From: Patescibacteria group bacterium
GTDB lineage: Bacteria; Patescibacteriota; Minisyncoccia; Phycocordibacterales; Phycocordibacteraceae
Reading direction: 5' to 3'
Assembly (NCBI GenBank): GCA_028866135.1
Contig: JAGWIS010000003.1
Location: 1-43,654 of the forward strand
Length of the DNA: 43,654 bases
The notes under the pieces are model-generated. The model worked only from the letters and a program-made list of their open reading frames with translations, did no database searches and was not told where the DNA came from. Positions 1 to 43,654 of the stretch are shown one piece after another (within the stretch, counting starts at the first letter, position 1; every line of letters starts with the position of its first letter). Position numbers and translations under genes: made by a program.

Positions 1-503
1 CCGGTGTTCTTTGCAAGAATTTTATTCAGGACCGCGCGCAGTTTCAAAATCTGCTTCGCCGTAATTTCGATATCGGTCGCCTGGCCCTCGGCACCGCCGT
101 GCGGCTGGTGAATCATCACTTCCGCATTCGGCAGCGCAAAGCGCTTGCCTTTAGCTCCGGCGGAAAGGAGGATCGCCGCGCCGGACGCCGCCATGCCGAC
201 GCACACGGTCGATACGCTGGGCTTCACATGATTCATCGTATCGACCATCGCGAGCGTCGCGGTGACCGAGCCGCCGGGAGAGTTGATGTAGAGAGAAATG
301 TCTTTCTTCGGATCCTCCGCTTCGAGGAAGAGCAGCTGCGCAATGACGAGATTCGCGACATCATCGTCAATCGGCCCGCCAAGGAAGACGATGCGTTCCT
401 TCAAAAGACGCGAGTAGATATCGTACGCGCGCTCGCCAAACTGGCTTTTCTCGATGACCATCGGGACAAGCATGGACGCGCGGGGTTGTGTATTCGTTTT
501 CAT
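1..503 (-). CDS. clpP: ATP-dependent Clp protease proteolytic subunit ClpP (C-terminus cut by window edge)
   Basis: Manual reverse translation: [144 protein letters not shown] Ser motif and MIHQPHGG His motif. Not in ORF track because it runs off the edge. Confidence 0.95.
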
Positions 504-530
504 AGGTTGGTCAGTATATGCTTTTTCTAT

Positions 531-797
531 CTATTGCGCGACCTGCGCCGACGCAGGGATGTTCGTCTCGGAAATCCTTTTGCCCCAGGCGTAGAACGCG
601 CCGATAATCACCATGAGCACGATGACGACGATGGAGATGAGCGCGCCCCAGGACTGCGCTTTCGGGGAGGGGACGCCGGGCAGGGGCGGGATAGCAGGAG
701 GCGGTGTCTGGGGAACTATCGGTTTTTCAAGGGAAATGAGTTCGGGGATGCCCGGCGGGAGAAGTTTTTCTGCTGAGTCGTTATTTGGATTCTCCAT
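531..797 (-). CDS. small single-TM protein, proline-rich N-terminus
   Basis: MENPNNDSAEKLLPPGIPELISLEKPIVPQTPPPAIPPLPGVPSPKAQSWGALISIVVIVLMVIIGAFYAWGKR; overlaps the end of ppa by 17 nt in the same orientation. Confidence 0.6.
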   Translation of the reverse strand: MENPNNDSAEKLLPPGIPELISLEKPIVPQTPPPAIPPLPGVPSPKAQSWGALISIVVIVLMVIIGAFYAWGKRISETNIPASAQVAQ

Positions 798-1299
798 ACA
801 TCTTTCGCGCACGTTCGTATGCGGCGAATGCAGCCGCGCGGCCCTCAAACGCGCCGACTACGACTTCTTTTTTCTGAATCTGTTTGTATGTCGCGAAGAA
901 ATGCGCGATTTCTTTGAGCACGTGCTGATTCGCATCCGCAATGTCGTTGACGCCAGCGTAGCGCGGATCGCCTGAAGCGACCGCGATGATTTTTTCATCT
1001 GCCTCGCCGCCATCAGTCATGTGCATGATGCCGATCGGGCGTGCCGGAACGAGAACGCCCGGCGCAAGCGGGTAGGTGGTGAGCACGACAACGTCGAGCG
1101 CGTCGCCATCGTCCCAGTGCGTCTGCGGCACGAAGCCGTAGTCAAACGGATAGTCCTGTGCGCTGTGAAGCACGCGATCGAGCTTGATTACGCCGGTCTT
1201 TTTATCGATCTCGTATTTATTGTGGGACCCTTTCGGAATTTCGATGATGACATTCATCTCCTCCTTCGTCCCCGGATCAATGTCGTGCAGCAAGTTCAT
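781..1299 (-). CDS. ppa: inorganic pyrophosphatase (family I)
   Basis: MNVIIEIPKGSHNKYEIDKKTGVIKLDRVLHSAQDYPFDYGFVPQTHWDDGDALDVVVL is a typical PPase core. Confidence 0.95.
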   Translation of the reverse strand: MNLLHDIDPGTKEEMNVIIEIPKGSHNKYEIDKKTGVIKLDRVLHSAQDYPFDYGFVPQTHWDDGDALDVVVLTTYPLAPGVLVPARPIGIMHMTDGGEADEKIIAVASGDPRYAGVNDIADANQHVLKEIAHFFATYKQIQKKEVVVGAFEGRAAAFAAYERARKMYGESK

Positions 1300-1314
1300 A
1301 CTCGCCAGTATACC

Positions 1315-2679
1315 TTATTCGTCTTTTGCTTTGTCGCGGTCTTCCTCTTTGTCGGCGACTGTTTCATCGCTTGCGGGAAGGGAAGCGAGCTCCTCTTCGG
1401 CCGGAAGTCCCGTTACTTGCGGCGCTTCATCGGTGATGAGTTCCGCGCTCTCGGTCGGCATGACGCCAGCAGCTTCGGAAGGACGCTCGTCGCTCGGAAT
1501 GACGGCGACCGTTTCGCCATCGGACTCCGCGACTTCGTCGCCGCCAGAAGACACGATGTCGATATTCCAACCAGTGAGTTTCGCCGCGAGACGCACGTTC
1601 TGTCCGCCGCGGCCTATCGCAAGCGACTGCTCGTCCTCGGCGACCGTCACGGTTGCACGATGATCGTCTTCGTTCAGCACCACTTCGGTCGGCGTTGCGG
1701 GAGAGAGCGCTTCCTTTACGAATTCTTTCGCGTCATCGTTCCACTCGATGATGTCGATGCGCTCGCCACCAAGCTCGCTCATGACAGTCGAGACGCGCAC
1801 GCCGCGCTGGCCGACGAGGGAGCCTACCGGATCGATATGCGGATCACGCGAAGCGAGTGCAATCTTGGTGCGACTGCCCGGCTCGCGCGCAAGCGCCTTC
1901 ACTTCAATCGCGCCCGAAGCAAGCTCCGGCGCCTCGAGCTCGAAGAGCTTCACGACGAATTGCGGATGCGCACGGGAAAGGCGCAGGTACACGCCGCGGA
2001 AGCCTTCATCCACCGCGTAGAGGTAGGCGCGGATACGCTCGCCCATGCGGTAGCGCTCGCCCGGGATCTGCTCCTCGTAGGGGATGATGCCGGTCGTGCG
2101 GCCGAGGTCGACGAAAATCGCGCCGCGCTCCATGCGCTGCACGATGCCGCCCACGATCTGTCCTTTCTTCTCGCCGAACTCCTCCATCATCGAGAGCTTC
2201 TCGGCCTCACGCACTTTCTGGATGACCACCTGCTTGGCCGTCTGCGCCGCGATGCGGCCGAAGTCGTCCTGCTGCTCGAGCGGGAAGATGATATCTTCGC
2301 CAATGGCGACGCCGCGCTTCATGCGCTTCGCATCGTCGAGAAGGATGTGTTTCTCAGAATCGAAGCGGGGTAGTTCGCCCTCCGCGAGATGCTCTTCCTC
2401 CGCATGGAAGGGATGCGCGTGATGATGCGCCTCGGGAATTTCTTCGCCGGGAGCGGGAAAACGCACCGTCGTGTCGTCGACGACGGTCTTCACTTGCTCA
2501 AAGGAGATGGTGCCGGTGTTGAGATCGAGCTTCGCGCGAATCACCTGCCCGCGCTTGCCGTACTCGCGCTTGTACGCGGTGGCCATTGCGCTCTCGATGG
2601 CATCGATCATCGTCGCGCGGCTGATGCCGCGATCCTCAAACTCCCCGAGCACCGCATTGATAGTCTTCAAATCAATCAT
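1315..2679 (-). CDS. nusA: transcription termination/antitermination factor NusA with acidic C-terminal tail
   Basis: MIDLKTINAVLGEFEDRGISRATMIDAIESAMATAYKREYGKRGQ; S1/KH content (GERIRAYLYAVD, GQRGVRVSTVMSELGGERIDIIEWNDD). Start at internal Met of the 2730 ORF. Confidence 0.93.
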   Translation of the reverse strand: MIDLKTINAVLGEFEDRGISRATMIDAIESAMATAYKREYGKRGQVIRAKLDLNTGTISFEQVKTVVDDTTVRFPAPGEEIPEAHHHAHPFHAEEEHLAEGELPRFDSEKHILLDDAKRMKRGVAIGEDIIFPLEQQDDFGRIAAQTAKQVVIQKVREAEKLSMMEEFGEKKGQIVGGIVQRMERGAIFVDLGRTTGIIPYEEQIPGERYRMGERIRAYLYAVDEGFRGVYLRLSRAHPQFVVKLFELEAPELASGAIEVKALAREPGSRTKIALASRDPHIDPVGSLVGQRGVRVSTVMSELGGERIDIIEWNDDAKEFVKEALSPATPTEVVLNEDDHRATVTVAEDEQSLAIGRGGQNVRLAAKLTGWNIDIVSSGGDEVAESDGETVAVIPSDERPSEAAGVMPTESAELITDEAPQVTGLPAEEELASLPASDETVADKEEDRDKAKDE

Positions 2680-2710
2680 ATGGAATATGTATGTCGCACC
2701 TTTGTAATAA

Positions 2711-2728
2711 GAAAGCCCCTTAAGGGGC
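2711..2728 (-). terminator. terminator-like hairpin in the nusA leader
   Basis: Perfect palindrome GCCCCTTAAGGGGC (2715-2728); on the minus strand followed by TTTCTTATT, between promoter and nusA ATG. Confidence 0.45.
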
Positions 2729-2742
2729 ATTTCGTTAAGAGC

Positions 2743-2771
2743 AATGTAGCAAAGAAAATAAGTTGCGTCAA
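2743..2771 (-). promoter_or_regulatory. sigma70-type promoter for nusA
   Basis: Minus strand TTGACG (2771-2766), 17 nt, TACATT (2748-2743). Confidence 0.65.
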
Positions 2772-2813
2772 TGTTCCTTTGCGCGTAGGGTGTCGGGAGA
2801 AGGAGGGCTCACC

Positions 2814-3320
2814 ATGAAGATTCCTGGTCTCGAGAATCCTGCAACCCCGGAGGAGGTGCGGCGAATTTTGCACAATCCGGCTTTCGACGAGTACGTGATC
2901 GGTACCACCGGCAGATGGCGCGTGTACCTAAACATAAGAGACCAACGGTTTCTTGGTCGATGCTACGCGTGGCTGGTGAATGGAAAGCATGCAGACCTCC
3001 TGGACCTGGGCGATCTCTCCGAAGAGGAAGCGCAAAGTCTCTTCGGTATCGTGCGGCGCTTCAGGACTGCGGTCGAGAATTTGTGGGGTGCGACCCATGT
3101 CAACTATGGGTGGCTCGGCAACGAGACGCGCATACATCGCGGCCATGGGCACCTCCACATGACTCCTCGATACTTCGGCGGCGCTCCGAGTTTTTGCGGG
3201 TTGTCCTTTCCAGATCCGTGTATCGGGAAGAATTCCGCGTCGAGTTTTCCGCTCAAGCCGGGGGAGGAAGTTCTTCTCCCCATTCGCGACGCTCTCCGTA
3301 AGGAGATGAAGCTCGCCTGA
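2814..3320 (+). CDS. HIT-like (histidine triad) protein
   Basis: RGHGHLHMTPRYFGG fits the HxHxH triad followed by PR; strong SD (AGGAGGG) upstream of ATG 2814. Confidence 0.6.
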   Translation: MKIPGLENPATPEEVRRILHNPAFDEYVIGTTGRWRVYLNIRDQRFLGRCYAWLVNGKHADLLDLGDLSEEEAQSLFGIVRRFRTAVENLWGATHVNYGWLGNETRIHRGHGHLHMTPRYFGGAPSFCGLSFPDPCIGKNSASSFPLKPGEEVLLPIRDALRKEMKLA

Positions 3321-3343
3321 GACATTTCCACGCCCTGTCTGAA

Positions 3344-3372
3344 AACGCGCCGAGGCCAAGCCTCGGCGCGTT
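3344..3372. terminator. perfect 13-bp hairpin with CAA loop
   Basis: AACGCGCCGAGGC-CAA-GCCTCGGCGCGTT between the HIT-like gene and pilB; followed by ATACTTT. Confidence 0.55.
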
Positions 3373-3385
3373 ATACTTTACCCAT

Positions 3386-5134
3386 ATGCACGTTTCGGAA
3401 GGGGAGCTGAAAGAATTCATCATCGACTCGGGCCTCGTCGCGAAGAAGGAGATTGACGCGGCGGACGAGGAGGCGAAGAAGCGCGGGCAGTCGCTCGGCG
3501 ACATGCTCGTCTCGCGCGGCTCCCTCACCGAGGACGCGCTGCGCCGCATCCAGGCGTACGTGCTCGGCATCCCATTTGTAAACCTCAAAGACAATCGCAT
3601 CACCCCGGACGTCCTCTCCCTCATCCCCGAACCGATCGCGCGCACGCACAACATCATCGCGTTCCGCAAAGACGGCGATTCGCTCGAGGTGGCGATGCTC
3701 GACGTGGACGATCTCGCCTCAATCGACTCGGTGCGCAAGAAGACGGGGCTCAAGATCCTGCCGCGGCTCACCGACACCGAGAGCATAAAGTTCGCTCTTT
3801 TGCAGTACCAGAAATCGCTCAAGGATGAATTCGGCGACATCATTTCCGCCGAGGCGGGAAAGATCCGCGCCGTTGCTGAGGGCGATAAGGACATCTCCGG
3901 TGAAGACCTCAAGAAGATGGCGGAGGATCTGCCGATCGTGCGCATCGTCGACACCCTGCTCCGGCACGCCATCGTGCAAGGCGCCTCCGACATCCACATC
4001 GAGCCCATGGAGAACGAGGTACTCGTGCGCTACCGCATCGACGGCATCCTCCACGACGCGATGACGCTGCCGAAAGCCGCTGCCGCAGGCATCGTCGCGC
4101 GCATCAAGGTGCTCTCCAATCTGAAGCTCGACGAAAAACGCCTGCCACAGGATGGGCGCTTCAAGATGGAGACCGAGGCCGAAAAAGTTTCTTTCCGCGT
4201 GTCGATTCTCCCGACCTTCTTCGGCGAAAAGACGGTGATGCGCCTTTTGCGCGAGACGGGCGAAGGCTTCACGCTCGACGTGCTCGGATTCCACGGAGAA
4301 AACATGGAGCGTATTCACCGCGCGCTGAAACAGACCACTGGCATCATCCTTATTTCAGGCCCGACCGGATCCGGCAAGACGACGACGCTCTACACGATGC
4401 TCGACATCCTGAATCAGCCGGATGTGAACATCTCCACCGTCGAAGATCCGATCGAATACCAGATGAAGCGCGTGAATCAGACGCAGGTGAATCCGCAGAT
4501 AGGATTCACCTTCGCAAATGGTCTGCGCTCCCTCGTGCGCCAGGACCCAGACATCATCATGGTGGGCGAAATCCGCGATAGCGAGACCGCTTCGCTTGCT
4601 ATAAACGCCGCACTTACCGGCCACCTCGTCCTCTCCACGATTCACACCAACAGCGCCGCAGGCGCCATCCCGCGCCTGATCGACATGGGCGTCGAGCCGT
4701 TCCTTCTTGCGTCGACCATCCGCGTCATCGTCGGGCAGCGCCTCGTGCGCAAGCTCTGCGAAACGAAGGAGCCGTATACGCTTGATAAAGCCACGCGCAC
4801 CAAGATCGCAAACGACGAAGAGTTCGGAGCGGCCTTCCGCGCGCTTGAAGAGGAAAAACTGGTGAAGGCAGGGACGACGCTCGACGAGGTTTCTTTTTAC
4901 CGGCCGGTCCCCTCTGCTGAATGTGAAGACGGCTACAAGAGCCGAATCGGCATCCACGAAGTGCTTGCGGTGTCGCCCGCCATCCGCGACATCATGCTCC
5001 ACTCAAGCACCACCGACGCGCTCGAAGCGCAGGCGAAGAAGGAAGGAATGCTCACGATGTTTGAAGACGGCCTCTACAAAGCCGCGCGCGGCATCACGAG
5101 CATCGAGGAAGTTCTGCGTGCGATTTCCGAATGA
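3386..5134 (+). CDS. pilB: type IV pilus assembly ATPase PilB/GspE
   Basis: Walker A GPTGSGKTTTLY, VEDPIEYQ, RSLVRQDPDIIMVGEIRDSETA, LSTIHTNSAAGAIPRL. Confidence 0.93.
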   Translation: MHVSEGELKEFIIDSGLVAKKEIDAADEEAKKRGQSLGDMLVSRGSLTEDALRRIQAYVLGIPFVNLKDNRITPDVLSLIPEPIARTHNIIAFRKDGDSLEVAMLDVDDLASIDSVRKKTGLKILPRLTDTESIKFALLQYQKSLKDEFGDIISAEAGKIRAVAEGDKDISGEDLKKMAEDLPIVRIVDTLLRHAIVQGASDIHIEPMENEVLVRYRIDGILHDAMTLPKAAAAGIVARIKVLSNLKLDEKRLPQDGRFKMETEAEKVSFRVSILPTFFGEKTVMRLLRETGEGFTLDVLGFHGENMERIHRALKQTTGIILISGPTGSGKTTTLYTMLDILNQPDVNISTVEDPIEYQMKRVNQTQVNPQIGFTFANGLRSLVRQDPDIIMVGEIRDSETASLAINAALTGHLVLSTIHTNSAAGAIPRLIDMGVEPFLLASTIRVIVGQRLVRKLCETKEPYTLDKATRTKIANDEEFGAAFRALEEEKLVKAGTTLDEVSFYRPVPSAECEDGYKSRIGIHEVLAVSPAIRDIMLHSSTTDALEAQAKKEGMLTMFEDGLYKAARGITSIEEVLRAISE

Positions 5135-5135
5135 T

Positions 5136-6350
5136 ATGAAATTCCGCGCTGTCATACGCAAAGAAGGAGCGCCGGACTCCACCGTTATCATCGAAGCGCC
5201 TTCGCGCTTCGCCGTGTACGAGCAGGTGCAGAAGGAAGGAGGCGTCGTCGTGGAGCTCTTGGAGGGAACGGGCGGATTCAAGCTCCCCGCATGGCTCTCC
5301 TACAAAATCGGCACCGGCGTGAAGCGCGTCGAGATCATCCGGATGGCGAAGAATCTCTCCGCGATGCTCGGCGCGGGCCTTGCGCTTTCGCGCGCGCTTT
5401 CGGTCATCGAGCGGCAATCGGGCAATAAGCACCTGAAAGCGATCGTCGCGAGTCTCGCCGAATCGATCAGGAAAGGTTCTTCTTTCCATGAAAGCCTGGC
5501 TGCGTATCCGAAAGTGTTTCCCGAACTCTTCGTGGCGATGGTGCGTTCGGGTGAGGAATCCGGAGGTCTTTCCGATTCGCTTACGATCGTCGGGGTCCAG
5601 ATGGAGCGTTCGGAAGAGCTCATCCGGAAGATCAAAGGCGCGATGATCTATCCGTCTATCGTCATTACGGCCGTCCTCATCGTCGGTATCCTGATGCTCA
5701 TCTACGTCGTGCCGACCCTGACTGCGACCTTCACTCAGCTCGGCGTCGAGGTGCCGCTTGCAACACAAATCATCGTCGCGATCTCGAATTTCATGGTCGG
5801 GAACGTGACGCTCGTCTTCACCGGCATCCTCGCGCTTATCGCCCTCAGCATCGCCTTCGTCCGCTCGAAGCGCGGGAGCGCGATCGTGCTTGCCGTCGCC
5901 CTTCACCTGCCCGTCATCGGCGAGCTCGTGCGCGAGACGTACACCGCGCGCGCCGCACGCACCCTTTCCTCGCTCCTCGCTTCCGGCGTACCGGTGCTCG
6001 ATGCCCTCTCCATCACCAAAGCGGTGGTGCGTGCAAACGCCTTCGCGAACGTGATCGCGGAAGCTGAGGAGCGCGTGAAGAAGGGCGAGCCGCTCTCGCT
6101 CTCCTTCGCCGAGCACACGAATCTCTATCCCATCCTCATGAGCGATATGCTCACGGTGGGTGAGGAGACCGGCAAAGTCTCGGAAATGCTGAAGCAGATC
6201 GCGGAATTCTACGAGGAGGATGTGGCTGAGCGGACGAAAGATCTCTCCACGATCATCGAGCCGCTCCTCATGCTTCTCATCGGCACCGTCGTCGGCATCT
6301 TCGCCGTCTCGATGATCGCGCCGATTTACTCGCTCTCTTCCGCCTTCTAG
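5136..6350 (+). CDS. pilC: type IV pilus inner-membrane platform protein PilC/GspF
   Basis: MKFRAVIRKEGAPDSTVI...FVAMVRSGEESGGL...TLSSLLASGVPVLDALS...MLTVGEETGKVSEMLKQIAEFYEEDV. Confidence 0.93.
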   Translation: MKFRAVIRKEGAPDSTVIIEAPSRFAVYEQVQKEGGVVVELLEGTGGFKLPAWLSYKIGTGVKRVEIIRMAKNLSAMLGAGLALSRALSVIERQSGNKHLKAIVASLAESIRKGSSFHESLAAYPKVFPELFVAMVRSGEESGGLSDSLTIVGVQMERSEELIRKIKGAMIYPSIVITAVLIVGILMLIYVVPTLTATFTQLGVEVPLATQIIVAISNFMVGNVTLVFTGILALIALSIAFVRSKRGSAIVLAVALHLPVIGELVRETYTARAARTLSSLLASGVPVLDALSITKAVVRANAFANVIAEAEERVKKGEPLSLSFAEHTNLYPILMSDMLTVGEETGKVSEMLKQIAEFYEEDVAERTKDLSTIIEPLLMLLIGTVVGIFAVSMIAPIYSLSSAF

Positions 6351-6373
6351 CATGAGGCCGTTTCGAGGAGCTC

Positions 6374-6510
6374 CCCATACACCAGCTTCGGCATCATGGT
6401 CTTTGCGCCGAGTGCCGCAGACCGTATTCGCGTGCCCGCAGGAAATATCAGGTGCCCGGGGAGAAACGCGCGAGACCACGCGCGGCGCAATGCCGAAGCT
6501 GGTGTCTGGG
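6374..6510. repeat. 21-bp inverted repeat (1 mismatch) spanning the pilC-pilin spacer
   Basis: CCCATACACCAGCTTCGGCAT (6374-6394) vs ATGCCGAAGCTGGTGTCTGGG (6490-6510); the right arm begins at the pilin ATG. Confidence 0.85.
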
Positions 6511-6879
6511 TTCAGTCTCATCGAAGTCATCGTCTCGATCTTCATCATGAGCGTCATCCTGCTCCTCTTCCAGGCGCTCGTCAGGAGCAGCGTGCTCGTG
6601 CGCACGTCGAAAGATCAGGGGATCGCGCTCGCGGTCGTCAGGAACGAGCTCGAGACGCTGCGTGCAAACGGCTACGCAGCGCTTCCGGCAAGCGGTTCGT
6701 TTTCGGACAGCTTGCTCGGCACGCTTCCGCCCGCGACGACTGCGACCCTCTCTGTGAGCGTGCTAAATGCGCAAACGAAACAAGTCTCGGCGAGTGTCGT
6801 GTGGAGAGAGCCGGGCGCCGCCGCATCGAGCACCGTCTCGCTCTCCACACTCATTACTCAGAATGGCGGCCTTCCATGA
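6490..6879 (+). CDS. type IV pilin-like protein (class III signal)
   Basis: MPKLVSG/FSLIEVIVSIFIMSVILLLFQALV prepilin motif. Confidence 0.8.
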   Translation: MPKLVSGFSLIEVIVSIFIMSVILLLFQALVRSSVLVRTSKDQGIALAVVRNELETLRANGYAALPASGSFSDSLLGTLPPATTATLSVSVLNAQTKQVSASVVWREPGAAASSTVSLSTLITQNGGLP

Positions 6880-7445
6880 CGCGCCTCTTTCAATCCGCGG
6901 CACGCGCGTTCACGCTTCTTGAAACGATGATCGTCATCGCGCTTGCCGCCGGCATGATGACCACGCTCGGCTTCCTTATCTACAATTTCAATGGCACCTC
7001 GGCGTACGAGCAGACGCTCTCGCAATCATCCGGCTCCGCAAGCGCGGTTCTGCGCGAAGTGGAATCGCTCGTGCTGCCGGCCGATGCGGTACTCCAGACG
7101 CATACGTTTTCAAGCACGACGTATACCTCCACCTCGACCTCGATCGTCCTCGAAATCCCCTCTATCGACAGTTCCGGAAACGTCATTTCAAGCACCTATG
7201 ACTATGCGGCGTTTTATACATCCGGCACGAACGCGTACCGCCTTCTTCAGGCAAACGCGTCGAGCAAACGAGCGTCAGGGACGAAACTGCTCAGTTCGAG
7301 CGTAAAAACGCTCACGTTCTCCTACAACAATACCGACTTCACTAAAGTGAGCAGCACCACCGTCGACATCCAGACGCAGGCGCAGGTAAAGCAGAACACC
7401 GTCTCCGATCACCGGCGCGAGCAGATGCGCCTGCGCAACTACTAA
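6876..7445 (+). CDS. prepilin-type N-terminal domain protein (PilW/GspJ-like)
   Basis: MTRLFQSAARA/FTLLETMIVIALAAGMMTTLGFLIYNF; ATGA overlap with upstream gene; -1 residue is Ala instead of Gly. Confidence 0.75.
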   Translation: MTRLFQSAARAFTLLETMIVIALAAGMMTTLGFLIYNFNGTSAYEQTLSQSSGSASAVLREVESLVLPADAVLQTHTFSSTTYTSTSTSIVLEIPSIDSSGNVISSTYDYAAFYTSGTNAYRLLQANASSKRASGTKLLSSSVKTLTFSYNNTDFTKVSSTTVDIQTQAQVKQNTVSDHRREQMRLRNY

Positions 7446-7446
7446 T

Positions 7447-8733
7447 ATGTTCCGTATGCTCCGCCGCGCCCACTCTCCAATCTTCCGCCAAGGATACGTG
7501 CTTGTCCTTGCGCTCGTATTCCTCGGCATCTTCTTCGCCACCGGAAGCGCATATCTGAACTCCGTCACGAGCTCTGCGCGGAGCATCCGCGCGAGCGTCG
7601 CAAGCGCGCAGGCGCTCGCGCTTGCCGAGGCGGGCATTGATGCGGCAGTGTACCAGTTGAATCAGAACGGTAGTTACTCCGGAGAGTCGAATACGGCGCT
7701 TGGCGCGGGCACCTATACCGTCGTCGTCTCGGCAATCGACACCAACACCAAGCGGCTCACAGTCACCGGGTACGTTCCGAACTCCGCAAATCCTCTTGCG
7801 ACCAAGACCGTGACCGTGCTCGTAAGCATCAACACGACCACCATCTCCTTCCACTACGGCGCACAGGTCGGAGCGGGCGGCATCAGCATGAACAACAACT
7901 CGCAGGTAAACGGCAATCTGTATTCTGACGGGAGCATTTCGGGAAGCGGCACCATCACGGGCGACGTGACCGTCGCGAGCAGCACGAATTCGCTCAGCGG
8001 CGTGACGGTGACGGGGACCGCGCGGGCGCACTCGCTCACGAACTGCACGATAAGCGGCGACGCGTACTACCAGACCATTTCGAACTGCCCGGTGGGCGGG
8101 ACGAGGTACCCGGGAAGCGCGGATTCAGCCTCGCTTCCTATGCCGATTTCAGACGCGCAGATCACCGCATGGGAGGCGACCGCGGCGGCCGGAGGAGTAA
8201 CCGCAGGGCCGCATACGGTAAGCGGTTCAGAAACATTGGGCCCGCAAGAGATAAACGGCGACCTCACGATAAACGGCACGCTCACTCTCAGCGGCATCGT
8301 ATGGGTGAAAGGAAACGTGTCTTTTAGAAACAATGCGTCTCTCACCGTCTCTTCAAATCTGGGGAATGCCGGCGCTATCCTCATTGCGGACGTGCCCGGA
8401 AACCAGTCCTCGAAGGGGACTGTCGACCTTTCAAACAACATCACGATATCGGGAAACGGAAACGCAGGAAGCTATCCGATGGTTCTTTCCACGAATTCCG
8501 GCTCGGACGCGATTTCGGTCGGAAACAATGCGACCAGCGTCATCCTCTACGCGTCAAAGGGCACGATCGAGGTGAGCAATAACGCGAGCGTGAACCAGAT
8601 CACCGCGTACGAGCTTTCGCTCCAGAATAATGCGACGATTACGTACGTAAGCGGCCTTCAAAACGCAAACTTCTCCGGCGGCGCGGGAGGATCATGGGCG
8701 GTCGTGCCGCACACCTACTCCATCTCCCGCTAG
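7447..8733 (+). CDS. PilX-like N-terminus fused to an Asn/Ser/Gly-rich repetitive region
   Basis: RQGYVLVLALVFLGIFFATGSAYLNSVTSSARSIRASVASAQALALAEAGIDAAVYQLN followed by NNNSQVNGNLYSDGSISGSGTITGDVTV-type repeats suggestive of a beta-helix. Confidence 0.7.
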   Translation: MFRMLRRAHSPIFRQGYVLVLALVFLGIFFATGSAYLNSVTSSARSIRASVASAQALALAEAGIDAAVYQLNQNGSYSGESNTALGAGTYTVVVSAIDTNTKRLTVTGYVPNSANPLATKTVTVLVSINTTTISFHYGAQVGAGGISMNNNSQVNGNLYSDGSISGSGTITGDVTVASSTNSLSGVTVTGTARAHSLTNCTISGDAYYQTISNCPVGGTRYPGSADSASLPMPISDAQITAWEATAAAGGVTAGPHTVSGSETLGPQEINGDLTINGTLTLSGIVWVKGNVSFRNNASLTVSSNLGNAGAILIADVPGNQSSKGTVDLSNNITISGNGNAGSYPMVLSTNSGSDAISVGNNATSVILYASKGTIEVSNNASVNQITAYELSLQNNATITYVSGLQNANFSGGAGGSWAVVPHTYSISR

Positions 8734-8751
8734 AGCTGCTATCATAGGAGC

Positions 8752-9495
8752 ATGCTCATTGTCGCCAACTGGAAAGCCTACGTCGAAGACATAAAAAAAG
8801 CGAAAAAGCTTTTTTCGATAAGCAAAAAGCTCGTGCGCGCGACCGGCGTCGACATTGTCCTTGCGCCGCCGGCTCCTTTTCTCGGCGCGCTCGCCGTGCG
8901 CAATAAGTCTCGCGTGGCCTTCGCGGCGCAGGATATTTCCGTAACCACCGGCGGCGCAAGAACTGGCGAAGCGACCGCAAGCGCCTATACGGCGGCCGGA
9001 GCGACCTATGCCATCATCGGCCACTCCGAACGAAGGGCGGCGGGCGATACGAGGGAGATCGTTGCAGAGAAGATCGCGCGCGCCTTCGCGAACGGACTCA
9101 CCCCCATTCTCTGTGTGGGCGAGGAGGAGCGCGATGGGGGAGGCCGCTATCTCGGCTTCATCCGCGAAGAAATAGTGAGTGCGATTGAGCCTCTCGCCCC
9201 CAAAGAGCGCCCGAAAATCATCGTGGCATACGAGCCGCTCTGGGCCATCAATAAGACGGCCGCTGATGCTATCAGCTCGAATGATCTTGCCGAGATGACG
9301 CTCTACATCCGGAAAGTGCTGGCCGAACTCCTCCCTGGGAAAGGGTCGCAGCATGTGCCGGTGCTCTACGGCGGCTCAGTCGAGCCGGAGAATGCACGCC
9401 TGCTCGCTCTTGATTCGGGCATTGATGGATTCCTCGTTGGACACGCTTCGGTCGATCCGGCTTCTTTCGAGCTTCTCGCAAAACATCTCGCTTGA
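8752..9495 (+). CDS. tpiA: triosephosphate isomerase
   Basis: VANWKAYVED, IIGHSERR, VAYEPLWAI, VLYGGSVEPENA. Confidence 0.95.
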   Translation: MLIVANWKAYVEDIKKAKKLFSISKKLVRATGVDIVLAPPAPFLGALAVRNKSRVAFAAQDISVTTGGARTGEATASAYTAAGATYAIIGHSERRAAGDTREIVAEKIARAFANGLTPILCVGEEERDGGGRYLGFIREEIVSAIEPLAPKERPKIIVAYEPLWAINKTAADAISSNDLAEMTLYIRKVLAELLPGKGSQHVPVLYGGSVEPENARLLALDSGIDGFLVGHASVDPASFELLAKHLA

Positions 9496-9496
9496 T

Positions 9497-9618
9497 GCGT
9501 CCCGTTAGAAATCACGAACACGTCTCTTGGAGTAATCGCGAAACAATATGGAACGCAGTAACCAAATAAACTATGACGATCCTTATGCGACGGCCGTATT
9601 CTATTTCTAACGGGATGC
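9497..9618. repeat. 16-bp inverted repeat (one G-U) bridging tpiA stop and pgk start
   Basis: GCGTCCCGTTAGAAAT (9497-9512) vs ATTTCTAACGGGATGC (9603-9618). Confidence 0.85.
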
Positions 9619-10778
9619 GCACGATTCGCGACATCCCAGTATTCGAAAATATTCCGATACTGGTGCGGGCGGCATTGAATGTTCCTGTCGCAAACGGGGC
9701 CGTCGTCAATGACTACCGCTTGCGCCGCGCACTGCCGACCATCCGCTTTCTTGCCGAGCGGGGCGCCAAAGTCGTTCTCATAAGCCATATCGGGGAGCAG
9801 GGGACCGAGACGCTCGAGCCGGTCGCCCGAGCGCTTGGGAAGCTTATTTCCGGCGTTTCGTTCTTTGGCGAAACGATCGGGGAGCGAGCGCGCGGCACCG
9901 TGCGAGAGCTCGCGCCGAGAAACGTTCTCGTTCTCGAAAATCTTCGGCGCAATAAAGGCGAACGCACGAATGATCGCGCGTTCGCGAAGGAGCTTGCGGC
10001 GCTCGCGGATGTGTTTGTGGAGGATTCGTTTGATACGTGCCACCGCCCTCACGCCTCCATCGTCGGCGTCCCCGAGCTCCTGCCGAGCTATGTCGGACTT
10101 TTGCTTGAGGAGGAGGTGCGCGAACTCTCACAGGCGCTTACGCCGAAGCATCCGGCGTTTGCCGTCATTGGCGGCGCGAAGTTCAGCACCAAAGAGGCGG
10201 TGCTCACGACGCTTTTGGATGCGTACGATCAGGTATTCGTCGGCGGTGCCCTCGCAAATGATTTCTTCAAGGCATCCGGGCGGGAAGTGGGGAAGTCGCT
10301 CGTCTCTGATTTTGATCCGGAGCGCATGAAAAAGGTCCTTTCGAATCCTAAGCTCGTCCTCCCCGTCGATTCGCTCGTCATTCCCGCTAGCGCCGTCGGG
10401 TCGCTTGATGCGCGCGCGCAAGCGCGCGTCGCCTCTCCCGGAGAGGTGCGGAGTGATGAAGTCATCCTCGATCACGGCCCGGGTACTTCCGCGCTTCTCG
10501 CAAGTCTTGCGGCGAAAGCGAAGACCATCCTCTGGAACGGTCCTTTGGGAAATTATGAAAACGGATTCATCGATGCGACTGACGCGCTCGCGCGCGCCGT
10601 CGCCGCCTCGGGCGCGCACTCGGTCATCGGCGGCGGCGACACGGTCGCCGCGATAGAGAATCTCGGCATCCTCTCGCGCTTCTCGTTCGTCTCAACCGGC
10701 GGCGGCGCGATGCTCGACTTCCTCGCAAAGGGTACTTTGCCTGGTATTGATGTCCTTGGAAATCACCCGAGCGCTTGA
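9615..10778 (+). CDS. pgk: phosphoglycerate kinase
   Basis: LNVPVANGAVVNDYRLRRALPTIRFL, VVLISHIG, FAVIGGAKFSTKEAVL, LWNGPLGNYE, VIGGGDTVAAIE, STGGGAMLDFLAKGTLPGIDVL. Confidence 0.93.
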   Translation: MRTIRDIPVFENIPILVRAALNVPVANGAVVNDYRLRRALPTIRFLAERGAKVVLISHIGEQGTETLEPVARALGKLISGVSFFGETIGERARGTVRELAPRNVLVLENLRRNKGERTNDRAFAKELAALADVFVEDSFDTCHRPHASIVGVPELLPSYVGLLLEEEVRELSQALTPKHPAFAVIGGAKFSTKEAVLTTLLDAYDQVFVGGALANDFFKASGREVGKSLVSDFDPERMKKVLSNPKLVLPVDSLVIPASAVGSLDARAQARVASPGEVRSDEVILDHGPGTSALLASLAAKAKTILWNGPLGNYENGFIDATDALARAVAASGAHSVIGGGDTVAAIENLGILSRFSFVSTGGGAMLDFLAKGTLPGIDVLGNHPSA

Positions 10779-11173
10779 CGAATTTTTAGAGCGATAGCAG
10801 CAGCATCGCCCGGCGGGTAGTCGCTCTGCGGCCAAAACGAGAATTCGCTCCGGTCGTGGCGCGGAATGATGTGGAAATGAAGATGAAAGACGATTTGGCC
10901 AGCAGCTGCCTCGTGATTGGAATTGATGTGAGCGCCGTGGGCGCCAACCGCGTCCCGCACCGCCGGCGCGATTTTTCTCACCGTACGCATCACGGCCGCA
11001 AGCGTCTCATCGTCGACGTCAAAGATATTCCGCACCTGCTTTTTCGGCACCACGAGCGTGTGTCCGGGCGTCGCCGGCTTCGCATCGAGAAAGGCAATGG
11101 TGCCCTCATCTTCATACACGATGTGCGCGGGAATCTCGCGCCGGATTATTTTCGTAAAAATAGTGTCTTCCAT
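10763..11173 (-). CDS. HIT family protein (HinT-like)
   Basis: MEDTIFTKIIRREIPAHIVYEDEGTIAFLDAKPATPGHTLVVPKKQV...FHLHFHIIPR. Confidence 0.92.
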   Translation of the reverse strand: MEDTIFTKIIRREIPAHIVYEDEGTIAFLDAKPATPGHTLVVPKKQVRNIFDVDDETLAAVMRTVRKIAPAVRDAVGAHGAHINSNHEAAAGQIVFHLHFHIIPRHDRSEFSFWPQSDYPPGDAAAIALKIRQALG

Positions 11174-11192
11174 GCAGTGAGTATACAATAGC

Positions 11193-12992
11193 GTGCACAT
11201 GTTTCCGCTCCACGATCCTTTGCACGAGACGGTGCGCGAAGAACTTTCTTTCTACGATGACCTTACCGCCGCGCTTCTTGCGCGCCGCGGCGTCCTGAGC
11301 AGGGAGGAGGCGGAAAAATTTCTCAATCCCTCATACGATTTGCATCTCCATGATCCGTTCCTAATGGTAGACATGGAGAAGGCGGCGCGGCGATTGTCTC
11401 ACGCGATCCTTTCCGGAGAGCGCATCGGCGTGTGGAGCGATTACGATTGCGATGGCATACCGGGCGGAGTGCTCATGCACGATTTCCTCGCGAAAGCGGG
11501 CGCAAATTTCGAAAATTATATTCCGCACCGGCACGAAGAAGGTTATGGGATGAATGTTGCCGGCATCGAGAAGCTCGCGAAAAGCGGAGTGAAGCTCATC
11601 GTGACGGTCGACTCCGGCATCACGGACGTCGAGCCCATCGCTCGAGCGAACGAGCTCGGCATGGAAGTCATCGTCACGGATCACCACCTGCCTGCCGAAA
11701 AACTGCCGGACGCGTTTGCAATCCTCAACCCGAACGCTCGTCCCGTTAGAGGCAAGATGCCGGAGGCATCTGGCTCGCCTTCGGCGAGCGCCTCTAACGG
11801 GACGAGAGCGGAGGAAACGTATCCGTTTAAGAGTCTCTGCGGCTCGGGCGTCGCGTGGAAGCTCGTGTGCGCGACGCTTGCGGCGGCGCCCGCGCTTCGC
11901 GAGCGGGTGCCTGAGGGATGGGAAAAGTGGCTTCTCGACATGGTGGGGCTCGCGACCATCGCCGACATGGTCCCGCTCACGGGCGAAAACCGCGTTCTTG
12001 CCGCTTACGGCCTCCTCGTGATGCGCAAATCCCCGCGCATCGGGCTGCAGAAACTCTGCCGAGGGATGCGCGTTGATCAGCGCAAGCTCACCGAAGATGA
12101 CGTCGGATTCATGATCGCGCCGCGCATAAACGCGGCAAGCCGCATGGGGTCGGCGGAGGACGCCTTCCGCCTCTTCACGACTGACTCTGAAAGCGAGGCG
12201 GATTTGCTTGCGAAGAAGCTGGAGAAAATGAATCGCACGCGCAAAGCGGAGGCGGGCACCATCACGCGAGCGGTGCATGCGCGACTGAAAGAGAAGGGCG
12301 CGGTCAGAAGCGTCATCGCGCTCGGAGATCCGGAGTGGCGCCCGGCGCTCCTCGGGCTCGTCGCCAATACCATTGCGGATGAGTACGAGCGGCCCGTATT
12401 CCTTTGGGGCAGGGAGGGGAATATGCGCCTCAAGGGATCGGTGCGAAGCGGCGGCGGGGTGCACATCCTCGAGCTCATGCGCGCCACGGAAAACACCTTC
12501 ACCGAATTCGGCGGGCACAGAGCGGCGGGCGGTTTCACCGTCGAAGACACTGCGGTGTTCTTTCTTGAAGACCGCCTGGTCGAAGCACACGGGAAAATGC
12601 AAAAAGAAGAAGCGGATGATGATTTACTGATGCGCGCTGACGCCGTGGTCGCACCGGAAGAGATAACTGATGCTTTTCTTACAAAAATCGAACGTCTTGC
12701 CCCATTTGGCATGGAGAACCCAAAACCCGTGTTTCTTTTGCGAGAGGTTTTCGTGCGCCGGATTTCACATTTCGGGAAAGGAGAGGAGCACTTGAAATTG
12801 AATGTGTGTTCAAGAGAGGAAAGCGAATCCGGCATCGATGCCGTTACGTTTTTCGCGAAAGGCCCGCTTGCGCGCGTCGCGGAGACGCTTGCCGCAAATA
12901 GTCGCGCACATCTGCTCGCGCACATCGAGCGCGACACGTTTTCGCGCGAGAATCCGGTGCGTCTGCGACTTCTCGATCTCAGAGTTGCATGA
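11193..12992 (+). CDS. recJ: single-stranded-DNA-specific exonuclease RecJ (DHH family) carrying an in-frame palindromic insert
   Basis: GVWSDYDCDGIPGGVL, VTVDSGITD, VIVTDHHLP, LNPNA...YPFKSLCGSGVAWKL, GGHRAAGGFTV. GTG 11193 or ATG 11199 start. Confidence 0.92.
   Translation: MHMFPLHDPLHETVREELSFYDDLTAALLARRGVLSREEAEKFLNPSYDLHLHDPFLMVDMEKAARRLSHAILSGERIGVWSDYDCDGIPGGVLMHDFLAKAGANFENYIPHRHEEGYGMNVAGIEKLAKSGVKLIVTVDSGITDVEPIARANELGMEVIVTDHHLPAEKLPDAFAILNPNARPVRGKMPEASGSPSASASNGTRAEETYPFKSLCGSGVAWKLVCATLAAAPALRERVPEGWEKWLLDMVGLATIADMVPLTGENRVLAAYGLLVMRKSPRIGLQKLCRGMRVDQRKLTEDDVGFMIAPRINAASRMGSAEDAFRLFTTDSESEADLLAKKLEKMNRTRKAEAGTITRAVHARLKEKGAVRSVIALGDPEWRPALLGLVANTIADEYERPVFLWGREGNMRLKGSVRSGGGVHILELMRATENTFTEFGGHRAAGGFTVEDTAVFFLEDRLVEAHGKMQKEEADDDLLMRADAVVAPEEITDAFLTKIERLAPFGMENPKPVFLLREVFVRRISHFGKGEEHLKLNVCSREESESGIDAVTFFAKGPLARVAETLAANSRAHLLAHIERDTFSRENPVRLRLLDLRVA
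11737..11806. repeat. 70-bp palindromic cassette inside recJ: 17-bp perfect outer stem with two 7-bp inner hairpins
   Basis: CTCGTCCCGTTAGAGGC (11737-11753)/GCCTCTAACGGGACGAG (11790-11806); inner AGATGCC-GGA-GGCATCT (11755-11771) and GCTCGCC-TTC-GGCGAGC (11773-11789). Confidence 0.95.
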
Positions 12993-13000
12993 CGCTTCTC

Positions 13001-13043
13001 CCCAACAAGGGTGCCCCTTGTAGCAAGGGGCACCCTTGTTGGG
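13001..13043. repeat. perfect 20-bp hairpin with TAG loop between recJ and RNase H
   Basis: CCCAACAAGGGTGCCCCTTG-TAG-CAAGGGGCACCCTTGTTGGG. Confidence 0.95.
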
Positions 13044-13064
13044 ATTTGGGGTATAGTGGGTCCC

Positions 13065-13484
13065 ATGCATTTCACTATCCACGCCGACGGCGGCGCAAGA
13101 GGGAATCCGGGACCCGCGGGCGCGGGAGCGATGATCCGCGACGAGCTCGGTAATTCTGTCGCGAGCGTTTCGAAATTCCTCGGACACCGTACAAACAACT
13201 TCGCAGAGTACGAAGCCGTCATCCTCTCTCTCGAGGCTTTGGCAAAACTGGTTCCCGCAGGAAAACACAGCGCGACTGAGGTCGCCGTAAAAATGGACAG
13301 TGAGCTCGTGGTGAAGCAGATGAAAGGAGAATACAAAGTGAAGCATCCCGTCCTGAAAGAGCAGTACGCGCGGCTCATTCACGCCGCGGGAGCATTCGGC
13401 AGAGTCTCGTTCTCCCACGTGCGGCGGGAAGAAAATACCGACGCCGATGCACTCGCAAACGAAGCGATGGATCGAGGTGATTAA
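13065..13484 (+). CDS. RNase HI-like protein
   Basis: IHADGGARGNPGPAGAGAMI, NNFAEYEAVILSLEAL, MDSELVVKQMKGEYKVK, HVRREENTDADALANEAMD. Confidence 0.88.
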   Translation: MHFTIHADGGARGNPGPAGAGAMIRDELGNSVASVSKFLGHRTNNFAEYEAVILSLEALAKLVPAGKHSATEVAVKMDSELVVKQMKGEYKVKHPVLKEQYARLIHAAGAFGRVSFSHVRREENTDADALANEAMDRGD

Positions 13485-13501
13485 CTAATATTTAATATTA
13501 T

Positions 13502-14053
13502 ATGCGTGAAATTGAATTGAAATTCAGAATAAAAGACCCGAAAGTCATTGAGAAAAAGCTTTCTGGGATGGGCTGTCTCTTTTCCAAACCGCTGCATCAA
13601 CGAGATACGGTTTACACAAAAGAAGGAAGTACTGAAGAGTGGCGATCTTCCAAAGAAGGGGATATCACCGTTCGGATTCGCCGTCAGGACACCGGGGCTG
13701 AGTTTAATCTTAAACAACAGCGTTCAGGCGAGTCCGATAACCTTGAGTACGAGACGAAAGTTGATGATCCAGAAACGCTACACCATATCTTGACCGTTCT
13801 CGGATATTCGCCAGAGGTAACGGTGAACAAGATGCGACGCAAGTGTAAATTAGGAGAATATGATATCTGTCTCGACTCTGTCGAAGAATTGGGAGATTTC
13901 CTGGAAATTGAAAAGCTCGCCGAAGATAACGTTAATCCGGAGGCGGTACGGGACGAACTTTTCAAAGCCATAGAGCCTTTGGGGTTATACCGAACGGACG
14001 AGGAACCGCGTGGGTACGATACGCAAATCTTTTTGCTGCATCACGGCAAATAG
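13502..14053 (+). CDS. CYTH domain protein (class IV adenylate cyclase / thiamine triphosphatase superfamily)
   Basis: MREIELKFRIKDP (ExExK), ITVRIRR, LEYETKVDDPE, DICLDSVEELGDFLEIEKL. Confidence 0.85.
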   Translation: MREIELKFRIKDPKVIEKKLSGMGCLFSKPLHQRDTVYTKEGSTEEWRSSKEGDITVRIRRQDTGAEFNLKQQRSGESDNLEYETKVDDPETLHHILTVLGYSPEVTVNKMRRKCKLGEYDICLDSVEELGDFLEIEKLAEDNVNPEAVRDELFKAIEPLGLYRTDEEPRGYDTQIFLLHHGK

Positions 14054-14057
14054 GTGC

Positions 14058-15557
14058 ATGCGCTTCCTTGTTGCAGTTGTTTCGGGATTTGCGAGCGGCG
14101 TGTTTCTCCGCTCGCTTTTTGTTTTCAGTTGGCCACCGATTGTGTTTGTGCTTCTCATTACCGGACTTTTTGCTGGTGCCGCATTTCTGAAGCCGCGCCT
14201 TGCGTACTCAATTGGCGCGGCGTTCTGCATGCTCATGGCGTTTGGCATGATGCGCGCATCGCTTGCGGATACTCCATTGCCCGAATCGTTTGCGAGAGAT
14301 CTGCGGCATCGCGTGTCGTACGAGGGAGTCGTCGTGTCCGATCCCGACGTGCGCGACGCGAATCAGCGTGTGGAGATTCGCGTTTCCGGTAGAGAAGCGC
14401 CTGCGGTCATGCTCGCGGTTGCGCCACGCTACCCGGAAGTGTCGGTGGGGGATCGAGTGAGAGTATCCGGAACGCTCATGCTGCCGGAAGCGTTCGCCGA
14501 TGACAGCGGACGAGTGTTTCGGTACGACAAATACCTGGAGCGAGATGGCGTGCGCTTCCTCTTAAACTTCGCTTTCCTGCAAAAGGAGGAGGGAGCGCCT
14601 TGGTACTTCGTCCCTGCGCTCCTCGCACGGATAAAACATTCCTTCCTCGACGGGCTCAAGGCGGTGCTGCCGGAGCCGTACGCCTCACTTGCGGGCGGAA
14701 TCATCATCGGTGGGAAATCCGGCCTCGGGAGCGATCTTCAGCAAGCATTCGTGCGCTCCGGGCTCGCGCAGATCATCGTCCTTTCCGGCTACAACGTGAT
14801 GGTCGTCGCCGAGTGGATTATGGCGGCGCTCGCACTTACCAAGCTTCCAAAACGATGGGGCGCGGCGGCGGCCGCAATGGGAATTCTCGTCTTCGTCGGC
14901 ATCGCGGGCGCATCCTCTACCGCGCTTCGTGCCGCACTCATGGCGCTCATCGCGCTCTACGCACGCGCAACCGGGAGGACCTATGCGGCCGGTCGCGCGC
15001 TTTTGTTCGTCGTCCTTCTCATGCTCTTATGGAATCCGCTCTTCCTCGTTTTTGACCCTGGCTTTGGCCTCTCGGTCGCCGCGACCGCCGGGCTCATCTG
15101 GCTCGCACCCATCGTCGAGGTCTTTCTTTCATTCATGAAAAATACTTTTTGGGAAAATGCGCTCGCAACGACGCTCGCCGCGCAAATCGCTGTCCTTCCG
15201 CTCCTTCTCTACGACACGGGCAATCTTTCTCTCGTCTCGGTGCCAGCGAACGTGCTTGCGATGCCGTTCGTACCGGTCGCGATGGGGCTTTCCGCGTTCG
15301 CCGGATTCGCGGGAATGCTTTTTAGTTCGTTTGCATCTTTCTTCGGCATGTTCCTCGCGCTACCGGCATACCTCGCAAACGCGTATCTGCTACTTCTCGC
15401 AGAGAAATCAGCCGCACTGCCCTTAGCTGCCGTCTCAATTCCGCCCTTCCCGTTCTGGCTCGTGCTTGTGAGCTACGCAGCGCTCATTTACTTCGCCGCC
15501 TCGAAACGCTTTTCGACGACGCTCCAATTGAGATTCGCGAGAAACGCGTCGACATAA
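14058..15557 (+). CDS. comEC: ComEC/Rec2 competence channel lacking the C-terminal lactamase domain
   Basis: LRHRVSYEGVVVSDPDVRDANQRVEIRV, GIIIGGKSGLGSDLQQAFVRSGLAQIIVLSGYNVMVVAEWI, multiple TM; ends without an HxHxDH domain. Confidence 0.88.
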   Translation: MRFLVAVVSGFASGVFLRSLFVFSWPPIVFVLLITGLFAGAAFLKPRLAYSIGAAFCMLMAFGMMRASLADTPLPESFARDLRHRVSYEGVVVSDPDVRDANQRVEIRVSGREAPAVMLAVAPRYPEVSVGDRVRVSGTLMLPEAFADDSGRVFRYDKYLERDGVRFLLNFAFLQKEEGAPWYFVPALLARIKHSFLDGLKAVLPEPYASLAGGIIIGGKSGLGSDLQQAFVRSGLAQIIVLSGYNVMVVAEWIMAALALTKLPKRWGAAAAAMGILVFVGIAGASSTALRAALMALIALYARATGRTYAAGRALLFVVLLMLLWNPLFLVFDPGFGLSVAATAGLIWLAPIVEVFLSFMKNTFWENALATTLAAQIAVLPLLLYDTGNLSLVSVPANVLAMPFVPVAMGLSAFAGFAGMLFSSFASFFGMFLALPAYLANAYLLLLAEKSAALPLAAVSIPPFPFWLVLVSYAALIYFAASKRFSTTLQLRFARNAST

Positions 15558-16135
15558 TTCTTCTTCTCGGCGGGAACGTAATCCACCATGAAAGCGTGCT
15601 CCCAAAGATCGAGCGCCAGGATGATCGGCAGCCCGGCGAGCTGGCCGAGCTCATGATCGTTCACGAATACCGTGTGGAGCGTATGTGCGCGAGGGTCGGC
15701 ATACACGACGACCCAGCCGATACCGCGGCTTCCGGCGACTTCCTTTATATGAGCGATGAAGTTCTCGCCGCTTCCGTACTTTTCCTCCGCAGCCTTCGCA
15801 AGCGCTGAGGAGCGATCGCCTCCTTTCTCTCCTTCGAACTGCTCGAAATAATATTCATGCATGCGCATCCCGTCGAACTCGAACGCGAAGCGACGACGCA
15901 GCTCCGCGATGAGGTAGGCATTTCCTGCGGCATCCCTAGACGGCTTGCCGTCGGGCGAACCGCCTTCTGCGGTTTTAGCCGCTTCCTTGAGCGCCTGTAT
16001 CTTTCCCATGATGAGATTCACCTGCTTCACATATCCCTCATACAGGGCGAGGTGCACTTTTACCTGCTTCTCTGAGATCCCTTCCAAAGAAGGAAGATTG
16101 AACTGTTTTGCGATGTATTGCATATGCAACATCAT
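15488..16135 (-). CDS. superoxide dismutase (Fe/Mn family)
   Basis: YIAKQFNLPSLEGISEKQVKVHLALYEGYVKQVN, MHEYYFEQFEG, DLWEHAFMVDY: metal-ligand positions retained; 3' end overlaps comEC convergently. True start may be 16132 or 16123. Confidence 0.9.
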   Translation of the reverse strand: MMLHMQYIAKQFNLPSLEGISEKQVKVHLALYEGYVKQVNLIMGKIQALKEAAKTAEGGSPDGKPSRDAAGNAYLIAELRRRFAFEFDGMRMHEYYFEQFEGEKGGDRSSALAKAAEEKYGSGENFIAHIKEVAGSRGIGWVVVYADPRAHTLHTVFVNDHELGQLAGLPIILALDLWEHAFMVDYVPAEKKNYVDAFLANLNWSVVEKRFEAAK

Positions 16136-16153
16136 ACCCTATACTTTCGATAT

Positions 16154-16477
16154 ATGAACATGGAATCCTTTGAGCGAGCCCCGAGCGTGCGCGAGGAAGT
16201 CTTGAAGTTCCTGAGTACCCGTCCCGAATACGCGGAAGAGAATCGTTTCTCCCAGGAAGAAATCGCCTTCGTTATTAAAGCAGTTGATGACCTCCTCAAG
16301 GAGAGCCCGAAAGAAGGTCTCGAAAGGGAGGATCTCATTAAAAGAGCGTTTGACGCCCGTGTCGCCGTACGCGGCGGCGCAGATTCAGCGGTTGTCGACG
16401 GCGGCGAAATTGTTGGAATTGCCGAATCGCCGGACAAAGCAAAAGAAATGATGTTCCGGGCGCGAAGCGGAAAGTAG
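16154..16477 (+). CDS. hypothetical protein, charged, 107 aa
   Basis: MNMESFERAPSVREEVLKFLSTRPEYAEENRFSQEEIAFVIKAVDDLL; TATACT 8 nt upstream. Confidence 0.6.
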   Translation: MNMESFERAPSVREEVLKFLSTRPEYAEENRFSQEEIAFVIKAVDDLLKESPKEGLEREDLIKRAFDARVAVRGGADSAVVDGGEIVGIAESPDKAKEMMFRARSGK

Positions 16478-16488
16478 CGGCAGGGGCC

Positions 16489-17034
16489 GTGTTTTTGAGC
16501 CAACGTCTTCTCTTCGGCTCGGTGCTACTCCTCCTTGCGGCAAATGCCGTTCTCTACAACGCACTCTTCACTCCTCACAAGCCAAGCGTAACCGTTTTCC
16601 CCGTGGGAAAAGAAGGGAGGGCGGCTCTCATACAAAGTTCGAGCGACAGTCTGTTTCTCATTGATGCGGGGCCGGATGCGGGCATCCTCCGGGCGCTTGG
16701 CTCCGCAGTGCCGCCTTGGCGGCACTCGATTGATGCCGTGCTTCTCACGGACGCGTCTGCAAAAATATCCGGCGGATTGCCGGATGTCCTTCGGCGCTAT
16801 CATGTCCTCGCTCTTCTTCGCCCCGCAAAAATGGGCTCACGGAGCGCTGAAACTTCTTTGAGTGCCGCAGTAGGGGAATCTCCAGATCTGCGGACTGTGT
16901 CCATTCCTTCGAGTACGCGCGTATCTCTCGGCAACGATATTTCCGTTTCCGTTATTTCTACCGGAAAGTTTTTGGTCTCTTTTGGAGAATCTTCGCTCCT
17001 CGTGTCTTCAAGCACGCCCGCAGGCAGGTATTAA
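16489..17034 (+). CDS. stand-alone degenerate ComEC-type metallo-beta-lactamase-like domain
   Basis: VTVFPVGKEGRAALIQSSSDSLFLIDAGPDAGILRALGSAVPPWRHSIDAVLLTDASAKISGGLPDVLRRYHV mirrors the ComEC lactamase pattern, but the expected THPHADH reads TDASAKI. Confidence 0.7.
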   Translation: MFLSQRLLFGSVLLLLAANAVLYNALFTPHKPSVTVFPVGKEGRAALIQSSSDSLFLIDAGPDAGILRALGSAVPPWRHSIDAVLLTDASAKISGGLPDVLRRYHVLALLRPAKMGSRSAETSLSAAVGESPDLRTVSIPSSTRVSLGNDISVSVISTGKFLVSFGESSLLVSSSTPAGRY

Positions 17035-17273
17035 ATCACTCCCGCTTTCTTCAGGGTCGCGAATGCGCCGTTCTTCTTAATGGTCTTGAGCCCCTTCACC
17101 GAGGTGTCGACGATGATGGTCTTCTTGAGTTCGGGCACGTAAATACGGCGTTTCTGCAGGTTGGCCTTGCGGCGCACCTTGCCGACCGGGTTGAATTGCG
17201 TCGCGCGAGTGCGGTTTGAATACCGCCCGCCGATTTGCGTGCTTTTGCCGGTAATTTCACATTGTCTTGCCAT
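17031..17273 (-). CDS. rpmB: 50S ribosomal protein L28
   Basis: MARQCEITGKSTQIGGRYSNRTRATQFNPVGKVRRKANLQKRRIYVPE. Confidence 0.93.
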   Translation of the reverse strand: MARQCEITGKSTQIGGRYSNRTRATQFNPVGKVRRKANLQKRRIYVPELKKTIIVDTSVKGLKTIKKNGAFATLKKAGVI

Positions 17274-17291
17274 GGAAGTAGATAAATTAGA

Positions 17292-17368
17292 TACCATGCG
17301 CGCCTGCCCCGTAGTCAGCCGAGCGAAGCGAGGCTGTACTACTGGGGTGCCATAGTGGCTGCATGGTA
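17292..17368. repeat. nested imperfect inverted repeats in rpmB / M50-protease spacer
   Basis: TACCATGC (17292-17299)/GCATGGTA (17361-17368) around CCCCGTAGTcAGCC (17307-17320)/GGCTgtACTACtGGGG (17332-17347). Confidence 0.7.
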
Positions 17369-17505
17369 GCATACCCCATAGCGCAACTCAAATACGAATA
17401 TGAAAAATAAACTGATGAATGTTTTTTCTCCGTACGAATCGGCAAAACAACACCTGCAATGGTGCCCCGTTGTACAACCGGGCAGGGGATTCTAAAGCGG
17501 CACGC

Positions 17506-18141
17506 ATGCTCACTCTTCTCTCTTTCGTCGTCCTTATCCTTTCCATCATCGTGCATGAAGTGGCGCACGGCTACGCCGCCAACTCGCTCGGCGACCCCAC
17601 CGCACGCCTCGCCGGCCGGCTCACGCTCAATCCGCTGCCGCATATCGATCTCATGGGATCGATCGTCATCCCCGCGCTCCTCGTCTTCACGAGCTCTCCG
17701 ATACTCTTCGGCTGGGCGAAGCCGGTGCCGTATAATCCGTACAATCTTCGCAATCAGCGCTGGGGCGAGGCGCTCGTCGCAGCGGCCGGCAGCGCCACGA
17801 ACCTCTTTCTCGCCGTCCTCTTTGGACTGATTGTGCGGCTTGGTCCTACCTACGGACTTGATGCAACGGCGCTCTCTCTTGCCGCGACTATTTCCTTTGT
17901 GAACTTGTTCCTCGGTCTTTTCAATCTCATTCCATTTCCTCCGCTCGACGGCTTCACTGCTCTCAGGAGCGCACTCCCGTGGCATTTCGCTTCCAGCCTG
18001 CTTCGTTTCGAGCATCGCATACGCACCGCGGGAGCACTTTCCCTCATCCTCTTCCTCATCGTCTTTTCGTATATCTTCGCCGGGCCATTTTTCAATTTGG
18101 TCCTCTGGTTGTTTGGACTTCTCACGGGAACCAGCTTATAG
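17506..18141 (+). CDS. M50 (site-2 protease) family membrane metalloprotease
   Basis: SIIVHEVAHGYAANSLGDPTARLAGRLTLNPLPHIDLMGSI (HExxH) and NLIPFPPLDGF. Confidence 0.9.
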   Translation: MLTLLSFVVLILSIIVHEVAHGYAANSLGDPTARLAGRLTLNPLPHIDLMGSIVIPALLVFTSSPILFGWAKPVPYNPYNLRNQRWGEALVAAAGSATNLFLAVLFGLIVRLGPTYGLDATALSLAATISFVNLFLGLFNLIPFPPLDGFTALRSALPWHFASSLLRFEHRIRTAGALSLILFLIVFSYIFAGPFFNLVLWLFGLLTGTSL

Positions 18142-18207
18142 CTTTTGTTCGCAAATTACGCAAACATTCCACAATGAATGGGGTTTTTGACTGTTATACT
18201 GGGAGCG

Positions 18208-18648
18208 ATGGAGTACCACGTTCCGCAATTCATCGAGGTGGAAGATAAGATCGTCGGGCCGCTCACGCTCCGGCAGTTCATCTACATCGCCGGCGCGGGC
18301 GGGCTCTGCGTGGTTTTCTTCGCGTACTTTTCTCTCGTCTACGCGATCATCCTCTCGATTCCGGTCGTGGCATTCGCCGGCGCGCTCGCGTTCTACAAAG
18401 TGAACGGAAAGGCGTTCATCGAGATCCTCGAAGCGGGCTTCAATTACTACACGAGCGCGAAGCTCTTTCTCTGGAAGCACCATGACGCAAAAGTCGAGGA
18501 GCGCAGCGCCGCAGCGGCTGCCGCTGCGGCGGCGGAAAAGTCGCTCCGCGAAAGCGCCGGGACCCCGCGCCTCACGCGCGGCAAGCTTTCGGAGCTCGCG
18601 TGGTCGCTCGACGTGAAGACCGGGGGGTCGGGCGCATCCGAAAAATAG
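18208..18648 (+). CDS. PrgI family protein (VirB3-like T4SS membrane protein)
   Basis: MEYHVPQFIEVEDKIVGPLTLRQFIYIAGAGGLCVVFFAYFSLVYAIILSIPVVAFAGALAFYKVNGKAFIEILEAGFNYY. Confidence 0.82.
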   Translation: MEYHVPQFIEVEDKIVGPLTLRQFIYIAGAGGLCVVFFAYFSLVYAIILSIPVVAFAGALAFYKVNGKAFIEILEAGFNYYTSAKLFLWKHHDAKVEERSAAAAAAAAAEKSLRESAGTPRLTRGKLSELAWSLDVKTGGSGASEK

Positions 18649-18649
18649 C

Positions 18650-18789
18650 ATGCCCGGTATGACTACATGGCGTCGTGTCTTTGCTCCAAGGGTCGATTGG
18701 GGTAATGAGAGTATTGTGTCCTTTGCGCGATATGCGTGTTGCGTGGCCGCAGACACGGGGAGCAACGCCATGTTGTCATAATCGGGTAT
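18650..18789. repeat. inverted repeat (about 21/25) spanning the PrgI to TraC-like spacer
   Basis: ATGCCCGGTATGACTACATGGCGT (18650-18673) vs ACGCCATGTTGTCATAATCGGGTAT (18765-18789). Confidence 0.85.
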
Positions 18790-19423
18790 GGCGACCAAAC
18801 CAGCAACCGCGACTCAGCAGTTCGTTCCGGTCAAAGAGATCCGGAACGGCGTCATCATCCTCAAAGACGGCGGCTATCGCGGAATACTCATTTGTTCTTC
18901 GGTGAACTTTGGGCTCAAGTCGGCCGACGAGCAGCACGCCATAACGCTCGGCTTCCAGAATTTCCTCAATACGCTTGATTTCTCGATTCAGATCGTCGTG
19001 AATTCGCGCAAGATGGATCTGCGTCCGTACCTCGCGCTCCTCGAAGAGAAGGCGCCCGAGCAGAAGACCGAGCTCATGCGTGTCCAGCTGCGCGAATACA
19101 TCGAGTTCGTGCGCTCGTTCGCCGATCAGGCGAATATCATGACGAAATCCTTCTACATCGTCGTGCCGTATGCGCCCCATGTTTCCGCTGCCCGTGCGGT
19201 CGGATTCCTCCGGCGCGGCGCATCCGCCGCGAAGAGCGCCGCGACGGAAGCCTCTTTCGAGGAGGACCTGGCGCAGCTCGAGCAGCGCCTGTCGCTCGTC
19301 GCCGGCGGGCTCGCGGGCACCGGGGTGCGCGCGGCGCCCTTGGGGACCGAAGAAGTGATCGAGCTTCTGTACCGCTCCTTCAACCCGGGAGAACTCGAGA
19401 ACCCTATCCGCCTCGACAATTGA
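18788..19423 (+). CDS. TraC/VirB4 N-terminal-domain-like protein
   Basis: FVPVKEIRNGVIILKDGGYRGILICSSVNFGLKSADEQHAITLGFQNFLNTLDFSIQIVVNSRKMDLRPYLALLEE. Confidence 0.75.
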   Translation: MATKPATATQQFVPVKEIRNGVIILKDGGYRGILICSSVNFGLKSADEQHAITLGFQNFLNTLDFSIQIVVNSRKMDLRPYLALLEEKAPEQKTELMRVQLREYIEFVRSFADQANIMTKSFYIVVPYAPHVSAARAVGFLRRGASAAKSAATEASFEEDLAQLEQRLSLVAGGLAGTGVRAAPLGTEEVIELLYRSFNPGELENPIRLDN

Positions 19424-19424
19424 T

Positions 19425-21248
19425 ATGTCTTTGCTTGATTTTCTAAACCGAAAGAAGAAAGAAGATGCCCCGTCAATCGTGCCGATCCTGCCGAAAGACA
19501 TCTATCGGCAAGGCTCGCTCGATCTCGTCGACACGATCGCCCCGGCGGCGCTCAAGATAGGCTCCCGAGAAATAGAGCTTGGGGAGAAATTCGCCCGCGT
19601 CTTCTACACCATCTCCTATCCGCGCTTCCTCTCCGACAGCTGGTTTTCTCCCATCATCAATCTCGACAAGGTGCTTGATATTTCCCTTTTCATCCATCCG
19701 ATACAGACCGAGGATGCGCTGCGCAGCTTCCAGAAGAAGGTCGCCGAAGTCCAGAGCCAGATCAACGAGAGGGAGGCGCGCGGGCTCGTCCGCGATCCGC
19801 TCCTCGACACCGCGTACCAGGATCTCGAGAATCTCCGCGACAATCTCCAGCAGGCGCAGGAAAAGCTCTTCGACGTAGGCCTCTATCTCGCGCTTTACGG
19901 CGACTCGAAAGAGGAGATCGACAAGACGGAAGGGGATATCCGCGGGATCCTTGACGCAAAGCTCGTCTACACGAAGCCGGCGCTTTTCCAGCAAGAGCAG
20001 GGATTCCGGTCGTGTCTCCCTTTGGGCACCGACGAGCTTTTGGTGAATTCGAAACTCGATTCTTCGCCGCTCTCCTCGGTCTTTCCCTTCGTTTCCTTCG
20101 ACCTCACGAGCGATCGCGGCATCCTCTATGGCATCAACCGCCACAACTCCTCCCTCATTCTCTTCGACCGCTACTCGCTTGAGAACTACAACTCCGTCAT
20201 TTTCGCGAAGTCCGGTTCCGGGAAAAGCTACGCGACGAAGCTCGAGCTTTTGCGCTCGCTCATGTTCGGCACCGACATCATCGTCATCGATCCGGAGCGC
20301 GAATACGAGCAGCTCGCGGAGGCGACCGGCGGCCGCTCGTTCCATATCTCGCTCTCCTCCGAGCACCACATCAATCCGTTTGATCTTCCTCCCGTGAAAG
20401 AAGACGAGGATCCGCGCGACATCTTGCGCTCAAATATCATCTCGCTCGTGGGTCTCTTCCGCATCATGCTCTCCGGCCTCTCGCCCGAGGAGGACGCGAT
20501 TATCGACCGCGCCATCAGCGAGACGTATGCGCTCAAAGACATCACCGGCGACGCCGACTTCACCGGCGCGGAGCCGCCATCGCTCTCTGATTTCGAGCAA
20601 GTCCTTTCCGGCATGGAAGGGAGCGAGTCTCTCGTAGAGCGTCTTTCCAAGTACACGCACGGCACCTGGGCCGGCTTCATGAACCAGCCCACGAACATCG
20701 ACCTCAAGCAGCAGTTCGTCGTCTTCTCGGTGCGCGACATGGAGGACGAGCTGAAGCCGGTGGCAATGTATATCATCACGCACTTCATCTGGAATGAAGT
20801 CCGCCACGAACTCAAGAAGCGCCTGCTCGTCATCGACGAGGCATGGTGGATGATGAAGAGCGAAGACACGGCCTCCTTCCTTTACTCCGTCGCCAAGCGC
20901 GGCCGCAAATACTACCTCGGGGTCTGCACCATCACACAGGACGTCGATGACTTCCTCAAGAGCCCCTACGGACGACCGATTCTCACGAACTCCTCGCTGC
21001 AGCTCCTCCTCAAGCAATCGCCGACCACGATCGACGTCTTGCAGCAAACATTCAATCTCACCGACGAGGAAAAATACCTTCTGCTTGAAGCGGGAGTAGG
21101 GGAGGGGCTCTTCTTCGCGGGGCTGAAGCACGTCGCCATCAAGATCGTCGCGAGCTATACCGAGGACCAGATCATCACGTCCGATCCTTCTCAGGTGCTC
21201 GCCATCAAGCAGGAGAAGGACCGCCATGCCCTCGCGCAAAAACAATAA
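19425..21248 (+). CDS. VirB4/TraC-like conjugation ATPase
   Basis: Walker A FAKSGSGKSYATKLELLRS, Walker B LLVIDEAWWMMKSEDTASFLYSVAKRGRKYYLGVCTITQDVDDFL. Confidence 0.92.
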   Translation: MSLLDFLNRKKKEDAPSIVPILPKDIYRQGSLDLVDTIAPAALKIGSREIELGEKFARVFYTISYPRFLSDSWFSPIINLDKVLDISLFIHPIQTEDALRSFQKKVAEVQSQINEREARGLVRDPLLDTAYQDLENLRDNLQQAQEKLFDVGLYLALYGDSKEEIDKTEGDIRGILDAKLVYTKPALFQQEQGFRSCLPLGTDELLVNSKLDSSPLSSVFPFVSFDLTSDRGILYGINRHNSSLILFDRYSLENYNSVIFAKSGSGKSYATKLELLRSLMFGTDIIVIDPEREYEQLAEATGGRSFHISLSSEHHINPFDLPPVKEDEDPRDILRSNIISLVGLFRIMLSGLSPEEDAIIDRAISETYALKDITGDADFTGAEPPSLSDFEQVLSGMEGSESLVERLSKYTHGTWAGFMNQPTNIDLKQQFVVFSVRDMEDELKPVAMYIITHFIWNEVRHELKKRLLVIDEAWWMMKSEDTASFLYSVAKRGRKYYLGVCTITQDVDDFLKSPYGRPILTNSSLQLLLKQSPTTIDVLQQTFNLTDEEKYLLLEAGVGEGLFFAGLKHVAIKIVASYTEDQIITSDPSQVLAIKQEKDRHALAQKQ

Positions 21249-21981
21249 ACCGCCGCCCGAGGTGATGACGTGGACGAAAGCGGCTCCCGTGCTTGTCGTG
21301 TGTTTTATTTTCGACGCACTGCGTTTCTTCTCTGAAATGCTTTGGTTTTTTGGGCCTGTATTGGCTGCCGCTTTTTGCGCTGCAAAAGGAGCTGCCATTG
21401 CCGGAAAGGTCGGAGCGGCCAAAGCCGGAGCGGCGGCGGGAGGCCTTCTCTGCGGAGCCGCAGGAACCGCTCTCTCCCTTTCTTCGGGGTTCGAGGCCTT
21501 CGGTATCGGGATGTCCATGGCTGTCGGACTCTTCGGCTGGCTTATCGTCCTGCTCATGAACGCCCTAAACAACAGGGATATCTTTAAGGAAAATTTTTCC
21601 ATGCTGATCAAGTACGGCATAAGCCTTCTGATAAGCGAAACCCCCGTCATTAATGCACTGCCAGCACTCACCATTGTTAATGCCACAATGTTTCATGTTC
21701 AAATACAAAAAGGGAAGGAGGCTTTGAAGAAATACGAGGAAGAAAACGCGGCGCGGCTAAAGGAGCAGAAGCGGCAGGCTGCGGAGCTTCTGCGGTTCCG
21801 AAACGAACACGCCGCGCAAGAGGAGCAAGATGCTTCGAGCGGAGAGGCTTTCGATCAGGAACAGGATGAAAGCGAGGCTGCGAAGGCCGAAACATCGCGC
21901 GGCGTCATCCCTTTCCCTTCGGAAAGAATTCGAAGACCGGCAGCGGGGGAAATCCCCGAAGAGCTGCGTAAGGCGGCATGA
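21226..21981 (+). CDS. multi-TM protein of the T4SS cluster with charged C-terminal tail
   Basis: Overlaps the VirB4 gene end by 23 nt; several hydrophobic segments then EALKKYEEENAARLKEQKRQAAELLRF. Confidence 0.7.
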   Translation: MPSRKNNKPPPEVMTWTKAAPVLVVCFIFDALRFFSEMLWFFGPVLAAAFCAAKGAAIAGKVGAAKAGAAAGGLLCGAAGTALSLSSGFEAFGIGMSMAVGLFGWLIVLLMNALNNRDIFKENFSMLIKYGISLLISETPVINALPALTIVNATMFHVQIQKGKEALKKYEEENAARLKEQKRQAAELLRFRNEHAAQEEQDASSGEAFDQEQDESEAAKAETSRGVIPFPSERIRRPAAGEIPEELRKAA

Positions 21982-22010
21982 CCGCTTCTCGGAGGCTATA
22001 TACTGGAGGC

Positions 22011-23009
22011 ATGCGCACCGGTCTTTTCGTCGCCTCTTTCGCGCTCGCGTTTGCCGCAACGCCTCTCGTGGCAGCCGCGCAAACCTTCACTGCCGCTCAA
22101 AGCGGTACGCCTTTCACGATTTCAGTGCGTCCGCAGTACCCGGCGCCCTACGGAACCGCGACTATTTCTCTCCTTTCAGATTCTTTGAATCTGGCGAATG
22201 CGTCCATGATCGTTTCGCTCGGCGGAAAGGAAATCTACCGCGGCGCGGTGCAGCCCGTGAGCGTGCCGCTCGGCAAGGCCGGAAGCGTTGCGAACGTGAA
22301 AGTGACTGTGACCTCCTCTGGCATGCCATACGCCCAGTCGGTCTTCATACAGCCCCAGGATGTCGTTCTCGTCGTCGAGCCGATATCTTCGACGCACCCG
22401 CTCTACCAGGGGAAGCCTCTCATACCGCTTGAGGGGGGCGTGCGCGTGGTCGCGATGGCGAATTTTCGGGATGCGGGAGGAAGAGCGATCGATCCGGCCG
22501 CCCTCTCCTATGCATGGACGGTCGACAATACACAAATAGCGAGTGCCTCGGGCATCGGCAGGCAGGCGATCATGGTCGCTTCTCCGCTCCAGTATCGCGA
22601 GCGCATGGTCTCGGTCGCCGTCACGAGCCAGGACGGCGGCCTCGTCGGAGGGGCGTCGTTCCCGCTCTCGTCAGAAGCGCCCTCGGTGCGGATCTACGAA
22701 AGCGATCCGCTGCTCGGCGTGCGCTTCGATCACGCGATTTCAGGCCAATACACCATCACGGGCGCGGAAGCGACTTTGTTTGCCGTGCCGTTTTCTCTCC
22801 CGACGACCCTCGGCGCGCCTGTCGTTCAGTGGTTCCTTAACGGCTCTCCGGCACAGACCGGCAGCTCCGTAACGCTCCGACCCTCCGGAAGCGGGCAGGG
22901 GAGCGCGACGCTCTCGCTCACCGCTTCTTCGGACAGCTTAACTCCCGCCACCGCGAGCCTGTCGCTCTCCTTCGGGGCCGCACCGAGCTTTAGCATCTTC
23001 GGCCTATGA
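22011..23009 (+). CDS. secreted protein with Ig/cadherin-like beta-strand repeats
   Basis: Signal peptide MRTGLFVASFALAFAATPLVAAAQ; Ser/Thr/Val-rich beta pattern. Confidence 0.7.
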   Translation: MRTGLFVASFALAFAATPLVAAAQTFTAAQSGTPFTISVRPQYPAPYGTATISLLSDSLNLANASMIVSLGGKEIYRGAVQPVSVPLGKAGSVANVKVTVTSSGMPYAQSVFIQPQDVVLVVEPISSTHPLYQGKPLIPLEGGVRVVAMANFRDAGGRAIDPAALSYAWTVDNTQIASASGIGRQAIMVASPLQYRERMVSVAVTSQDGGLVGGASFPLSSEAPSVRIYESDPLLGVRFDHAISGQYTITGAEATLFAVPFSLPTTLGAPVVQWFLNGSPAQTGSSVTLRPSGSGQGSATLSLTASSDSLTPATASLSLSFGAAPSFSIFGL

Positions 23010-23010
23010 T

Positions 23011-23150
23011 CCGACACACTAAAAAGCGTAGCTTGTTTGAGAAATATTCCTGTCTTGGGATAGTTGGACGACTTGTTCTTCGTTTGGATCCGACACGACG
23101 GTTCGGCGCCCCGCAGCGGGGCGCCGAACGACGCTTTTTTGGTGTGGCGG
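23011..23150. repeat. outer inverted repeat filling the spacer before the VirB2-like gene
   Basis: CCGACACACTAAAAAGCGT (23011-23029) vs ACGCTTTTTTGGTGTGGCGG (23131-23150); plus direct repeat GATCCGACAC at 23008-23017 and 23087-23096. Confidence 0.75.
23101..23140 (+). terminator. strong intrinsic terminator
   Basis: GTTCGGCGCCCCG-CAG-CGGGGCGCCGAAC (13-bp stem, 3-nt loop), then GACGCTTTTTT. Confidence 0.8.
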
Positions 23151-23152
23151 GG

Positions 23153-23797
23153 ATGAAAAAAACAATTGTCGTTTTTGCTTTTGTGTTTTTTAGCGTAGTG
23201 CTCACACCCCATTCATTTGCCGCAACGATTGCTGTCCCGTTGTCGCCGGCGCAAAGCGGATTCGTTCCGCTCGCGCCCATTCCGGGCCTTACCAGCATTA
23301 CCGATCAAAATAGTGCGGCGAATTCGGCGAATCTCGCCGTGTTCTTCAATAATCTGTATAAATTCCTCATTGGCATTGCGGCCGTGCTTGCGGTCATCGA
23401 GATCATCTGGGGCGGGCTCGAAATTTCGACCCAGGATTCCATAAGCAAGCAGAAGGACGGCAAAAAGCGCATCCAGGACGCCATCTTCGGCCTCGTCCTC
23501 GTCCTCTCCCCGGTCTTGGTCTTCTCCATCATCAATCCGAGCATCCTGAATCTCTCGCTCAACTTGCCGGCGCTCAATCTGGCTACGCCACCGATACCGG
23601 TAACGCGGTCGCCACTACCGGTAACGCGGTCGCCACAAAGAACCTCGAACTCTCAGGTGCTGGGCGCGCGAAATGCAGCAGCAACCTCGACTGTGCTGCC
23701 GTTCGTCGACGCGAATACCGGAGGACTCATAAATTCGGGAGAGCCTGGATATAAAAAATCAACGGCGTTGCCGGGGTTTTCCCCTAATTATCGGTAA
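23153..23797 (+). CDS. VirB2/TrbC-like pilin subunit
   Basis: Signal peptide MKKTIVVFAFVFFSVVLTPHSFA; two TMs (FLIGIAAVLAVIEIIWGGLEIS, AIFGLVLVLSPVLVFSII). Confidence 0.72.
   Translation: MKKTIVVFAFVFFSVVLTPHSFAATIAVPLSPAQSGFVPLAPIPGLTSITDQNSAANSANLAVFFNNLYKFLIGIAAVLAVIEIIWGGLEISTQDSISKQKDGKKRIQDAIFGLVLVLSPVLVFSIINPSILNLSLNLPALNLATPPIPVTRSPLPVTRSPQRTSNSQVLGARNAAATSTVLPFVDANTGGLINSGEPGYKKSTALPGFSPNYR
23595..23636 (+). repeat. 21-bp perfect tandem duplication in the VirB2-like gene
   Basis: TACCGGTAACGCGGTCGCCAC x2, in-frame. Confidence 0.95.
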
Positions 23798-23800
23798 CAT

Positions 23801-25006
23801 ATGTCGAGAAAAAACATTTTGATCGTCTCGGGAATCATCTTTGTTGTGTTCCTCGGCGCGTTCGCATATTTCTACTTCTTCGCCGGCACCACGGGCGTCT
23901 CGGTCGCTCCGGGCGGAACAGGGCTTCCTTCGGCAGGACAAGCGGCCTTTCCTCAGGGCGGCGCGGGTGCAGGCACCACGACGGCCTCGGTGCCCGTACC
24001 GGTATCGGTATCGCCTCGGCTCGTGAAGATAAGCGCCGGGCCGGTTGTCCCGGGCGAGATCGTCATCGACAGCAAGTCCGCGACCGCAAGCTCCTCTCCG
24101 GAGGTCACCGTAAACTACATCGAGCGGCAAAGCGGCAACGTCTTTTCCTATAAAGTCGGGGCGGCGGCGCTTACGCGCATTTCGAACAGGACCGTTCCCG
24201 GCATCCAGACGGCCTCGTGGCTTCCGGATGGCTCGCTTGCTTTCGTACGGTATCTTTCTGGCACTGACTTCTCCACCGTGAACACCTATGCGCTCCTTGC
24301 AAACGGTTCTAACGGCTTCTTCCTCCCTCAGGATCTCTCCGGAATAGCCGTCGCATCCACAAGCATCCTCTCCCTCGCGTCCGGGGTAAATGGTTCCGTC
24401 GCCTCCGCTTCGCGCACGGACGGCTCTCACTCCGCAGCCGTCTTCACGACGCCGCTCTCCTCATTGAGGGTTTCCTTCGCGGGGAAGAACCAGTATCTCG
24501 CCTTCACGAAGCCTGCGGCACTGCTTCCCGGAGATGCGTTTCTCATCGACGGGTCGGGGCGCTTCTCCCGCATCGCGGGGCCAGAGAACGGACTCGTCGC
24601 TCTCGCGAGCCCGCTCGGAAAATGGATGCTCGTAAGCTCCGTCTCGGACGGCACGCTCCAGACGGAGCTCGTAAACGCCGCGACCGGAGAATCCCTCCCT
24701 CTTCCCGTCGCGACGATCGCGGATAAATGCGTGTGGACGGCGGACGACTCGACGATCTACTGCGGCATCCCGCAAAATCCTCCGCCGGGCCAGAATTATC
24801 CCGATGATTGGTACCAGGGTGCGGTGTCTTTCAGCGATCAGATATGGAAAATCCAGGTTTCGGGACGCTATGCGCAGCTCGTGCTTGATTTCTCTGCGGA
24901 AACGAATGGCCCCCTCGACGCCGAGGCGCTCGCGGTCGACCCCGGAAACACCACGCTCGTCTTCGTCAACAAGAACGACGGCTCCCTCTGGTCGTACCGG
25001 CTCTGA
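23801..25006 (+). CDS. membrane-anchored extracytoplasmic protein, possible beta-propeller
   Basis: N-terminal TM (ILIVSGIIFVVFLGAFAYFYFFAG); repeated SWLPDGSLAFVRY, CVWTADDSTIYCGIP, DPGNTTLVFVNKNDGSLWSYRL. Confidence 0.65.
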   Translation: MSRKNILIVSGIIFVVFLGAFAYFYFFAGTTGVSVAPGGTGLPSAGQAAFPQGGAGAGTTTASVPVPVSVSPRLVKISAGPVVPGEIVIDSKSATASSSPEVTVNYIERQSGNVFSYKVGAAALTRISNRTVPGIQTASWLPDGSLAFVRYLSGTDFSTVNTYALLANGSNGFFLPQDLSGIAVASTSILSLASGVNGSVASASRTDGSHSAAVFTTPLSSLRVSFAGKNQYLAFTKPAALLPGDAFLIDGSGRFSRIAGPENGLVALASPLGKWMLVSSVSDGTLQTELVNAATGESLPLPVATIADKCVWTADDSTIYCGIPQNPPPGQNYPDDWYQGAVSFSDQIWKIQVSGRYAQLVLDFSAETNGPLDAEALAVDPGNTTLVFVNKNDGSLWSYRL

Positions 25007-25010
25007 GATT

Positions 25011-25163
25011 AGAGTTCATTTCAAAACTCTGAGCGATGCGAGGGGTATGCTGCGGGAAAGGGCTCTCGGAGCCCGACGGGGCGAGAGCGAGCCGCTTTTT
25101 CAGCAGAAAAAGACGGCGTACCTTTCGCGCAGCATACTCGAGCGGAGCTTTGAAATGAGCTCT
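25011..25163. repeat. large three-part stem structure between convergent genes
   Basis: AGAGTTCATTTCAAAACTC (25011-25029)/GAGCTTTGAAATGAGCTCT (25145-25163), GTATGCTGCG (25045-25054)/CGCAGCATAC (25128-25137), GAAAGG (25056-25061)/CCTTTC (25121-25126), enclosing two hairpins. Confidence 0.85.
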
Positions 25164-25881
25164 AGGACATGAGCGTGCGCCGCACGTGCCGCTCCTGGAG
25201 CGCGCCAGCGAGATTGGTTGTGATGAAATACAGCGCGATCGCGCTTGAGGTCGTGTAGGAGATGGTGCCGATGAGGAAAGGGAAGATGTATTTGAGCTGA
25301 AGCCCCATCACTTTCTGGAAATCCCCTTGCATGCCGCCATTTCCAGAAGGCTTCATGGTCCCCGAGAGCGCCATGTGCGCCTGGAGGAATTGGGAGAGCC
25401 CGGCGAGTATCGCGAGAACCATGCTCTTGCCGGTCATCGAGATGAATCCGAGAAATTCGAAGGATACGCCGTGTGGGATGGGGGTAAATGCATAGAGCCG
25501 GGCCATGTTAATCGCGGAGAGCGGCTCGTAGAGGAATACCCAGTAGAGGGCGAGTAGCACGGGAATCTGGATGAAGACCGTGAGGATGCTCGCGAAGGGG
25601 TTCACTCGTTCTTGCCGATACAAAGCAAGTGTTTCGACCGCTTCTTTCTCCTTGTCGTCCTTGTATTTTTCCTTCAGCTCTTTGAGTTTCGGCTCGAGCG
25701 TTTTCATCGCTATTTGTGTGCGGGCTGCTGAGAGGGAGAAAGGGAGCATGATGAGCCGGATGATGACGGTAAGCAGGATGACGGCGATGCCGACGTCAGA
25801 GCCCGGCACGAGCGCAACGAGCGCGACGAGCGCGTTATAGATGGGATTATAGAAAACGGCGTGGAAGAAGGTTGAGATCAC
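25162..25881 (-). CDS. yidC: YidC/Oxa1 family membrane insertase
   Basis: GSDVGIAVILLTVIIRLIMLPFSLSAARTQIAMKTLEPKLKELKEKYKDDKEKEAVETLALYRQERVNPFASILTVFIQIPVLLALYWVF; GTG start. Confidence 0.93.
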   Translation of the reverse strand: MISTFFHAVFYNPIYNALVALVALVPGSDVGIAVILLTVIIRLIMLPFSLSAARTQIAMKTLEPKLKELKEKYKDDKEKEAVETLALYRQERVNPFASILTVFIQIPVLLALYWVFLYEPLSAINMARLYAFTPIPHGVSFEFLGFISMTGKSMVLAILAGLSQFLQAHMALSGTMKPSGNGGMQGDFQKVMGLQLKYIFPFLIGTISYTTSSAIALYFITTNLAGALQERHVRRTLMS

Positions 25882-25895
25882 AAAGGTATTCTACG

Positions 25896-26207
25896 TTACC
25901 CGCGTATTTTAGAAAGGAGGGCCGCGAATTCCTTTTTGACGCCTTCATACGGCAGAAGCGCCACAGACGCCCGTGGGAATACGATGAGGGCGGAAGGGAG
26001 AGGGAGCCCTCGCATCGCTGCGAGAACCCGCCGGCGTATGTGGTGCCTTGTTACCGAAAGTCGTGCAACCTTTTTGGGCACGATAACAGCGTATCCTTCA
26101 GCTTCTTTCGGGAGAATAATTGAGAGGTGCTCTGAGGAGAGCCTTTGGCCGGAAGAAAGCGCTGCCGGAAAGGCGGAACGAGGAAGCCGTTGTCGGCGGG
26201 GGAACAC
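25896..26207 (-). CDS. rnpA: ribonuclease P protein component
   Basis: VPKKVARLSVTRHHIRRRVLAAMR; position between yidC and rpmH. Confidence 0.88.
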   Translation of the reverse strand: MFPRRQRLPRSAFPAALSSGQRLSSEHLSIILPKEAEGYAVIVPKKVARLSVTRHHIRRRVLAAMRGLPLPSALIVFPRASVALLPYEGVKKEFAALLSKIRG

Positions 26208-26211
26208 GAAG

Positions 26212-26349
26212 TTAGACGGCGAGGCGCGCCCGCCCGATGCGGCGGCGGCCTTTCAGGATCTTGCGGCCCGAGCTGGTCTTCGTCCGTACGAGAAACCCGT
26301 GGGTGGTGGCGCGCTTGCGCTTCTTCGGCTGATAGGTTCGTTTAGACAT
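26212..26349 (-). CDS. rpmH: 50S ribosomal protein L34
   Basis: Manual translation [45 protein letters not shown]. Confidence 0.95.
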
Positions 26350-26445
26350 GGTGGACGAAATTAATTTGTACACATGATACTAACAGGTTCTCCCCGAAAT
26401 GCCAGGGTGCCTTGCGCGACGAAGAAGCGTATACTCGAGGACATT

Positions 26446-27798
26446 ATGAACAAAGGGGATCCTCGAGAACTGTGGGAGTACGTCCTCACGCAAGTCGAGC
26501 TTTCCATTTCTCCGGCGAACTTCAATACCTGGTTCCGCAATAGCTTCATCGTGAAGATAGGGGAGGACGGCGTGGTGCACATCGGCGTGCCGAGCCAGTT
26601 CTTCAAGGATTGGTATCTGAAGAAATTCCACACCCTCCTTCTCAAGATCATCCGTGACGTGTCCTACGAATTCCGCAACATCGAATACGCAATCATGAAA
26701 GACGAGCATCGCCGAATCCCAAAAGAAACCAAGAATACGCGCGGCGCAATCGAGCTTCCTCTCGAAGATTTCTACATCAACAAGAGTGATAATTTGAACC
26801 CGCGCTACACTTTCGACACTTTTGTCATCGGATCGTTCAACAATCTTGCATACGCCGCCGCGCAAGCTGCGCTTGAGCGGCCGGGCATTACCTACAACCC
26901 TCTCTTCATCTATGGAGACACTGGCCGGGGAAAGACGCATCTCATACAGGCGATCGGGAACCATTTCAAGAAGCAGTACCAAGGACGGAAGGTTTTCTAC
27001 CTCACCTCGGAAAAATTCGTTGTTGATTACACCGACGCCGTGCAAGCGGGCACCGCAAACCGCTTTAAAGACAAATATCGTCAGTACGACCTGCTCATCA
27101 TGGATGATGTGCAGTTCCTTTCGAAGAAAGACAAGACCCAAGAGGAGCTCTTCCATCTCTTCAACGCGCTTTACGACACGAATAAACAGATTATTTTTTC
27201 TTCGGACCGCGCGCCCGCCGCCATACCCGACATCGCCGAGCGCCTCAAAGGGCGCCTCGCAAGCGGCATGACTGTGGATATCGGCGAGCCTGACCCGGAA
27301 TCAAGGATGGCTATTATTCGTAAAAAAGCGTCTTCGCACGGCGTATTATTGTCGGATGAGGTTGTTGATTATGTTGCGACCACGATCCACGGCTCGATAC
27401 GGGAACTTGAAGGGATGGTGAACAGCATCATTTGCCACGCCCAAGTGAAGGGATCTGCCCCTGATATCGCCGAAGTGCGTCAGTCGCTGCGCTCGTTCAC
27501 CCGTCCGCAGAAGAATATTTCGGTTAAGAATGTGGTTGATAAGGTCGCTGAATTCTATGGGATCGATGAAGAGAGTGTGTACGAGAAGACTCGGCGGAGG
27601 GAGGTGGTGCGTCCGCGGCAGATCATCATGTATATCCTCCGGGAGGATTTCCGTATCTCGTACCCGACCATCGGCGCGAAGCTTGGCGGGCGCGATCACA
27701 CGACCGTTATCCACTCGTGTGAAAAAATAAAACGTGAAATCGTTGGGGATAATGAGCTCGCACAAGAGATTCAAAATATCCGCACTCTTCTTGTATGA
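26446..27798 (+). CDS. dnaA: chromosomal replication initiator DnaA
   Basis: LNPRYTFDTFVIGSFNNLAYAAAQAALERPGITYNPLFIYGDTGRGKTHLIQAIGNH, IMDDVQFL, GGRDHTTVIHSCEKI. Confidence 0.96.
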   Translation: MNKGDPRELWEYVLTQVELSISPANFNTWFRNSFIVKIGEDGVVHIGVPSQFFKDWYLKKFHTLLLKIIRDVSYEFRNIEYAIMKDEHRRIPKETKNTRGAIELPLEDFYINKSDNLNPRYTFDTFVIGSFNNLAYAAAQAALERPGITYNPLFIYGDTGRGKTHLIQAIGNHFKKQYQGRKVFYLTSEKFVVDYTDAVQAGTANRFKDKYRQYDLLIMDDVQFLSKKDKTQEELFHLFNALYDTNKQIIFSSDRAPAAIPDIAERLKGRLASGMTVDIGEPDPESRMAIIRKKASSHGVLLSDEVVDYVATTIHGSIRELEGMVNSIICHAQVKGSAPDIAEVRQSLRSFTRPQKNISVKNVVDKVAEFYGIDEESVYEKTRRREVVRPRQIIMYILREDFRISYPTIGAKLGGRDHTTVIHSCEKIKREIVGDNELAQEIQNIRTLLV

Positions 27799-27909
27799 CT
27801 ATATACCTGTATACATCAACACTTTATAAGAAATATATGTCTCTAGAAAGGTTGTCATTACTTTGTATTTTGTGTTTTTCCACCTATCAACACCCTTAAT
27901 AAGAATCGT
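27799..27909. other. candidate oriC core / AT-rich dnaA-dnaN spacer
   Basis: AT-rich spacer with two ATCAACAC (GTGTTGAT) motifs resembling degenerate DnaA boxes and TTTTTCCACC; classical yidC-rnpA-rpmH / dnaA-dnaN gene order. Confidence 0.45.
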
Positions 27910-29010
27910 ATGATTATTTCAATAGAAAAAAATAAATTCTCTGACGCAGTGCATACCGTCTCGCGGTTTGCTGAACGTAAGAGCTCCACACTCCACGTTC
28001 TCTCATCGATACTTATCATCGCCGGAGATGAGGGGATAAAAATGCGCGCTACGAACCTAGAAACTGGCGTCGATCTAAAAATAGAAGGTGAGTGTACGAG
28101 TAAAGGTGTCGTTGCTATTCCGGCGATGGTACTACAGCAGATCGCCACCTCTTTCACACAAGATGGGAAAATAAACATAGAACACATAGGGGATATCATC
28201 TCGATTACGAGCGGCACGGGTAAAAGTTCTATAAAGACCGTCCCGTATGATGATTTCCCCTCAATACCATTCCCGGAAAATCCAAAAAACAGAATCATCC
28301 TTTCCGGGACTCTTCTTCGCACCCTTTTCACCTCCATAGCTTCATGCGCGTCCTCCTCGACTGTTCGTCCCGAACTAGCAAGCATTTATCTTTCCATCGA
28401 AGGAGGAGTTCTTACCGCGGTCGCCACCGACTCCTTCCGGCTCGCCGAAAAAAAGGTGCCACTCGTGAGCAAAGGGACGCAAGGCAGATTCCTTATTCCC
28501 GCGAAAAACGCTCTCGATATAGCGCAAGCGCTCCCCGACGCGGACGTTATAGTCTCATTCGACGAACACCAATGCGCATTTGTGAGCGATACAAGCATGC
28601 TTGTATCGCGGCTCACAAACGCGGTCTATCCGGATTACCGCCAGATCATACCGAAAGAATCAGTTGTTGAAGCGGTGATGCTACGCAAGGATTTCGAGCA
28701 GGCGCTCAAACGGACGACGATCTTTTCGGACACGTTCCAGAAAATACGTACCGGTTTCGATCCAAAGAAAAACCTCTTTTCTTTGTTCGCAAAAAATGCC
28801 GATATCGGAGAATCGTCGGAGACGATTCCAGCGCGTGTTTCCGGCAGCGCGCTCGAACTCTCGTTCAATCATCGCTACCTCTCTGCCGTGCTTGCGCTCA
28901 CGGGCGCGGAAAGCATCACGCTTCTTGCCGCCGGCGTCGGACGACCGCTCATTATAAAAGGCGTGGGCGACACCTCGCTTCTCTATCTGGTCTCCCCAAT
29001 GAACCAATAG
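27910..29010 (+). CDS. dnaN: DNA polymerase III beta sliding clamp
   Basis: MIISIEKNKFSDAVHTVSRFAERKSSTLHVLSSILIIAGDEGIKMRATNLETGVDLKIEGE; VTATDSFRLAEKK-like region; C-term YLVSPM. Confidence 0.95.
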   Translation: MIISIEKNKFSDAVHTVSRFAERKSSTLHVLSSILIIAGDEGIKMRATNLETGVDLKIEGECTSKGVVAIPAMVLQQIATSFTQDGKINIEHIGDIISITSGTGKSSIKTVPYDDFPSIPFPENPKNRIILSGTLLRTLFTSIASCASSSTVRPELASIYLSIEGGVLTAVATDSFRLAEKKVPLVSKGTQGRFLIPAKNALDIAQALPDADVIVSFDEHQCAFVSDTSMLVSRLTNAVYPDYRQIIPKESVVEAVMLRKDFEQALKRTTIFSDTFQKIRTGFDPKKNLFSLFAKNADIGESSETIPARVSGSALELSFNHRYLSAVLALTGAESITLLAAGVGRPLIIKGVGDTSLLYLVSPMNQ

Positions 29011-29013
29011 GTT

Positions 29014-31176
29014 CTACGGCGTTGTTGTTGCGGTCTCCATTGAGAGCGGCACGGGGAGCATCACGCCGCCCGAGAAAAGGTACGGATGGCTTGCGTACCA
29101 CGCCGCGATTCCATACTCCCAATACTGGAATTGCGGATCGGTCGACGGGTCTGCAGGAGCCGGCCCTTGCGGGTTGTTCTTGTCGGTCCAGTAGAGGAGG
29201 CTGTGGGGCATGATGCTCCCTTGCTTGTCGGGAACACGCCAATTCCCTTGGAGCATGGGTGGGACGGAAGAAAGGATTGGACTCGGCTCGCCGAAGTACG
29301 TCTTCGGGTACTTCGATAGCGCGTAGGCCATCGCCGCATGCCACATCGGTGCCGCGATGAATCCGGCGATCGATTTCACCATCGGCGTGTTGTCGTTGTT
29401 TCCGGCCCAGACGCCGAGCGCGATTGAGGGCGTGTAGCCGATGACCCACGCGTCGCGCGTATCGTTCGTCGTGCCCGTCTTCACCGCCACATCGTAGCCG
29501 GGGAAGGAGAGCGGCGAGTCGAGCGGGTATTCGGGAAGTCGGGCGGACGCGTCGGAGAGCATCGCGGAGATGTCGCGCGCGACGCGCGCGGGCAGAACGG
29601 TCGAGGATTGCGGAGCGAATTGTTCGAGCACCTTCCCGTTTGCGTCATCGACCTCAAGTATCCCGGTCGGCGTATTTTTCACCCCGTCGTTCGCGAAGGC
29701 GGCGTAGGCGCCGGTAAGGTCGAGAAGGCGGACTTCGCCGCCGCCGAGCACAAGCGTGAGTCCGTACTGATTCGGGTCGCCGAGCGTCGTAAGCCCGAAT
29801 GATTTCGCGAGATTTACGGCATCCTGGATCCCGACAAGATACAGCACCTTGATGGCGGGGATGTTGATGGACTGGGCAAGCGCCGTCTCAAAAGTCATGG
29901 GGCCGCGAAACGCGCCGTCGAAGTTGAGCGGCGCATAGCACGGGGCCACGTTGTTTTCGGTGTCGGAGGGCTTGCAGGCGGTCGAAAATTGCGTCGGGAC
30001 GTCGAAGACGACCGTATCTCGCGTGTAGCCGCGCATGAGCGCGAGCGAGTAGATGAAGGGCTTCATGGTCGAGCCGGGCTGTCGGGAGGCGAGCGCGGCG
30101 TTGTACTGGCCGTCGATAGCGGTGTCGAAGAAATTGCGCGAGCCGACCATCGCGAGTATCTGCCCGGTCGGAGGGTCGATGGCCACGAGAGAGGCGTTTG
30201 AGGCCTTGAATTTCTTCTCATTATCGAGCGCGTATGCGTGTACTATGGATTCGGCCTTCACTTCGAGATCCGCGTCGAGAGTGGTGATGACTTTCAGTCC
30301 GGAAATAAGCGCCTGGGAACCATACTCATTCTCAAGCTGGTTCAGGATGTAAAACACGAAATGGGGGGCGATGATCGAGTTCTGGCCCGCGGGTGCGAAG
30401 GACACTTTCTCCGCCTTCGCGGCGGCATAAGCGGCGTCATCTATGAACCCGAGCGTGTGCATGCGTTCGAGCACGAGATCCTTGCGCGCCGCCAATTCGT
30501 CCTGGTGCGCGCCGTACGGGGAATAATAAGAAGGAGCCTGTATCATCGCGGCGAGGTATGCGGCTTCGGCGAGCGAGAGATCTTTCGCCGGTTTGCCGAA
30601 ATAAGACTCGGCGGCGGCCTCGATGCCGTAGAGCGTTCCGCCATACGGGATGTTGTTGAGATAGGTTTCGAGGATCTGGTCTTTCGAGTAGATCTGTTCG
30701 AGCTTAATGGCAAGCATCCACTCGTTTATCTTCCGGACAATGCTCTTCTGAGACGTCAGGAGCTCGTTCTTCACAACCTGCTGGGTGATGGTCGATCCTC
30801 CCTGGGAGAGCCCCCCGCTAAGCGCGTCGGCGAATATGGCGCGGATGATGGAGGTCAGACGGATGCCCCCATGCTCGTAGAAGCTTGAGTCTTCGATCGC
30901 GATAGTCGCGTTTATGGTGTTTGGCGAGATCGCGGAAAGGGGAACAATGTTGCGCTTCGCGTCCCGGTTGTAATCGTAGAGAAGCACTTGGCCGGTGCGA
31001 TCGTAAATTTTTGTCGACTGATTGATCTGGCGGGAGGAAAAAGAGCTTATGTCGGGAACGGGAGTGACTGCAACGGCAAGAAGGACGCCCCCTCCGACGA
31101 GAAGACCGAGCCCGAGAAGCGCGAGCACGGATGCAAAAAGAGTATGCCGCCCCCGGGCGTGTCGCCAAACATTCAT
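29014..31176 (-). CDS. class A penicillin-binding protein (transglycosylase/transpeptidase)
   Basis: IAIEDSSFYEHGGI, QGGSTITQQVVKN, RQPGSTMKPFIY, KTGTTNDTRDAWVIGYTP. Confidence 0.95.
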   Translation of the reverse strand: MNVWRHARGRHTLFASVLALLGLGLLVGGGVLLAVAVTPVPDISSFSSRQINQSTKIYDRTGQVLLYDYNRDAKRNIVPLSAISPNTINATIAIEDSSFYEHGGIRLTSIIRAIFADALSGGLSQGGSTITQQVVKNELLTSQKSIVRKINEWMLAIKLEQIYSKDQILETYLNNIPYGGTLYGIEAAAESYFGKPAKDLSLAEAAYLAAMIQAPSYYSPYGAHQDELAARKDLVLERMHTLGFIDDAAYAAAKAEKVSFAPAGQNSIIAPHFVFYILNQLENEYGSQALISGLKVITTLDADLEVKAESIVHAYALDNEKKFKASNASLVAIDPPTGQILAMVGSRNFFDTAIDGQYNAALASRQPGSTMKPFIYSLALMRGYTRDTVVFDVPTQFSTACKPSDTENNVAPCYAPLNFDGAFRGPMTFETALAQSINIPAIKVLYLVGIQDAVNLAKSFGLTTLGDPNQYGLTLVLGGGEVRLLDLTGAYAAFANDGVKNTPTGILEVDDANGKVLEQFAPQSSTVLPARVARDISAMLSDASARLPEYPLDSPLSFPGYDVAVKTGTTNDTRDAWVIGYTPSIALGVWAGNNDNTPMVKSIAGFIAAPMWHAAMAYALSKYPKTYFGEPSPILSSVPPMLQGNWRVPDKQGSIMPHSLLYWTDKNNPQGPAPADPSTDPQFQYWEYGIAAWYASHPYLFSGGVMLPVPLSMETATTTP

Positions 31177-31210
31177 GCGTATATGCTAGCACGCACCCGC
31201 TTTCGGAATG

Positions 31211-31315
31211 CTAATAGCTTTCTTCGTCCTCAAAAATTTTTTCCGTTTCTTCTTCACCCTCATCCATTTCGTCTATCTCCGGATCTTCGTCAAGCAAGAC
31301 CTCTTCTTCGTCCAT
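31211..31315 (-). CDS. 34-aa very acidic small protein
   Basis: MDEEEVLLDEDPEIDEMDEGEEETEKIFEDEESY by manual translation; isolated between ruvC and the PBP. Confidence 0.4.
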   Translation of the reverse strand: MDEEEVLLDEDPEIDEMDEGEEETEKIFEDEESY

Positions 31316-31406
31316 ACGCTGTAAATATGATTAAAGCTGTTCCTTGCGGGGGTATAGTGGAACAAAAATTTTTATCGCGCAAGATACCCTCGGCACCCGG
31401 TGTGGA

Positions 31407-31883
31407 TTAGCGCCGGGAAAGGCCGGAAACGAGCGCGGTAATGCCAATGGCGATGGCATCGAGCTCGTCATCGAGGCGCTTCTTTTCGGGAAGCGAAAGG
31501 AGCCGGGGAACCATTCCCGCGATGGCTTTTTTGTCCGAGCCTCCGTGGCCCGTGACCGCGAGCTTTATCTGCTGCGGCGAACACTCAATGACCGGCAGGG
31601 AAGCGCGCCCGGCTGCGGCGAGCACCGCGCCGCGCGCCTCGGCGACCCCGAGCGCCGTTTTTTTGTTGACGCTAAAGAAGAGTGTTTCGATAGCGAGCGC
31701 CTGCGGCGCATAGGTTTTGATGGCGTCCGAAACCGCACGCGCCACGTGCGCAAGACGATCTTCACGCGCGCCTTTTCCCGGAAGCACGCACATACTCATC
31801 ACGAGCGTCGGGCGCGAAGGATTGCCCTCGATGACGGCGATGCCGAGGCGATCGTAGCCCGGATCAATCGCCAGTATTCTCAT
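31407..31883 (-). CDS. ruvC: Holliday junction endonuclease RuvC
   Basis: MRILAIDPGYDRLGIAVIEG, IETLFFSVNKKTALGVAEARGAVL, GHGGSDKKAI, DELDAIAIGI. Confidence 0.95.
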   Translation of the reverse strand: MRILAIDPGYDRLGIAVIEGNPSRPTLVMSMCVLPGKGAREDRLAHVARAVSDAIKTYAPQALAIETLFFSVNKKTALGVAEARGAVLAAAGRASLPVIECSPQQIKLAVTGHGGSDKKAIAGMVPRLLSLPEKKRLDDELDAIAIGITALVSGLSRR

Positions 31884-32418
31884 AGCCGCGCGCGTTCGTG
31901 AACACCTGCTGCACGTCCTCATGGTCGTCGAGCGCTTCGAGAATTGTCTGGAGCCGACCCTCCTCTTCTTCGGCCACCTCCAGAAGCGGTTCGTTCGGGG
32001 CGTAGGCGGCGCCGGTTTTCGTAAACGCCCAGCTCGCCGCGCCTGGCGCGGCGAGCTCGACACCGCGCTCCACAAGAAGATGCTTCACTTCCTGAGTGGT
32101 GCGGTTTTTGTTATCGGTAAGCGCATCAACGAGAATCGCGACGCCGCCCGGGCCGTACGCTTCATACACGACCTGCTCCAGGTTGCCGGAATCCTTTGAG
32201 ATGCCTTTCGCGATAGCGCGTTCGATATTTTCTTTCGGCATGTTGGCCGCTTTTGCGCGTGCGATGGCGACGGAAAGCCCTGGTGCAGAAAGGACACCAT
32301 TCGCTTTTTTCGATTCAAGCGCGATGAGGCGCGCGTAGCGCGAGAAGACGCGGCTCTTCGCGGCGTCGGTCACCGACTTCTGGCGCTTAATCTGGGACCA
32401 TTTGCTGTGTCCGGACAT
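31864..32418 (-). CDS. yebC: YebC/PmpR family protein (short)
   Basis: MSGHSKWSQIKRQKSVTDAAKSRVFSRYARLI, PKENIERAIAKG, VYEAYGPGGVAILVDALTDNKNRT. Confidence 0.92.
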   Translation of the reverse strand: MSGHSKWSQIKRQKSVTDAAKSRVFSRYARLIALESKKANGVLSAPGLSVAIARAKAANMPKENIERAIAKGISKDSGNLEQVVYEAYGPGGVAILVDALTDNKNRTTQEVKHLLVERGVELAAPGAASWAFTKTGAAYAPNEPLLEVAEEEEGRLQTILEALDDHEDVQQVFTNARGYENTGD

Positions 32419-32441
32419 GAGATAGGGGGAACGGGCGAATC

Positions 32442-33437
32442 TTACGCCAAAATATTTTCTTCGCCAAGAAACGCGCGGCCAGAGGAGGTCAGTATGCGGC
32501 CGCGCGGCGAACGCTCAATGAAGCCGAGACGAAGGAGATAGGGCTCGTACACATACTCGACCGTGTCGGAATCTTCATGGAGCGCGGCTGCGATTGCGCG
32601 GACGCCGGCAGGGCCGCCACGAAAGCCCCTCAGAAGCGTTTCGAGATAGCGACGGTCGTCTTTCGTGAGGCCATGCGCATCGATGCCAAAAAGTTCGCAG
32701 GCTTCATCGCAGAGCGCGGCCGAAAGCTCGCGGCCATGCACTTCGGAGAAATCGCGAACGCGCTTCAGAAGCGCGTTCGCGACGCGCGGCGTCGCCCGGC
32801 TTCGTGCGGCTATGCGTTCGATGACCTCTTCGGGCGCTTCGAGCTTCAGGAGGCCCGCTGAGCGGCGGATGATGTCGCGCACATCCTCATCGCTGTAAAA
32901 GTCGAGCTGATAGATGCCGCCGCCGAAGCGCGAACGAAGCGGTCCCGAAAGTTCTGCGACACGCGTGGTCGCGCCGACGAGCGTGAAGGGCGGAAGCGCG
33001 AGTTCTATGGTGCGAGCGGAAGGGCCCTTCCCGAGGATGATGTCGAGATGCCCGGACTCGAGAGCGGGGTAGAGAAGCTCCTCGATCTTGCGCGAAAGGC
33101 GGTGAATCTCGTCGATAAAGAGGACTGTATTCGGCTCGAGGTTCGTAAGTATTGCCGCAAGATCACCCGAGCGCTCAATGGCGACGCCAGAAGTCGTTTT
33201 CAAAGGCGAGCCAAGCGTTGCGGCAACCAAGTGAGCGAGCGTGGTTTTCCCGACGCCCGGCGGCCCGTAGAAAAGGATGTGCTCGGGCATGCTGCCGCGC
33301 TTCTTCGCCGCATCAATTGCCACGCGTACGTTTGCTTTCACCTGCTTCTGCCCCACGTATTCGTCCCAGTGAGAAGGGCGCAGAGCCGCGTCAAGCGACG
33401 AGGAGAGGGAAGGAGCGCCGTCCAAAGGGGTTGACAT
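32442..33437 (-). CDS. ruvB: Holliday junction branch migration ATPase RuvB
   Basis: LRPSHWDEYVGQKQVKANVRVAIDAAKKRGSMPEHILFYGPPGVGKTTLAHLVA, VLFIDEIHRLSRKIEELLYPALES. Confidence 0.96.
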   Translation of the reverse strand: MSTPLDGAPSLSSSLDAALRPSHWDEYVGQKQVKANVRVAIDAAKKRGSMPEHILFYGPPGVGKTTLAHLVAATLGSPLKTTSGVAIERSGDLAAILTNLEPNTVLFIDEIHRLSRKIEELLYPALESGHLDIILGKGPSARTIELALPPFTLVGATTRVAELSGPLRSRFGGGIYQLDFYSDEDVRDIIRRSAGLLKLEAPEEVIERIAARSRATPRVANALLKRVRDFSEVHGRELSAALCDEACELFGIDAHGLTKDDRRYLETLLRGFRGGPAGVRAIAAALHEDSDTVEYVYEPYLLRLGFIERSPRGRILTSSGRAFLGEENILA

Positions 33438-33451
33438 AAAAGTGGTATATG

Positions 33452-33766
33452 CTAGCATTCTACCACACCCGGACAGTACAAAACGGCGTCGCTCTTCAGC
33501 ATAAAATGTGTCTCCTCTTGCATTGAGTGCATCATGCACTTCTCGCGCGAGTTCCACAATGGGCGGAAGAGCTTAAAAATGACGCCGTTTTGACATGCCG
33601 GGCATGGTTCTTCATCCCGTTCATACTCCTCTAGGCAAGGCTTGACGGCTTTGGGCGTTTCCCCAAGGACTTTGTGGTCTGCTACTTCGGTAGTGGCGCT
33701 GCGGAACTCCTCAGGTGTCTCGTCTACCCCGCGTTACTGCGGGTTTTTGCCTGGAGGAGTATGCAC
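33452..33766 (-). pseudogene. possible broken Zn-ribbon ORF with one in-frame TAA
   Basis: GTG 33766: MHTPPGKNPQ*RGVDETPEEFRSATTEVADHKVLGETPKAVKPCLEEYERDEEPCPACQNGVIFKLFRPLWNSREKCMMHSMQEETHFMLKSDAVLYCPGVVEC*; only stop is TAA at 33736-33734. Confidence 0.35.
33465..33748 (+). ncRNA. candidate structured ncRNA (competing explanation to the minus-strand pseudogene)
   Basis: Plus-strand TTGACA (33431-33436) N16 TAGCAT with TGC extension; stems 33480-33490/33581-33591 and 33491-33497/33566-33572; ends with CCCGC-GTTACT-GCGGG-TTTTT. Confidence 0.3.
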
Positions 33767-33771
33767 GGGAT
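33614..33771. repeat. 23-bp inverted repeat (21/23) flanking 112 bp
   Basis: ATCCCGTTCATACTCCTCTAGGC (33614-33636) vs GCCTGGAGGAGTATGCACGGGAT (33749-33771). Confidence 0.9.
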
Positions 33772-33777
33772 TTTGTG

Positions 33778-35451
33778 TTAGGCCCGAGGAAGGTCGACAG
33801 TCCCGGCAACTTCCTCAAGCGAGGTGACGCCGTTTAGCGCTTTGATTATTCCGTCCTGGGCCATCGTGAGGTAGCCCTGCTTTGCGGCGACTTTCGAAAT
33901 TTCGTTTTCAGGCGGGTTATCACGGAGGAAGCGCGCGAGCTCGTCGTCCATGAAAATGGCTTCGTATAGGCCGATGCGCCCTTTATAGCCCGTCTCATCA
34001 TCATTTGCCGGAGCCGGCTCCCAGACCGTCTCTATTTTTTCAGGAATGAGCGATTTGTCGGCAAGCGGGGCAAATACTTTTTCAATCATCTTTTTCTCTT
34101 CGTCGGTGAGCGGACGCTCTTTTTTCTTACCCGGATCAAGTTTGCGGATCAAGCGTTGAGCCATCGAGACGGTGACGGCTGAGCCGAAGGATTTCGGGTC
34201 GGCGCCGAGATCGACGAGCCGCGGGAAGGTACCGGCGGCGTCGTTGGTGTGGAGCGTGGAGAAGACGAAGTGCCCGGTGAGCGCGGCCTGGATGGCGATG
34301 TTCGCCGTCTCGCCGTCGCGGATTTCGCCGACCATGATGATGTCGGGGTCCTGACGCACGATCGAACGGAGGCCTTCAGCGAACGTGTACTTTTGCCCCT
34401 CGACCTGCGTTTGCACGATGCCTTCGAGATGGTACTCGACCGGGTCTTCGATCGTGATGATCTTTATCTCCGGCGAGTGGATCTCGCGGAGGAATGAGTA
34501 GAGCGTCGTCGTTTTGCCGCTTCCGGTCGGGCCGGTCGTAAGGAGCATGCCGTTTGGCCTACGGATTTCCGTCTCGAGGCGCGCGAGAAGCTTCGGGTGG
34601 ATGCCGAGGTCCTTATACGAAACTTTCGTGGCTGCTGGGTCGAGGATGCGCATCACGATCGACTCACCATAGTTCCCGGGAATAAACGAAACACGCATCT
34701 CGATCTGGCTCGTTCCCTTTACGATGCTGAAGCGCCCGTCCTGCGCGCGGTTGGTGACGTTCAGTTTCACTCCCGAAAGGAGTTTGATGCGCGAATTGAG
34801 CTGGTGGTACGTGGCGGGATCAAAAAAGTACGTGTCAGAGAGAAGTCCGTCGATGCGGAGCCGCAACAGCGCCTTCTCTTCGCCCGGCTCGAAGTGGATG
34901 TCGGAAGCGCGAAGCGCGAAGGCGCCGGCAAGAACGGCCTCAAGCACGTGAGAGACACGGTCGAGCGCCTTGAGCCCTGTCGAGGAATCAAGCTCCTGCG
35001 TCAGCGTCTTCTTCCCGTCCTCCTCCCGATGCATCTTCTCGAGCATTCCCGGCGGGATGACGAACACGCCCGCTTTCGACTCGACGGTAAAGGTGAGGTC
35101 GGCGTACCGCGCGAAGACCCGATCGAGGCTTTTTTTCGAAACGAGAAACTTTTCCACGTGGAACCCGCGCGCGGCGAGATCCTCCTCAAGCGCCGGGAGC
35201 GCCGGATTGTTTGGATTATGGATGGCGAGCGAAAGGGCCTGCGCCGTTTTCTCGAAAGCCGCCGCTTCGGCCGCGCGCGCCTTTTCTTCAGGAATGACGC
35301 GGAGCGCGTCGTTGTCTATCTCCTTGAGCGAGAGGTCGGCATACGACATGCCGTACTTATCCGAGAGTATCTGAGCGACATCTTCTTCCTCTCGCTCGCG
35401 CACTCGGGACAGTTCTGTCTCCTCGCGCTCGGTATCAAAGGGTAAATCCAT
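33778..35451 (-). CDS. second PilB/GspE-family secretion ATPase
   Basis: GPTGSGKTTTLYSFLREI, IEDPVEYHLEGIVQTQV, RSIVRQDPDIIMVGEIRDGETANIAIQAALTGHFVFSTLHTNDAAG. Confidence 0.93.
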   Translation of the reverse strand: MDLPFDTEREETELSRVREREEEDVAQILSDKYGMSYADLSLKEIDNDALRVIPEEKARAAEAAAFEKTAQALSLAIHNPNNPALPALEEDLAARGFHVEKFLVSKKSLDRVFARYADLTFTVESKAGVFVIPPGMLEKMHREEDGKKTLTQELDSSTGLKALDRVSHVLEAVLAGAFALRASDIHFEPGEEKALLRLRIDGLLSDTYFFDPATYHQLNSRIKLLSGVKLNVTNRAQDGRFSIVKGTSQIEMRVSFIPGNYGESIVMRILDPAATKVSYKDLGIHPKLLARLETEIRRPNGMLLTTGPTGSGKTTTLYSFLREIHSPEIKIITIEDPVEYHLEGIVQTQVEGQKYTFAEGLRSIVRQDPDIIMVGEIRDGETANIAIQAALTGHFVFSTLHTNDAAGTFPRLVDLGADPKSFGSAVTVSMAQRLIRKLDPGKKKERPLTDEEKKMIEKVFAPLADKSLIPEKIETVWEPAPANDDETGYKGRIGLYEAIFMDDELARFLRDNPPENEISKVAAKQGYLTMAQDGIIKALNGVTSLEEVAGTVDLPRA

Positions 35452-35507
35452 GAGATGAATGATAACAGAGTCGATAATAGCATCGGAAAGGCCAGGGAAG
35501 CGGGCAC

Positions 35508-35537
35508 TTGACAAATTACTATAAATGGTAGTACAAT
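35508..35537 (+). promoter_or_regulatory. consensus sigma70 promoter for the lipoprotein gene
   Basis: TTGACA (35508-35513), 18 nt, TACAAT (35532-35537); SD AAAGGAG upstream of ATG 35603. Confidence 0.65.
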
Positions 35538-35602
35538 TTGCCCGGAACTGAAGTCAGACCTTTGTCTACTGAAAACCAAACCTCTCACAAAGGAGTCGCG
35601 CC

Positions 35603-36145
35603 ATGGTCACGAAAAGGCTAGTCAGCGTTTTGGCCTGCGGCCTTTTCGCCGCAGTCTTGGGTGGGTGTGCCGGGTCCTATTGGGGGTCCTATGTGCCGGA
35701 CCCAAAGTTTCCTAAGCTGGCCCTTGCACCAGACGATGAACAACAGGGGGCAGCCCAGGAGGCGACAGAAAAGCCGGACTGTGTCCTCGTCGGCGGCAGC
35801 AAGTACTGCAAGGAAAGAGTGGTGCCGTCAGTGCGAAGGGGCACGGACAGATGGGCGAAGAAGTATTACTGCGCCGAGCCACACACTTGGGTAAAGGTCT
35901 CGGAGGAAGTCTCGATTTGTGCTCCGACGGGGTCAGGGAAAAGGTTTGTTCCCTCGAACACCACCGTCATCCAGTCGCCTTGTTTGATGAGCTGGTGGGG
36001 ATGCGGCGGGTGGGGCTTGGGAGCCTCTTATGGAGTGCCCTACTCGGTTCAACAGACGCCGCAAACTCAACAGACGGAGTTAGAAGAGCTTAAGAATCTG
36101 CGACTGCAGAATCAGAAACTGATGGAACTGTTGCAGAAGAAGTAG
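35603..36145 (+). CDS. small lipoprotein, Cys-rich middle, coiled C-terminus
   Basis: MVTKRLVSVLACGLFAAVLGGCAG lipobox; C-term TELEELKNLRLQNQKLMELLQKK. Confidence 0.7.
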   Translation: MVTKRLVSVLACGLFAAVLGGCAGSYWGSYVPDPKFPKLALAPDDEQQGAAQEATEKPDCVLVGGSKYCKERVVPSVRRGTDRWAKKYYCAEPHTWVKVSEEVSICAPTGSGKRFVPSNTTVIQSPCLMSWWGCGGWGLGASYGVPYSVQQTPQTQQTELEELKNLRLQNQKLMELLQKK

Positions 36146-36156
36146 CCCCTGTTTTA

Positions 36157-36186
36157 TGCGCCCGTTTCCGGAAGGGAACGGGCGCA
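36157..36186 (+). terminator. intrinsic terminator after the lipoprotein gene
   Basis: TGCGCCCGTT-TCC-GGAA-GGG-AACGGGCGCA then CTTTCTTTTA; GGAA is a GNRA-type tetraloop. Confidence 0.75.
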
Positions 36187-36214
36187 CTTTCTTTTATAGC
36201 GGTACAATTGGCTT

Positions 36215-36670
36215 GTGGCTGAGAAAACAGTTAAAACGCTTGCAGAGTTCGAGAGCGAGGCGGCGCGGTTCGCGCTCTCGCTTGCACCGATTGACCGAGC
36301 GACCCTCGTTATGCTTTCAGGAGAGCTTGGAGCAGGGAAGACTGCGTTTACCAAAGCAGCCGCTCGTACACTTGGAGTGGAGGAGACGGTAAACAGTCCG
36401 ACGTTCGTTCTCGAGAAAATCTATTTGCTGCCGCGCAAAGAGGGACATCCGATGTCCGACTTTGCGCGGCTTGTGCATATCGACGCGTACCGACTCGAAA
36501 AGGGAAGCGATCTCGCTCCGCTCGGTTTCGACGAGCTCATGAAGGATTCCGGAAACCTCATTTTGCTCGAGTGGCCGGAGAAAGTGGCCGACGCCCTCCC
36601 GACTCCCTCTGTGCGCATTTCCATAACAACTCTTCCGGACGATTCGCGCACCATCTCCTATGCCCCGTAG
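36215..36670 (+). CDS. tsaE: tRNA threonylcarbamoyladenosine biosynthesis ATPase TsaE
   Basis: LSGELGAGKTAFTKAAARTLGVEETVNSPTFVLEKIY, HIDAYRLE; GTG start. Confidence 0.92.
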   Translation: MAEKTVKTLAEFESEAARFALSLAPIDRATLVMLSGELGAGKTAFTKAAARTLGVEETVNSPTFVLEKIYLLPRKEGHPMSDFARLVHIDAYRLEKGSDLAPLGFDELMKDSGNLILLEWPEKVADALPTPSVRISITTLPDDSRTISYAP

Positions 36671-36692
36671 TAGAATTTCGGCTTGACAGGGT

Positions 36693-39077
36693 ATGGCTAA
36701 AAAGACATCCGTAAAAAAACGCATCGTGCTCTTGGATTCTCATGCGATCATCCATCGCGCGTATCACGCGCTCCCGGAGTTCACCGGCCCCTCCGGCGCG
36801 CCCACGGGTGCTTTGTACGGGCTCGTTGCGATGCTCCTTAAGATAATTACCGACCTGAAGCCCGACTATCTCGCGGCGTGCTTCGACCTGCCGAAGCCGA
36901 CCATCCGCCACGAAGCCTATGAGCACTACAAAGCGACGCGCGTGAAAACTGACGACGCACTTGCGCTCCAATTGAATGAATCGCGTAAGGTATTCGAAGC
37001 ATTCTCGATTCCGCTCTACGAGCGAGAGGGATTTGAAGCGGACGATCTCCTCGGCACCATCGCGCACGAACTGCGGGAAGAAGGCGTCGACGTCATCATC
37101 GCCTCGGGCGACATGGACGCGCTTCAGCTCGTCGACGACAAACGCGTCCGGGTTTACACGCTCAAGAAAGGCATCAATGACACGATTTTGTATGACGAGA
37201 AGGCAGTCATCGAGCGCTATGGCTTCAAGCCGGAACTCATCCCCGACTGGAAAGGGCTTCGCGGCGACCCCTCTGACAACATCAAGGGCGTTCCCGGCAT
37301 CGGCGAAAAGACGGCAACGGAGCTCGTGAAAGGTTTCGGCACCATCGAGAAGATGTATGCGGCCCTGAAGAAGGGTGATGCCGCATTTCTAAAAAAAGGA
37401 GTGAAGGCCCGCATGATCGGGCTCCTTCGTGAGCACGAAGAAGATGCGCGTTTCTCGAAATCCCTTGCGACGATACGGACCGATGCGCCCATCGCCTTCA
37501 CGCTGCCTGCGGGTGCGTGGCGTGAGACGGTGGATTTACAAAAAATTCTCGCGATGTGCGAGGGATTCGGTTTCCGTTCGCTTCGAGAACGGGCGAAGAA
37601 GATTCTCGCAAACGGCGACGAGGCAGAAACAGAAAACCCTTTGTTTGTTGCACCCGCTCCTGAAGAAGTAGACCCAACGAAGCTTGCAGAAGCGCAGGCG
37701 ATGCTCTGGCTCATTTCTTCGGAGTTCACAAACCCCTCGCTCGACGACATACTCGCATTCACCAAAGAACGAGTGTTCGCCGCTGCATACGCGAAGCTTG
37801 AGGGTCAGCTCGCCGCTTCGGGCCGGGTGCAAGAGGTGTACGAGCATATCGAAAAGCCGCTCATACCGGTCGTGCGCAGGATGGAGGAGCGCGGCGTGCG
37901 CATTGATCCGGACGTGCTCGATTCTCTCGCGGAGAAATACCGCTCCGAACTCAAGCAGATCGAGAAGCGCATCTATAAGGCGGCCGGGCGCGAATTCAAT
38001 GTGAGCTCCCCGAAACAGCTCGGCGAAGTTCTTTTCGATGAGCTGAAGATTGTTCCGGAGAAGCAGAAGAAGACGGCGGGCGGTCAGCGTTCAACCCGCG
38101 AGAGCGAGCTCGAAAAGATTCGCGACGAGCATCCGATCGTGGCCGACATCCTCGACTACCGCGAATTGAAAAAACTCCTTTCGACCTACATCGAAAACCT
38201 GCCGCCACTACTTGATGACGACCACCGTCTTCATGCGCAGTTCCTCCAGACCGGGACGACGACGGGCCGCATGGCGAGCCAGAATCCGAATTTGCAGAAC
38301 ATCCCGCTCCACTCTGAGCGCGGGCGCGCGATACGCCACGCTTTCGTCGCATCAAAAGGTTTCAAGCTCGTGGCACTCGATTATTCTCAGATAGAACTGC
38401 GGCTCGCGGCGATCCTTTCGGGAGACGAAAAACTCTGCAAGATATTCAAGAGCGGACGGGACGTGCACCGGGAGGTCGCGGCGCAGGTATTTCATGTTGC
38501 GCCCGAGGCGGTCGATCTTGAGATGCGCCGGAGGGCGAAGGTCATCAATTTCGGCATCCTCTACGGCATGGGGGTGAACGCGCTTCGTGCCCAGCTCGAC
38601 TCGACGACCGCGGAAGCGCATCAGTACCTCGAGGAGTATTTCGCGACGTTCAAAACCCTTTCCGAATACCTCGAGCGCACGAAAGGATTTGCGAGAAAGC
38701 ACGGCTACACCGAGACGTTGTTTGGCCGCCGCCGGCAGTTTCCGGAAATGAAATCCTCATTGCCTTACGTGCGGGCTCAAGCGGAGCGCATGGCCATTAA
38801 TGCGCCTCTCCAGGGAACGCAGGCCGACATCATCAAGCTCGCAATGGTGCGTGTCGACGAGATGCTCAAAAAGGAAGGCGCGCTTGACGACGCCTATCTG
38901 CTGCTTCAGGTGCACGACGAGTTGGTGTACGAGATCCGTGCTGAACGGGTCGCGACACTCGCTGCCAAAATAAAAGAACTCATGGAGTCGGTGTTGCCGC
39001 AAAAGGAGACCCGCGGCGTGCCGGTCGAAACGGTGATGAAGTCCGGAGATGATTGGGGCGCGATGCGCGCCATTTAA
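36693..39077 (+). CDS. polA: DNA polymerase I (5' nuclease plus polymerase; 3'-5' exonuclease region reduced)
   Basis: LLDSHAIIHRAYHALPEF, DWKGLRGDPSDNIKGVPGIGEKTA, TTGRMASQNPNLQNIPLHSERGRAIRHAF, ALDYSQIELRLAAILSGD, KVINFGILYGMG, LLQVHDELVYE. Confidence 0.95.
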   Translation: MAKKTSVKKRIVLLDSHAIIHRAYHALPEFTGPSGAPTGALYGLVAMLLKIITDLKPDYLAACFDLPKPTIRHEAYEHYKATRVKTDDALALQLNESRKVFEAFSIPLYEREGFEADDLLGTIAHELREEGVDVIIASGDMDALQLVDDKRVRVYTLKKGINDTILYDEKAVIERYGFKPELIPDWKGLRGDPSDNIKGVPGIGEKTATELVKGFGTIEKMYAALKKGDAAFLKKGVKARMIGLLREHEEDARFSKSLATIRTDAPIAFTLPAGAWRETVDLQKILAMCEGFGFRSLRERAKKILANGDEAETENPLFVAPAPEEVDPTKLAEAQAMLWLISSEFTNPSLDDILAFTKERVFAAAYAKLEGQLAASGRVQEVYEHIEKPLIPVVRRMEERGVRIDPDVLDSLAEKYRSELKQIEKRIYKAAGREFNVSSPKQLGEVLFDELKIVPEKQKKTAGGQRSTRESELEKIRDEHPIVADILDYRELKKLLSTYIENLPPLLDDDHRLHAQFLQTGTTTGRMASQNPNLQNIPLHSERGRAIRHAFVASKGFKLVALDYSQIELRLAAILSGDEKLCKIFKSGRDVHREVAAQVFHVAPEAVDLEMRRRAKVINFGILYGMGVNALRAQLDSTTAEAHQYLEEYFATFKTLSEYLERTKGFARKHGYTETLFGRRRQFPEMKSSLPYVRAQAERMAINAPLQGTQADIIKLAMVRVDEMLKKEGALDDAYLLLQVHDELVYEIRAERVATLAAKIKELMESVLPQKETRGVPVETVMKSGDDWGAMRAI

Positions 39078-39079
39078 AC

Positions 39080-39805
39080 ATGCTGTACCTTTTCTACGGC
39101 TCGGACGTGGAGAAAGCTCGGACGAAAGCGTTCGAGTGGGTCGCGAAGGCGCGGACGAAAGAGCCGAGTCTCGCATACGCGCGGCTTGCGCGCGAGGAAC
39201 TGACTCCCGCCGCGCTCGAAGACGCCGCGCTCTCGAGCGGACTTTTCGTGAAGCGTCTTTTGATACTCATCGACGATCCTTTTCCCTCCGCGCGCGCCGC
39301 CGATGAAGAGGGGGAAGAGGAAGCAAGCGCAGGCATACTTGAAGACCATATTGATGCGCTCGCTGCATCTGACAATGCCATCGTCATTCTCGCCCCCAAG
39401 CTTTCTGCAGCGAAAGCAAAAAAGATCGCCGCAAAAGCAAAAGTCGAATACGCGTACGACAAGCCCGCCGCAAGAGAAGAGCGGGGTTTTAACGGCAATC
39501 TCGTGAATGCGCTCGCCGCGCGTCAGCGGGAAAAGCTCTGGCTCGAGATCAATCGCGCGCTTCGCGCGGGCGATGCTCCCGAAATGCTCCACGGCCTCCT
39601 CCACTGGAAAGCGCGCGATCTGATGGAAAAGGCTAAAGCCTCCGGAGGCGGCTCGCCCGACGTTTCCACGTCTAGGGGCGCCCGCGCGTGGGCTCCGAAA
39701 GAAGCACGCGCCCTCTCGCTCGCGCTCATTGCTCTTCTCCAGGAATCCCGGCGCGGCGGGCTCGACCTTGATATCGCGCTTGAGGAATTCGCACTTTCTA
39801 TATAA
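39080..39805 (+). CDS. DNA polymerase III delta subunit-like
   Basis: MLYLFYGSDVEKARTKAFEWV, AALSSGLFVKRLLILID, LHWKARDLMEKAK; weak but HolA-like pattern. Confidence 0.6.
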   Translation: MLYLFYGSDVEKARTKAFEWVAKARTKEPSLAYARLAREELTPAALEDAALSSGLFVKRLLILIDDPFPSARAADEEGEEEASAGILEDHIDALAASDNAIVILAPKLSAAKAKKIAAKAKVEYAYDKPAAREERGFNGNLVNALAARQREKLWLEINRALRAGDAPEMLHGLLHWKARDLMEKAKASGGGSPDVSTSRGARAWAPKEARALSLALIALLQESRRGGLDLDIALEEFALSI

Positions 39806-39825
39806 TAGGTAGATACTATAATCCC

Positions 39826-40161
39826 ATGCAATTTGCAGATTTTCAGAAGTTTATAAACGAGCAAGACAATCTTCTTCGCCAAGCAATTCACACAGGCCTT
39901 TCTGAGAAAGAGATTGCTCTGACTCGCACAGTGAAATTGGGCGAAGAATTCGGTGAATTATGTGATGAGGTCCTTGCATCATTTGGTAATCAGCGGACAG
40001 GAAAGATGGAAAAAAAGGACGCAGATGGTCTTGCCGATGAATTTGCCGACGTAACCATCGTGACGTTCCTTCTCGCGAAGTCAATGAATATCGACATCAT
40101 GAATGCACTCGCTCGCAAGATCGAGAAAATAAAAACGAAGCACAATCAGCAACTGAACTAA
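39826..40161 (+). CDS. MazG-like nucleotide pyrophosphohydrolase
   Basis: KLGEEFGELCDEVLASFGN...DEFADVTIVTFLLAKSMNIDIMNALARKIEKIK. Confidence 0.8.
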   Translation: MQFADFQKFINEQDNLLRQAIHTGLSEKEIALTRTVKLGEEFGELCDEVLASFGNQRTGKMEKKDADGLADEFADVTIVTFLLAKSMNIDIMNALARKIEKIKTKHNQQLN

Positions 40162-40168
40162 TGTTTTG

Positions 40169-40241
40169 TGCGCCCGGATGGGATCGAACCATCGACCAAC
40201 GGATTAAAAGTCCGCTGCTCTACCAACTGAGCTACGGGCGC
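40169..40241 (-). tRNA. tRNA-Lys (anticodon TTT), CCA not encoded
   Basis: Minus strand GCGCCCGTAGCTCAGTTGGTAGAGCAGCGGACTTTTAATCCGTTGGTCGATGGTTCGATCCCATCCGGGCGCA; full cloverleaf. Confidence 0.96.
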
Positions 40242-40376
40242 GAAGTGAGGAAGAAAGAATGAGCGTCTTCACTCATTCTTTCTCTCCGAACGAGCGCTCG
40301 TATCGAGTCTGCGAAGATACGGGCGCGAATCGGCTTCTCCTCATTTCAGTAATCTACTCTTTTTAACGTCTTTTTC

Positions 40377-41333
40377 CTAGTAGTTGAACGCATCGACCGT
40401 TTTCCCGTTCACGTCGATAAGCTTCACGATTTCATGCTGCGCCCGCCACATCGCCGTCGTGCGGCCGAGATAGATGCGCCACGTGGTGCCGTTGAAATCG
40501 GGGTCGTTCCTGTGCGCATCGACACACCCATTGTAATTGAGATACTTGATGAGAAAGCTCTGGCATGCGCCCGAAACGCTTATCGGAGGCGAGAGCGCTA
40601 CTTGGCAGCGCGACAGACTTTTCACGTAGTCGACGCAGGCGGAATCGCGGATGTAGCTGTCGCCGTAAAACGAGGCGAGCTCGTCAGACGGAGCCGGGCA
40701 GTTCTGAGGCAAAGCGGGAGAAAATTTCTGGAAGTTGCCGAAATAGCCGATGCACTTATTTTCGCGGAAAGAAGCTCCGATGGGGGATTGCCCGGAAATG
40801 ACGAGAGCGTTCTCTCCCGGAGAAAGCACGATATCCGCCGCCGCATTTATGATGCCTGAAGCGGGAACGTCGGTTCCTTTCGGGATGATTGTCGAGTTTC
40901 CGCTCGCGTCGCTTTGAAGCGTCCACTCCGAAAGGTCGACCGGCACGCCGGCATTCTGCGATACGGAAATTTCTACATACTCATTTCCCGGATCAGAGGA
41001 CCCAGCTCCCGAGATGTAGTGATTCATCCACACGAGGGAGCGGAAGGGCGACGGGATTCCGAAGACGCCTCCTCCGCCAAGCGTCGGTAGCGTTGTTTGG
41101 CTCCCGCTCGTCGCACCGCCGCTTGAGGAGCCCGGCAGGGACACGTTTGAGCCGCCGATGATGAAGGGCGATCGGGGAAGCGAGAGGTAGGTGCCGCCGC
41201 CGAGCGCACCTGGCTCGGCGAGCCGCGGGCCGGTAAATGCGATGGGGTGGAGCGGGCCTCCGGTCGCAGCCCATATGAGGAATATGAAGATGAAAATGCC
41301 TATGAAAAACCACGCATCATGCATGTCGCTCAT
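40377..41333 (-). CDS. membrane-anchored lamin-tail-domain-like (LTD) protein
   Basis: N-terminal TM; GNEYVEISVSQNAGVPVDLSEWTLQSDASGNSTIIPKGTDVP...LSPGENALVISGQSP...VKLIDVNGKTVDAFNY. Confidence 0.65.
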   Translation of the reverse strand: MSDMHDAWFFIGIFIFIFLIWAATGGPLHPIAFTGPRLAEPGALGGGTYLSLPRSPFIIGGSNVSLPGSSSGGATSGSQTTLPTLGGGGVFGIPSPFRSLVWMNHYISGAGSSDPGNEYVEISVSQNAGVPVDLSEWTLQSDASGNSTIIPKGTDVPASGIINAAADIVLSPGENALVISGQSPIGASFRENKCIGYFGNFQKFSPALPQNCPAPSDELASFYGDSYIRDSACVDYVKSLSRCQVALSPPISVSGACQSFLIKYLNYNGCVDAHRNDPDFNGTTWRIYLGRTTAMWRAQHEIVKLIDVNGKTVDAFNY

Positions 41334-41345
41334 GCGGGTATAGTA

Positions 41346-42623
41346 TCAAAGTTTGCTAAGAAGTCGCTCCAGCTCTTCTCGAGCGACGCGGGCGTCGCTC
41401 CAGGGGTTTTTAGTTCCGCGCGGCCCCATGATGAAGGGATCGGTGCCTTTGCCGGAGATGAGCACTGCGTCGCCGGAGCGCGCTCGAGCAAGCGCGCTCC
41501 GGATTGCTTCCCGCCTATCCATGATGATTTCGGGCGTGCGACGCATGCCACGCGCCACGGCATCGATGATGGCTCGCGGATCTTCGTCATAGGGATCTTC
41601 GTTCGTGAGGATGACTGTCGCACATGCTTCTTCTGCGATTTTGCCCATTTCCGGGCGTTTCCACGCATCGCGACCGCCGCCGGTATTTCCGAGGACGCAG
41701 ATTTTCCGCTGTTTCGGGAATGCGCTGTAGAGCGCCCGAAGCGAGTCGGGCGTGTGCGCATAGTCGACGACGACGAGAAAATCCTGTCCGGCGTCAATAT
41801 GCTCCACGCGCCCGCGCACGGCAGGAAGCGCCGCGAGCGCGGCAGCGGCCGTGGAGAGCGGCACGCCGAGCGCCACGCACGCCTTCACGGCAGCGAGCGC
41901 GTTCATCGCGTTAAACGTGCCGGGAAGCGGAAGAGAGAAATGCATCTCTCCATATTCAAAACTGATGCCGCGTTCGTTGCCCTGCAGATGCTTGAGCTCG
42001 CTCTCTTTAAACCCGATTGCTTTTGTAACGGGAAGAGAAAGGAACGCGCGGCTTTCGGGGACATCTTCATTTGCGACGAGGATTTTCGAGCGTTTCGGCG
42101 AGTGAACGAGGGCGTCCACGATGGCGCGCTTGGCAGCGACGTACTTTTCGAAAGAACCATGCCGCTCGATGTGTTCGCGCTGGATATTCGTGACGACGAG
42201 CGCATCAAGCTCGAGAAACTGATGCCGGTATTGGAGCACGCCTTCGGAGGTCAACTCCACGATGATATGCGTGCAGCCGGCTCGGAGCGCACGATGCATG
42301 AATGCCTGGGTGAACCCGCGCCCTTGCAGGGTCATTTTTTCCAGATTTGGCTCGGAATGATCCTCGATAGCGGAGCGGATCGTTGAAAGGAGCGCGGTCG
42401 TATATCCCTCGCCGCGCAGAATCGAGAACACCATTTCCGCAACCGTCGATTTTCCTTTAGTGCCGGTGATGCCGATCACGACCAGCTTCCTAGCAGGGAA
42501 TCCATACCAGAGCGCCATGAAAAAACCGAGGAAGCGGTGATACGCTGGAAGGAGTGGCCGCACGAGTGAGCGCGGCACGATTTTTTTCAAGACACGGACG
42601 ATACGGTCGACGATCTCGTACAT
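41346..42623 (-). CDS. Mur ligase (MurE-like) lacking the canonical N-terminal domain
   Basis: VIGITGTKGKSTVAEMV, VVTNIQREHIERHGSFEKYVAAK, VVDYAHTPDSLRALY, TNEDPYDEDPRAIIDAVARGM. Confidence 0.82.
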   Translation of the reverse strand: MYEIVDRIVRVLKKIVPRSLVRPLLPAYHRFLGFFMALWYGFPARKLVVIGITGTKGKSTVAEMVFSILRGEGYTTALLSTIRSAIEDHSEPNLEKMTLQGRGFTQAFMHRALRAGCTHIIVELTSEGVLQYRHQFLELDALVVTNIQREHIERHGSFEKYVAAKRAIVDALVHSPKRSKILVANEDVPESRAFLSLPVTKAIGFKESELKHLQGNERGISFEYGEMHFSLPLPGTFNAMNALAAVKACVALGVPLSTAAAALAALPAVRGRVEHIDAGQDFLVVVDYAHTPDSLRALYSAFPKQRKICVLGNTGGGRDAWKRPEMGKIAEEACATVILTNEDPYDEDPRAIIDAVARGMRRTPEIIMDRREAIRSALARARSGDAVLISGKGTDPFIMGPRGTKNPWSDARVAREELERLLSKL

Positions 42624-42626
42624 GAC

Positions 42627-43172
42627 TTAGTTGCCCGAGGAAAGTGCCGCCTTGAGGCGCTGATCTTTGCCGACGATATGTTCAGGCACCGCCTGAAGCG
42701 CTTTGCGCGCCTCGCGCTCGGTGTAGCCGAGCGCGACGAGCGTATCGAATACTTCGCCATCGGCGTTGTCGTGCGAGCGCGGTCCGATTTTATCGGCGAG
42801 CTCGACGAGCATCTTCTCGGCGCTTTTCTTGCCGAGACCGACGACTTTCGTGAGATACGCGAGATCGCGTTTGCTGATGGCGCCTTCGAGCGCTTCGCGC
42901 GTCGAGCGGCGCAGTACGGAGAGGGCAGTTTTAGGGCCGACGCCGGGGATGGACATCATGAGTTCGAAGAAGTCGCGGTCGGCGGCATCGGGGAAGCCAT
43001 AGAGTTCCATGCCGTCCTGTTTTATCGCAAGATAGGTTGCGAGATTTGCTTCGCTTCCCACCGAGAGCGCAGAGGGCGCACTCATGCGCACCTCGACGCC
43101 GAAGCCCGCCACTTCGATGACGGCGCTTACCGGCCCCGTCGAAAGCACCTTGCCGCGAATCTGCCGGATCAT
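42627..43172 (-). CDS. ruvA: Holliday junction branch migration protein RuvA
   Basis: MIRQIRGKVLSTGPVSAVIEVAGFGVEVRMS, IPGVGPKTALSVL, GLGKKSAEKMLVEL; alternative start 43181. Confidence 0.93.
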   Translation of the reverse strand: MIRQIRGKVLSTGPVSAVIEVAGFGVEVRMSAPSALSVGSEANLATYLAIKQDGMELYGFPDAADRDFFELMMSIPGVGPKTALSVLRRSTREALEGAISKRDLAYLTKVVGLGKKSAEKMLVELADKIGPRSHDNADGEVFDTLVALGYTEREARKALQAVPEHIVGKDQRLKAALSSGN

Positions 43173-43232
43173 GCCGCTCATCGTACTACCATTTGCCAGA
43201 GAACGGGAGATAGCGTATATATGAGGACACAT

Positions 43233-43499
43233 ATGGCTATTACCAGTTCCGCAAAGAAGGCGATCCGAGCTTCGGCAAAGAAGCATGTCTTCAACCTGCG
43301 CCGCGCGTATGCGCTTCACGATGCGACGAAGTCGCTCAAGAAAGCGCTTGCCGCCAAAGATGCCGCCGGAGCAGAGAAGCTCCTCCCGGCGGCCTACCAG
43401 GCTATCGACAAGGCAATGAAGCGCGGCGTCATCAAGAGCAACACTGCCGATCGCAAGAAATCCCGTCTCGCTGCTGCGATTAAGCGAGCGAAAGCATAA
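43233..43499 (+). CDS. rpsT: 30S ribosomal protein S20
   Basis: MAITSSAKKAIRASAKKHVFNLRRAYALHDATKSLKKAL...KGVIKSNTADRKKSRLAAAI-type sequence. Confidence 0.92.
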   Translation: MAITSSAKKAIRASAKKHVFNLRRAYALHDATKSLKKALAAKDAAGAEKLLPAAYQAIDKAMKRGVIKSNTADRKKSRLAAAIKRAKA

Positions 43500-43519
43500 G
43501 CCGGAATCAAAAATAAAGA

Positions 43520-43542
43520 ACCCTGGGCTCACGCCACAGGGT
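43520..43542. terminator. bidirectional terminator between rpsT and transposase
   Basis: ACCCTG-GGC-TCAC-GCC-A-CAGGGT; minus strand continues TCTTTATTTTTG. Confidence 0.6.
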
Positions 43543-43549
43543 ATTCTCT

Positions 43550-43654
43550 TCAGTCAAACAGCGAAGCTGTTTGACCCGCATCCAATTCGCCTTGCTTTGC
43601 AATATAACGCTTGATGGTGTCGGTGGTAACTCCAACGGTGGAGACGAAATAGCC
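43550..43654 (-). mobile_element. C-terminus of a probable IS200/IS605-family (Y1) TnpA transposase, cut by window edge
   Basis: In-frame to the edge: GYFVSTVGVTTDTIKRYIAKQGELDAGQTASLFD*; the GYFVSTVG..xxIKRYI pattern resembles TnpA C-termini. Confidence 0.6.

Follow-up and report, generated by a model that had tools for sequence, protein, structure and literature searches.

The recJ gene of a Patescibacteria group bacterium carries a palindrome that is read in frame with the rest of the gene, and the question raised by this locus is what kind of sequence this is and how it came to lie within a housekeeping gene. The analysis covered the window (the whole 43,654-nt stretch of DNA), the source genome, and the genomes of the same genus and order; the genomes compared are fragmented assemblies.

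The palindrome in recJ

A preliminary description, made from the letters alone, had proposed an in-frame palindromic cassette consisting of a stem and two 7-bp hairpins, and each of these elements is borne out. The recJ locus features the following:

11193..12992, + strand: recJ, the host gene, open across the insert (ORF, domains, structure model)
11737..11740, + strand: CTCG, left flank, where the 4-bp target duplication would lie (placed by family comparison)
11741..11802, + strand: 62-nt double-hairpin element, Y-CCCGTTAGAGGC-A-hairpin 1-G-hairpin 2-GCCTCTAACGGG-R (inverted repeat and fold; ends from comparison of 160 elements; missing from 27/30 recJ genes)
11741..11753, + strand: left terminal inverted repeat, TCCCGTTAGAGGC (arm pairing; family end YCCCGTTAGA conserved)
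11755..11771, + strand: hairpin 1, AGATGCC-GGA-GGCATCT, 7 bp with a 3-nt loop (fold; covariation)
11773..11789, + strand: hairpin 2, GCTCGCC-TTC-GGCGAGC, 7 bp with a 3-nt loop (fold; covariation)
11790..11802, − strand: right terminal inverted repeat, GCCTCTAACGGGA on the + strand (arm pairing; family-conserved end)
11803..11806, + strand: CGAG, right flank, where the 4-bp target duplication would lie (placed by family comparison)

An inverted-repeat search of the window shows the 17-bp arms (11737-11753 / 11790-11806) to be 100% complementary; the 86 nt from 11730 to 11815 have a minimum free energy of −61.1 kcal/mol whereas shuffled versions average −32.9 (sd 3.75; z −7.5) and 0 of 200 reach that value. 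The palindrome contains single-base linkers at A11754 and G11772, and the recJ frame translates the region as NARPVRGKMPEASGSPSASASNGTRAEETYPF. The element proper is put at 62 nt by comparison with other copies, the outer CTCG and CGAG being flanking DNA; these flanks are an inverted pair and not a direct repeat, which could be the product of a template-switch correction that extended the palindrome. The sole match above the gathering score in an Rfam scan of the window is one tRNA, and the palindrome matches no structured RNA family there. In the 0.69-Mb genome there are nine occurrences of the 10-mer TCCCGTTAGA, most of them arranged as inverted pairs; the reversed pattern is absent.

The host ORF contains DHH, DHHA1 and RecJ_OB domains, and the modelled protein matches RecJ structures. 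The cassette adds 22 residues in a loop; AlphaFold2 gives insert residues 184-208 a pLDDT below 50 with no secondary structure (mean for the protein 83), which fits a tolerated disordered loop, low pLDDT being by itself no proof of exposure. Empty sites with intact flanks (NPNAR-xDETY or similar, 6-9 nt) are present in 27 of 30 recJ genes of the genus, and relative to an empty site the insertion adds 66 nt (75 vs 9 nt). The site is filled in the source genome and in genomes G002 and G004, with 75, 75 and 63 nt respectively; the hairpin arms vary among these three copies yet stay largely paired, with one hairpin 2 pair broken in G004 by reading of the sequence. Their common position suggests that the three are likely descendants of one insertion.

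Double-hairpin copies in other genes and genomes

A pattern search combined with a covariance model, the latter built from 18 copies, finds about 35 double-hairpin copies in 12 of the 59 genus genomes; G004 has about 15 double hairpins, and 13 other genomes of the order contain weaker matches, some partial. The architecture is fixed: a 10-bp core stem, A, a 7-bp hairpin, G and a second 7-bp hairpin. Across the alignment of 18 copies, pair cells are paired in 94% of cases (79% when shuffled) and 66 are double-changed (18.7 when shuffled); double changes are found at every pair of hairpin 1 and at six of the seven pairs of hairpin 2. The pattern used to pick copies fixed the outer 7 bp of the stem, which makes that helix uninformative, and left the inner hairpins unconstrained.

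The copies lie on either strand, at unrelated positions and in unrelated genes, and about 14 are in open frames within protein genes. The in-frame hosts are recJ (three species), ligA, gatB, rnhB, an SBP_bac_5 protein, a methyltransferase resembling prmC, a DUF4147/MOFRL protein (glycerate-kinase-like; two species), an FtsQ-like protein (two species) and a pilin-like protein; all except the last two are supported by Pfam. Because the element sits at different places in different species within the DUF4147/MOFRL and FtsQ-like genes, the orthologues serve as reciprocal empty sites, which make the insertion history readable. The main forms are 62 and 65 nt long; with the 4-bp duplication these become 66 and 69 nt, and therefore both keep the reading frame. 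Two of the element's own frames (PVRDK..VSNG and PLETx..LSLTG) are open, and the third contains TAG.

The preliminary description had compared the cassette to Rickettsia palindromic elements as an in-frame insertion; the empty recJ relatives, the palindromes found in other protein genes, and the disordered loop predicted for the insert all support this. An ancestral RecJ loop, with codons that form a palindrome by chance, would agree with an insert at the same position in the recJ of three species; it is given practically no weight, as the relatives with empty sites do not carry the peptide and the same DNA element is present in unrelated genes. A further reading, in which the hairpins are kept as host RNA or DNA structures (for example in mRNA control or as protein-binding sites) with mobility secondary, draws on the strong covariation of the inner hairpins. 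This is considered very improbable: the copies lie on either strand, at unrelated positions in unrelated genes, most genus genomes have no double hairpins, and other size classes have only their ends in common, with unstructured interiors; template-switch correction of palindromes could also produce covariation without host function.

Target duplications, start codons and GIY-YIG genes

The ends of the double hairpins belong to a wider family, YCCCGTTAGA...TCTAACGGGR, for which 160 distinct elements were compared. The terminal Y...R pair is T..A or C..G in 157 of these, and exact 4-bp direct repeats flank 109 (12.7 in shuffles), while direct repeats of 3, 5 or 6 bp flank at most four elements each; away from start codons the duplications are always YNNR (16 sites). 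These alignments establish, at the level of sequence, that insertion of the family makes a precise 4-bp target duplication with the consensus YNNR. A 6-bp duplication was ruled out, as 4 bp fits when the terminal Y..R pair is taken as part of the element; a fold common to the other size classes was also rejected, the 111-123-nt members sharing subterminal motifs only and the 76-83-nt members sharing their ends only. The scan was limited to 330 nt, and no transposase gene is present in any family element read, the longest of which is 282 nt. Genomes G000 and G004 also contain short forms with ends GCTTG|CCCCGTTAGA...TCTAATGGGGT (e.g. L213, L209, L215, L220), possibly a further subfamily.

Start codons are a second type of insertion site. 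The sequence TCTAACGGGRTG has 125 occurrences in 20 of the 59 genus genomes (one in the reversed control), and at the level of the order start-codon sites are present in 106 of 297 genomes, representing 75 of 165 genera, while control matches are few. Most of the 104 loci read have a matching left end 33-277 nt upstream; these loci were picked by an RTG pattern, so that the proportion of insertions falling in start codons cannot be read from them. In such copies the duplication includes the start-codon TG (ATGAA|T...A|TGAA). The window holds one example:

9496..9499, + strand: TGCG, left copy of the 4-bp target duplication (sequence)
9500..9615, + strand: 116-nt second member of the family, TCCCGTTAGAAAT...ATTTCTAACGGGA, within the start codon of pgk (ends, duplication, empty relatives)
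9616..9619, + strand: TGCG, right copy of the 4-bp target duplication, inside the restored pgk start (sequence)

The last base of this element is the A of the pgk ATG. Of 30 relatives, 26 have an empty tpiA-pgk junction, with the two genes −1 to 11 nt apart (37 nt in one); in four, among them the source genome, the junction is filled (122-133 nt). Upstream of pgk in genome G049 (locus L319) the junction is occupied by another hairpin (GACCAGCACCAAATC...GATTTGATGCTGGTC); because a different hairpin fills the same junction, it may be a hot spot.

Longer members of the family contain a gene. In the 277-nt members the sole gene inside encodes a 94-aa GIY-YIG protein (PF01541, E 5e-17); the same ends thus bound GIY-YIG coding elements and the recJ cassette, which is itself geneless. 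Starting at the ATG of the host gene, about a dozen coding copies from several genera read MNPVRD.. through the left repeat and finish with ..LKRFLSLTG in the right one; their TGA stop codon overlaps the restored host ATG. Of 59 GIY-YIG loci, 43 lie between inverted repeats that exceed the 99% shuffle-control level; the repeat types include GTTAGA, GTTAAA, GTACGA, GTGARA and others, and follow the nuclease tree (7 changes compared to 21.9 shuffled). Elements are found in 20 of 28 genomes of the order sample with the nuclease and in 26 of 87 without (p 1e-4, uncorrected for kinship, and assuming that the 117 genomes scanned for the nuclease are the first of the 297 scanned for elements); within the genus the figures are 6 of 6 and 12 of 51 (p 5e-4, uncorrected for kinship, and leaving out two genomes whose sole site is the nuclease element itself). 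In the source genome and in G004, every GIY-YIG gene has ends of another type (CCCTGTTAAAT, CCCCGTGAGA).

The preliminary description was thus correct as to the palindrome and the copies within ORFs, and had not seen the terminal inverted repeats, the 4-bp duplication, the GIY-YIG genes with the same ends or the many members in start codons.

A separate GIY-YIG gene, with an internal stop, lies at 720-1003 of locus L217 (G000:C30) and is bounded by CCCCGTGAGATAA repeats; the locus adjoins AGGAAAGTCCG, which resembles the start of RNase P RNA. RNase P RNA as the target of a related GIY-YIG element was considered on the basis of this similar flank and rejected, there being no Rfam match at the gathering score.

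Mobilisation and comparison with known elements

The reading preferred here, at a probability of roughly three in four, is that the recJ cassette is a non-autonomous, MITE-like transposable element, for which the GIY-YIG nuclease would be the mover. The nuclease, perhaps together with host repair enzymes, would cut the YNNR target, the element ends or both, and would act in trans to move coding and geneless elements alike; its substrate may be the palindrome folded into a junction. Copies would persist in gene-dense genomes by sparing genes, either in frame in loops or in start codons, and the start-codon strategy would explain the persistence of mobile DNA in very compact genomes. With somewhat less confidence, the whole family is proposed to be a new class of DNA transposon in small-genome bacteria, probably of the candidate phyla, with a GIY-YIG nuclease of about 94 aa as its sole enzyme, inverted-repeat ends and 4-bp YNNR duplications; it would target start codons, borrowing the host initiation codon and returning translation through an ATGA overlap, and would mobilise geneless palindromes, some having a length that allows in-frame translation.

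Mobilisation by the GIY-YIG nuclease is what we infer, and two observations stand against it: the source genome and G004 have no GIY-YIG gene with matching ends, despite the double hairpins of G004, and the flanks of the recJ copy are inverted rather than directly repeated. A nuclease carried as cargo would show the same association with elements. The most serious competitor, albeit an unlikely one, is a conventional transposase, unseen or lost, that moves the elements, with the GIY-YIG gene captured between the ends; it would accommodate the many elements in the two genomes without a matching nuclease, and 4-bp duplications are usual for some DDE transposases. Against it, the elements read contain no transposase gene within the size limits given above, and GIY-YIG is the only gene inside these ends in many genera, the end types following its tree.

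The cassette itself is MITE-like in being short and geneless, with 13-bp terminal inverted repeats, dispersed copies with empty sites, and ends common to a longer coding element, which may be autonomous; a fixed 4-bp target duplication is also typical of the family, although the recJ copy is without a direct one. It differs from MITEs in that its coding relatives possess a GIY-YIG nuclease rather than a recognised transposase, and in that in-frame and start-codon insertion is the rule among the copies read; the GIY-YIG element behind the cassette may be of a new kind. The coding relatives also share with I-TevI-type homing endonucleases a GIY-YIG catalytic domain (PF01541) within a mobile element. 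The I-TevI cut motif is a C-to-G spaced one, which resembles YNNR; homing places a copy of an element at a single allelic site through repair, whereas the cassette family has inverted repeats, target duplications and many unrelated sites. The GTTAGA/TCTAAC boxes suggested integron attC sites, whose boxes face the opposite way; these were set aside on their general architecture.

Rickettsia palindromic elements are the nearest precedent for in-frame palindromes; they are about 150 bp long and lie in frame in unrelated housekeeping genes, adding peptide (PMC10969869). The cassette family is likewise dispersed and in frame in unrelated protein genes to which it adds peptide, and would be a second, apparently independent case of palindromes adding peptides to housekeeping proteins. 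It is set apart, by description, through its length (62/65 nt), its occurrence in other bacteria, its inverted-repeat ends, 4-bp duplication and start-codon preference, and its GIY-YIG coding relatives.

The rRNA genes of candidate-phyla bacteria contain GIY-YIG ORFs in non-intron insertions, seemingly outside a homing context, and many short insertions in these genes remain unexplained (PMC11270868). The low site conservation and the geneless short insertions alongside resemble the present family; the differences, compared by description, are the location in rRNA genes and the lack of terminal repeats in that account. The family may account for both the unexplained short and the GIY-YIG-encoding rRNA-gene insertions.

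REP elements and BIMEs are also short dispersed palindromes, sometimes paired hairpins, and REP elements carry a GTAG or CGTC tag at one palindrome end (PMC3733652); the conserved YCCCGTTAGA ends contain no such tag, the cassette copies lie inside coding genes, the stem sequences vary freely, and no RAYT gene is seen in family elements. TIGR arrays (PMC12045711) were ruled out, as the hairpins here are dispersed and do not form arrays. The literature searched, which did not extend to preprints or most subscription papers, yielded no paper on GIY-YIG elements with terminal repeats or start-codon insertion. To our knowledge, no transposon class combines inverted repeats with a GIY-YIG nuclease as the only enzyme; the family is large and apparently undescribed in small-genome bacteria.

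The window contains further inverted repeats: a perfect 20-bp repeat at 13001-13043 (CCCAACAAGGGTGCCCCTTG, 3-nt loop) lies immediately downstream of the recJ stop codon, where the next ORF begins, with ends that differ from the CCCGTTAGA family, and the repeat finder reports other long ones at 6374-6394 / 6490-6510 and at 40233-40302.
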